Under the pieces are notes generated by a model, which ran no database searches, was not told where the DNA came from, and saw nothing but the letters and a program-made list of their open reading frames with translations. Positions 1-64,000 of a DNA stretch of 64,000 bases are shown here, in pieces (position 1 is the stretch's first letter; each line of letters opens with the position of its first letter). Location: assembly GCF_964355755.1 (NCBI RefSeq), contig NC_092675.1, forward strand, positions 27,800,912-27,864,911. Reading direction: 5' to 3'. The position numbers and the translations under genes were made by a program. The DNA is from Antedon mediterranea. Taxonomy: Eukaryota; Echinodermata; Crinoidea; Comatulida; Antedonidae.

Positions 1-965
1 TACAACACTTTGCGTCAATACGTCGCTGTGTTGCGTTCTAGAGTGGGAACAACGCTTTAACAAGCCTACGTTCCACCTATGTTTCTTTCCAAATGTTTGT
101 TTCGTTTCTTTTTCTGTAAAGATATTTTATGTATTTCACCTCCAAGATAACCTCAATCAGAGTCAATTAGACTAGCGTCTGTAAACCCCATACATTTCTA
201 CGTCGATATCAATAATAATTTAGCCATTATGCATTCAAAGATGCTACTCACTACCGTACTGCACTCCACATACATTTATCGACCAAGATGTAATGATATT
301 AGTCCCTATAGACTGAGTCCTGTTTTCTATCCTGCAACTGTTATCCTAAGTCCAAACATCTCATGGATGTGCTTATAATATTATACAATTAATACACTAC
401 AAACATAGACTAATTGTAGCCCAAGAGGTTTTTTTATCGTTTCTGAGAGAGAGACCTTTCATGTTGTATTTTTTTTATGATAGCTCCATTATAAATCGGC
501 AGATTTTATTACGCTTTTTATATTATACATCGCTGTAAACAATCGTTTGGGTAAGTTATAATACCAGATAAACAGACGCTGGCGATGTGTTAATTAAGCT
601 GTTCTACTGTATAACTTATCCAATATAAATATGAAGGAAATTAAATTTACAGTCCGTGTGACAAAAACGTTGTATAACACTTACTGTGGATTAAACAACA
701 TGCTATAAAGGTATGCAATGACGCAGAAATACACCTGTTTATAGAAACGTCTTGTTGAGTAATATTTTCTAACGATATCAGCAAAGTGGTTAAAATTATA
801 CCTAATGAGTAATGTTTTAACGTCTATAATCATGTATCAAAATGTTTAATGCCATGCTTTCAATACAACATTAACATAGATCAATGCTCTCTACCTCAAA
901 TGATCTGAGGCAAAAGAAAATTCAATAATAAAAGAATCTGAGTAAATGCAAAGAGTATAAAACTA
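1..965. other. no gene seen
   Basis: AT-rich sequence with no long open frame, no convincing exon with splice borders and no strong repeat. I see nothing to annotate here. Confidence 0.6.
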
Positions 966-967
966 CA

Positions 968-1113
968 GTAGTTTGACAAAAAAAAGTATGATGTGCCTAA
1001 ATAATATGGTAGAGATATGCCTATAAATATGGCAGTGATATGACATCATCATGTCCATATATGGGCACATCACATTTTTGTCACATAAAGTTTGATAGTG
1101 TAGACAAAGCTTT
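968..1113. repeat. MITE copy 1 (AGCTCTGTCTACACTATC family)
   Basis: Copy of a short foldback element seen at least six times in this window. The right arm is well preserved: a GGGCACATCACATTTTTGTC block, then GTTTGATAGTGTAGAC and an AAGCTTTA end. The left arm starts within AGTTTGACAAAA and lacks the outermost bases. The middle carries the family core, ATGGTAGAGATATG followed by GATATGACATCATCATGTCC. There is no coding capacity, so it was moved by a transposase encoded elsewhere. Confidence 0.75.
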
Positions 1114-1325
1114 ATACTATAAAATAGTTATAAAGATACAAAAATATACTGAAAACAGGGATGTTTTTATATCTGTTTTATACAAACGGATAAATCATAT
1201 CACCAAACCCAAAGACCCTAAAGAGAAAAACAATGGAATGTTTCTAATCTTACTAATCTCCTACTGATACTGTAACAGTAAAATATCAGCCGATTCTCGG
1301 TACTGTACGGTATCTATTTCCAAAG

Positions 1326-1446
1326 TATCATAGTAATATTTGGTAATACAACATCACATGTGTTTCACATATATCTAGACCTTAACCTAACCTTACATGA
1401 TAAGGGCACCACATGTGATGCTGTATTACCAAATATTCCTATGATA
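1326..1446. repeat. foldback element with 37-bp arms
   Basis: Left arm 1326-1362 and right arm 1410-1446 are inverted copies that match at 35 of 37 positions (TATCATAG...CATCACATGTG against its reverse complement). A 47-bp spacer separates them. The small size and near-perfect arms suggest a MITE or a foldback transposon relic. No clear target duplication was identified. Confidence 0.7.
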
Positions 1447-1870
1447 TTGCGGAAGATAGTTTGTGGAGATACAGCACTGAGAATTTATAAGTACGGTAAG
1501 TATTTTATTACATGTCTTGTTAAATTCCATTCTCGTTGATAGACAGAGAAATAAACATTTGATTACACTATCGAAAAAGTCTTCACGTAAACGATTAAAT
1601 GGGCTTTTAGGATGTAATAAAATAATATTGATAAGCATTGTGTGAATGTTTTATTGCACTTTCCTGGCCATTATGGTTTTAGTATGAGTATGATTGTATA
1701 CATTCTTTACGATATTTTGTCTTTGAAACTGAAGACGTCAAGAATATTAATCGAACTCTGCCATTTGAAACTAATTGAGCTAACTATGTTAATTGGGGTT
1801 AATGTTTAAGTTTATTTCATTGAAATTAAGTAAAGTGAATTGTATAAGTCTATTACATGGAATTAATTTA
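1447..1870. other. no gene seen
   Basis: AT-rich spacer. The open frame on the minus strand here is short and has no recognisable domain. Confidence 0.5.
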
Positions 1871-1926
1871 ATTGAGATTAATTTTTGTAATCTGTCAATT
1901 CAAATTGAATCTGTGCCCATCAGAAT
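1871..1926. repeat. direct repeat, left copy (pairs with 2408-2463)
   Basis: ATTGAGATTAATTTT... followed by AATCTGTCAATT, AATTGAATCTGTG and CCATCAGAA. The second copy at 2408-2463 differs at only a few positions. The two copies flank and interrupt a MITE copy at 1961-2496, so a local duplication or a second mobile element moved in here. Confidence 0.65.
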
Positions 1927-1960
1927 GGAGTAATGTAGAATACAAATACTCTGCGTCTGC

Positions 1961-2496
1961 AGCTCTGTCTACGCTATCAAACTTTATGTGACAACAATTC
2001 ATGTGATGTGCCCATATTTTCAAGTTTAACTCTCCTCAAAGGGTGACTTTATTCTGTATATAGGCCAGTGGCCTTAAAAAATAAACATTTCTTAGTGTGT
2101 CAAATAAAATGTTTTCTTGACAGCACATATATACAATAACATTTGCTAATAACTTAATCGTATTTGGGTTTCTAGACTTAAATAATGAAACGAAGTAGAA
2201 CATAATGGAAATATAATTTGGAATGAGACGATTTCTTTTTTTGATTATATAATGGACAGTTAAAAATAAGATGAAAGACATCCTCTACTTCATATATATG
2301 GACATGATGATGTCATATCACTACTACTGGGTATATCACTACCCTATTTGGGTATTTGACTACCATACTTGGGCACATCACATGTTTTATCACATAAAGT
2401 TTTTACAATTGAGATTAATTTTGAAAATCTGTCAATTTAAATTGAATCTGTGTCCATCAGAAAAAAAAACTAGTTTTAAAGTGTAGACAGAGCTTT
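1961..2496. repeat. MITE copy 2, split by inserted DNA
   Basis: AGCTCTGTCTACGCTATCAA at 1961 opens the left arm, which runs to about 2022. The centre and right arm reappear at 2291-2402, from ATGGACATGATGATGTCATA to CACATCACATG and CACATAAAG. The outermost GTGTAGACAGAGCTTTA lies at 2481-2496. Two stretches split the element: about 2023-2290, and 2403-2480, which contains the direct repeat 2408-2463 followed by an A-rich run. Confidence 0.6.
2408..2463. repeat. direct repeat, right copy (pairs with 1871-1926)
   Basis: Nearly the same sequence as 1871-1926 and in the same orientation, followed by a run of nine A residues. The A-rich end and its position inside a MITE arm fit a small retroposed or duplicated piece. 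Confidence 0.6.
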
Positions 2497-3366
2497 ACAG
2501 CATAATTAGTGAGGAGTGCTTTGACCTAAAGAAAATCTGTAATAATATTAAAGCAGATGGAATTGTTGTATAAAACAGAAATACGATAACATTAAACACA
2601 CAATGGGATCCATCTATTTTTTCGATTTACAACAAGTGTCTTGCCTTTTACGACTAAAGACAAATATGCAATTAATTTTTTTTTCTGTTGCTGCACATTA
2701 ATAGTATAGGAACGTAAGACCAATTTACAAATGTTCTAATGCCAACGTGTTCGTAGGATAGAAAACAAAATAATTATTACTAAGCTAACTAAACCGATAT
2801 GCCCACTAGTAGAAAATAGGCGCCTTGGTAATCTAAAATTCATTATGAGAAAATGCCTGCAAAACATATGGTACTTATTCAAGCTTAGTGTGGATGTAAC
2901 GCCGAAATAAAGACAGTTTTTTAAAATACAATTAATTGTATGTTTTTTAACATGTAGGTGGTAACGTTACACTAGTGATTTTATAGAAATTATCAATTTG
3001 TTTCTTGCAGCCAATTTCTGGTTTCACGGAGTTCCATTGATTGCTTTTCGTAATTTTTGTGTGCGTACATTATTCTTAGATATCTCCTCCAGGTTAAATT
3101 AACCTCCATATGTCATCTTACATTTTGCTATTAGGCTATACGAACCTTTTATCAATTTGTGTAACTTGGTCAGTATTGCATGTGAACTTTAGAAGATACA
3201 ACCCATTAGCAAAAATAGGTAATTACCAAATGGGGTTTTGTGCCAGCAAAATAAGAATAATATCACTGGCAGTATTTTTATTATTATTTTTTGTAATGGG
3301 TTGTTAGCCCTGTTTTATGTTTACAGACACACAAGAGTACAGTGTACATAGAACTGAAGCTTCTAA
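2497..3366. other. no gene seen
   Basis: AT-rich spacer. The 65-codon open frame at 3110-3307 is hydrophobic but has no recognised domain and no splice or start context that supports it. Confidence 0.5.
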
Positions 3367-3520
3367 AACTCTGCCTACACTATCAAACTAGTTTAAGTGT
3401 GATGTGCCCAAATATGGTAGGCCTATGGCTAAATATAGTAGTGATATGACATCATCATGTTCTTATATGGGCACATCACATTTTTTGTCACATAACGTTT
3501 GATAGTGTAGACAGAGCTTA
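3367..3520. repeat. MITE copy 3
   Basis: Both arms are present: AACTCTGCCTACACTATCAA on the left and GATAGTGTAGACAGAGCTTA on the right. Internal blocks TGTGATGTGCCCA and TGGGCACATCACA face each other. Between them lies the core with an ATATAGTAGTGATATGACAT block. This is one of the most complete copies in the window. Confidence 0.8.
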
Positions 3521-4017
3521 ACGTTATACAAACACACGTTTAAACACAGACAGGAAACCCGATTGAATCAATGCTTAACTCCTATTGGAAAAAAATGAGT
3601 GTAAACATAGCTTTTATTAATTGTGGAAAACATGTTTTTTTTTTGTCAAAATCTTTTCATTATTACTAATGTTTTAATCTGAGCCCATCATCAAATGGCC
3701 GAATATTTCGAAGATTCAAAGAATTGTTAACCTTTTACCACGCATGACTTTATTCTTCTTCGAACGTAGGCCTAACTACATACTCGGTAGCCTAGCCTAC
3801 GTTTCAGCAACTAACTATATCTGACAATGTCCTTCTTCGTTATAACAATTTCTAGACTAGTGTAGATTGTAATATACTACCGATCAATAGAGCACTTCAA
3901 GTTTAATCTTTAATATCTTCTGTCACAATTTTACATACCAATCCATATTCCTTTGTGCTGTGATACAAGTGTTACAATGTGATTGGGAAAATAATGAAAT
4001 GCATAGTTAGTGCATGG
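3521..4017. other. no gene seen
   Basis: AT-rich spacer without a supported exon or repeat. Confidence 0.5.
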
Positions 4018-4039
4018 AAATTAAAGGAATGAACAGAAA

Positions 4040-4625
4040 TATAAACAAAAGAGTGTTGTACATGAAGCATAAAGGAGTACACAGTTTGTACATAAAACAT
4101 AAAGAAAATGCGCAGTATGTACATGAAACATAATGGAGTGCGCAGTGTGTACCTGCAACTTAATGGAGTGCGCAGTGTGTACCTGCAACTTATTTGAGTG
4201 CAGAGTGTGTACATGAAGCATAAATGAGTGCACAGTCCATACATGAAACATTACAGACAGTGCGCAGTCTATACATGAAATATAAAGGAGTGCGCAGTGT
4301 GTAACTGCAACTTAATGGAGTGTTCACTGTGTACATGAAACATAAAGGAGTGCGCAGTGTGTAACTGAAATTTAATTGAGTGCGTAGTGTGTACATGAAA
4401 CATAAAGAAGTGCACAGATGAAACATTACAGGCAGTGCGCAGTGTATACATGGAAGATAAAGGAGTGCGCAGTGTGTACATAAAACATAAAGAAGTACGC
4501 AGTGTTTACATGAAACATACAGAAGTGCCTATTAATTAAAATATTGAGAAGTAAGAAAAATAAAAGAACGCGCAGTGAGTACATGAAAGATAAAGACATG
4601 CTCAATGAGTACACTAACAGTAAAA
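4040..4625. repeat. 30-bp minisatellite, about 20 diverged units
   Basis: Tandem units of 30 bp read GAGTGCGCAGTGTGTACATG then AAACATAAAG. Variants carry CTGCAACTTAATG in the second half. A few units are shortened or extended, for example at about 4410 and 4530. The unit length is a multiple of three and is nearly free of minus-strand stops, which produces long apparent open frames on that strand. They are a by-product of the repeat, not genes. Confidence 0.9.
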
Positions 4626-5217
4626 GCAAGTTGATGAGATAGCTTTATGCAAGTTTTATCTAAAAAGAAAATCTAGTGACAAATTTGATTCGCATTTAGC
4701 TACTGAAAAAGCCGCCACAGCATATTCCTACTCGTTACGCAACACTAACTACGCACTAAAGTTGATAGCACAGTATAAAATTACTATTACATACTACATT
4801 TGACACTATATATTCCTATTGGTATCTTTTTCGACACTTAAACTATTTGGTACTACCTAAATAGTATACGTAATTAACACGGTACACCAATCAATGTCTG
4901 AAATTCTTTTGAAAAATAGGCATGCTTATTGTATATTGTTATCCTGTTTTAGAATGTATTGAAAAGAAAATTAACTTATCAATACATATTTAATCTCACT
5001 AAAGAAACTTTTGTGCTGCTAAATACGAAAATCATAATAACAAATAAAACTAACTATATAAAAGGTTGTTTGAGTATAGGAACAGTATATACAATACATA
5101 CATATATACCATGGTTAGCTTACCTTTGAAATCTGTAATTTAGAACTTCCTGACAGAATACAAGTCATTACATAACAAAGGAAGTGAGATGTAAATTCAT
5201 GTTTCCAACTTTACTGA

Positions 5218-5250
5218 TGATTGTTATACAGAATTTCTGTATAACAATCA
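5218..5250. repeat. perfect 16-bp inverted repeat
   Basis: TGATTGTTATACAGAA is followed after one base by its exact reverse complement. It could form a tight hairpin or bind a dimeric factor, or be a remnant of a foldback element. No other evidence of function. Confidence 0.7.
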
Positions 5251-8200
5251 AACTAAACTTGCTCCGTAGTCCAATTATTTTCGTTAAATCACGAACAATG
5301 TATTTGGAGTGATAACATTTAAATTGAAGTCACATAGAGAACTTTCGCTGTTTTTATGATCGTACCGCCATGATCTGAACAAAATTCAATAAGCATACGT
5401 TGTTTATAAAACAGTAGTAAAGTGCTGTTACTTTTCGAGGTGTTACCAGAGACAAACGATAGAATAACAGTTATCTGATTGGTCGTCATAAAGCACCTAA
5501 TCAAAGTGGACGAATCTAGATACGGGTATTTCAAAGTAAAAATCACTGTTTGTGGATTAATTAATTTAATGTAATAAGAGTGCGTAAAGCCATTGCATTG
5601 AGAGCAATCTCCGCTACTTGAGAGAGACACAGCAGCCAGGAATTATGTCATTGTAGTGTTCAGATAAAAAGTAATCTATGATAACATCATTATATTTTGC
5701 AGATGCTGAATTCAATAGTTTTCTATTTAAACGTTTATATTTAACATTTTAAAAATAGTTGGGCTTAATTGAAAATCATTCACAAACATTTTTGCATATG
5801 AGAAAATAACTTAATAAAAACCACAATTTTACAACATTATGGGATAAACTCAATATGAATATAATGAATATAAGAGAATTTTAATTCAATTATGAAATAG
5901 GAAACTTCGATCGATATGATATTCTATGGAATGTTTCAAACATGGATAGTAAAATCTCAGAGTTCAACACTAATCGTATGATTATAAACGCATAATTTAA
6001 TAAATGTTATTGATCTTGAATATTTTCTTGAACTTAAAATTAGATATAATCTGAAACCTTAAATGTAATTTTCTAAAAAAATGTTAGACCTATACTCTTC
6101 CTCCTTCGGCATGTTTCAGTCATACGTTTGTTTGAACGTGTACGATAAGTATCGAGTAAAATTTCAGTGAAAAGTCAATTGATTAAATAATTATTAATTA
6201 GCTAAAAATTACCAGCTGATATAATTGCTATACATGTACCACAGAACAGAATAACACACCTGAGTCTTTCTCATCCGCTTATCTAAGACAACATCCACGC
6301 TAAGCCCTTTCGTACTTACTTTTTTGAATGATTACAGAAACTGCGCGTATAATCCTCGACAACACTCATTAACCGACTAATTTCAAAATTCTGTCTCTTG
6401 GCAACATGTAATTAGAATGATTTAAATGGCGCGATGAGTGCGAAACATGTACTTGAAAACATCCGGGGATCTCGGAAAGTCACAGCTCAATCTGTGAATT
6501 ACTTGGATAACAATCGAAAAAAGAGTTATTAAGATAAACCTATGACAGCGTGGAACGTGATGGAGGGCGCGAATATATGCAGACGATGTATCTGAATAGC
6601 ATAAAGCACTCGGCACATGCATTTGATATACATCAATAAATAGCATCCAACAGTATACCGTATAATAGTATATCAAAATGAATCACTTTTTCTCATCATT
6701 CCTTGTAATAAAATTCTCCAAAAGTACATAATGTATGTGAGCGGCTCACATTATTTTTTATCTTCTTTTTCTACCTTAACCTCATAGAGAAAAATATAAT
6801 TCAAGCGGCTTGGTGTCATAATCGTTCGTGCTGATAATAGTCACAATTTCAATTCAAAGAAACAATATCTTAGTGGATAAAAATCAGATCCAATGAGCAA
6901 TTGAAATAACAGACGTTATATTTCCCAAAAAAATATATCGGCTCTAAAATGGTAATTTAAAGAGAAAACGAAATTAACTTCGGTTTATAGTAGCTCTTCT
7001 ATATCTAATATAACCTAGCGACTGTGATTGATAGATCTTCAGTAACCGCGTGGATCATTCAGTGAAATAAATGAAGAACCTGTATTATCTTTAGTGATAA
7101 TGTGACCCATATTCCATCGAACAAACACAGCATTATATTGATGAGTAATGGAATTGCTTTTTGTGCTAACCGAAAGTAGGCTTCTTTTTTTGTTTGGTTG
7201 ATGAGCAGTTTGCTTTATAAAGTACTTTTATGTATATACTTGTTCATAAATTTCTCTGAAGATCCAGTTTCTGACATTGCAAACAGCAAAAATGTGTGAA
7301 AAGTCAAATTTCTAGCAGTTGAAATATATTGATTGAAGCATTTACTCTACAACCTTGTTTTATCCACATTTAATCAACGACGGGCCTATAAATATACGGA
7401 AATTATTACTTTTTGTAAGGGGAAAAAACTGAAACTCTTCTAGCAGAAAGAATGTTGTGAATGCACAGCCGCAAAAAAGACTACTAACAAACTTTCAAAT
7501 TTGGTATCTGTAGGCCTATGTGTCTGCTATGTAATTATGGTTCTTCGACAGGCTTGACTTTAAACAAAGCAACTGATGAGGAAGTGTTCTTGCATTCCCC
7601 AGTCAAAAAAAGAGAATGAAAATACAATCCTGATGCCTAGCTCATATTATTTCCCCCGAGTCTCTGTTACTTCATTTCTTGTTTGCAAAGTTAATTGAAT
7701 ACATTTGCAATGTCACATTCGTTGCTGAAACAATCGGAAGAGCACGATCGTAAACGGGGGCCATACAGAGGATGTGGGGTTGGGGGAAGAGTGCAGATGT
7801 TGAATGTACAATATATCTTCCTTAGTACTTGGAAAGCAGAAGAGTATTTGTGCCATTTGTTATAGGAACAATTGTGGCAAGAAAGATAAAAGTGGGGAAA
7901 AGAAAAAAAAGGCATGTGTCCATATACAATGGAAAATCTTTGCTAGATAAGATTTTTCACGAGTTCCATCACTTTTTCTCTTGGTTATTGAACATTTATA
8001 TTTTCAAGTGAATTGCATTTATACTTGAAGTATCCAATCAAAGCCATTAATGAGTGACGCGTCAATAGTGCGCTTCATCTCTTTGCTGTACTTCTTATTA
8101 ACCCTTGATATAAAATACAATTTCCACTCATAATCTTCTGACTAAAGTCATTGCATTTTCACACCTACTTTCATCGGTAAAGATCGTATGATGAATTGAC

Positions 8201-10014
8201 TATATGACAGATATGTAGTCAAATCAGAAAAAAGTGAACATTGAATTTATTTCCAATCTGTGTTGTATCTGCAATACAATATGTCTGTCCTTTCTTCTCT
8301 CGCTTCTATAGACATGTGGCCAGAATTGACATATTGTAAGATCAATCATTTTTAAACAATAGCCCTAGTACGGTAAATTAAATGTTGTTTTCTTTGATTG
8401 TTTTGATTCTTTTTCCCTATGATATTGATAGCCTATACGTTGTGTATATCTCATAAATAAATGGATAAAATGGAAAATACAATTGAACTGATCATTAAGT
8501 CATTTAAAATGGATAAAATTAAATGAACGTTGGCTGAACAAGTTTTGTTATAATGCTGAGATCATTAACAGTTATTTTGTACGTATTAAAACACACTACT
8601 GGGAATAGTATTCACGATTCAGCTGATTTCGTTGTTTCTCAAAAAATATTTTAACACATTCAACTAATAAGTTGAACTTCATTACTACAGAAAATAGAAA
8701 AAAAAAAGATATTGCATTTCATTTTGAATTTAAATTCATATTTATACTTAGTACATATACTATGTTCAACGATGATTTGATATAAGAATGTTCAAAATAT
8801 ATCATATTATGATAGAAATGTATACAATAAAATAATATTTAGAACGCGACACGCGACTACACAACCGTCAGGTCGCACAGAAAAAAAAAACATTCGCAAA
8901 ATGGCAGTTAGTGTTTATTAAAGTACGAACATAGATAGCACTGTGTACTTTGCTTTTTATGCGTAGGAAGCTACAGACAATTACAATTAATAGTTAATAA
9001 ATCTATTGTCTGTGACGAGGGGTGAATTTACTTTTATAACTGTCATTGAATATTGTTTGTATTCCAGACACATCTGAAAATAAGTTGTCTGTGTCGTAGA
9101 GGGGGTGCTTTAACCAGCTAGTTTATATTGCTCAATATTTAATATAAATTATTCGACAGTGTAAAATATAATATTATATACAAAATTATACTCGGATCAT
9201 ATTTTCGTCAGAAAGATGTTATATCAGGGCATTTTTTAATTTTTAAATAAATTGTACACTTTGATAACTCAATTTCACTTTCCCTGATATTAAATAATAA
9301 ATACATATTGGCAATGTAAATAATTTGCAACATGTATTCTATGAAATACAAACAAATAATGTACATACCTAAGCACCTCCAATTCACTGAAATTTTACGC
9401 AATTGGGTAGAATGAGACACGGCCAGATACTTTGAGCATTTGCGCATTTATACGGCTTTTAGAATGGTTGTATGTAAAAAGGAATGTGTGTTTACAAACC
9501 GCTTCAAACTATGCCAAGAACATGTTTCCAACGGTCATTGCCCAAAAACAACCGATCAATTGCAGATCAATACGTGTTCACAGGCGACGTAAGGAACAGA
9601 TGTATCGAAAAGGCCTATCCTCTGGCTAGGTTTCTAAAGATCGTCTGATATTTCCCGCCGACATTAAAAACGTACATAGTGCGAATAATAAGCGCGCTGT
9701 GAACTGCTTATAATTGCATAACACAAAATGTCAATCTCCCAGAATGCCTGTGGCTCATCAGAAGCATTGAGATGGATTTTACTCTTATTTGTGGCGTGTG
9801 TAAGATATTGCATGTTACGGTATTAGGCAATGGCATCGGTTCTATGAATCATGAACAATCATAATTTGACAAGATACATTAGTTCTATTTTTAGTTATAC
9901 TAGGATTTCACTTGACATTCACACTAAGTAACGTATACTTCGAAATCTATATAGAATTTAAACATTTGGAATCAAGATGTTATTTTTCCAAATTATGAGT
10001 GGGCCTATTATAGT

Positions 10015-10054
10015 AGAACATCAGTCAGTCCTCCGTGTATAGACTGACTGTTCT
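10015..10054. repeat. imperfect hairpin
   Basis: AGAACATCAGTCAGTC at 10015-10030 and GACTGACTGTTCT at 10042-10054 pair with a three-base bulge and an 11-base loop, followed by a T run. Probably an incidental foldback. Confidence 0.5.
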
Positions 10055-12741
10055 TTTTACCAATTATCGACATGGAAATGTTATGTCATCTTATGAGTGG
10101 GAGCTAAACTTCTTAAATTGACTGAAGCCCATGGCATTAATAATGTATTACTCGTTTTGAATATTAGATATTTGAACTTGAAAAGCCATAAATTGTTATT
10201 GTATGCTACCAGGTAGGTAGGCCTATATTGAGGATAGCCAATTTGACGTTTAATCAGGCATTGTTAATGAACACTATCCATGGGCAGAATTGGTTTTCGT
10301 TACACCTATTCCACGGTTTTAGTTGATAATAAGGTTATTCCCAAGACCTCCACCCCGCCCACCCACTCCCTAAAATATCCATTAAACTTGAAGGCGTCCT
10401 CAGTGCGTCTCCTCCACACGTGTGCACAGCCGGAATACACGTTTCTCTCAACAACAAAATATTGTCAAGTTTGTATGATATACTAATGCATATTCGTTAC
10501 ATCCCAGTATCTATATACCGTACATTTAAATTTATTAGGGTAATCCTGGGTTTCTATCAAAAGGATTTAACGGTATTTTTATATGTTTTATGTTAGAATA
10601 ATTACATGAAATTGAATAATCAATTACTGAGCTGAATGGAAGATACCAAAGTTATTTATATTTCTAATATAGACTGACAGTATTATTAATGGTATGAGAC
10701 AATCTGTTTTGTACTGTATCGCATCTATACCTATATAAATACAAGGTAATTGCAAAATCAATAACTATAGTGATCTTAAGTCTATTAGTTATTATGATAA
10801 CAACATAACATTTACGTTAAACATTTTCAATAGTAATTTATCTTTTTGATTACTTTCTTCATCACATCATTATCATCACAATGGCCGAATGGCTTCAAAG
10901 GTTGTTCAGGTAGCACTATGTATGGTCCAGTCACCAACCTATATCTCTAAACTTTATCTCCACGTATGGCGTTCTAATAAGTCCATTATCATAGCCGAAT
11001 TGCAGGCGTCAGATGTGACACACATGCGATCCTGTATCACAGAATTATCCTATGATACACTGGACATAATTGCTCTATTGTTCAGCCATTCAAATTTCTC
11101 ACGCGGATATTAAGCAGAAGCATTGGTTTAAACCCATGAACGTTTTCGCTGATTCACCGTATAGTTGATGCACACATATAATTCAATCGATATTATGAAT
11201 TAATTTAATGAATATTGATGTAATATAATTTACGGACGCTCTATTCTGAAAATTGATTCGTGATTGTGTTTGACTCAATGAACTCATAATGGAGGCACGA
11301 TTAAGAAAATATAATAGTTCAGTTTTAAAAATAGATTTTATTTTGTTAAGAATATACCTGGCGTTATTTGGTTATATAATATTAATTCATTGCTCTTGTA
11401 TACAGATGTAGAAAACAGGAATTAAAATAGACACGCTGTATGTAAACAGTTAATATGCAGTGACAGTTATAATGATTTTCTTTACTGAAAAAAAATATAC
11501 ATACATATCAAGAACTGTCCATGCGCTTGAACAGATTTTGCTAGAATATGCCTATTTCTATAATTATTTAGAAATGTGCAGAGTATTATCCCAGATAATA
11601 TTATGCAATCGTATATTTGAAATAATGACTTCAGTGAATTCTTTGTCTCTCTACGTTATTTCCTTCAGGAATTATCATTCATTTTGATTGTGAGTATTCT
11701 GAAGCAATAAGTACCTCGAGACTGAGTATAATAATTCATCTCGGTATTCAGTCATGAAGCAATCGACAACGGAATACAATGAAATATGGACCACATACTG
11801 GATCTAATCAGCAAGATGTAGTTAATTGAACTTCATAACCACAGGCTAACTAATATTTACTGTACCTCAAGCAAAGTGTTTAATTTCTTAATAACTAATA
11901 TTGGTACTTGGCTGACGAAATAGATTTTTAACCTACTTTTAGTAAACAACCCTGTAATAGGTATTAACTTTGAATGAAATGTTACAAAATGGAAAATGTT
12001 AACAGTGGCGTCCTGGATTTCGAAAGAACTTCTTGTTTGATATCTAATCAAAGTTAATTCACGGATTTCTCTTGTTCTGTTACTTTATCCTGTTTAATAT
12101 GTATAAACAATTTATGAGATGTTGTCTTTTAGTAAACGGTGATCGTTTAATAGAAGGTTATAACAATGCAGAGCATGATGAACCAACGTTCATTTTGCAG
12201 TATTTGTAAGAGTTTACATAGGAAATGGAGAATATTGAAACGACACCACTTAGGAACACTTAAATAAACGTGACTAGAACAATCAACATGTAAGAAATCA
12301 ATTTCTTCAAAGATTCATTTTTTTGTTCCAGAAAACTAGGTTTCATGAGAAATAGGTTGTGTTTACTTCTTGCATTATGAACAAAATATGAAGACCGTAA
12401 ACATACGTGTCTATATTACCGATTGTTGTATAAATTATCTAAAATGTGTTACCTTAATAAATGGTAATGAAATTTAATAGTGCGGCGGTATGTTGACAAT
12501 GCGTGGCATAGACAATTAATACAGAGTTATTGGATTCTTTCGCTCTATACTAATGACTTGGTTATAGTGAAGAATACTGGTATCCATCGGTTACTCAGTA
12601 CGATAGTTTTCGTCTTTTAAAATAGTTTGCCTTTAGTGGCAGATCTAAGATTTTGAAATAGGTAGAACCAAAGTTAAGTGCATGCGTATGGGAAGGGGAG
12701 ACCGCCTCGGATCTGCTTATTAAGTCAGTATACTGAAATAT

Positions 12742-12791
12742 ATATTCTAAAATCCTCCTAACCTTATAAGGTTAGGAGGATTTTAGAATAT
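12742..12791. repeat. perfect 50-bp palindrome
   Basis: ATATTCTAAAATCCTCCTAA and the following bases reach a TTATAA centre, after which the exact complement runs back to ATAT. Both 25-base arms match completely with no spacer. A perfect palindrome of this length is expected to be unstable, so it is either young or recently copied. Confidence 0.9.
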
Positions 12792-14290
12792 TGTGGTGTT
12801 GGGGGAGTGGGGGTTGTCATGTTATGATTCAATGCGGAACATTGGTCAGCTCAGAAGAGTAAGTGTGAGAGTCGGGCTTAATTTGCTGTTCATGCTTTTA
12901 CAATTGACAAAGTAAAATATTTTACCGACACAGCAATACAAAAGAGGGGTGGGAGAGTCACTAAAATCGATCGTCGCAAATCGAAAGCTCAGCTGCGAAA
13001 GCTCCATAATGCCGTTAAACATTGGACACTCGGTAATAAACGTTCTTGCGGCACTCAAACATAAATTAAAACGTATTGTTTATAAAATACAGAATTTGCA
13101 ATTTGCTGTAGATATTGCTTATTTCTCGTGTGTATCGTTTGTATGTTTAAATTATTCATGGGAAGGTGTTTTACCGATTGTGTTCACATTAGTCGCTTCA
13201 ATGTGTCTCTCCAACGCGTGAAATAATTCAATATCAACAAATATCCAACGACCGAGCGTCGATTCGTCTATAATTGTGCTAATTGATCGCGCGCAATATC
13301 AATTGCAACAGAATAGATATGAGCTCCGTTGGGGTTATTCATATTCGCAAATGAACGATTTTGACAGGTCATAATTCATAGCCAATATGTGGGGTTTTCA
13401 GTTGTTATACATTATATCACACCGATCAGTCGCTTTCGGTTTATCAATGTAATTAAGCTGCTATTAACAAACAATTTCTTAATCAAAACCATTACCATAC
13501 AATTCGAAATTGTAACCTACACTATACATTCCAATAAAATGCATGTTTGTCTACAACATTAATATCTTTATGAACTGCACAAATTGAGTATACGATCCAT
13601 ACGAATTAACGCAGAGAAACGAAAACATATCTAAGACTAAGTGTCATGGTCTTTGTAGGGTTTTTTTCAACATAAAACTGTTCGTTAATTAGCCATGCTA
13701 TTATTGAAACAAGTACAGTATGTTATATTTGTTGCACTTTGGAAAACAAGAAAACAACAATAAAGACCCTCAAATACAACGTCTTTCTGTGTGTCAAGAA
13801 GGAGATATACTAACTCATTGATGTCAAGTTTGGAGAGAAGTCCATCCTGAGTCGTCTCAAACGCTCCGTATGATACCGATCAACATACAATTTGATATTA
13901 TTTATAAAACCAGGTCCTGATGGTTTTAATTTTAGATTTCTAAATAAAATTCATCTACAGGTATAAACACTATGTAAATAACTGTGAGATAAATTATTAA
14001 TTCACAGAAAAGAAGGACTCAATAATTGTTTTGATGAATCAATGAGTCTACAATTGAAAGCATTCGTTATGCTCCAATGTGTTTACATTGCCATTGAATA
14101 ATGTTTCAAAGTATATAAAAGCAGATATCACATACATCATTAATAATGACCAGGCATATTAATAGGAAAGGGCATTAAACCAAACGAACTATGTCGTGTA
14201 TAAACAACAATTGCGTAAATAAATATGAGGGGTGAAAATTCTTGAACGTAGTTTCTGCATAATGCATACGCCCAAACCAGTGGAATAATA

Positions 14291-14354
14291 CGCAAGCTAA
14301 TTGACCACTCACAATCGATGGAACTGTCGCTTGTGATTGGTCAATTCGCTTGCG
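14291..14354. repeat. hairpin with 24-bp arms
   Basis: Left arm CGCAAGCTAATTGACCA... (14291-14314) and right arm ending GGTCAATTCGCTTGCG (14331-14354) are reverse complements at 22 of 24 positions, with a 16-base loop. The size fits either a tiny foldback element or a structured transcript. Confidence 0.75.
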
Positions 14355-17300
14355 TTGTACAGCTTGCGCCCTTGCCTTGCGTCCTAGTTGGAATCAAGTT
14401 TAGTGGCACCATGTATGTGCACTTTTTACATGAGCAATGTTGAATTTTGTTTTGTTTTAAATTACTCTAGCATACATTGGTGTTGTGATAAAAAAAATTA
14501 ATTGTTGGGCTCCAAACCATTATTTTAGACTACAACAACAACTATTTCAGATCAGGGAAATTCGTCTTTAGTCCTCCGTTTGCAAGATGTCAATAAGTCA
14601 ATTATGGATTGAATAAGCGTAAATAACTGTATCGATTAAGGATCTAGTAACACTGATAAAATGACCTAAGAACAAACTTGATAATTAATTTCTTGCGTTT
14701 CTGCATACAAATTAAGGCTCTTGAAGTAACAGTAAACAGGCCTATACCTATTTATATAAGTTACTTACTTATCTTACAATAATAACAATAATCAATCTTA
14801 TTCTGCTACAACTGCGTGCTTATAATTAATTTCATAATATAAGAATTGTCTAACATTATCATTTTTAAAATAAACCTTTATTTGACACAAAAACTGGTAA
14901 TTCTTATATCGGCATCGAATTTCAATTTTAGATAACTGATTTGAATATGCTTTTGGTTCCTTATACAGATTTAGCAATAGACTTAACACATTAACACCTT
15001 ATACTTTCTGCACACACAAAATTGACATGTACTTCACTGCACTCTAATAGTTACCCACATTTGTTTTATATAGGCCTACAATTACAAAAAAAATTAAATC
15101 TCCGATTTACTATAGTTCAGGAGTAAGAACATCTCAACCTCTGTTGAAAATATAAGATAATTAGAAAATAAGTATGCAGTTCCTACCTTAGTTAACCAAC
15201 ACAGCTGAGTTTGTCTTCTTATTTTCTCGATAATAATATTTCCTAAAGGTGAGATCATTCCAACACAAAATGGCAATAAGTGAAGATGAAATACCTTTAA
15301 ATAGCAGCACAACACACGGTTGTTCAATTGCTCCGCCTTGTCTGCCTGCCTGCTACCTAGCCAATCTGTATGTTGTATGCACTATTTCCGATTGTGCTTC
15401 AATAACTTCACCTTTTGAAATTCGTGCATTAATTTTAATATTCTACAAACAACAATCAATAGTCAATCTCCCACCTGCTTTTGACTTGAACGCTTAGCGA
15501 TGTCGAAGGACAATGCTTACTATTGGTTGTCTCAATAACAATTATAAGTTGAACTTGTCCGATTATTGACTAATAGTAGATCAAGTCAATGGCCAATAAA
15601 CTGACTTTCCTCATGATATAAACAAATGGTTGATATTCTTATATAAATTTATTATTTACTTTAATATTCACGAGTGTGTATAAAATAGCTGAATGAAAGG
15701 TAACTTATCTCCAGCCTCACCTGTTGTTCCGTCTTATAATATATTAAGGAGGACACACAATAATGAGTACATTCTGCTTGAGGGATTAAGAAGAGTTAAA
15801 CTCATATTTAACAAACTAAAAGTGTATATTATACCTTTTATCTCCCATCAACTCCAATTTCCTCGGCTTCTCGGTTGAAACCCGAAGTCTTTAACTGTTT
15901 CGGATGTTTTCTGTTGATTTCTCTTGTTGTCGTCTTCTTCCCGTTTGTTCCTCAGTGACACAGGGAGACTCGATTCACGATTCTTGATAATTTCGGGCTC
16001 CTACCTTCATATTTATGTATCTTAAATTTGATTAGTCATAATTGTTTATTTTTATTTCATTTTTTCCATTATTGTTCTAATTAAAAAGAAAGAAAAATGT
16101 TACATCGAACAAGAGATGTCACGGATAACAATCTTGAGTTCACAACATTTTGAAATAAATTAATTCCGAACAGAAGACAAGTATCTGAAATATTCAAATT
16201 AAATTATTGATGTCAAATATTTTATTCCTGAATCAGGTATTTGTTACACATATGTCTACCGTGTATTTTTGCCTGATGATTAATGACATAACCCAATTTT
16301 GTAATATTTAGCATTTGAAAATAGTATGTAATTGTGCAATTCCTAGAGTTTCAACAGTAAATATAAATAATGTTGCATGAATGACTGTGTTTGCTTAGCT
16401 TTTATCTCGAAGCGTACATACTCCGAGGCCATTATATGTATGTTTACCACTAGCTCGCTTTCACAAAGTGCAAACACAATTACTGTACTTTGCTATACAT
16501 TAACGTGATTATCGTAACCAATAATAGTAACTTGTTCTACTTTCTAATAAAAGTATAAGTCTCATATCAAGTACAGTGCCGTTATATTAATGTAAGACTT
16601 TCTTTCTGTCAAATATTAAGTAATATTAAATAAATATCACATTTAAAGGGACAATTCTTACTTACATGATTCTACTTATGCTGAAAATGTTTTTAAAAAA
16701 CATTTTGAAAATGTTGGAGAATGTATCATGTTTGTAGCGACTATTACAATGACCTGTTATCTGTTATACTGTCGAAGATACAGTGAAAAATGATATGGAA
16801 ACATGTTATAGTTTATAGAGTTTAGTGCTGATGTACGGTAACGTTACATTATGAATCAAAGCACTAAACGTTGCCGACAATCATTTGTTTATAATTCTAT
16901 TCACGTATTTAAAGCAAGTTTATAATATCTCTTTGATTTATTGTTTTTTTGTTTTATTTTATTATATATCTATATAATTATATTTATATCAAATGTAAAT
17001 CAACCAACTAATGTTCATTTGTACATTGTTGTATAAATGACAATAAATACTATCGTATAAAAGCTCATCTTGAATTTATCAATTAATAGAATCTTTTTTG
17101 TCGCAATACACAACCTTGTAACCTTTCACAAGACCATTACCTCTTCTCTCCATTAGATTACATGACATACGGTCAAGTCAGACATATTTAACCAGTAGTA
17201 AGTTAAGAGGACATTAAGATAAGCAATTAACATTACCACACAGCGAATTGCAATTAGCTTTAGTATGTGAATTTAGCAATTATCTACTTTACCATGATTG

Positions 17301-17427
17301 CAGCCTTTGCGTAAATGTTTTTAAGTAGGTATGCTTTAATCTGTTCACTCACGCACCTTGCCTTTTATGAAAATGTAATGTTGATGAAAAATATACACAA
17401 ATGAAATGGTTACAACCAGCGGGGAAA

Positions 17428-17642
17428 ATGCCATAGGTGGCGCTAAACTAAATCATAACCACCGATATAAGAACATTTATTTCTCTTCGATGAACTGAAA
17501 ACGAAACGAAGTTTAGAACCGATATACGAACATTTATTTGTATTCGTAAAACTTGACAGCAATTTAGAAAAATGCATTTATAAACTTTAAAAACGAAAAA
17601 AATGTAAAAAAACAACAAAAATGACATAGGTGGCGCTAAACT
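17428..17642. repeat. paired direct repeats around 17.5 kb
   Basis: ATGCCATAGGTGGCGCTAAA at 17428 recurs as ATGACATAGGTGGCGCTAAA at 17621. A second pair, ACCGATATAAGAACATTTAT at 17461 and ACCGATATACGAACATTTAT at 17518, is interleaved. The block looks like a degenerate internally repetitive element. Confidence 0.5.
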
Positions 17643-18321
17643 TTAAAATAAAAAAAACTAATAATTACAAAAGATACAAGAAACTTTATTTGTCTTAGTA
17701 AAGTACAAATAAATTTTGGTTGATTGAAAAACGACGAGTTTTAGGTGTACAGTAAAATTAAAAAGATTAATTAATTAATAAATTAATAACTTTATGATAA
17801 CAGTGAAAGAAATATACATATCATAGGCCAAGGAACGTTGAGAAAGTTCGATAAAGCTCCATCACTACATTGTGTATAGGACATGCCAATTAATTAATTT
17901 ACATTTCTGGAGACTCAGTTTTCAGTAAAAAATTATTATATATCATAATATGAACCAATCAACCAACACGGTACTATTTCTTTTCCGTTCCTGTTGTTTG
18001 TATTGCATATTGTAGACTTGTTTGTAGACGTGCCTATTGTCACATTATACATTCTGGTTTGTTCCGGTTTCATATATAACGGAATTATATTAACAATATA
18101 CCTAAATCCATGGTTTACTATAGATCAATACAATACAAAACATAACTGCATGCACCATGGATTATGAAGAAACGCTGTAGGAACATTGTTCCCCTCGATG
18201 TCCTTATTTACGTTGTGTAGGCCTATCTGACATTTTTTCTTGCTGAATTAAAGACCTTCAATAGTTTCAATCGACTATACTGTATATTATTATAGTATAT
18301 ATTAATTAGCGGTTATTACCG

Positions 18322-21099
18322 ATGATGAATTTGTCTGTTTATCTGGTATTTATTGTGGCCGTTTTGGCACAAATAGGTGTTGGACTAGGCTCACATCAAG
18401 GTAAGTCTGATCAAACACACTATATGCCCTAAAGGACCGTCCTCCTTTTAGGTAGGCCTAAATCTGTATAACACTGTGGTTGATAAAAATTAGGATGATG
18501 ATGACTGAGATAAGTGCGAGAAAAAAAACAACAAACTGCATAACTATATATTAATAATTGTTTATATTTTCTTTTAAAAGATGTTAAAGTATTTGACAAT
18601 TTAAGATTAAAGTGCATGATGTTCCATAAGGTACATAGTAAATATGTTCTACGAATGTAATAGAATACTATTAGAATTATAGAAAATTAGACTATTATTA
18701 TAGGAATGCAATTTGACAAATAAATGAAAAGAATGATTTACATTTTGGAGGAAGCTGGTTATTATTATAAATACGTAGTGATGAGAAAACTATAAAAACA
18801 AGAGTCACAAAGAAAGTTTTTTTTAGTAGATAGTGAGACGCACTCATTTATGGTGCAGTCATATCAACCATGATGATTAGGCAGAAATCGTTTCTCTTTT
18901 GTTGCAAATTTCGTCCATATTTTGGCATGCAGTAATTATAGGTTCGAAAGGCGCGTGATCTATGAGATTGGCTTTAATACATCAATGTTAAAAAATAGAG
19001 ATTGTTAGGATTGCATGTTGAACAGTATGTTCGTTGCAGTTCAATTATTTATACTGCGCCGAACTCCGCCATATTGTAGAAGTGCAACCTTGGTGGATTG
19101 ATCAAGCTTCCCTGTTTATTATCCGTAAAACCACTGTATGAGACGAATAACATCATGTGTAATATGATAATACTAATAATAATAGATGTTACAGTTACAT
19201 TATCGTAAACAGGATACTTTACATAAAGGCCTATACATAAGAAAATAATTTAAAAGCCTTATAGTTAATCCTTTGATCGTTCTGGCGGTGATTCGGCCGT
19301 AAAGAAGAAAAGCATTTTGGCATACATGGCGTGTCACACCTATCTTTGATCTGCTAAAACTTATTAAAGCGTATGTTTTTTCCAAGGTGGGTACAGAAAC
19401 TCGTATTGTTAATTCTTTTTTTAATTAGATGATAATGCAAATAATTACCATAGTTTCATGTTTCGAAACAAATCACGTAAACGCTACGTAAAAAGAAAAC
19501 AATAACGTGCGGCGGATTGTTGTACATTAACCGTGGTTTCGCTCGCGTAAGAAAAGTGGTACAAGCTATGCGTTTATAATATAATAATCAACGCTAAACA
19601 TCAAGCTAAACGCGTAAAAGTGGGTAGGCCCTACACGCTATGCGTTTATAATGTAACACCGTTTCTAAAGTGTAGAGACTTGTGATAAGTCATGGAGCAA
19701 TAATATGATATAAGGTGGTAGGTGCATCGAGATATTTCTATTTTACATTCTTTTCTGTTCTTTTAGGCAATTATAGACCTACACAGTCGGCCCAGAGATG
19801 GTATCCCCGTACAACAGAATACTTTGTTGATAATTATTGGGGAAGAGAACCTTCAATCAATTCGATGGCTGGCACCTTGGATCCGTACAGAACACAGAGA
19901 AAACAATCTTATGGTTGGTACAATCGCGTCCACAGTTACTATGGCTTTCAAACTACCGAAGAGGCATTTAAACCATATCAGAGATTTTACTCATCGAAAC
20001 CTAATTATGGCTTTGAAACTACCGAAGAACCATTTAATCCATATGAGAGATTTTATCCATCGAAACCTAGTTATGGCTTTGAAACTACCGAACAGCCGGT
20101 TAATCTATATAATTCGATCCCGAACAAGGAAGATAAAAAGGAGAATGAAGAACAAGCATATTACAAGGTATAGCCCTATATTTATCATTCTAGATAATAT
20201 AAGGCTACATTGTATTTTGGGTTTTTTTAAACACGTTCTAAAAAGAATTCTAGTATCTCAGGGAGAATAAACAACCCCTCAGCCACGAAACATCCTCCAC
20301 ACAACCACAACAATCCAACCCCCCCCCCCCACCCCTCCAACCCCACTTCCTTCTTGAAGGATTAGCTCCTAAGCCTATACCGAATCTTCTACCGTCTTTG
20401 TGCGCTTCTAATACTGTATCTGTTTGAATTGTTTTTATTTATTTCCAGACGATTGTATACACACGATGGCAAACCATACATCCACAAATTAGACCACAAG
20501 AAACTGCTGTCTATTGTCTGTTATATTGCATTACGGCAGGAGTTACATTTCTATTATTCTATGCTGTTTATACACACTGTTACCGAAGAAAACAGAGGGT
20601 AAGTAATAAATTTGAATTGAGATGGCGTTTTATTTGGCAAGATCCCAAATGTATTAGACCTCCTTGCTTATGATTGCTTGCTTTGAAACAAATTGGTGAC
20701 GTCATAAAAACTTATTAACATTTCTAGTTATTTGCCGAAATGTTACAACGGTCTTTTTGAGTTTGTTTAGTTATATAATATATGCCTTTTTTTTTAAATG
20801 AAATTTCAAAGTAAAAAAATTATTGTGTTAAGTGGTAAGTCAATTGTGACAATCAGTAAAACAAACAAGAACCCAACCGATTTTGTAATCACTACAAATA
20901 GGCTAATATAGCTAGTTAAATAAAACATCTTCCATAATGTCAAGATAATAACGAAAAAAATAATTTCTTATTATTTATCATTTATTAGATTATAAACGTA
21001 CAGAGTGGTAACAAGTTGAAGGCTGAATTATACCGTGACGTCGAAGCCAAAACATACGAAATCGAACCAATAATGGGAAAGACCGCAATGGTGTACTAG
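18322..21099 (+). CDS. gene A: single-pass membrane protein with YGF-ETTE repeats
   Basis: I do not recognise this protein. Predicted exons are 18322-18400, 19767-20167, 20449-20598 and 20989-21099, all with GT/AG borders and joining in frame (246 residues). Exon 1 encodes a signal peptide (MMNLSVYLVFIVAVLAQIG) and ends in phase 1. Exon 2 encodes an extracellular region rich in Tyr and Pro, with two full and one partial 22-residue repeats (YGFETTEEPFNPYERFYPSK, 19940-20110). Exon 3 starts at TIVYTRW and holds a transmembrane helix at about residues 180-202, followed by YRRKQR, a basic stop-transfer end. Exon 4 gives a short cytoplasmic tail with SGNKLKAELYRDVEAKTYEI. The last acceptor could also be at 21003 (CAG before AGTGGT), five codons shorter; 20988 is favoured because gene C's acceptor aligns there. 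Type I topology is inferred. The exon plan is shared with B and C downstream, so these are tandem paralogues. Confidence 0.75.
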
Positions 21100-21246
21100 T
21101 TGCTGAGAAGAGCCAACGGAACCTAAAGCGATGAGCACATCCTATTGCTGCTTTATGTCATCGATTATGTTTTAAATATGTAAGATAGATGGTGCAGGTT
21201 GGAATTTCGTCGGAAATTTCATTACGCAGATTCTTTTTGTCGATTT

Positions 21247-21392
21247 TAAGCTCTGTCCACACTAACAAACTTACGTGACAAACAAAATGTGATGTACCAT
21301 ACCCATGGACATGATGATGCCATATCACTACCATTATTTGGGCGGATTACACTTTTTTTTGTCAAACTAATTTGATAGTTAGACAAAGCTTA
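21247..21392. repeat. MITE copy 4
   Basis: TAAGCTCTGTCCACACTAAC opens the left arm and TTGATAGTTAGACAAAGCTTA closes the right one. The core GGACATGATGATG, CATATCACTACCATTATTTGG is kept. It sits about 150 bp after gene A's stop codon, so it may lie in that gene's 3' UTR. Confidence 0.8.
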
Positions 21393-22373
21393 ATATTCAG
21401 TGCAAAAAACGAAAAAAAGAACATTAATACTCAGATGTTTGCTTCTTATTACGGTACTATACTGTTTGAATTTAAGCAATATAGAACGCTAAAACAATAC
21501 TTACTATGTAAGAGTAATTTGTGTTTGTATATATACAGGATCTTTTCAAGAGAGTTAATGCTTCTTTTCCTTTCAAATTGTCTTTGAAATGCATAGCTAG
21601 CTTTATTTGTTTTATGAAAGAGTTGGAGTTGCGGTTTGTCTTGAAATGTTCTGGACAATCTTGCGCATGTGCAAATATACGATTTTATATAATCTCATAG
21701 AGCAAATAGGAGCATATAAATATGAGCTACATTACTACACAATACTTAGAACAGCCATTCTATTGTTGTCTTCTTTTTTTATTGTAGGCCTAGTTTGTAA
21801 AACATGTATAGCATATTTGATCATATACGGTAGGCCTACTAACTGATTTTAAATAAAATGTCATGTTTTTCATAAATGCAAACCTAGCCTAAATGTGTTG
21901 ATTACTTGATAACAAATTACATCATTATAATTATCACCGCGTAACTTAGGGGGTGTTCACAAGTACGGCGTAAGGCTGGCAGTGGCGCAACTCACGCCAC
22001 GTCCGTGACTTTATTAACGACAGCTACATACCCCATCTAACGCTACGGATTTAACTCCAGCGTCACTTGAATAGTTTTGACCATATTTCGAGATATTTAC
22101 CGATTACTGCATGTTTCTTAATGTAAGCAGGCCCTATTGTAAATTGCTGATATAAAACAAGCTCAGCTGCTCTTCGATCTGAAAGCGCATTTAAATTATA
22201 CTATAGTTTTATTGACTATTATACCAAAAGTCTCTGCTTTAAATAATGGCTAAAAGCGTGACGAAAAGAGTGACTTTTGGGAAATATTTTAACTCAGAAG
22301 AAATTGGAAATAAAGCGCTGATAATAATTAAGATGGCCGTATTTCAAGAAATGGTAAAAAAAATCAGTGTAAC
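21393..22373. other. no gene seen between A and the hAT element
   Basis: AT-rich. Open frames at 21372-21587 and 21607-21846 are hydrophobic by composition and show no recognisable domain. A possible polyadenylation signal (AATAAA near 21852) is present, but its connection to gene A is unproven. Confidence 0.45.
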
Positions 22374-23497
22374 ATCTAAAACGCCGCCGTTCCACAACCT
22401 ATTGGTCGCGACCCAATGTTTGGGTCGTGAAAAAAATTTGATGGGTCACGAAATTGTTTCCGATACTGAGACTTTTGATCAATTTATACACTGATCTATA
22501 TGTGAAACGTTCTCAGTTTTGTAGAATCAACAACACTGATTACATTTTACATCTCTACAGTTTTTCCCTGTGTTGACGTGCGGCGAGTCCGTAGCGACAC
22601 ACAATTGGACGCTTTTGACGCATGGTTGGTTGTTAATATACAAGTGGGGAATCCCCTTTAAGGACGTGGATTTAATAACCTACCAACTGGTTCTACGACG
22701 CTATTTTTCTGTAGTTTGCAAAGGAGTTTGTAACTTGACTGAAAAATTGCGAACTTTGATGTACCGGCGGTGGGAACTTTGACAATGAACATTGGAATAA
22801 TAGAAAGAACTATATAAACAGGTACATCCCAAATTACACTCATATCGTCGATGTTGTTCAGGCCTTTATGGTTTGAGAGAACTCCTTGACGTTACATTGA
22901 ACACAAATGTGTTTATCGGCGGAAAAAGTAGCTGGCTATTTGCGAGCGCGATATTATTAGAGTGTCATTTCCGGCCAACTAGAGGTGCCATTTATCATAA
23001 TTTTTACGTGCGAGAGTACCATTTCCAGTCAGGTGTGTCATTTAACAACATTCGCTTCGCCTATGGCCCCATTAGGCCTAATAGAGATTACTATAACAAC
23101 AGTGATTATGTATGCATCATGACTATGTATTAATATGACTGTAGAAATCGCAAAGATAGCTTACCTATTTCCTAAATTAACTTAACTGTCTCAATATCTT
23201 TCAAAATAAATAAAAAAAATATTTATTTCATTAAAAAAAAATCCGCAGGGTTTTGAACCCAAGCTAACTCTTAGAGTATTCGAACAGAGCATTACTTGTC
23301 ACGCCACTAAGTACATGACTGAGCAGCTGACAATAGTCTACGTGTAGGCCTACGTACTTCATCTTACGTAATTCATCGCTACGTCATAAATATATTGTGT
23401 TTCTGTAAGATCAAACACGCAATGTTGGGTCGCGAAAATTCCCAAAATAGGATCATGGGGTCGTGGTCAAAAAAGGTTGCGGAACGCTGATCTAAAA
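22374..23497. mobile_element. hAT-type non-autonomous DNA transposon with 8-bp TSD
   Basis: The element spans 22382-23489 and is flanked by identical 8-bp copies of ATCTAAAA (22374-22381 and 23490-23497), the target size typical of hAT transposons. The right end, read inward, is CAGCGTTCCGCAACC, TTTTTTGACCACGACCC. The left end, CGCCGCCGTTCCACAACC, TATTGGTCGCGACCC, matches it apart from a few changes and a 3-bp insertion. I see no transposase-like frame inside its 1.1 kb, so it depended on an enzyme from elsewhere. It lies between gene A and gene B. Confidence 0.85.
23232..23335 (-). repeat. tRNA-like SINE fragment inside the hAT element
   Basis: On the minus strand the sequence contains TTAGTGGCGTGACAAG (A-box-like) and then GGGTTCAAAACCCTG (B-box-like), ending in an oligo-T stretch. 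Spacing is roughly that of a tRNA gene, but the fold is not a clean cloverleaf, so a tRNA-derived SINE is more likely than a working tRNA gene. Confidence 0.4.
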
Positions 23498-23920
23498 TAG
23501 AGACTCTTGGATAGTACTTTAAAGATACTTGGACTTTATGCAGCTTAGTCGATTTCTTATAAAAAAATAATGACAGTTTTTAGTCCTAGCTCACTATGTC
23601 GGTCGGTTGGTCGGTAAACACTAACTTGAGCACGCGAATGCAGCCATTTATATCGCCTTGTTGAATGGATTGGTACAAACAATTTCAGGGTTTTTACAAC
23701 ACACTAAACTAATATTTTCATTGTTTATAATATAGGGCAATGTGCTTTGTTCATTTATAAGATGTATATCTTGTTTTTATAACTTCCTTGTGTGACGGTG
23801 TAGGCGATCGTTAGTGAATTAATGCATGAGGCCTATTATAGTTCACTATATTATCTGTATGATTATAAGTAGTTTTAACCGTACAGTAGGCCTAAGCTAC
23901 ATTATTAAATTTTATTACCG

Positions 23921-25930
23921 ATGATGAATTTGCTTTACTTGATATTTATTGTTGCCATTTCGAAAACTGGGATAGCATTCCATTTAGCTCGGGCCCGAGG
24001 AGCTCAAGGTAGGTGTATTTTTTATCCGTGTAATAATGATAGTCAATATTTAATTACTTTCTCCATTTTAGTAGTCTGCCTCTGTTGGTACTGGTACTAT
24101 AGTATTGACATGGCGAACACTAGGCACCAATAAGGTGTAGTTAAATGTGTGGTATAAGTAAAATTAGTCAGCTCAATGAAATGAATATTTTAATTGATAG
24201 TTATAAATTAAAACTATACATAAAGCGCTGTTTTTGCGGGTGTTTTCTTGGGTAGGTGGCGGGTTGTGGTTTGTGTTTTTGTGAGGAAGGCCTACTCGTT
24301 TTCTTTTTTGCAGAAACAATTTAATGTGTTATATTTCCTAATATCAATATTTCCAACGTTAGGAGAGATGGTGCATAATAAAAAATTATTAAAATAAAAT
24401 TAAATAAACATTTTAATAATATATAGGATCCAACAAAACAATAGTGGATTATTGTCTGTTAAAATGGCAGAATTTTTAAGGACAGTTGTATTTGGTTCTC
24501 ATTTAGGTAGCCGGCCTACGAGGCCTACACATTACAGGCCTAGAATGTATCAAGTAACAGCAGAACCGGATTACTTTGGTAGGCCTAATTGGGAAAGTGA
24601 AAAAAAAAGAACCTGTCGAGTCAAAGTCAGTTTATATAGGCCTAGGCCTGTCAATTGAAGAACAGGCCGAGAGAAACCCATACCATCGTCGTTACAATCG
24701 AATCCACAGTTACAATTATGTAACTACCGAACAGCCGTATATTTACAATGACTGGCAAGAGTACATAGAAAAGAGAAAACAAGCTTACAAGGTTTATATC
24801 ACATCATTGGTTCATGTAATGAACAAATTAGTTTCACTCCACAAAAGACTACATTGTGTTCACAATCTTTTTGGATCAATCTCAGTTCTTATTAATTCTG
24901 TTTTTATTACAATAGGCCTATAGAATAATAAGTAATAATTATATAATAATAATAATAATAATAATAGCTCCATGATAATAACATCAGACATTGTGATTTT
25001 ACAGTGCTATTTCATAAAGATCAGATTGGAATAGATTTTTACCCAAGGGTCACATCATATTGGCTGGAATGGAATGTACATTAATACTCGTCTAAACTTT
25101 GGTTGAGAAACACTTACTAATTATAATATTATATTTAATATATTATCTAAAATATTAGTTTAATACCTATGGACAATGATGCTGTATCTGTGTTTTGATC
25201 CTTGCTCTAAAAATCAGTTTTGTCCGCGAGAGCGAGAACAAAAAGTTCCTGTAATACCGTTCAATGAGGGTCTAGTGTGTGAACACAATGTTATGCCCAA
25301 AACAAACTAAACTCCTTTTCAGATCATATCCGCGTCTTATGATTGATTTACCGTTGCATCAAAATGTTGTGTTATAATTATACTTCTAGACGGACGGATG
25401 TATATCCACAATGGCCAACCCCACTTCCACCAACCAGCACCAACCATGGATTCAACAGATACATATTTTGTCCAAGTTGTTATCTGTTATCTAATATGTT
25501 GTACTGCTATCGTATCTTGTATTGCTGGTTATAACAGTTTCTTAAGAAGACCAAGGGTAAATAATACATTTTATTTGATATGATTATGTGTATAACAAAA
25601 GGACAAATTATAGTACAGTGCCTATATTACTACGCCTATAGGCCTATACTCCGTTTTTTTCTGTTTAGTAAGACACTTTATTTAATTTGTTAAAACCATT
25701 TTTTTTTTAAGTTTAGTATATGAAAAAATAAATTAGCAGTTGTTTTTATTCATAAACTTCTGTTTTTTAAAATAAATTTAAAAGTTAAACAATTAAGGAT
25801 AATGATTAAACATATTTTTTTTTTCTTACACATACAGAGTGGTAACAAGGCTGATGTGACATCATCGAAGCCAAAACTTACAAACACCACCATGAAGATG
25901 ATAAATAAATTAATACAACAAATTAATTGA
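23921..25930 (+). pseudogene. gene B: decaying paralogue of genes A and C
   Basis: Exon relics lie at 23921-24008 (signal peptide, MMNLLYLIFIVAI, phase 1), 24507-24791, 25390-25556 and 25838-25930. The second encodes YNRIHSYN, TTEQPY and ends QAYK, like gene A's YNRVHSYY, TTEE, QAYYK. The reading frame breaks at a run of nine A (24600-24608): the upstream frame hits TGA at 24655, whereas the family-like sequence continues in another frame, and the exon is one base over a multiple of three. In exon 3 an ACGG duplication (25390-25397) throws VYPQW out of phase, and another shift separates it from the transmembrane segment (YFVQVVICYLICC...). Exon 4 keeps SGNK but loses the tail. Several lesions argue for a pseudogene. 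The A-run alone could be a sequencing error, but the rest are harder to dismiss. The start and upstream TTATTACCG are nearly identical to gene A. Confidence 0.75.
24929..24966. repeat. AAT microsatellite
   Basis: Interrupted run of AATAATAAT units inside the second intron of gene B. Confidence 0.8.
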
Positions 25931-26446
25931 ATAATTTGTGTTCTTATTATCAAAATGCCTAGGGTCTATAGTGTATATTTTATTATTATGGATCATTTAT
26001 ATGCTCCCATGTAACATTGTTAGATCCCCAGTAAACAGTGTACCGGTAACGTACCAACAATGATAGGCTTTGCTACTTATGCGAAGTAAGACATATGAAA
26101 TTATTATGGGTAACCACTCATCCATGCGCATGCATCATTGTGTTTGGTCTTTTGAAATGAGGGCGTACGGTAACGATCTAGATTAATCTGAGTTACTAAC
26201 ACGTCACAGAATCAGACAATAAATACATTTTGCATAACAATACCTTCTACGTGTAGATAATTACAGTTCAATGTATTTAGTAACGCAATTGAAATGTAAA
26301 TAGGTACAATCGTTAGTGTTGCTGCATGTTGACGTTATATGGGCGTAAGGTTTAGTAACCTTTGAATTAGAGGCCTATTGATATAGGCCAACACTATTAA
26401 TTGTTGTTAATATTCGTGTATATTATACGAAGTGTAGATTAGTACC

Positions 26447-29400
26447 ATGAAGTCAGTTCAAGTTACGTTTATTGTTGCGGTTTTAACCCAAATTGTATTT
26501 GGTGTTCCACTGTTGCATCGTGTGAATAGACAGATTGAAGGTAAGGTTTCCTCTCATTTTAGTGTTACATCATGGGTGGAGGGAGGGGATTCAGTCACTA
26601 ACGTAATAGACATATCGTCGTTTGAAATAAAACGACATTATAACTAAAATTCGGCAAATACAGTAGGCCCTAAGTCACAGCAAAATCTTTATTTTGTATG
26701 AATTGTATAGTCAGTCACGCGAGAAAAAAAAACGATGGCAGCTTTATTTTTGTTGCTTTAAATCGTCTATTCATTTAGATTATACATTTACATTATACAT
26801 GTACATGGTGTACAGAATTACCGTCCCTCCAGTCCCATCATCGTTATGGTGTACCGTTCCCCAAATACGATAAAAATTCTCATTCTTAAGCTTGTCCACC
26901 TAAACTGGAACAAATAGGGACGTAATATACAGTAGGCCTACATACGTGTCTTCTATACATAATCTATAGTGCAATCTTTTGTATTCTAAGACTAATTCAA
27001 CGGATTTTAATGCAAATATATAAATACTGACGTACCGTATACTTATTTAAAAACGTTTCACTTTGGAGCCATTGATACCTTGCCCACCTTTCCTGGCAGT
27101 GGTTTCCGTTCATGTTATGAATGATTGTTTTTAAATATTCATTTCAAATTGTAACTTATTTTTCTTTAGATGGTGGGGTTAATCAGAAGGTAGACCTAGA
27201 AGTAGAAGACAATGCAATAGCAGCAGGACAAAATGAGCTAACCAATAGAGAAAATGAGGATAATCCTCCGAATGCAAACGATGTGCCTCCAGTGAATCCT
27301 GAAGTACCCGTTGCTCCTAACAATTCTCCGGACAATATGGCGCCTAGCTATGAAAAACCTGTTATGCCAGAAGCCGAACAAAGAGAAAACAACAACGAAA
27401 ATGCAGAAAACCCTCAAGTAGATAATAAGGAAATAGTTGCCAACGATGGCACAGAAGTGCTGCATGGCGTTGACAATTCTCCGTATAGAAAGTATGATAT
27501 GGCTCCTGGTTATGAAAGAAACCCAGTCACTGAATCCCCTCAACTTCCTGTCGAGACAGGGGCACCGGGTCAATACGCACTTCCTCAAAACCCAGAATCA
27601 CCTCAAATTCCTGTCGAGGCAGGGTCACCAGATCAGTACGCACCTCCTCAAAACCCAGAATCCCCTCAACTTCCTGTCGAGGCAGGGTCACCATATCAGT
27701 ACGCACCTCCTCAAAACCCAGAATCACCTCAACTTCCTGTCGAGGCAGGGTCACCAGATCAGTACGCACTTCCTCAAAACCCAGTATCACCTCAACTTCC
27801 TGTCGATGCAGGGTCACCAGATCAGTATGCACCTCCTCAAAACCCAGTATCCCCTCAACTTCCTGTCGAGGCAGGGTCACCAGATCAGTACGCACCTCCT
27901 CAAAACCCAGAATCACCTCAACTTCCTGTCGAGGCAGGGTCACCAGATCAATACGCACCTCCTCAAAACCCGCAATACCCTCAACTACCTGTCGAGACAG
28001 GGTCACCAGATCAGTACGCACCTCCTCAAAACCCAGAATCACCTCAACTTCCTGTCGAGACAGGGTCACCATATCAGTACGCACCTCCTCAAAACCCAGA
28101 ATCACCTAAACTTCCTGTCGAGGCAGGGTCACCAGATCAGTACGCACCTCCTCAAAACCCAGAATCACCTCAACTACCTGTCGAGACAGGGTCACCATAT
28201 CAGTACGCGCCTCCTCAAAACCCAGCGTCACCTCAACTTCCTGTCGAGGCAGGGTCACCAGATCAATACGCACCTCCTCAAAACCCAGAATCACCTCAAC
28301 TACCTGTCGAGACAGGGTCACCATATCAGTACGCACCTCCTCAAAACCCAGAATCACCTCAACTTCCTGTCGAGGCAGGGTCACCAAATCAATACGCACC
28401 TCCTCAAAACCCAGAATCACCTCAACTACCTGTCGAGACAGGGTCACCATATCAGTACGCACCTCCTCAAAACCCAGAATCACCTCAACTTCCTGTCGAC
28501 ACAGGGTCACCAGATCAGTACGCACCTCCTCAAAACTCAGAATCCCCTCAACTTCCTGTCGAGACAGGATTGTCTCCGAATCAATATGCTCCAAATGCAC
28601 CGCCCACAGGTGCACCAGTAGTAAATATTACCGAAATTGTTAATGTTTCAACCCCAACCGAAACTCCTGACTACTATGGCTGGCCAGATAGTTATAATCC
28701 TCCAAATAACGACCTGTATCCAGATCAATACTATGCTTATGACAAAGACGATTCCAATTATATTTCTTTCAATAATCCCGAGGGCTGGAAAGAAGACCAG
28801 GAGGCCCAGTCACCACCTGAAGATTCTTTTGATACATTTGACTGGTTAAGTGATAGCAAAGACGAAGAACCCTTTGATCCATACGAAAGCATTGATGATG
28901 AAAGTTACGAAAACTTGCTGAAACAAGAGGTAGAAGAATTTGGAAATATTGGCAGCAGCTTCTATGAAACAAAGCAAGAGTCTCCTTCTGATCGACTACA
29001 GGTATAATATAGAACAGTCCCTTTTCTTCATGGATGACAATGTTGATGTGTTTAACACCATATAACTTCCCAATATTATAAAGGTCTCCATATAAAATAA
29101 AACATTAACTCTTTTTAGTAATACTAATTTTAAACACTGCAAAATCATGTCCAATTCTACCCAAGAAAACTTATAGTTATAAGAAAATGTATATGAATGA
29201 TATATTTTGTTTTCTACCTTCTCCCCCTACCTAATTACAATGCAGTTAGGACATATAAGCTCAGTTAAATTTGACATTTTGTTACCCTTCCTAGACCCGC
29301 CATTGATTTAGACCCATACTCATTATTTAGACCTCATCCTAACGTTAAGTGTCTATTTCCTTTTCTTCTTACAGCCACAGAACGTGTACACACAATGGCA

Positions 29401-30322
29401 TGAGTTAAATAGCTCACAAGCCACAATAAATCCACAAGCAGCTAACAATATTCTGCTATATTGTATTCCGGCCATACTATTTACACTTATTTTGTATATT
29501 GGTTATACGAATTATGTCCGAAAACCTAAGGTAAATTTTCAGATTGTTGTTAATGTAGGCTAAGTTACATAATAAATATAAAGAATTTGTGTTGGAATGG
29601 GTAAATAATAACTAAGCCTGTACGCGCTCTTGACGTCATGAGTTCCAAAATGTTTGTCTTGATTCAATGTACAACTTATTTGTTTTTATTCATTTTTTTT
29701 ATCTTAAATTTTGTGTCCCAATGTTTTTACATACCTACAAACATACACTCTTGCATTTAATTTGATTCAATTTAACAATCGCAGCCAAAGGCTGAATTCT
29801 ATAGAATTGGTAAAGTACATGTTTGAAACCACTGAATTGTAGCAAAAAGGAAAATTAACAGTGTTAGAAAATCTGTTTTAGTTTTATCGTGTGAACGCAA
29901 GTAGTACTTTTTTAACATTAAATCGCCACGTTCTGTATTGTGTCAAGAATACACATAAAGTGGAATGCCTTGTTGCATTCAATTTTTATATATTTTTGTT
30001 TTCATTAATTTCATCTCTTATTTCGGAAAAAAATAATACAGCGCACAAAATTCTCCATAGTTCAAGAACAAATTAGTTTAGTACTATGAGTTCTTAGATT
30101 AAATTATGTTTCCACAATGATCAATGAATGAATAGAAAAACGTCACTACCCAGTGTATTCAAGTCTCCCCCAGTAATAACCGATTAACCAGTAAGCATTC
30201 ATTCATTCGTTTAGATTGTAGGCGTACCAAGTGGTAACAACTGGAGGGCAGATTACCGTGATATCGAAGCCAAAAGTAAAGAAATTGAACCAATGTTGAG
30301 GAAAGCGCATGAGGTCTATTAG
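26447..30322 (+). CDS. gene C: repeat-rich single-pass membrane protein
   Basis: Unrecognised protein sharing the exon plan of gene A. Predicted exons: 26447-26540 (signal peptide MKSVQVTFIVAVLTQIVFG, phase 1), 27170-29001, 29375-29530 and 30215-30322 (729 residues). Exon 2 encodes an acidic, Asn/Pro-rich segment (to about residue 152), then about 17 tandem 21-residue repeats (PQLPVE[AT]GSP[DY]QYAPPQ core, residues 153-510). An acidic Tyr-rich region with N-glycosylation sites (NIT, NVS) and an EEPFDPYES motif like gene A's EEPFNPYER follows. Exon 3 begins PQNVYTQW and carries a transmembrane helix at about 668-687, closed by VRKPK. The last exon encodes SGNNWRADYRDIEAKSKEIE. A 25-base microexon (29785-29809, PKAEFYRI) can be inserted in frame if the last acceptor moves to 30221, giving 735 residues. 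Membrane location is inferred; ligand and function are unknown. Repeat number is probably polymorphic. Confidence 0.78.
27532..28602. repeat. 63-bp coding minisatellite in gene C, about 17 units
   Basis: Each unit is 63 bp (21 codons). Units 2-7 are mostly of one type (EAGSPDQY). From about unit 9 an alternation appears between ETGSPYQY and EAGSPDQY types, so the later part expanded as a 126-bp dimer. Units 1, 16 and 17 are the most diverged, as expected at array edges. Frame is kept throughout, which argues for selection on the protein. Long open frames in the other frames come from the repeat. Confidence 0.95.
29785..29809 (+). other. candidate 25-bp microexon or alternative last exon of gene C
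   Basis: AATCGCAG precedes CCAAAGGCTGAATTCTATAG and a GTAAAG donor follows. Read in phase 0 it encodes PKAEFYRI plus one base, which joins in frame to an acceptor at 30221. If the donor is not used, the frame runs to TGA at 29824 as a short alternative tail (PKAEFYRIGKVHV). The peptide resembles LKAELYRD of gene A's tail. Confidence 0.4.
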
Positions 30323-32260
30323 TTTGATATCTGTGGAGTAAACAAAAACGATTTGTCCCAGCATTTGGAAAAGAATAAGGAACTCTTAAGTGGACATGTG
30401 TTTTGATAAAACTCAACACCCAATAATTTCTTTTTATCAAATGTGTATATTTATATTTAAGCCTATGGAAAAATTATTATCAAATTATTCAGTCCATCCA
30501 ATGCAGATCTCTCTCATTATACTTACTGTTACAAGCTGTTACATTTATAATTGTAATTACTACTCTGTGGAGTAGCTTTGGCCTTGAGTTGAGAATTGGT
30601 CAGATGTTTGCCCTACTGACGAAAAGGAGGAGGGAGGGACTAACCTATCTGAATAATTTGGTATACTGTTGTATTTCGGACGATTCTGTATTTATTGTAC
30701 ATGGTTGTTTTTTTTATTTATTGTCTTATCTTTAGTTAAGATTTAAAATTTTATTTTACTTTTTAGATATATTTATCATTATGTTCTTGACGTCCAAAAC
30801 GTAACGCATGGTGTTTTCATAGTAATTATTATTTGGGGAAATTTATTAGACTGGTGTATAATTGGGTGCGAGTCATTGGCTATTAGGTCTAATTAATGTA
30901 CTATGAATATTGGTTATCACACGTAATATACATATACAACAGTGGTAGAAATTAACTAAGTTTATTCGTTTTGATAAACCGTAGGCCTAAGTTTAGTCTG
31001 GGCGTATAATATCTTGGTATAAAACACACTCCTGCCTTGTTTAGGATAACAATATAGGCCAACATGGATCTTTATTCGTCGTTCATTGCTTTCCTAACCT
31101 TTGTTAATAATAGGGATCCTTTACTCTTTTTAAATAAAACTATTCCATTAATGATTTATATGCTGAATTTCATTTATAGAGTTGGCCTAGTTTTTCAATG
31201 GGCTAAGAATAATTTTCCTTTCAGAATTTGATTACTTGTATAAATTGTATACGTTTGGCTTCAGTGTCTTTCAATGGGTTATTTAGTGGTTATGCAAGTA
31301 TACCAGGGTAGTGTAAAATATTTGATAGGCTTTAACGGCCGTTTACTTACGTTTTTTAGGTTGACAAATTTTGCAATTTATTGAGCAATAACATTGTTTT
31401 ACATCTTTGTATACCAAATCTTTAATTCTAGTCTATTTTTAATAAATTTAATAATTATATGATTTGTTGTGAATTACTTTCTACTTTTCATAATGGCGCT
31501 CAACATAATGATGTGGTACGTACACGCGGCTTGTAAATTAAAAAATCTACATAGGCGGGTGAAGTAGGCCTATGGTATACCAATCGGAATCGAATATTTC
31601 GTCATCTATTTTCTCTGGTGTGGTCTATGCCTAAAAAGAAAACATATGTCAAGAATGTGAGTGTTTTTTACATATAGCCCTCAATCAAACAGCAAATAAG
31701 TAATTTTCCGAATAAAAGTAGGTAGCCTATAATTTTTTAAATCTGACATTATTTGTGTGAATGATATTAATAAGAATACGAGTCGGTGTCCAGTTTTCGC
31801 CTCTTTTTCCGGAACCATAAAATAGTATTATATTAAACGAAAACCATCTACTGTTTTTATTGGAAGAAAAATTAACAGCAATATAAAAGTAGTTAGAGCT
31901 AAGTATTGACTATAGGGGCCTAGGCCTAAAACTAATTTTATTTATTTAAATTTCTTTCTTTAATTTTTTAATAAAGTCTATTAAAAGATTGAATAAATAG
32001 GCCTAGTATTACAAAAATAAGTATAAGCTTTTACCCCCTCTATAACTATACAACTTGATTAAAAAAGGGCGCATTTTAACTGTATTATTAATTTTATAAG
32101 CGCCGTGTGCCGCTGATCCACGTTTAGTTATCGAAGAAACAGTTACTACTATTACAAAAATAAATATAAGCATGTCGCCCTCTATTACTAGACAACTGAA
32201 TAAAAAAAATGTCGCACTTTTTTTTTCGTGTAGATACCTAGAGGGCGTGTCAGGTCCCGT
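30323..32260. other. no gene seen
   Basis: AT-rich spacer with scattered AGGCCT words. It separates gene C from the probable promoter region of the next transcription unit. Confidence 0.5.
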
Positions 32261-32264
32261 ATTT

Positions 32265-32391
32265 ACTTCCGGTGCATCGTCACACACACAGAACCTTGAT
32301 ACGAAAAGTCAGGCGGAAGAGATTTGTATGTGAAATAAACTGTTGATCGAGTTTGCGTATGGCTATAAATTTAAAAGAAGTTGTTTATGAG
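32265..32391 (+). promoter_or_regulatory. candidate promoter and first exon (possibly RAPGEF2 5' UTR)
   Basis: ACTTCCGG at 32265-32272 is a consensus ETS/GABP-type site, common at TATA-less animal promoters. About 120 bp downstream there is a good donor (TATGAG then GTAGGT at 32392). The next convincing acceptor that would lead to RAPGEF2 is TTTTGTTTTACAG at 37540, immediately upstream of the exon holding the RAPGEF2 start codon. This model would put the LINE inside a 5' UTR intron. No transcript evidence; alternative promoters are equally possible. Confidence 0.35.
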
Positions 32392-32582
32392 GTAGGTTTA
32401 CTGAAATATTCCTTTCTATAAAGGCTTTGTGACTTTTGAAGAATTTTAATTGCAAAATAAGATTTTATTGATGTTTTTAGGCGGCACTCTACGCTGGCGT
32501 TCCAGACTGCCTACCGACGATCGTATCTCTCACCACTGAACATACAACAAACAACACTTCTCTCAATCAGACAGAAATCTGA
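32359..32582 (+). CDS. possible two-exon 44-residue small ORF
   Basis: ATG at 32359 gives 11 codons (MAINLKEVVYE) up to a GTAGGT donor. After an 89-bp intron ending TTTTTAG, the frame continues for 33 codons (AALYAGVPDCLPTIV...) to TGA at 32580. The junction is in frame and the second part has two N-glycosylation-like sites. I do not recognise the product. It may be a short upstream ORF of the RAPGEF2 transcript or chance. Confidence 0.25.
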
Positions 32583-33679
32583 TTGCTAGGCCTAGGCCTA
32601 CGCGATCGTGAATGTCCTTCTGTCCGTACTATGTTATAATTTGCTTTGACATTCGTAAATATATTAGAATCTTTTAATAATAATTTAGTAGAATTAATCG
32701 TTTTAGATTAGCCTAAATGCTATCTAAATCTATTATTAAATACTAAAATAGGCCTAATTATTGAATAATTTAGTAATGACATTGGATTGTTGAGTTCATT
32801 CCCATCATCAGATTGTGATTCGCTCAATGAGTACAATATGAGTAATTAAAAATTGTAAACAAGGTTGTACAGGTACAGTAGGCCAAGGAAGTAGTTTTCA
32901 TATTCGATTTGTTCCTGTAGGAAATTGTCTTCTTGGTATTGCTTCCTTTTATTTGGAATTAAGGTTTCTGTGTTTTGAAATATCAGAAACTTGTTGTACT
33001 GTATTGTTGTGGGTGGTGGTGAGAGAGTTTCAAAGAGAAATAATAATAGAACTTGTTTACTAAACTAGTGTATCCATGGTACTGAAACTGATGCTCAAAT
33101 ATCTACACTAAAATTCAGAATTATTAATATTGCTTTTAAAATGTTTTAATGGAACTTCTATAAAGATGATGTTGGCTTATTCTGATGCTTTGTATTAAAA
33201 TTAAATCAGCATGGTTTTCACTATAATAACCTTAGACTTCCGTCGTATTGCAGACAGAAATTGTTTTTACATTTAGATGAAATCGAAAATGAAAGATATT
33301 TAAAGATATAAATAACGTTTGACCTACAATGCTTGTTTTCTAGGTTGATTAACAATTAATTAATTAAATTGCATTATAAAAAAACATGTAAACTTTTTCA
33401 ATGGATTTTCTGAACTGAATAACATATTTTTTTATATACTAAAATTGTCAATAAATTATTACTACAGCACACATTATATAAAGTATGATGAATACTTCAT
33501 ACAAATCTGATTGAATCAATTCTTTCGCATTTGATTTTAAGGCAAATTTTGTGCCTAGGTTATCTGGATAAAGTGGCATTGGCCCTTCTCTCCAGAGTGA
33601 GAGAACTATACAAACAGTAAGAATTTCTACCAAAAAAACTGCACCTTTCCATACCATTGTCACCATCATTACTGTACAG
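32583..33679. other. no gene seen
   Basis: AT-rich spacer upstream of the LINE. Nothing supported. Confidence 0.5.
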
Positions 33680-34009
33680 ACGGACCTATTGAACGTGACG
33701 TGAACGGACGTGTTCACGTGGAGCTCTCTAAGCTACATTTGTTTACGCTTCTGCTCACCTTGCTACCCCTCACTGGCATTCATCGCCTGTAATACTTTTG
33801 GAGCATCAGAGCCACTCCTTGGGCCTAACTCGCTCTCATACCATCGCTGCCGCGCCTCGATCTTGACACTGTAGTTGTCGTTTTGATCAGTACAGTATTG
33901 GAGCTATTTTAACAGAGATTCAGACCCGGAATTCTACTTAGCAAGTCGTGATCCTATTCGGAATTGGACCCGGAATTTCAATCAGCAATTTGTGTTCACG
34001 GAGCAGAGT

Positions 34010-37000
34010 ATGGCGGCGGTAAGATGTGCCATTGTAAACTTTCGTTTTTTAATTGCACTGACTTGTACTGTTATATTTATGATTCATAGTCCTGATAAAT
34101 CATTACCTATGAAGTTATATTCATCAATTAGTGGCGACGTGCATACATATATGTATTATAATTACATTGATCAGTACGGGACACAATCTTTTGTTTTTCG
34201 CGCTATTCACGCTCCATTTATCATCAACAATGGATTCGTAGCCAGGCCACACAAACGGAAATTTTTCAAAGCACCAACACAGTACTATCCAAACTCAACC
34301 GCCAACTTTAAAGTATTGCTCACGTCCGGGGATGTCCATTCTAATCCAGGACCAGTCAACAACTCTGACAAATCCCGTAGTGATCGACCAACCAAAAAAT
34401 CTGTTTCGGTTTTACTCTCAAACTGTCGCAGTATTCGCAATAAGTCTCTTGATTTGGCTATTTTCTGCGATACTAAATCAGATGGATTAGACATTATATG
34501 CTTAACGGAAACATGGTTGAACTCCGAGGATGATACGCAGATGTTACATTTTTCTAATAAATTTGACATTTTTCGTCGCGATCGCGAATCTGTTACCCGT
34601 GGCGGAGGTTTACTGATTGGTATAAACAGCACATTGCAATCAAAGGTTATTGCATCTGAACTGAACATTGAAATGTTATGGGTCTCTATCACATGTCACA
34701 ACAAATCGCATCTGTTATGCCTTGTGTACAGACCCCCAGACTCAACTGTTTCTTATTGGGATCAATTTGAATTTGCACTAGCTAGCCAAGAACATTCATT
34801 CCATAAATATGAATCGGTTGTCGTTTTGGGCGACTTTAATATCAATTGGCCAAATGCACCACATAAATTCATTGACGTGTTAAACATGTATGGTTTCGAT
34901 CAATTAGTAAACCAAAATACCCGACCTTCCACAAACGCTAATGATGGCTCACAGATAGATCTCGTGTTCTCAAACACGGGATCCTCAGTAAGAAATATAA
35001 GCGTCGTTGACAATCCAGTCGAGAGCGACCACCATGCAATTGAATTTGATATCGATTGTCGTCTCTATTTACCAACTACATCCACAATACGCTCATTTAT
35101 TAAGTGGAACAGCGGTGACTTCCATCATCTAAATAATCTCTTGCATTTGGCACCTTGGAGTATGTTCCTTAACGAAAATGACGTAAACGCTTCATGGAGT
35201 GGCTTCATGGACATTATTGATGCCGCAGTTCGCGATAGTTTCCCGAGGGTCAAAAGCAGAGCACGTAAACAGAGCAGTCCATGGATAACTAAGGATATTA
35301 AACGTATGATTCAGAAGAAAAAGAAACTTTTTAAAAAATCTAGACGCTCTGGCATACAAGAACACTGGGATGCTCACAAGAAATGGCGAAACAAAGTTCA
35401 CTATGCCATCAGGAAATCATATAAGGATTATGTAAACAATCTATTCAGATCCGCTGACAATAAAAAACGTTTTTTTGCGTTTGTGAAAGACAAACGTTCA
35501 TCTTCTTTACCAAGTAAATTTATTGATCCAACGAATAACTCTTATTACTCCAACATTGAAGACATTGTAAACGGTTTTAATCGATATTTTACTTCTATTT
35601 TTAATGATGTTAACGTTCATTTTAATTTTAACGAACCTCCCCCCTGTTCTCTTAAAATCCCTGTACTTGCTGATATTTCATTTAGTCCGAATGATATAAT
35701 TAACACCATATCTACATTTCGGTCTAATTCCGCTCCTGGACCAGACTTAATATCAGTCAAATTACTCAAGCCAATATCGCATTCAATTGCCTATCCCCTT
35801 TGGTTGCTGTATCGTACTTCTCTTAATACTGGTACTGTGCCCAATGATTGGAAATGTGTAAATACTATTCCAGTTCATAAATCTGGCGATAAGGCAGCGA
35901 TAACTAATTATAGACCAGTGGCCCTTTCCTCATTGGTGTGTAAAATTTTAGAGAAGATTATCGTAAATAACATTAATAACTTTACGTATGACAACGGTTT
36001 ACTTAACCCTAATCAACATGGTTTTGTCAAACATAAATCTTGCGTAACTCAACTCAATAATGTTACCTATCACTGGTCAAAAATTCTTGACAAACGTGAG
36101 CCAGCAATTATTGATACTCTGTTTTTAGACATGAGCAAAGCATTTGATAAAATGCCCTTCGACATCTTATTAACAAAAATTGCTGTAAATTTTAATATTC
36201 AAGGTAATATCTGGAAATGGATATCTTCATACTTGACTGACAGGAATCAGAAAGTTTGTTTCAGGGGGGCTACTTCTTCCGTACTTCCAGTCACATCGGG
36301 TATACCTCAGGGCAGTTGTCTTGGTCCAATTTTATTCAATATGTTTGTGAACGATGTTAATCATAATGTTTCTTCTGAATGTTTTCTTTTTGCAGATGAT
36401 ATAATACTATATAGACACAGACAAAATGCCAACGATATTGTTAATTTGCAAAATGATATAAATATTTTATCTAATTGGGCTGATAAGAATCAAATGAAAT
36501 TCAATGTCAACAAAACTAAATTAATGCATATCACCAGAAAGCGTAACTTTGTTAAGCCGTTGTACTTTCTTAATGGTGAGACAATTGCGGTGGTTGATAG
36601 CCATAAACATTTAGGAGTACATATCGATTCTAAACTGAATTGGAATGTTCAAATTGATAATCTAATATCGAAAGCTAATCGAATGTTAGGCTTTATTTTT
36701 TCTGTAGCCGGAAATTGCTCTCCAGACGCGATTTCGTGTCTGTACAAAACTTTGGTGCTACCTATTCTAGAGTATGGTTTGCCGGCGTGGGGCCCCAGAA
36801 ATGGAGGACACATAAAACGCCTCGAACAGGTTCAGCGACGGGCCTCTAGACGTATTCTGGGACCCCACTGCGGACCTATATCATACGACGAACGTTTAAT
36901 AACTTTGGGTTGGTTATCCTTACGTGATAGACGTTTAATGATTTTAATTTCCTTTATATTTCGTTGTTTTTATAATGTAACTTTTTGTAGTACTGTAAAT

Positions 37001-37207
37001 AACAATATCCATATCAATCAACGCCATCCTGAATTACTCACATTTGTCCACCCTTTTGCACGTACCGATACTTTAAAATATTCGTCTATCAACAATTTTC
37101 CTGTTATATGGTCATCACTACCCTCCATAATCAAAGATCAAGCAGTTACTCTTCCTTTGAAAAATTTCCTGTCGAAATTGAAAAAATATCTGCTTGATCA
37201 ACGCTAA
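34010..37207 (+). CDS. LINE polyprotein: signal peptide, 2A-like motif, endonuclease, reverse transcriptase
   Basis: The protein has 1065 residues from the ATG at 34010 (A at -3, G at +4; the frame is open a little further upstream but without ATG). The N-terminus is signal-peptide-like (FRFLIALTCTVIFMI, residues about 12-26). A 2A-like motif, GDVHSNPGP, lies at residues 107-115 (34328-34354); it has His where the consensus DxExNPGP has Glu, so its activity is uncertain. The endonuclease domain (about 131-350) keeps N138, TETW with E167, VYRPP, GDFN with D275 and N277, QIDLVFSN and SDHH with D340 and H341. The reverse transcriptase (about 600-870) keeps NYRPVALSS, DMSKAFD, GIPQGSCLGP and the catalytic FADD with D796 and D797. 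The C-terminal LPILEYGLPAWG and RLEQVQRRASRRI segments are typical of this group. No frameshift or stop is seen, so the element may still be competent for mobility. It copies its own RNA at a nicked genomic target. Confidence 0.97.
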   Translation: MAAVRCAIVNFRFLIALTCTVIFMIHSPDKSLPMKLYSSISGDVHTYMYYNYIDQYGTQSFVFRAIHAPFIINNGFVARPHKRKFFKAPTQYYPNSTANFKVLLTSGDVHSNPGPVNNSDKSRSDRPTKKSVSVLLSNCRSIRNKSLDLAIFCDTKSDGLDIICLTETWLNSEDDTQMLHFSNKFDIFRRDRESVTRGGGLLIGINSTLQSKVIASELNIEMLWVSITCHNKSHLLCLVYRPPDSTVSYWDQFEFALASQEHSFHKYESVVVLGDFNINWPNAPHKFIDVLNMYGFDQLVNQNTRPSTNANDGSQIDLVFSNTGSSVRNISVVDNPVESDHHAIEFDIDCRLYLPTTSTIRSFIKWNSGDFHHLNNLLHLAPWSMFLNENDVNASWSGFMDIIDAAVRDSFPRVKSRARKQSSPWITKDIKRMIQKKKKLFKKSRRSGIQEHWDAHKKWRNKVHYAIRKSYKDYVNNLFRSADNKKRFFAFVKDKRSSSLPSKFIDPTNNSYYSNIEDIVNGFNRYFTSIFNDVNVHFNFNEPPPCSLKIPVLADISFSPNDIINTISTFRSNSAPGPDLISVKLLKPISHSIAYPLWLLYRTSLNTGTVPNDWKCVNTIPVHKSGDKAAITNYRPVALSSLVCKILEKIIVNNINNFTYDNGLLNPNQHGFVKHKSCVTQLNNVTYHWSKILDKREPAIIDTLFLDMSKAFDKMPFDILLTKIAVNFNIQGNIWKWISSYLTDRNQKVCFRGATSSVLPVTSGIPQGSCLGPILFNMFVNDVNHNVSSECFLFADDIILYRHRQNANDIVNLQNDINILSNWADKNQMKFNVNKTKLMHITRKRNFVKPLYFLNGETIAVVDSHKHLGVHIDSKLNWNVQIDNLISKANRMLGFIFSVAGNCSPDAISCLYKTLVLPILEYGLPAWGPRNGGHIKRLEQVQRRASRRILGPHCGPISYDERLITLGWLSLRDRRLMILISFIFRCFYNVTFCSTVNNNIHINQRHPELLTFVHPFARTDTLKYSSINNFPVIWSSLPSIIKDQAVTLPLKNFLSKLKKYLLDQR

Positions 37208-37328
37208 ATTTATTTTAATTGTATAGGAGTATTTTAAATGGTGTAACACAGTAATACAAATTAATTAAATTTTTTATATTTTCTGTATATTTTATATTCA
37301 TTTTTAACTTGTATTAAGTTGTATGTTA

Positions 37329-37382
37329 CAGGGATTGCGGACACAAATGTGTTATGGTGCTCTGTTGCTGTCGCAATCCCTG
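37329..37382 (+). other. 3' UTR hairpin of the LINE
   Basis: CAGGGATTGCG at 37329-37339 pairs perfectly with CGCAATCCCTG at 37372-37382, with a 32-base loop that holds a small internal ACAC/GTGT stem. In related LINEs the reverse transcriptase recognises a 3' stem-loop of its own RNA; that role here is inferred from position. Confidence 0.7.
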
Positions 37383-37540
37383 GACCGCTTGTTGTCGAAT
37401 AAAGAAATGAAATGAAAATGAAATGAAATACATTGCAAAATTCTTCATTGTGGTATTACGGTTTTATTCAGTACATTGGGAAGACAAATTTGAATGTACA
37501 GTATGGTAACCTAAACATTGTTTATCTTTTTGTTTTACAG

Positions 37541-37867
37541 GGATAGAAAGAACTTGTGCAAATAACTACAAATATTACACACTGCCACTGACTTGTTCTA
37601 AAAATGTAAATCTATAAATTACATTTCCCAAAAAAAAAGAATGTAATATTAATTTACAAATTCGTGTTTATTTCTGAAGCAACATTTTGCAATATGAATT
37701 GACTTGAAACATAAGACATCATCTGTATGGAGAACATTGTGTGTTTTGGATATTTTTTAATTTGTTGACGTTTTAAACATTTGTTTTGTTGGACGGTAAT
37801 GGCTTCTTATGTGGATAAACATTTTGTGAATATTTTGAAAAAGAAACCAGTTGATCGCACACCAGAG
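37541..37867 (+). CDS. RAPGEF2: RAPGEF2 exon with start codon (coding 37799-37867)
   Basis: The acceptor TTTTGTTTTACAG ends at 37540 and the donor GTACAG starts at 37868. The coding part encodes 23 residues, MASYVDKHFVNILKKKPVDR and TPE. MASYVD followed by a KxPxxRTPE stretch is characteristic of the N-terminus of vertebrate RAPGEF2. The exon ends in phase 0 and joins DLQYVYKFLH in exon 2 directly, as in the family. The upstream 258 bases are 5' UTR with several AUGs, which may dampen translation. Confidence 0.85.
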
Positions 37868-40800
37868 GTACAGTATGCCATTTTGTTTTATGGTTGATAG
37901 TTTTACTTGTTGAATCTCAATAAAGTATTGGAAGGAATGAAATGAATTTTAGAACTTTCAATCAGTGGTGTACACTCAAGGATTTTTTGGTGGGTCTGGG
38001 TTACAGTAAGAAAGGGGATGCCGTTTCCATATGCAAGATAAATGCCACCTAAAAACAATTAAATTTATTCAGATATAAACCAGCGTAGTTTAGTTAGTAA
38101 AACAATTATGTCTACTTACCTACTGTAGTACATACAAAAAAACCTCACCTGTTTATTTTTTGCCTATGATTTTTGAGGTACGGAAAATGTAATTCAATTA
38201 TTTTACTATTGTACTGTATATTATTTCAATTTCTGTACTGTGGCCTAGAGTACTAACTACTCTTTCATGTTCAAAAAGTTATTTTCCATATTAGGCAAAG
38301 CTTAATGACCTTACATTGACCTTCTACTGCCCTCTTAAGTTTTATTCATGAATGTGTTTTGATTATTTTGTCAAAATCTCATGAAGGTTACCATGAATGA
38401 AATGTGTACTGTATCTTTTAAATAAAAATGTTTTGTGTAAAATTTCCTATAGGTAAGGCTACAACTACTGTATAAAGTAGTATTTTCTTTGTATTGTTGT
38501 ATACAGTTTGGTAAATGACAGGTAGCAAAATTATTGTTACACTTAATTGTGAAAAACTAGAATTCCATAAAACAGATACAGTAAGTGTTTAATTGGTCTA
38601 CAGCATCAGGTGCAATTTGTCCCACAAAAAAAAAAAAGTTTAGTTCCACTTGGACACAACGTAAAAAAGGATATAAGTGCGGAAAAAGTAAGTTGACCAA
38701 TCACAATGTGATAACTCTAAAATCATCCAAATTCACTCACTACAGTATATTAGTCATCTAATTGAGAATCAAGTTTTAGATTCAACTTTCCATTGTTTAC
38801 AGTAAACCATATTTAAAAAGTGTTAAACAGTATTTTTACATTCGATTTTAATCGGACTATACTGTACATAAACGGTTTGTCTACTAATAATGAGCAAAAA
38901 TCGTTAATTACTGTACTGTATACAGTACGTTAAACAGGTAAAATTATCTCATCTGTGAAGTACAATACTGAACTATCCTGAGGAGAGACACTGAATCTAG
39001 ATGTTTTATCATATGAGAGGAAGAGCTGTGTATGCATTATTGAATACCTCATTAGTGTCGGATTTGGTGTCTTGAACTCAAAAGTAAACAAGTATCCAAT
39101 GTCATTAGAAACATTGAGAAAACAATTGGATGAAGATTTAGTGCAATATACACCAGTTGTCCTGACAATTATTATTTTGGCGATTTCTTAAGCCTTGTCT
39201 ACACTATCAAATTATATTTTTTTAAACAAAATTTGATGTGCCCATATGGACATGATGATGTCATATTATTACCATTTATAGGCATATCACACTTTTTTTG
39301 TCAAACGAACTTAAGTACATTTTTTTTTGTACACTACTACAGTATACTGTTAGTTAAGGATGGCCCATGATGCTAAATGGTTAATACAAAAAAGTTATTT
39401 AAACTTTTAAAATTAGATAACTGTAGCAACTGAACATCGTAGTGTCGCTTTCAGCTTCAACATATTAATTATATATTACATTGCATTAAACCCAGAAAGA
39501 AGAAAAAGTCATAGTAATAATATAGTACCTGTACTACTGTAGTAATATTTGGTGGTACTGTACAGTATGTTGTAGAATCAGTTTGTAGTTTTGCACCCTC
39601 TACAGCAGGGCTTAATTTGATTCCGCCAATTTAACGCTCACTGCTTTTCAATTGAACCACATCTTTGAATTCAGATTCTGTTTTCTTCCGTCAGTGTCAT
39701 ACCATTGTATTTAAATGTCTCTAGGATATTTTGTAATTTTTCTTACCGTATGTATTTGAATATAATCATTTTAAAAAAGTCTATTCAGTGATAATTCTTT
39801 TTCAGTTAAATAATCAATACCACACTATAGAATTTTATTAGTAACATGTTACCCCATTCATTAGGTAATTCTGATTTCTCTGTGCTTTTGTGTGCAAAGA
39901 CGATTCATTCTTGAAAAGAAATGTTTATTTCTCTTTTCTCAATTGTAAAAAAAAACAAGATACTGTGAGTTACAGTAATATGAGCCAATTAAGAAGCGAC
40001 ATCCCAGAAAAGTATCATGGTTTTTAGACATGGAAAAATCAGTTTACATTTAGTACATTGACAGGATTGTAATACATTACCATACTGTATGTATTTCTTA
40101 GTATAAAAACTAATTAATCTAGGGAAACTTACTTTTGTAATGTGTATTAAAAGGTAATTTCAATTGTTATTCTAAAGGTCATTCAGTACAGTATCAGTAT
40201 ACTGTAGTACAGTAAACATATTATTATATTAATTTTTAAAACTAAGTGTAGAAAAGCCATTTGGTGGCCTCTATACTGTAGCTCATTAGTAGGAAAACTT
40301 ATTTTGGAATTTGTTAATCAAAATTGTTTTTAATTAGGTATTTTTTACCAAAGGTGGTAAAGTACTGTAGTAGGCTACTACTGTACTATTGTGCTTCAGA
40401 GATGTTATCACCACCTGTGTCAAATTGGGTGAACAAGGTCAAATCGGGTGGGTGGTAAACATTGTACATTTTTATACCTCATTTTGTATGGTGTGATCTG
40501 GGTAAAACTAGGTTGGCTTTATTCCTGATGTTAGCATAGCAGTATAAACTGTGTTAGATATTGGTTTAGGTTCACTGTTAAACTTATGCTGGTTCATCTA
40601 TTCAAAGGTTTGTATACTTTGTTTTTGACATGACCCTGTTCTTGCTGTGTACTGTCTTGCACTATCGATATCATCGTAAACATTTATTAAAACACTGTAC
40701 TACTTACTGCACACAATATTTAATTTCTTGTCTATATAATAATACAACAAGTAGTTGGTGTACACGCAATATAGCAACATGCAAACTTAAGCTGCCCTTC

Positions 40801-43800
40801 CGAAGCATCAGATTGTCTGATATTACTCCGATAGGTTTTGGCACATTTGCAGAATAATTTACAATGTATGTAAATGATAGAGAAAAGAACGTGTAACTTG
40901 CATAGCTACTAGAAGAAAAACAAAAACGACGGCTAAATTATGTGATGCCAAACTTTGCACGCTGGATACTGTTAGAATATATACTTAGTACTTTACATTA
41001 AGTAGTTTGGTTACTCTCAAACTTAAGGAAAATAAGGCTAGGAATAGATAAATTATGGAACATGATAATAACAAATTTGTTATAAATGTACCATAAAAAA
41101 CGATTTAAAAGAAAAGAGTCTATAGAAACTAATGTAGTTTGAATTATGAAACTAGCAAAAAAAAAACTATGCTTATTTCATATAATTGCTACTGAACTAT
41201 GAACCTAAAAATACTGTACATTATTACTAATATTTTAATAATTGATGTTACAGCCTGAAATTTAAAAAATAATGAATGATGGTCTGTTTGGCCTGGCTGT
41301 TATTCTAGCCAAGTATACATCTGTAAACAGTAGGGGGTCGTCTTTTTACCATACTCCACAATTATTCTCATCGACATTATCATGCCAGCCTACACTCATC
41401 ATACTAATATTCTATACTGTAGTAGGCCTAGTAGTAACTAACAGTAGTATTATTAATACACTACAGTACTTAAAGAAAATGCAATTGATGTACAGGTTTT
41501 CAGTAAATAATACTGGATCATCAAGAGGGAAAATTTATATAGTCTAAATTAACATTTTTTAAAACCATCACTGTAATAACAATTAGAATTGTGTTAGTGT
41601 TGTATTTTTCGTAATTTGTTTGTTACCATACTGCAGTGTTCTCCCCAGGATTCACATCAAGCGTCACGCTTCCCCCCCCCCCCCCCCCGGGGGGGGGGGG
41701 GCATTCCGACACTAAGTACTTGAGTCACAGCCCCACCATGGTTGGGGCTGTGGCGAAGCGATTTTTGGTAATTTACCCCCTAGATGGCCGGAAATGGTAC
41801 TCTCGCACATAACATTTATGTTGAATGACACCTCTGGTTTGGCCGGAAATAACACTTATAGCGCGCTAGCAAACAACAAAACGATCGTAGCCAACTTTTT
41901 CCGCCGGTAAACATACGCGAAGAAACATTTTTTGCGTTCATTACGAACGTCAGGGGGAAGCCCCAATGAAAAAAATAGGCCTAATCTATTAGCCTACTCA
42001 TCAGTAGGACAACTCTAGTTGGCCGGAAACGAAACTTTATAGCGCACTAGCAAACAGTAAAACCATCGTAGCATACTTTTTCCGCCAGTAAACATACGCG
42101 ATAAAAAAATGTTTTTGCGTTCAATACGAACGTCAAGGGGAATTCCCCGATGAAATAAAACTAGGCCTACTCATGAGTAGAACAACTCTGTAGTTGGCCG
42201 GAAAGACACTTCATAGCGCGCTAGCAAACCGCACGATCGTACGTAGCCTGCTTTTTCCGCCGGTAAACATACGCGATAAGAAACATTTTTTGCGTTCATT
42301 ACGAACGTCAAGGGGAATTCCCCGATGAAATAAAAAATGCCTACTCATCAGTAGGACAACTCTATAGTTGGCCGGAAAGGACACTTCATAGCGCGCTAGC
42401 AAACAGCCCGATTGAGCCTACTTTTCCGCAGGTAAACATACTGTACGCGATATATGAAAAAAAAATATGCCTCATCAGTAGGCAACTGTAGTTAGTTGGA
42501 AACGACACCTCATAGCGCGTTAGCAAACATTAAAAACGATCGTAGCCTACTTTTTTTTCTGCCGGCGGGTAAACATATGCGATAAAAAAACATTTTTTGC
42601 GTTCAAATACAAATATCGGGGGAAAGTCCCGATGAAATAAAACTAGGCTTACTCATTAGTAAGACACCTCAAGTTGCCCGGAAATAAGACTTCATAGCGC
42701 ACAAGGAAATAGGAAAACATTCGAAAGAGAGACATGGCAGTAACAAAACACGTGCTTACATCTCTCGGCGGCGGCCGGTGAAAGCACCATGTGACATACA
42801 GTATCGCAGTACTGATATCACAATACCATGTGACATCCCTTGTCACTCGACTTTCTCACGAAGTAGGGCCTAAAACATTCTAGCACCGATGTACAAATGT
42901 ACCTTAAGTTAAGTGAAATAAGACTTTAGCGCACTAGCAAATAGGAAAACGATCGTAGCCTTCTTGAATGTATTATACGATCAAAGCAGCTAGCATTGAA
43001 TTGCGCCTAGAAATCATTTGATGACGTGCGTATGTTATGAAAGCGAGTCTCAGTTGTTTAACACTTTGTTACGCAGTCTTTTGTTTTTCGTCTAGTGGTC
43101 ATGTCACGTGTCTCGTATGCATTAGGCTCTTTATGCATGCCGCGCCTCAGCTCTAGAAAAAGTACCGTACCTCTGCCTGTTAATCTATTTTTAGATTGTT
43201 GTGGTTGATATTTTTAAGCGTCACGGATAAGGTTTTAAGCGTCACGGCCGACCGTAAAGCGTCACGGTAGAGAACCCAAGCGTCACGGTACCGTGACGCT
43301 TCAAAGGCCTGGGGAGAACACTGATACTATTAACACATTTTGACTATTGTATATGGACACACAGGCTCACTGGTGCTACAGTAGCTTGCTGTATGTAAGT
43401 CAAATTTATGATTTTATGTCGTTTAAATATATTCCTGTTTTTCTTTAATTTTTAATAAATAATGTTCTGGGTCATAATGAAAATGAATGCATTTCAGTAT
43501 GGATTCGTCCTTATACACACTTTGAATAAAGCACTCTGTTTGTTTTCAGGTGTATAGTAAAGCAAATTCTCTACACAATAAGATCAGACATGTCTATTGT
43601 ACTTATTCTAAGGTTACACCTCTATTTCCATTGTGTCTTACTTGCTATAAGCATTTCCTTTTTTTAATTATTCTCAGTTTGCTTATTGTATTATTAATCC
43701 ACTATATAACTACCTTTCCACTGACTCATGTGTTTCAACAATTTGTAAAAGCTGATTAATTTATTATGGAATTTTCTCCACCCATTGCCTCTAGTTACTA

Positions 43801-46800
43801 AAATGAAGGAAAATGTATTCTTATTCTTAAAATCATTTAATATTGCTACAAGCTTAGTAAATTGAAATAGCGTTTGTTTTGAATTACTTACTGTAATTAT
43901 GTTCATTTTATTATTTAAAGCCATGGATTAATTTTAATTAATTATTTAAAAATAAGGTTACATTTTTTAACTGCAAAAAAAGAGATTTAACACAGAGAAT
44001 TTAACAGTTATTCAACAGTTATTTGATCATTTTTCCAGAATTTGTTAGCTGAAGTAAATGTTAAAGTAATCAATTTAACTGACCTTTTAATTATCAATTT
44101 AACTTTTGAATTGTCATTTGTAATAAGGGTTTAGTTGTGAAGGATGTTTAAAGAAGATACTGGTACTCTGTGTTTATTAAATATTATTCTTTCGATTAAT
44201 TGCTGTGTCATATTTTGACACTTCTTCTCAAATCCTTCTAATTGGCCTCGTTTACCTTCTGGAAATATTGTACTTTGTTTTTATACCCCTTTAAAAAAAT
44301 TTAATGACATTTTTTAATGATTTCATAAACACGAACTTGTATATGATGAACTCGTTTGTGAACTTGCAATCATTTCATGAACAAAAACTTGTCATTAATT
44401 AATTAGGTAATCTAGGTTTGTAAATAATCCATTGAGTTTAAAATCTTAAAAATACTAATTAACTGTATGAGGAAAATTGAAAAAAAAAACATTGACATTA
44501 AAAGTACAAATTTGTATTAGGTATTGTATAGGAATTAGTATGTAAACAACAGAACTTAATTTCCAGTTTATCACAATCACTAGGCATTTTGAACAATTGC
44601 ATTGCAATATTCAGAATTTAGAGCTAGTATGAGGGGACTGGTAATTATCCAGCTCACAATTTTTATTTTTCGTACATAAGTTGACTGACTGTGAAAAATA
44701 GCCGAACTACACTACTTCATAAATAACTTAACCAAACCCTATAAAATAATCTCTATCTCTCTCTCACTAAAATTATAAAGTAAAAGAAGTTTGCTAATGG
44801 GATTAGAACCCTATACATCGACAAGTCCATAGTGTAATCCATTCGACTACACAGGCAGCTCGACTGAAAGAAAGCGTATGTGAATTGTAGTTGGGTCAAT
44901 TATTACTGTACATTACACATCTTATGGATATGACTAATAATCATGTTTATTTTGTGATATTTCATGAGGGGTCCCCAACTTATGTACGAGAAGAAATATC
45001 ATGTCCAGCTCCTCCCACCCTATCTCAGATACACCTATTGTATCATATGGTATATCTACTACAGTAGTAAATACAGACAGTACACAAATAACGAAAATAA
45101 TAGTGAAACAATCACATCTGCAAACTTTTTGTTGTACATATTTCTCCATCTTTCTAGTCTGTCTAATGTACAGTAGTACTGTAAGCTTGGGTGGTTCTCA
45201 TTTAAACCATTTTAATGTTCTTCACATCTAAACAATATGGCAAATAGGCTGGTGAGTCATCATACGTTGGGAACACAAACATAATCAGCTGGTAGGCCGT
45301 TGTAGCTGCCAGCCTATTGTTAATCCCAATAATCATTGATTTTTAGTTATCATTACGCAGGTCTGATCTATCAAAGAAGTTGATACGCTTTGAATGATCA
45401 TACGCTTTGAACAGAAGCCGTAGTTTTTGCCGCTTTTCCTTTGTCACCGTGTTTGCATCCAATATTTAGTATTTAGATTTTGGTATCACGTGTTGAAAGC
45501 ATAAATATTTAATTGTTTATAAATGATATTTTGTTATGATATTAATATTCTGTACATAGTTCACGCTGTTTGAATTGTTATATGAAAAGGATATTATTAC
45601 ACATTATTATTCATGAACCTTATTTTAATAATTTAAGTGATTTTATAACAATTACCTACCAACCTACACTTGTCACATGATATAATTAGTAGGAATGAAT
45701 ACGAATGGTATGGAAAATATTACCAGTACTTGAAACCTACGCAAATTCATTTTTATTGCAACGATTATGAATAAATTATAAATTTCATTGACATGTTTTT
45801 TGATTAGATTACAGAGTGATGTACGAGAAATGTTTGGATTATCTTTGTTGCATTTCATTGAAATCAACAATTGAGAGTGAAATCAAATTTCAAAACTGTT
45901 TTAATTTTAATGTTAATTTTGGTATTAAAATAGTGACATGCTCTTTGTCTTATAAAGAACCAATTAATAGTACATTGAATTACTACAGTACTACTACATG
46001 AGTTACAAAAGATTTTATCTATCTGAGAATTACATTACAGTATATTTGAACAGTATCTACACAGCGTTTGTTGAAAGGAACATAAATAATGTAAACAAAA
46101 TTGACTGAAGAGACACATCTACAGTAAATACGACTACTGTATCTCCTGGTACTGTAATTCACATACGGTATAACAAAATACTACTCATCACTGACTGCAG
46201 GGGTGGATCCAGGATATTGAAATCAGGCCTAAAATATGTATGTAAATTTGTAGAGGAGCTGTAGCTTTTGGTTGTTAACATGCTTGCCTTCCAATCACAA
46301 GGTCTGGGATTCAATTCTGTCCTAGTGTAGTGCCAGAGTTGAAACTTCACTCCCTAAGCCTCAAATGAGACTCACTGTTGTTTATTATAAGCATGATTAT
46401 TTATTATAAAATAGTTTATCCATTCTATTCACTATTGGATGCAAATGTAATTTAAAAAATACTGTAGTCTGTACGTGATGAACTTAACCTATCTTCTGTG
46501 TTGTAATAATCTTTGGATCGCCTATGTGATTGACATTGATCTATCATAAATTGCTTAATCTCTCCAAGTACCAGTTGACCACACTCTCATACTTTTTGTT
46601 GCATAAATGTTAATAAGTTGACTATCATGACATGCCAAATCTACCTAAGTACCAGTTGACCACACTCCTCACTTAATAATTATAAAACAAGATTTTTCAT
46701 ATTTGAAAACATGAATTGAGTTATGCAAATATCTCATATTATTTACACTTAACATCTCCTTCACATTTCTTCCCTTTGTGCTCACAACAAGCAATTGCTA

Positions 46801-49800
46801 ATTCATCAGTTTTTACATTGTTCAAACTTGATCTAGATCCAAACCATTGATAACTGAACGTTTAAAAATAATATATAAATATGCAAGGTCAATTATTATA
46901 TCCTGTAATTAAGCTATTCTGTTCAACGTTTCGATTCTTGCTAAAAATAGATTGATATTTTAGTGTTAACTTATGATATTTAAAAAAAATAGTAAATATA
47001 AACATTCGGTATCATGTATTGTTAACTACCTATAGTTATTAGATAACATTATTTAAAGCTCTGTTTAGACTATCAAACTAGTTTGACAAGAAAAGTGTGG
47101 CGTGCCCAAATATGGTAGTGATATATCCAAATATGGTAGTAATATGGCATCAACATATCCATACTGTATATGGGCACATCACATTTTTGTTCACATAAAG
47201 TTTGATACTGATAGTGTAGATAGGCCTAAAAGTAATTGAAAAAGTATATGGGCAATACAGTGAATTGCATTAACAACATCCTGTTAAGTGGGTTGAATGA
47301 CCCAATTCTCTTATAATATTACATCATTGATTGACGGTTTATCAAATGAAACTTAGCCGTCTTAATTGATGATATTGCTCATTACGACATGGAGAATTAT
47401 TTCTATGATTACAACAAAGATAGAAGTACTGTACTTACTGTATACTACTACTATATGTACTAATCCCCATAAGGCCCTGTTTCTGCTGCCAAAAATATAC
47501 CGTATATATACGGTATATTTTATATACGGTATATTTTTTGGCAGCAGAAATGGGTCTCATAAAAAATATACCGTATATATTTGCGGTATATATACTGCAT
47601 AAATATCCCCATCGTTTGTGGATATTATACGGTATATTCCAAAATATACCGTATATTTCGTTCCCCGTTTCTGCTGCACTCAAAATATACCGTAAATGTG
47701 ACCCGACTCATGACACGAGGTCAAAAACTAACAGAGCGCGACGCGTTTGTTTTGGTTTTTCTGCTGCATTGAAAGTTGAAACACACGTGTAAAAGCAAGC
47801 AACAGATCAAAATGTCACTGTGGACCGAACAAATCACTATTTTTGCAATTCAATTGTGGGGGGAAGCGAAGGTTGGGGGGAGACTGCATGGCAACAGAAG
47901 AGATACCGAGATTTTAATTACAATAAATCGAATGTTCTTACACGACAACAACGTGATGTAAAATCATGGTAAAATACTGTATAATAGAAAATGGAAATTA
48001 AAACGGCAATATAGGATAATATAGCATAATATAAACTCAATTTGAATAATTAACAGAGTTTATTTATAGTGACATTTCTAGATTGTGCTTGTATGTGCGG
48101 TGTAAATTCGTTGCCACTTCTGCTCATTAGATTTAAAATAGAAAGCAATGCTACGACGTTTTGAGAAACCATCATTGTTTTGTTTTTGTCAGCATGTACC
48201 GATAGGTAAAAACCTCACTACACGAGGTCAATCCATACTTCCGTCTCACGAAATGCATTTTTACAACCCACCCACGAAGTATGTGCAGCGGAAACGGTGC
48301 ACGAATTTCATATACGGTATATTTTGGGTTGGCAGCAGAAACGGGCCCTAAGAAACACACTAGATTTTCTTAGAACCTGTTGCATTGTACTGTATATATA
48401 TATTGTACCTATTAAATTATCAATTATATTTTGAATTTTATGTTAAAGAAATGAGGAATTAATAGTTTTAAACATTTTAATCGGACTATTTTTATTTCGC
48501 CATGATGTACTAAAATAGTAATCTTAATTTTAGTATTGCTTCATGATCTTACCTCTTATGTGCTTCATTCAGATTTAAGGGATGGTTTAATGAAAAACCA
48601 AGATCATTCAAGATAAAATTAGCTGGTAAATGAGAGCCATGTAGTTATAAATGAAGAAAATGTGTTTCAAAACAATACTCAACTGTGTTTGTTGTTTTTA
48701 CTCATTTTGCATCAAGGGATTCATTGTGAATTAGTAGAAAACCATTTATAACCACTTCCATATTATTACTGGCTTTACTCTATTTTAAACAATACAGTAG
48801 TTTCTTCTGGTTTATCCAGGCAATATTTTAAATTAAGAAGCTACTGTAACCCTGTATTGTAATCAATATGTTTTTAGGTCTATACAACGTACTGATATTA
48901 TAGTATTATTATTCTTGCCTGTTGTAAAATGCTGGATTGTGCATTTCAAGTAATCCGGTACTTCTGTAACACATTACTGATATTTAAACAGCAATCAGTG
49001 ATATTAAAAATTGCTTAATACTAATAGTAATACAGAGAATAGGTTGCTGTATCATTATCAATTATGAAAAGACTTTAATTATGAATTCATGAAAAAAAAA
49101 ATGTGTGATGTCCACTCCAATGCTTTATTTCAAGGTATCTTCAGGTCCAAATACTTTCAGATGTACCAAAAATAGGCCAATCTAACTTTAACGATTCCAT
49201 GATCTGGTCAATCTAAATTTGGTGGGAATCATTCATATACTGATTACTCTAGTTGGAATAGAATTCCAGAGATTTAGAAATAGAATAGATTGTAATCCTG
49301 GTCATTTTAATATTATACAGTAGGAATGAATCTAAGGTGTTATCTGGAATTTTAATACTTTAAAATTGTTGATTGATAGCAAACATACACATTATAAGAA
49401 TTTGGGACAAAGTAGAAAAAAAAAAATGTGTTATTTGATTAAAAATCTTTATTATTTTTGTCCATATTACTATAGATTAGAGTACAGATTGGTAAAGTAA
49501 AAGTATAAACAAGCAGACATTTCTACCAATATTTAATAGCTACAATTAATACATTTCTAGGTTGTAATAACTCTATAGAGGGCACACTTCACAACAAAAT
49601 GAAAATTGCAATGAAAAAGTACTATACACACAGATCACACACTTGGAGGTTTCATTGAAAAACTACTGCACAATGTAAATTATTTCCAGTTCAATCTGCT
49701 TTATGAATTAAAAATCATTAAAATTGTAATTTTATTTATTTTTTTCTATTATTAATCTCCTAATTCTTAGATTACAGATTTAAGATAATAACTGTACTTT

Positions 49801-52800
49801 CATACTAATTAGTAGGGCTTACCTACAGTAATTAACTTTTTATTTGGAAATTATGAATGTTTTAGACTGAATACATGCATGAAATTGAGGTATTATAACC
49901 TCTTTGAGTATGTAAATACCCATAATGTAGCAGATGATAATCTTATTAGCCCAATTATTCACAGAATGAGTATGTGTACGCCATGCTGGCTATTAAGTTT
50001 TGGTTTGGTAATGCCTTACAGCCAATTATAAGTCTAAAATAACATATGTTGTGCAGTCTATTGGTTTTCATATTTTACAATCATTATTATTTAGCACATA
50101 AAATCTGATTGTATGTACAGTATACATAGTTGACACATTCACAAATTAAATAATCTTAATTTAAAACCTTTCACACTTTTACATTTCAAAGTTCAACATA
50201 CAGAATAAATAATTAATACAAATAAAACCAATAGTTGGGCGTGGTCACGGTCTACTGTAGTGCCTTGTATCGGAAAAAGAAGTAGTATTTATGCAAAATG
50301 GATAAAATGGTTTTGTATTTACTATTTATTGACAAATCTATAACTTTCGACCTTAAATGTATTACGTCTTCCAGCAATGGTTATGGTATGTATATTATTA
50401 ATAATAAAAACAAAAATAATGAAGTGGTTTAATAAATGAATTTTATTTTCTTGGATAGTGGTAATGGTATAAAATATTATGGTAGGCCCTCTTTCATGGA
50501 AGGCATTCATACCAAGATCAGAACACAGAGAGACATTGCCAAACTCAGTGTCACTGTCTCAATGTTTTTTAATATACAGAGTCTCGAGAAGTTTTTATTT
50601 TTGTGATACAATACAGTAATTTTAACTGCTCACGGCATTGTATATAATCCAAATAACTAGTGATGTCTTGTCTGTATGCGTGTATACAGTATGTGGTCAA
50701 AGTAAAAAGGTAAAGGTAATAGAATGTTTTTAAAGAAAGAAGCAAATCAATTTGCCCCAAACCAATTTCGTTCAGTCTACCAGGGTGCATGGTAAGCACT
50801 TTTTAAATCTTTAATTGCACTTTGCCGCTATCTAGGTAATATTGACAGTAACTAAGCATTTTTATGATAGTAGAGGGGCAATCAATTTTAATGTTGACAG
50901 TCAGCCTTTGAATTGTCAAAAGTACACTAGATTTGCTGGGTCTTTAATCTTCCTCCTTAACCCTAGTTTTAATAGTAGATTATGGAAAAAGACAAAAGGT
51001 GTCCGATCACATTGTACCAGACACTTAGCTTTTAGAATCATTTGCCAAATGCTAAAATAAAATGTTCTTAAGTCTGGTGCAATGTTTAAGAAATGCACCA
51101 TTTCTGAAATTCATACCCATACCCAGTATTCCGAAGTAATACTAAAAGTGCACACTGTTTATGATTGGTTGGCTAACAAAAGCAATAGATGAAATGAAAT
51201 TATACGGTTAAAACTTTTTAGAATGTTTGAACGTTATAGAAAAATCTTGTATTTCATCAATTACAAGAAGTATACAGTAAAACAATTGCAACTTTCACTT
51301 GTATTATTTAGTAATAGAAATCAATAGAATTACTCATCTTCTGTGGCCTTCGATGTTTTAACTGTCTATAGTTTGCGGTCTATAGGTTTTTATTTTAAAT
51401 TTGAAGGTGCATTAAACTTACCTTTATTTGGCCTAAACATTGTAATATTTAATAAATATTATTGTTTTTCTTATTGTTAATAAGGAGAGAGTGAAACTGA
51501 AATAATACATTTTGAAACCCTAGAAAATATAGGATTTTCTTTTTGTTTTTCAATTCATAAATTTATATGATTTATTCAAATTGCTATTTGTTTCCTTATT
51601 TTGTGTTATAGAATTCCTAGAAAGAAAAAGAAAGAATGAATGTAACTTGTTATAATCAGTGCATAATTTATCACCACACATGACCACCAAATTAAAGGTG
51701 ATGATAAGTTACTTCCTTGCCCTCTGACACATACATTTGTGGTCACAAAGAATTTATGAGTAGGCCTCAAAATGATTGTGGTTGTTTATTCAATGAGTTC
51801 CAACTGAGTACAGTACAGGCAAAAAACCTGCTATTCAACTGCATATATTGTTCATAAAATACCTTTTTTTTTTCATTCTTGATTATTATGCTAATTGGAA
51901 ATAGTCTAGGTTTCATTATGCTAATCTAGTGCCTCGTAATTGTCATATTGTTATGATTTGTTAGTTTAAAATCTGCAGTTATAATTCTGCATTAATCAGG
52001 CGTTCAACAAAGTTTAACTAATAGCATGTTTTGATTGGCTGACCGGCTTTTGCCTCAAGAATTTCTAAGCGTGCCTTGTACAGATGCACTTTGACAATAG
52101 CACAGTAGACTTAAGGTAAGCAAGACAATAGTAAAGAGTGAAAAGGAATTCAACAAGGATTTACAGATAAGCAGTTTATTTTCCAAGTGAGTTACAGCCA
52201 CAATAGCAACTTCTTTATACTCTTGTTATTTATGGGACGAAATTAAATGTGGGGCATGCATGGTTGAGTGGTTATGATTGGATTCCATTACATGTGAGGA
52301 GTTGAATGCTTTTCCAAGCAGGTGGGATAACCTAACCCTTTTAGTAATTCACTTTTGGCTTTAGCCTGAATGGGCATGTATGGAACAACTGGTGGCTACA
52401 GTATAAAATCTGTATCAATACTCAATCACCTGTCTTTTCCCAACACCAGTCATCATTTATTGGATATATCTTCTTGTTTTTGTTGAATTTCTATATTCAA
52501 ACTGGATTTACTACTTGGTTTTGTTTAAAAGGAAATAGTTTTTATTGTCGTTACCTGTTTGCATTCCTTTCAATTCAAGAAGTTTTTATCAAAACTAAAG
52601 GGTGTTGTCTTGCTCACCAGGATTTCAAATCTCCATTGTATCTTTGGATCATTACGTGACAACTATCAAGTTTGAATAAATATAAATTATTTCACCTTAA
52701 CTTGGAAATAACGCTGACGAAATCAATCTAATAAACTACTACAAGTTTGGATACTATTGTGAGTTTCTATCTAAAAGGTTAAACAGTTTTCCTGAGAGAG

Positions 52801-55800
52801 AGTAAGTAACATTTGGTATTGCATTTTCTTTGTAATGTTATGGTTTCAGTATTATAAAAATACGATATTTATATAGCGCTATTTCGTAAAGATCATCCCG
52901 TTTTTATAGTGTTATTTCCTAAAGATTATAATAAAGGAACAGGGATGATTTTTTATTTCGTGGCAGGATTATTGTTCCAGAAATACTTGTTATCTTATTG
53001 TTCATTATTATTAGATGATTGCTTTAAAAAAAGAGAGAGAGATTTGTTATATTAAAACTTAGTTGTGAACTATCAAACAAAGAAAAGAAAATGAAAAAGT
53101 AATGAAAGTGAAAACAAACAATTATATACTAGGAAACAAACAAAAATAATGTTTATCTGATAATAATTATGTTTTATGATTGTTTTATTATAGTTGTACT
53201 GTAGTATTTCATTTTCTTAAATTGTTCTAAAACGCATTATACACTAGCATGATGCAAAGTTTGATAAAAACAATTAAGAAACAACAACAGTATATCAAAG
53301 TGTAATGTATTTTATTTAAAAAATAAATATAAGCACAACTTATTTCTTCATGGTGTTTTTAGCATGTACTTTTCATACTTTCCATAATCCATACAAGATA
53401 ACAAAGTCAAGTTAATAGATTACTCTCACTTATACAAATCTTAGTATGAGTGAAACAATCAAAAGTCAAGTTTTAACTAAATAATGAGAAACCATTTTGC
53501 GATAATCACACCAGCTGGTTTACAGAATTTGAAGTGGTGATTATTTCTTTGCAAAATCAAAATTGATGAGAACTATTTTAAAGAACAAAGAATATTGTGT
53601 ATTTTCCTATAATTCATTATTAATCATACTTGCTTTTTAAAGTCACAAATTATGTTGTTGCTGTTATACATCAATTTCTAAAGAACAACTGTTATGATGA
53701 AAAGGTCATGTCGTTTGTGTGTGAACAGTGATTGTAAACATTTTCCAGGTCTATTGGTGTATAAAAAGACCAAAATGATGTCAAAGGTTAAAGGTTAATG
53801 TCATAAATAGTATTAGCTTTTTATTAGTATTTTGCTAACCTGTTTGAAATTTAATTTCCTCGTTCATGTCATTCTTATTTTAATTAAAATTGCAATTTTT
53901 TAATGACTGTAAAAATAAATTGATTCTGCTATAAATTGGCATCATCATGCCTTAGTGGTAATTAAATGTTGTATACAATTACAACAAGTGCTGACAGTAA
54001 AACAAACTACCAACAAAATGGAGGCAAACCATATAACTAATTCTATGTTATCTTATAACTGCAATGGTAATGCATTTAGAAATGTTACCCATGCCATACA
54101 CAAGTGCTATTTTTGTGTAAACTTTGCAACGCCATTTTCTGACAGTTTGCAGTTAGTAACTGTAAGTATCAGAATAGTTGAATCTTAAATCATGTTTGGT
54201 GTCAGTACAGTATTTTGAATACATTACACAAATGTTAGGTAGCATAGTATTACTATTAGGATACTTCTTGTGTACCCAACTGGGACAGACACTAAAGTTA
54301 TGTTGACCAAAAATGTTGTCTTGGTACCCAATTTGATATATTGCTTTTTTTTTCTTGGCCAGTACCTAAAACAATCTTCCAAGTTTAAAATGTCCTCCTT
54401 TGCTGAACTAATTCTAATTATTTTTTACCTTAATTACAGTACTTTGTTTATGAATATAAGCAATATAATTAATTATTACATCCAGTTCTTAAATATCCCT
54501 GTTGGAACAATAACGTAACTCGTAAACCTAAATCTGCTCAGAACAAATTACACTTACAGTACCAAGCAGGAAAGTCAAATACAGATTTGTGTTACATGTT
54601 GGTACGATGACTTACTGTAAGTTTTCATCATCTGCTTTTCTTTTGGAAAAACTAACCACGGAAAACCAAAATTGATCTTTAGTACAGTAGGTATTATTGG
54701 GATTCAAGAGGGATGACTTGACCCAGTAAATTATGTGTACTATAATGATTTCATATTGAAAATCAATACATACAATGTTTCGGTTTAACATTTCTTTGTA
54801 ACTTTAACATTTAACTTTAAGAAACCTGTGAAAGGCATTAGTATTGTCGTCATTCTTGTAAATTTGGGTTAGATTTGTAACCTATTTGATAAAAAAAATG
54901 GAATAAAGGAAAGATCACAGAATGTTAAAAATACAATTGGTTGAAATCAATTCAATATTTTTTCGGTTTAACATTTTTATTGTAACTTTAACATTTAAAT
55001 TCCAAGATGAAAGCTGTGAAATGCATTAATATTGTCGTCATTCTTTCAATTCAGTTCTAAAGGAAGGAAAACATTACTTTGTTTTACTTGTGTTAGTACA
55101 ATCAAACATTGGTAAAAAAAATATACATATTGTTGGAAAGCAATTTTATTTCATACAGTGTAGTTAAACAAAATTTGATTTTTATACATTATATTTTCAT
55201 AATCTAGTTTCAGTATGTGAATCATTCCCTATTTTAGCTTAATTTTTTCATGGATAATTTGTATTTTGATCGACAGTAAATTAATGGTTTCCACCCATAA
55301 TAATAGATTACGGTAGAGTGAGTCATTCACGTTAACGCCATTCTATAATTGTACATTTTTACAATATAAAAGTAACTGACATCTAAAATTCTGCTTGCAT
55401 AATTGATTATTGTAGAGTGAAATATTTATTCATAAATTGGATAATTAAATTATGATGATAATTTAGTCATTTTTATTAAAATAAAATTAGTAAATTTACT
55501 TTACTTTGATAATATTTGAATGTTAAACCTTCATAGCTCCGGCTATATCTTGGCTACCTTTTGTATTGATTAATTGTTTGATACAATAAAGAAGAACTAG
55601 AACTAGATAACTAGAACTTACACAGTATTTAACTGACGGAAGAAATAAGTAACAGTAAATCAATTTATATTTACTATATTATGAAATAAATTATTTGAAG
55701 GAAAACATTTTGCTGTAAAGTTTGGTAAAAAATTGATTAATTTGAGATTACTCAAAACATGATCGTAAAACAATCGGAAAAAGTGTCAAGGTTAATAGAA

Positions 55801-58800
55801 AACAATATTCCTTTATCAGAGCTAATTGGAGTAACAAATTTACTTTGTTTGTTAAAATTAAACGAATAAACAATAGAAAGTTTAAAAATACTCAATGTTA
55901 ATACAGTATCTGGTAAAAATATAATTCTAATCTAGAGTAGGCCTACAGGTATATACCGCCCTCTATACTAGTGGGACTGCAAGGATAATAATAATGTTTA
56001 TTAGAAAAATAAGAAATACCTTTAAAAAACCTTTATATCGGTGGTACTTGTGTCAAACGCTGCATCCAAGAAGCATTAACAAAACTTTAAAAACGGCAAT
56101 AAATTAAAAAGTAAATCATAATTAATTAAAAATATAAATTATGTACAGATTAAACTTATAAAAGAACACAACACAAAGATTACTTATGCCATCAAATTAT
56201 GTTTGATATCATCAATCAATCAAAAGTAAAGATGCTCATTTTTTCATTGTTTTACCTAATGATTTACAACATTTGTATATTTAAAAAAAATAAATTTCTA
56301 CTGTGTTTGGTTGTTCAGATTGCTGTTGAGACATTTAAGAGTTATACTGCCCTCAATATATTAACTTTATTTTAATGGAAACATATACATAATGTATGTT
56401 TTATCAGCTGTGGTCTCAGATCAATGAGCTGCCAGTATGTCACATTACATAATTCATTTATTGTTCTGTATATCCCTAATGGATTGTAGTACATAACATT
56501 TTATTAATTTTCATTTCAAGAAAAAACCAACACCAAAAGACATTGTTTACAAGACAAATATGTTTAATTGTTGAATCTAATGTTTCTATTCAGACATCAT
56601 CAAAGTGAGAGGATGCGTCTTCATTTGAAAAAAACTGTAAATGTCAATTTTTAGTAACATAGCGCAAGATTAAAACATACTGTATGAAACAATGGAGGAA
56701 AAAAAACCTCCATGATGAAACACATTTTGAAGAACTAAATTATTACTGTATAATTATTTTATCAAATGTTCAAATATTCAATTTTAATGATTGCTTGATA
56801 CTATTATTTTAATTATCTTGAAATAATAAAGTAGGGCTCCTGCATGTACAACTACCATTGGTAGTACATCATCTATTCCTCTGCCATTTCTTTAAGAAAA
56901 TAATAAAAATAGCAAATATGTTTTAAAATTTGATAGTGGAGGACGATTTTTAGAAATAAACTGGTATAATAAAACTACAAATGAAATATGAAAAAATATT
57001 TGGAATAAAAGTTAAAACATTTCCTTATAAATTGTTTTGAATCGATGGCAACAGTACAACATCTAGTACATTATCTATTACAATTATACAATCTTAATTT
57101 TATGTATAGCAATTTGAATTAAAGCAGAATATAATTTACATATTTTGTTATTGATAAATTATCACAGTTACAAAGCTTACTATAGATCAGATTCTAGTAT
57201 GATTTGAGTCAATGACATTTACTATGCAAGGATGTAAGCTGTGAAATTGCATATTGCTAGCTACTAGTACTACTAGTACTAGTGTCTATTAAAATTGAAC
57301 TATAACAGAGGTTTCAGTAGCCTCAGGTGACAGACTCAAACAATTCGGAAATAGCATATAACAAAGGAGATGGAAAATTTATGCTAATTTATAAGACACA
57401 AAAGAAATACAATTGTTTTTATTTCGGTAATAAAATTCCAAATGTTTTTCTTTGTTTGATGGAAAGGGTATAGAACAACGTAGTTGTATTTATGAATTTG
57501 AGTATAAGAATAAAAAGAGTAAAATTTACTGTAAATAAAACAATAAAAATGGTAAATTTACTGAATGCAATGAAAATTAATTTTTATAATTAAAGCTAAT
57601 AAAAATCGTCAATCTTTAAATGAATTTCAGAGGGAGGGTGGTTTTTAAAAATGAAATTTTGGAGGTTTTTAGTAATTTTTTGGTCATTAAAAAAACAATA
57701 GGTGGCTCGAAAATCGTGTGGTGCTGTAACACTTAACAAAAGGAAAAGAAATTTTAAATGTAGGAAAAAATCTTATGTGGGAAAACTTTCTTGGAAAGTA
57801 CTTCTCAACGCCAAAACCATAAATACAATGATGAATCATGTACTATACAACTTACTTTGTATGTGAATTAATTTTTTTAAGAAAACATGACATCCCACAT
57901 ATGACTTGTGTATGATCGCCAATATCAAACTGCCTGTCAATATATATATGTACTTCCAGGATACACATTGGCCAGTTCTGTCTCCATTAGACAAATACTG
58001 ATTATCATATTGATTTAGTTATTTACTATACCATTACCAATTAGAAAAATTTGTAAACAGGATTTGCTACAGAAGTGACACCACATGATACTAGAGGTTA
58101 AATTGAGGCAATCCTGGTATTTTTACTTGGATACCAGGATGCTGTGATCATTCCTGAAAACCACAAGGAAATACTACTAGTGACAATGAACTTTGTAGTT
58201 TGGTTGTTTACAAAAACTCAGGGGACATACCCAATGCCAACCACATTCATATTAATTTACTCAATGGAAGTTTTACAACCTAGTGAACAGTTGTATTGTT
58301 CAGTACCAAACCCTGTGTATCATCTTTTCTATACTAAGTTAAAGTTAAGACTAGCACTTCTAGTAGTGGTTTACCTGGTTAAACGAACACCATCGAATTA
58401 CTAAACTCAGATGACATCTCTGTGACCTGATTATGACATAGAGATCGACTGTAATCAACTATCACAAATAATTGGTTTTTGGAAAAAAAAAATGGAAACT
58501 TTCTTAGGTTTTAGCTTAAGGGGCTCTTTGTGTACCAAATTTAATCAAAATTCATGGTGTGACGATGTAAACTTTTATTTTTTGTTGTTGATTTATTTAA
58601 GATGGAATAACCCAATAGAGTTAATAAAATATTGTCAGGGTTATAGTGTTCTGATCCAGAAACCCATAGCCAGGATTTTTACAAGTGGTTATAGCTAGCT
58701 AGGCTGTTAGTCTTATTTACAATTACTCTTCCTTCTTCCTTATCCCTTTATTCTAATATTGTGTGTCTTTTGATATACTACTTGGTTCAGAATACAAAAT

Positions 58801-61800
58801 AAATAGATTATTTACAGACTTGACCTCTGCAGGTTGTACTACAGTACGTTGGAGATATGAAGGCTACAGTATGCATACATGTATACTGCTTACATCTTAA
58901 TACAGTAGCTAACATGTTTATTTCAATGCAGCATGTTGGCAAATAATGTCATAGAATTAAATTGACCTGGTAGTAGAAACTTTTATATTACAAACCGTAC
59001 ATTTTTTGAACATTGAAGATTTTACGGTATGTCTGCAGGCAAGGTTGTAATATTATTATGAAAGGTACAGTACAGTAATGATAGTTGATGCGTTCATGCT
59101 AATTCATCCTCTAGCTGTAGTATCATTATTATGCATTGAATCAACCAATGGTTGCTCCTTTGACTAAGCAGCAATCAGAGGCTTATTCTTATCCTTGAGT
59201 GCAACCAGTGTAGTTTGCATCTCACTTGCTGGCTAGGTTATTAAAATTTACTATCATTTTATATTGAATGAGAAGGCCTGCCTAGGAACGTATTACCCCA
59301 TGCTGATGTGCACAAACAGCTTGTAAACTAACCTACTGTACTGATGTATAGTGGTATTGTACCTGTAGGTCATTGTTGTGTTTTTGACATTGTTGTCTAA
59401 AAAACATTCATTTTGACTTTGGAGTATGCAATGTATGTAGCCATTCACCAAGATTATCTGTTTGTGGACATGAACATATTTTGATTTGAGCGGTTTGACA
59501 TTTGTATCTGTTTGGAAATACGTCGAAACAAACATTGTGATGTAGATCGTTAAATGTATGAAATTAATCTCCACTTTTTACAATCTGTATTTAAACTCTT
59601 ACTACTTATTATATTCCGTTCAGCTGAATTTGGCAACTAACTACTAGAGTACTAGTAGCCATACAGGTAATATTTCATCCAATTTTTGTGTATTAATTGT
59701 TGAAAACAGTGGATTTGTGATTTAAAATAATCAATTTATCAATATGTTTTCATGGTCCATTGTTATTTATAACAGTATTATTTTTTTAATCCATTACTAA
59801 TACTGTATATGAATGATTATTATTTTTCAGTATCAACACATTTTAGTTGAGATATTGCATGAGTAAATGCCATTTCTTGTTTCAGTTTCAGTATTTAGGC
59901 ATAATTTGTATAATATTTAAAAGAATGACTTGATATTTTGTGGTGCTAATTTGTTGTTCAAATAATGCACGAGATAATTTTGTTTTTTGCTCAGCTACCA
60001 AATCAATTTTATTAAAAAAAAAAATAGCTGTGTACATTTACTGTATCTGAGGTGTTTATTATATTTAGTGGTAATGGAAAAGGTATATTGTATCTAAACA
60101 TAGTTTTTTTTTTATTTGATGATACAAATACTTATGTGAAAAGAAAGAAGAATTTTGGCTAAAACAATGCATAGTAATTTAATGAAATAAAAATCAATTT
60201 ATTTTTCCAACCAATTTTCATTTTTGAATGCTAACATCTACAGTACTGTTAAACAACCAATAAAGTTTATTGCCCGCTGGGTGACCCACAACCCTTGAAT
60301 CAAACATCTGTCATTTAAAAAAAAAATTGAATTGACTCCATTACAAAAAATGCTTCTAACTTTCTATTAAATGTATCATTAAACAATTTACTGAAAATGC
60401 CAACCTGACTGCAGTTGGTTTTTATTAAGATATTAAATGAAAAACAGTTGTTGTTGTTTTGAAGGAAGTATTTAAAATGCAATAATAATAATATTAAATA
60501 AGTGTTTTTGTCAAACAGAAAATAATAATCAATGGAAATCAAAAGTACAGTAGATGTTTTTGCATAATGCAGAAAACATAAAGGATATGTAACAATTATT
60601 ACTTTACTACTAAATAAATGGGTATTTCTGTCATCATTGTCTGTCTGAATTTCTGTTTAAATAACCTTATTAAAAGGGCTATTCTTATTTTATGATATTT
60701 CCCTATCCATTATATCTATGCTATTTATAATATTCATTCTTTTTATAGGACTTGCAGTATGTCTACAAATTTCTACATACGCTAGAAGCATTGCAGACAC
60801 TGCGGGAACCAGCACTGCGATCTCTCTGTCGTACTGTGCACTATGATAAGCGAGAACCAAATGAGCTGTTGTATCGGTAAGTGCAAGTTACGAAGTTTGT
60901 TTACAGTTTAATATGGTGGGCTGGGTTGGTTACCTTTTTAACCCTGTCAAATGTCTTATTATAAGAGCCTTTTTTTTTGGCTGCTATTTTGTAGTTTTCT
61001 AGGAAATTCAATGGTTTCTTGTCATCACAGTCTTTAAGGTAAATTTTAGGTTTAAGGAAAATTAAGTCATAGTTTGACTGAAAACTCTGTAAATTCAGAG
61101 TCTTCTACTGACCCACGGCAGTCACAGTTTAGCGCCTTCCATGGTCAACACACCACAAGATGATTCCTTCTCTTTTAAATAGTCTACCAAGTTCTTCATT
61201 ATGCATACCAGTATACAATTAACAGTATGTACACATGACCAAGAGTATTAAATCCCATCCGAAGGAGTGAAATACATATTGCAATATGGCAGGTCTCAAA
61301 CTAATGTCTTCCAAAACAATAAACAAAAATGTTTATTTTTATTTACTCACCTTAGAAAGTTAAAGTTAAATATTTCAACAATGTCATGCCAAGAAGGTAT
61401 ATATCTTGAACAATAGAAAAATACCTTTATTATATAATTTAATAGTACAGTACAGTAGTGGGGAAAAATTAAATTTCAAATTTATTTCCATATTTTTTAA
61501 CAAACCAAAGTCTATGTGATGGAAAATGTTTGTTAATGGTATATTGTAGAGTTAATTAAACTATTATAATTGTAGTCACATGTCATCCATCAAACATGCA
61601 TTTGTTTGATCATAATTTATTGCTTAAATTAGATGCCGTACAATGTTATGTATATTTTTAGTATATAGGCCTGTTTCTGCTGCGAGCAAATAACCTATTA
61701 ATATCCATTGGAATATTAAATTACCCCAATTTCCTTTAGAAACGGGACAAAAATTAGAAATTACCAGTTTAACTCTAACGGGGCATTCTCAGAATAATGG

Positions 61801-63387
61801 TTAAAAACACGAAAAAATTGAGTGTTTGAAACTGGTTATCGCTGTGCTTTTTGCTGTAAAAATGCAGGTATTTGATGGACCGTTATTGCGATTTTTACAT
61901 TTTATAGTCGATGACCAGATTTTCGGAAGTACAGACTTATCAGAAATACACAGTGTTTTGAAATTAAGCAGCAGAAACAGGCCTTTTTTTTAAACACAAT
62001 TTAATTTTAAATATGTAAAGTATTATCTTTATTTTAAGATAGTATATAAAAGTAGAAAAAAAATATGAAAAACACATCTTGGAAAAATTAAATCCTTTCT
62101 TTCAATAAAACAACAATATGATATTTGAATTAGAAAATGTTTTGCAAATTAGTTAGTACAGTATTATCAGTTTTCATTAATCTGGTATTGGTTATAGGTA
62201 GGCAGTGTTTTATATAAATAATTGGATTTAGCTGATAACAATTGCAAACAAATTGTTTTATATAAATAATTGGATTTAGCTGATAACAATTGCAAACAAA
62301 TTGTTATATTAAATAAGAAAAATTGCTTGCTGGTTTTTAATACATGAAAACAAATACACAAACAATTCTTTTACAGTATTTACCGTAATATGATCCAACT
62401 CATATTTTGTTTATATTATGTAAATAAGTCTATTGTACAACATGCATACAGTACATTGGATGATGTTTCTCCTTGGGGCTTTAGTCTATGATTTATTGAA
62501 AGGGTATCAGAAGGCTCCCCTTCAAATGTCATCACTATCTTTCCTTGTGTAACTAAATAGTCCCCATGCTTTCTACACCATATGTTGTTTTAAGTCAAAT
62601 CTATGTCAAGTAAAACACTCTTTGTTTTGAAATATAAAGTATTTTAATACAAGCAGTACTTTGTCTTAAAACTGTGCTGACATCATTTTTTTAAAACCAT
62701 AATGATTTATAAGTATTTTATATTCTTAGTTTTAGGTAATAAAAAGTAATTAATCTATGATCAACAATTTTTGATTTTGAAAACACACCCATACCATGAC
62801 TGTTAAATCTCATCTCTCATCATATGTTTTTTTCCCACAAACTTGTATTCACACTACTGTACAGTATGCAAACTTGTTACTTTTTAGATGTAAAGTAGTA
62901 AAAAAAGGGTATAATTTGATATTTTATTCTATTATTAAATACAAATATTATATTATGTATTTTATTTTACAGGCATGATGATTTAAGTCATTGTTGGTAC
63001 ATCCTACTGTCCGGCTCTGTTTTTATTGACAGTGCTATGTTCTTGGCCCGAAGCAGGTAAGTTCATACTTTGAAGGAGTTGCACTACACAATCATGTTGA
63101 TGGACATTAATATCTTTATGTTATGATAATGACCAGTAACGTGATAGTAATCAGTAATATTGCATGACAACAATGGAGAGGATTGATGATTAGAAAGTAC
63201 CATTGCACAAACGAATGCATGCAAAACAACATACTACAGTTTATCATTAGTAAAATAGAATCATTTTGAGTGTTTGATATTGATAATAATTTGGAACATT
63301 TTTCTTTGCAGTTTTGGAAAACGTACTTCGGGTTCTGGACGAAGAGGCTCTGAATGTTTAATATTAGAGACTTCCGAGTTATTAGTA
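37799..63387 (+). CDS. RAPGEF2: RAPGEF2 orthologue (PDZ-GEF1), 5' part only
   Basis: RAPGEF2 is a guanine nucleotide exchange factor that activates Rap (and in some reports Ras) GTPases at membranes and cell junctions. Four coding exons are visible: 37799-37867, 60749-60876, 62973-63056 and 63312-63387, together 119 codons in one frame with GT/AG borders. The product runs MASYVD...RTPE, DLQYVYKFLHTLEALQTLRE, HCWYILLSGSVFI, SFGKRTSGSGRRGSECLILE, TSELLV. This matches the N-terminal region of RAPGEF2, related to a cyclic-nucleotide-binding fold, closely and in order. The MASYVD start and the SFGKR..GS..RG segment fit RAPGEF2 better than RAPGEF6; invertebrates usually have a single gene ancestral to both. 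The later cNMP-binding, RasGEF-N, PDZ, RA and RasGEF domains must lie to the right of the window. Intron 1 is about 22.9 kb. Confidence 0.93.
39189..39315. repeat. MITE copy 5
   Basis: TAAGCCTTGTCTACACTATC opens the left arm; the core GGACATGATGATGTCATATT and the right-arm blocks GGCATATCACAC and TTTTTGTCAAACGAAC follow. The right end is degraded, without a readable GTAGACAGAGCTT. Confidence 0.7.
41672..41701. repeat. C17 followed by G13 homopolymer
   Basis: Seventeen C residues directly followed by thirteen G residues near the left end of the hAT-like element. Such a run is self-complementary and is a classic place for assembly or sequencing error. Confidence 0.9.
41780..42960. repeat. about 175-bp tandem repeats inside the hAT-like element
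   Basis: Units start near GGCCGGAAA at about 41841, 42021, 42196, 42370, 42496 (diverged and short), 42675 and about 42905, plus a partial unit at 41786. Each carries CATAGCGCGCTAGCAAAC, CGATCGTAGCC, TTTTCCGCCGGTAAACATAC, TTTTTTGCGTTCA, ACGAACGTCA and GGGGAA with small changes. Period is 174-180 bp for most units. The repeats are much more GC-rich than the surrounding intron. Confidence 0.85.
44740..44880 (-). repeat. tRNA-derived SINE-like element
   Basis: On the minus strand GAGCTGCCTGTGTAGTCGAA, TGGATTACACTATGGAC leads to a B-box-like GGGTTCTAATCCC. The distal end is a GAGAGAGAGATAGAG stretch. The arrangement is that of a tRNA-headed SINE. It does not fold as a proper tRNA. Confidence 0.45.
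46246..46400 (+). repeat. tRNA-derived SINE-like element
   Basis: GAGCTGTAGCTTTTGGTTGT, TAACATGCTTGCCTTCCAAT is followed by AAGGTCTGGGATTCAATTCT, which contains a B-box-like motif at tRNA-like spacing. The tRNA-like head is followed by an unrelated tail (about 46325-46400). The anticodon arm is degraded, so this is a SINE and not a tRNA gene. Confidence 0.55.
47053..47229. repeat. MITE copy 6
   Basis: TAAAGCTCTGTTTAGACTAT opens the left arm and TTTGATACTGATAGTGTAGA closes the right arm, with an internal duplication of GATAGT. The core ATATGGTAGT is present twice. It is longer than the other copies. Confidence 0.8.
47470..48351. mobile_element. PIF/Harbinger-like non-autonomous element with TAA target duplication
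   Basis: The element 47473-48348 is bordered by TAA on both sides (47470-47472 and 48349-48351), the 3-bp target size of PIF/Harbinger transposons. The ends GGCCCTGTTTCTGCTGCC and, on the other strand, GGGCCCGTTTCTGCTGCC agree at 16 of 18 positions. Each end continues into an AAATATACCGTATA-like block. About eight more copies of that block, in both orientations, and three internal CTGCTGC-containing end-like sequences (about 47540, 47665, 47760) suggest nested or rearranged copies. No transposase frame was seen. Confidence 0.8.
52245..52460 (+). repeat. tRNA-derived SINE-like element (Leu/Ser type head)
   Basis: GCATGCATGGTTGAGTGGTT, ATGATTGGATTCCATTACAT resembles a class II tRNA 5' half, with an A-box TGGTTGAGTGG. 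The B-box region (GAGGAGTTGAATGC) is degraded. A tRNA-unrelated body follows to about 52460. Probably an old SINE copy. Confidence 0.4.
54756..55045. repeat. imperfect tandem duplication, about 184-bp period
   Basis: 54756-54857 and 54940-55045 share TTTCGGTTTAACATTT, TGTAACTTTAACATTTAA, CTGTGAAA.GCATTA and TATTGTCGTCATTCTT in the same order. An 82-bp segment separates the two. Confidence 0.75.
60749..60876 (+). CDS. RAPGEF2: RAPGEF2 exon 2
   Basis: Acceptor TTTTTATAG, donor GTAAGT. It encodes DLQYVYKFLHTLEALQTLRE, then PALRSLCRTVHYDKREPNE and LLY, plus two bases of an Arg codon. This is the helical region of the RAPGEF2 N-terminus that follows the RTPE sequence of exon 1. Arg/Glu pattern and length match the family. 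Confidence 0.93.
61668..61983. mobile_element. short element with GGCCTGTTTCTGCTGC ends
   Basis: GGCCTGTTTCTGCTGC at 61668-61683 is matched by its exact complement at 61968-61983, giving 16-bp perfect terminal inverted repeats on a 316-bp element. The ends clearly belong to the same family as the element at 47473-48348, but the internal sequence differs. The flanking bases do not show an obvious 3-bp target duplication. Confidence 0.75.
62207..62302. repeat. 48-bp perfect tandem duplication
   Basis: The 48-bp unit starting GTTTTATATAAATAATTGGA and ending GCAAACAAATT occurs twice without a mismatch (62207-62254 and 62255-62302), so the duplication is young. Confidence 0.95.
62973..63056 (+). 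CDS. RAPGEF2: RAPGEF2 exon 3
   Basis: Acceptor TTTTATTTTACAG, donor GTAAGT. It completes the Arg codon and encodes HDDLSHCWYILLSGSVFIDS and AMFLARS, plus two bases. CWYILLSGSV is a hallmark of the RAPGEF2/6 N-terminus and of cyclic-nucleotide-binding-like folds. Confidence 0.95.
63312..63387 (+). CDS. RAPGEF2: RAPGEF2 exon 4
   Basis: Acceptor TTCTTTGCAG, donor GTAAGT. It encodes SFGKRTSGSGRRGSECLILE and TSELLV, ending in phase 0. The SFGKR...RRG.ECLILE..E pattern is specific for this family. The following exon is not in the window. Confidence 0.93.
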
Positions 63388-64000
63388 GTAAGTTTTTGTT
63401 CAGCCACATTTTAAATTCTAAATAATATGACAGTTGATACAATACATGTTATATAGACTTCTGAGTTAATATTATAAGTTTATTAAACCTACAGTGTACA
63501 GGAATAGACTAGGAAATAAACCTATGTTTTCGTTTCGTTGTCCCATGACCTAGGTGGTCGTAGGGGCGAGATACAGTACTCATCATGATAGGACTCTCAG
63601 GCATCCGCCATACCTCCCAGCGGTGCCTATCCTCTCTGGGCTGGCGGGGGTTTCTGCTGGATGGCCGTCGTTTTACCTATGTACAGTACTGTTTACATTA
63701 TGAAAATGTTACCTTTGCACTCTAACAAAACCTTGTTTTGTCCCTCATTTCTAAAACCTATTAATATGAAAGAAATAAAGATATACACAGCTATTAATAG
63801 TAATTACTAACCAGCAGAATTGTTTATTATACAAGTAGAAGGGTCAACTACTTTTACATCTTTATATTTTGCTAAATAAATGTATATTATTATACTGCTG
63901 TATCAAATACAGATATCGGCGACTTCATATTAACATTTCCCGATGTTTATTTAATTCATACATTAGTTTTACCTCATTAAATCACAGAGATTCATTACTT
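63388..64000 (+). other. RAPGEF2 intron 4, cut by the window end
   Basis: Non-coding sequence after the donor at 63388. No further exon is visible before the end. Confidence 0.7.
63530..63690. other. GC-rich unassigned segment in RAPGEF2 intron 4
   Basis: A 160-bp stretch of much higher GC content than its surroundings, containing GTGGTCGTAGGGGCGAGATA and GGGCTGGCGGGGGTTTCTGC. I see no open frame, exon border or RNA fold that I can name. A transposon fragment is the most likely explanation. Confidence 0.4.

Follow-up and report, generated by a model that had tools for sequence, protein, structure and literature searches.

Predicted type I membrane proteins encoded in tandem in Antedon mediterranea: a small family with conserved anchor exons and divergent outer exons

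Three gene models in tandem, A, B and C, lie in a 64,000-nucleotide stretch (the window) of contig NC_092675.1 of the crinoid Antedon mediterranea. An initial annotation described them as a family in which conserved anchor exons surround a fast-changing outer exon, and the locus raises the question of what these proteins would be and what has driven their outer parts apart. Our analysis supports a small family of predicted type I membrane proteins, which, as far as could be seen, may be restricted to one locus of one echinoderm genome. The explanation that we prefer, tentatively and at somewhat less than an even chance, is a locally duplicated family of single-pass coat or matrix proteins, disordered and repeat-bearing, with a conserved trafficking or signalling tail.

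Exon plan and homology of the gene models

The exons of A, B and C are predictions from the genome sequence (Table 1). The start at 18322 and the stop at 30322 given by the initial annotation were both exact. The four-part exon plan that it proposed for all three genes held for A and C, which run from signal peptide through large outer exon and transmembrane exon to tail, with GT/AG intron borders, phases 1-0-0 and predicted products of 246 aa (A) and 729 aa (C); it failed for B, which is a pseudogene. Hydropathy plots of A and C each have one N-terminal peak and one near the C-terminus. The 22-residue repeats of A and the 21-residue repeats of C were found as described; the C units are nearly identical, and several of the later ones show a two-unit alternation. 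By eye, an alternative in-frame acceptor is also present at exon 4 of A.

Table 1. Predicted features of genes A and C and of pseudogene B (positions in the window)
Feature	Position	Strand	Basis
Gene A exon 1: signal peptide (hydrophobic peak at residues 4-22) with start codon; phase 1 end	18322..18400	+	GT donor, hydropathy
Gene A exon 2: cysteine-free ectodomain of 134 aa with 13.4% Tyr	19767..20167	+	
66-bp / 22-residue tandem repeat, 2.6 copies, within A exon 2	19940..20110	+	
Gene A exon 3: VYTRW juxtamembrane segment and transmembrane helix (residues ~179-202)	20449..20598	+	hydropathy
Gene A exon 4: cytoplasmic tail and stop; YRDVEAK codons at 21031-21051	20989..21099	+	
Pseudogene B exon 1: signal peptide	23921..24008	+	
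Pseudogene B exon 2: frame switch inside; second part homologous to A repeat region	24507..24791	+	
Pseudogene B exon 3: VYPQW and transmembrane helix in different frames	25390..25556	+	
Pseudogene B exon 4: out-of-frame tail, with SGNKAD and IIEAKTY in different frames	25838..25930	+	
Gene C exon 1: signal peptide with start codon; phase 1 end	26447..26540	+	hydropathy
Gene C exon 2: cysteine-free ectodomain of ~611 aa with 20.8% Pro and a net charge of -82	27170..29001	+	
63-bp / 21-residue tandem repeat, 16.5 copies, within C exon 2	27532..28568	+	
Gene C exon 3: VYTQW juxtamembrane segment and transmembrane helix (residues ~664-687)	29375..29530	+	hydropathy
Gene C exon 4: cytoplasmic tail and stop; YRDIEAK codons at 30254-30274	30215..30322	+	

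The flanking exons of A and C are homologous. The joint alignment of exons 3 and 4 scored 158, against a shuffle mean of 24 and a shuffle maximum of 48. Taken singly, exon 3 scored 69 (shuffle maximum 50), exon 4 scored 89 (shuffle maximum 40) and the signal peptide of exon 1, by a narrow margin, 46 (shuffle maximum 43); none of 2000 shuffles reached the score in any of these comparisons.

B had been taken for a decaying copy, and its frame is indeed broken in exons 2, 3 and 4; neither the VY[TP][QR]W plus transmembrane exon nor the YRD[VI]EAK tail attributed to it is intact. Its exon 1 is 82.7% identical to that of A at the DNA level over a 52-base alignment beginning 9 bases before the ATG, and the length of its exon 2 is out of keeping with the phase of the family. 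The decay of B indicates that at least one copy was dispensable.

The ectodomain exon had been described as different in each gene. This is correct for C, but part of the B exon is homologous to that of A: its second part aligned with the A repeat region at a score of 69 (shuffle mean 31.6; 0/3000 shuffles as good). The first part of B exon 2, rich in Arg and Pro, matched the start of A exon 2 weakly (298/3000 as good). Between C and A, 359 of 2000 shuffles were as good for the N part, and 84 of 2000 (143 of 3000 in a second run) for the membrane-proximal part; in four comparisons of C with B, the counts were 86, 84, 2191 and 2738 of 3000. It is possible that the outer exon of C keeps some residual ancestry in common with A and B.

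Coding signal and selection

The gene models might be an artefact in which chance open frames and a coding minisatellite were joined by eye. The models are predictions only, frame +1 of the C repeat array is open as well, and so is one other forward frame of A exon 2. However, the predicted frame is free of stops in A exon 2 and in both non-repeat parts of C exon 2, the latter bearing stops in all five other frames, and A and C share identical intron phases together with the shuffle-tested homology of exons 1, 3 and 4. We regard an artefact as very improbable.

Over the 83 codons of the alignable exons, A and C differ with dN 0.42 and dS 0.88 (dN/dS ~0.48), and in the tail exon alone with dN 0.30 versus dS 0.79. 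The anchor exons of A and C are under constraint. The first 16 repeat units of C gave a dN/dS of ~0.48, and inclusion of the degenerate 17th unit gave a pN/pS of 0.59. Changes from the repeat consensus numbered 18, 7 and 19 at the three codon positions. The pN/pS of the repeats was 0.48 in the coding frame, whereas the two remaining forward frames gave 1.07 and 3.02; two reverse frames gave 0.50 and 0.39, but with 29 and 44 stops. Since these reverse values lie near or below that of the coding frame, pN/pS alone is no proof of coding.

These figures bear on a second explanation, namely that A, B and C are gamete or immune surface recognition genes whose outer exon was driven apart by diversifying selection. 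In sea urchins, the SpTransformer (Sp185/333) immune genes have a comparable layout, in which a leader precedes a repeat-bearing exon (PMC5491942). A, B and C resemble it in standing in tandem, with one copy decayed, and in keeping conserved anchors around an outer exon that is divergent and rich in repeats. SpTransformer genes have two exons, a leader and then the whole mature protein; they comprise ~50 members, and their products have Gly-rich and His-rich parts, an RGD motif and no predicted transmembrane region (PMC5491942). Both are echinoderm tandem families with a leader in exon 1, size-variable repeats in exon 2 and a disordered product (predicted for A and C). In contrast, A and C have four predicted exons, a predicted transmembrane helix and a conserved tail, their ectodomains contain little Gly (5.2% in A, 4.7% in C) or His (0.7% and 0.2%), RGD is absent from their translations by eye, and two intact members and one pseudogene were found. 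Another mark of SpTransformer genes is their induction by immune challenge.

Moreover, dN is below dS in both repeats and anchors. In this one genome, we saw no sign of diversifying selection in the exons shared by A and C or in the C repeats. The introns of A and C, like most of the ectodomain, are unalignable; at a dS of 0.88, relaxed constraint and indels would suffice to make the outer exon unalignable. Relaxed constraint accounts for the difference between the outer parts, on the figures from this genome, as well as an arms race does. We judge the recognition explanation unlikely. A more elaborate version appears less likely still: an echinoderm-only receptor-like family with constant signal-peptide, transmembrane and phospho-tail exons, in which the outer exon is repeatedly rewritten by minisatellite birth and expansion and the repeat number, varying between individuals, is itself the recognition variable.

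Search for relatives

No convincing further member was found in the 354-Mb genome of the host, in a search that decayed or far-diverged copies would escape; the genome search with A did not list B. The same genome carries a bindin core, which makes an echinoderm host very probable, and a search for COX1 came up empty. Only A and C exceeded the inclusion threshold in a profile search of 244 kb around the locus (5,000 of the 244,000 letters being N). Beyond A and C, the genome protein searches returned five weak matches (E 0.46 to 2.98). The tail pattern YRD[VI]EAK, used in a form that also allows Ser in place of Arg, had three exact matches in the genome: A, C and one on C2, which reads YSDVEAK in a frame that the tail profile scored at 8.2 bits (E 0.086). 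When up to one mismatch was allowed, the total came to 16 places, versus 11 for a reversed control pattern, so the mismatched places are mostly noise.

Four of the six candidate places (the five weak matches and the C2 pattern match) were fetched and scored, the weak matches at C2:649610 and C1:6510290 being left out. The highest-scoring one lies on contig C5 and exceeded the inclusion threshold of the exon 3 profile (E 4.4e-5 over a small set of 852 frames). We rejected it as a family member: it lies in an intron-like gap between exons of another gene, which we take to be NB-ARC/TPR-like, and no tail exon scored over threshold. The three other scored places fell below the inclusion threshold.

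We also rejected the idea that C borrowed its ectodomain from another gene by exon shuffling, for the searched portion (repeat and membrane-proximal part, the N-terminal 120 residues lying outside). The membrane-proximal part had no other genome match at E up to 10; the repeat had none below E 0.02, and the match at E 0.02 is a frame with stops.

Pfam searches with A, C and the anchor exons of each gave nothing over cut-off. The near-matches TMEM132_C, herpesvirus glycoprotein, SPP, DUF5316 and B12D were all below it; TMEM132_C reached 15.6 bits with A exons 3+4 and 14 with whole A against a curated cut-off of 27, and was not listed for C. Among PDB sequences, searched with whole A and the C anchor exons (whole C and B lying outside the search), nothing fell below E 0.08; we attribute the matches between A and designed repeat proteins (E 0.08-0.43) to composition. 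A word search of the literature surfaced no paper describing a family of this kind, which does not prove that none exists.

Composition of the outer exon and a possible role

The A ectodomain is Tyr-rich, and that of C is Pro/Gln/Asn-rich, strongly acidic and repetitive. Both fall on the disordered side of the Uversky boundary (A, H 0.334 versus 0.413; C, 0.370 versus 0.461). AlphaFold, run on C exon 2 alone as a single sequence and hence weak evidence, gave a mean pLDDT of 41, with little structure beyond a 19-residue helix towards the membrane end.

Transmembrane mucins combine a signal peptide, coding tandem repeats, one membrane helix and a short tail, and A and C share each of these features. 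Their ectodomains, however, contain just 15.7% (A) and 11.1% (C) Ser+Thr and no Cys, hence no cysteine-based module. The earlier description of the genes as mucin-like does not stand, and a mucin is ruled out on the Ser/Thr content.

The acidic, Pro-rich ectodomain of C recalls proteins of skeleton-forming cells of the P16/P58 kind, which would be membrane-tethered, disordered, acidic or Pro-rich and help to shape calcite. We consider such a role rather unlikely. In three upstream-plus-intron-1 stretches (A, B and C), neither an Alx1 palindrome nor a long Ets motif was found, in the forms that we take these motifs to have; 0.2-0.4 and ~0.1 were expected in each from a 239-kb base rate, so the absence weighs little. 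The short Ets core occurred 2, 5 and 3 times versus 3.8, 2.5 and 1.9 expected, which tells little. One list of biomineralisation proteins includes the transmembrane P16 and the type I transmembrane P58-A/B (PMC13200730), which are also termed phylum-specific (PMC8870065); A and C, predicted to be membrane-anchored like them, are set beside them by description only. Sp-Hypp_2998/2999, an abundant matrix protein whose gene adjoins Sp-P16, is Gly/Pro-rich (30% Gly, 10% Pro), is predicted to be mostly random coil and bears a transmembrane segment at its C-terminus (PMC2909932). A and C share the predicted disorder and the C-terminal segment. However, C is acidic and Pro/Gln-rich, whereas that protein has 30% Gly and a pI of 11 (PMC2909932).

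We return to the coat or matrix family as our preferred, tentative explanation. The signal peptide would lead the chain into the secretory pathway, and the single helix would anchor it in the membrane. To judge from its composition, the outer exon would form an unstructured, cysteine-free chain that extends from the cell surface and serves as a flexible coat or as a polymer binding the matrix. The conserved tail of ~40 residues, with YRD[VI]EAK and a final Val-Tyr, would dock cytoplasmic partners: we take YRD[VI] to be a Yxx-hydrophobic sorting motif, and the simplest partner would be a clathrin adaptor or, if the tyrosine were phosphorylated, an SH2 protein. The proposed role is drawn from composition, and the partners from this motif. 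Repeat length would change by unequal exchange, and the non-repeat outer exon would evolve under loose constraint with anchor and tail kept. Since the conserved tail is under constraint, the proteins may be more than passive filler.

The family opens no new class of system. It adds to the lineage-specific surface proteins of echinoderms, a list that includes skeleton-building and immunity genes. If expressed, it would provide a compact case of a disordered outer exon replaced or rebuilt by minisatellite growth with anchor and tail held fixed, and at a dS of 0.88, A and C are close enough that sister species may hold intermediates.

Gene models and kinship of A and C

The window corresponds to C6:27800912-27864911 of a 354-Mb host genome in 18 contigs, and the borders first assigned to the finding are exact, running from the start codon of A to the stop codon of C. 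The four-exon plan of the initial annotation (signal peptide, ectodomain, juxtamembrane segment with transmembrane helix, and cytoplasmic tail) holds for the predicted models of A and C, as every intron has GT and AG ends and both genes have intron phases 1, 0, 0. It is very unlikely that these models are an artefact. Polyadenylation-like hexamers lie downstream of both genes (Table).

Table. Coordinates of predicted exons and other sequence features (L001, L017 and L020, sequence stretches from the same genome; C1 and C5, contigs)
Feature	Position	Description
Gene A, predicted exons	18322-18400, 19767-20167, 20449-20598, 20989-21099	246 aa
Gene C, predicted exons	26447-26540, 27170-29001, 29375-29530, 30215-30322	729 aa
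AATAAA/ATTAAA hexamer	21852	downstream of A
AATAAA/ATTAAA hexamers	31133, 31441	downstream of C
Minisatellite	4050-4528	30-bp unit, ~16 copies; higher-order periods 122 and 152 bp
Open frame	33887-37207 (+)	1106 residues; endonuclease- and reverse-transcriptase-like by reading
Tandem array	41992-42441	175-bp unit, 2.6 copies
L001	C1:15551379-15554576	bindin core exon beside a long tandemly repeated stretch
L017	4560-4934 (-)	acidic, low-complexity open frame of VDGN/VDDN repeats
L020	1102-4528 (C5:9352201-9355627)	multi-exon NB-ARC plus TPR-like gene, named by reading its translation

The A and C proteins were compared in four tests, each with 2000 shuffles, and no shuffle reached the observed score (0/2000 in each): exons 3 and 4 together scored 158 (shuffle mean 24, maximum 48), exon 3 alone 69 (maximum 50) and exon 4 alone 89 (maximum 40); the signal peptides reached 46, against a shuffle maximum of 43. 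In the DNA comparison, exon 4 was the sole good alignment (E 6e-14); the ectodomain gave one 27-base stretch (E 0.005), and the remaining matches, introns included, had E values of at least 0.2.

Pseudogene B and the ectodomains

The copy between them, B, is a pseudogene with frame breaks in exons 2, 3, and 4. Its exon 1 is 82.7% identical to that of A over 52 bases, and its reading frame switches within exon 2. The transmembrane and tail exons, initially described as conserved in B, are each split between frames, VYPQW from the helix in exon 3 and SGNKAD from the EAKTY part in exon 4. By alignment, B exon 2 is, in its second part, clearly related to the repeat region of A (score 69, shuffle average 31.6, 0/3000); therefore, the proposal of gene-specific ectodomains is incorrect for at least part of B. 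The first part was indistinguishable from chance in comparison with A (298/3000 shuffles as good). Because so many tests were performed, no comparison involving the C ectodomain is significant: shuffles equalled the A–C score in 359/2000 cases for the N-terminal part, and in 84/2000 and, in another run, 143/3000 cases for the membrane-proximal part; they equalled the first part of B against membrane-proximal C in 86/3000 (via TAEPDYFGRP/TETPDYYGWP), the second part of B against N-terminal C in 84/3000, and the two remaining B–C comparisons in 2191/3000 and 2738/3000. These alignments are weak evidence for kinship of the C ectodomain with that of A or B.

The A ectodomain (134 aa) contains 13.4% Tyr and has a net charge of 0, and the C ectodomain (611 aa) contains 20.8% Pro and has a net charge of -82; neither contains Cys. 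A mucin-like nature, as initially suggested, was rejected, since the repeats are too poor in Ser and Thr, which make up just 15.7% (A) and 11.1% (C) of the ectodomain. N-glycosylation sequons occur in C at 82, 517, and 523, and at 654 in exon 3; A lacks them outside the signal peptide. The Uversky plot places both ectodomains on its disordered side. AlphaFold, applied to C exon 2 alone, gave a mean pLDDT of 41 and, towards the membrane end, two helices, one of 19 residues and one short, a weak support for disorder because no alignment was used.

Family size and genomic surroundings

When the whole genome was searched, the A protein gave 7 matches at E up to 10, C exons 3 and 4 gave 6, and A exon 3 gave 2, with no convincing member beyond A and C. 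The C tail was recovered at E 0.42 in the A search and the A tail at E 0.04 in the C search, so equally diverged members would have been listed; B was absent from the listing, and thus decayed copies escape such searches. Across 244 kb, of which 5,000 letters read N, a profile built from two sequences and run over open frames of at least 20 residues yielded no other member above threshold. Four of six places with weak genome matches elsewhere were examined; the best (exon-3 profile, E 4.4e-5 among 852 frames) was rejected, as it falls within an intron of an NB-ARC/TPR-like gene and lacks a tail exon.

A Pfam scan of ten neighbouring frames gave any match in four. The Pfam-matched neighbours, which gave no hint of the role of A and C, are a Dickkopf-like gene, a rhodopsin-type receptor, and a DOCK-type DHR-2 domain, approximately 60-110 kb away where positioned, with a laminin-G-like match, under its cut-off, nearer to the genes. 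The opposite strand of the 175-bp unit resembles by eye the A–B intergenic stretch near 22905-22990, and the unit is probably a dispersed repeat. The Pfam bindin model matched the genome strongly (E 2.3e-28), at a place where the open frame reads like a bindin core and resembles published bindins. Bindin is not known outside echinoderms, so this match supports the initial guess of an echinoderm host. The tandem repeat in L001 may be part of the bindin gene. SGDVHSNPGP, near the N-terminus of the 1106-residue frame, is a 2A-like recoding motif. PMC4981915 concerns 2A-like signal sequences in NLR proteins of S. purpuratus, and non-LTR retrotransposons are also mentioned in it.

Evolution and likely working of the A/C family

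Between A and C, dN and dS were 0.53 and 0.95 in exon 3 (48 codons), 0.30 and 0.79 in exon 4 (35 codons), and 0.42 and 0.88 in both together. The first 16 units of the C repeat gave pN 0.058 and pS 0.116, and the ratio was 0.59 when the degenerate 17th unit was included. Over 15 units, the in-frame ratio was 0.48. The two remaining forward frames gave 1.07 and 3.02, and the reverse frames, with 29, 1, and 44 stops, gave 0.50, 1.49, and 0.39. Deviations from consensus numbered 18, 7, and 19 at the three codon positions, as expected of coding DNA. In A, dN and dS were 0.12 and 0.17 between repeat units 1 and 2, and 0.17 and 0.28 between units 2 and 3 (14 codons). None of these rates calls for diversifying selection, and a loosely constrained, indel-prone disordered exon would already be unalignable at a dS of approximately 0.9. 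That A and C are recognition proteins under diversifying pressure, as first proposed, is unlikely. VEA..D and VET..Y alternate in several later units of the C array; among the 17 units, those two apart are closest (5.1 differences, versus 6.0 between adjacent units and 6.9 between units eight apart), a pattern consistent with unequal exchange of two-unit blocks. Exon 4, the anchor exon of lower dN, contains YRDV in A and YRDI in C, which fit both a Yxx-hydrophobic sorting signal and an SH2 ligand.

According to PMC5491942, sea urchin SpTransformer likewise has a leader exon, a repeat-bearing second exon, and a disordered protein; in contrast, it has two exons, no transmembrane region, and approximately 50 members. 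Three of four defining SpTransformer features tested did not hold for A and C. Among membrane proteins of the phylum, the nearest analogues encountered, likened by their descriptions in PMC2909932, PMC2527298, PMC13200730, PMC8870065, PMC4709884, and PMC5859501, are the skeletogenic P16, P58-A/B, and Sp-Hypp_2998/2999; a skeletogenic role for A and C is rather unlikely. By analogy, the A/C family would work like the SpTransformer and P16/P58 kinds, and it is assigned to none of them. In the reading that we tentatively consider most likely, the A/C chain would enter the secretory pathway, its outer part would extend as a flexible coat or as a polymer that binds matrix, and its tail would bear the function-critical contact.
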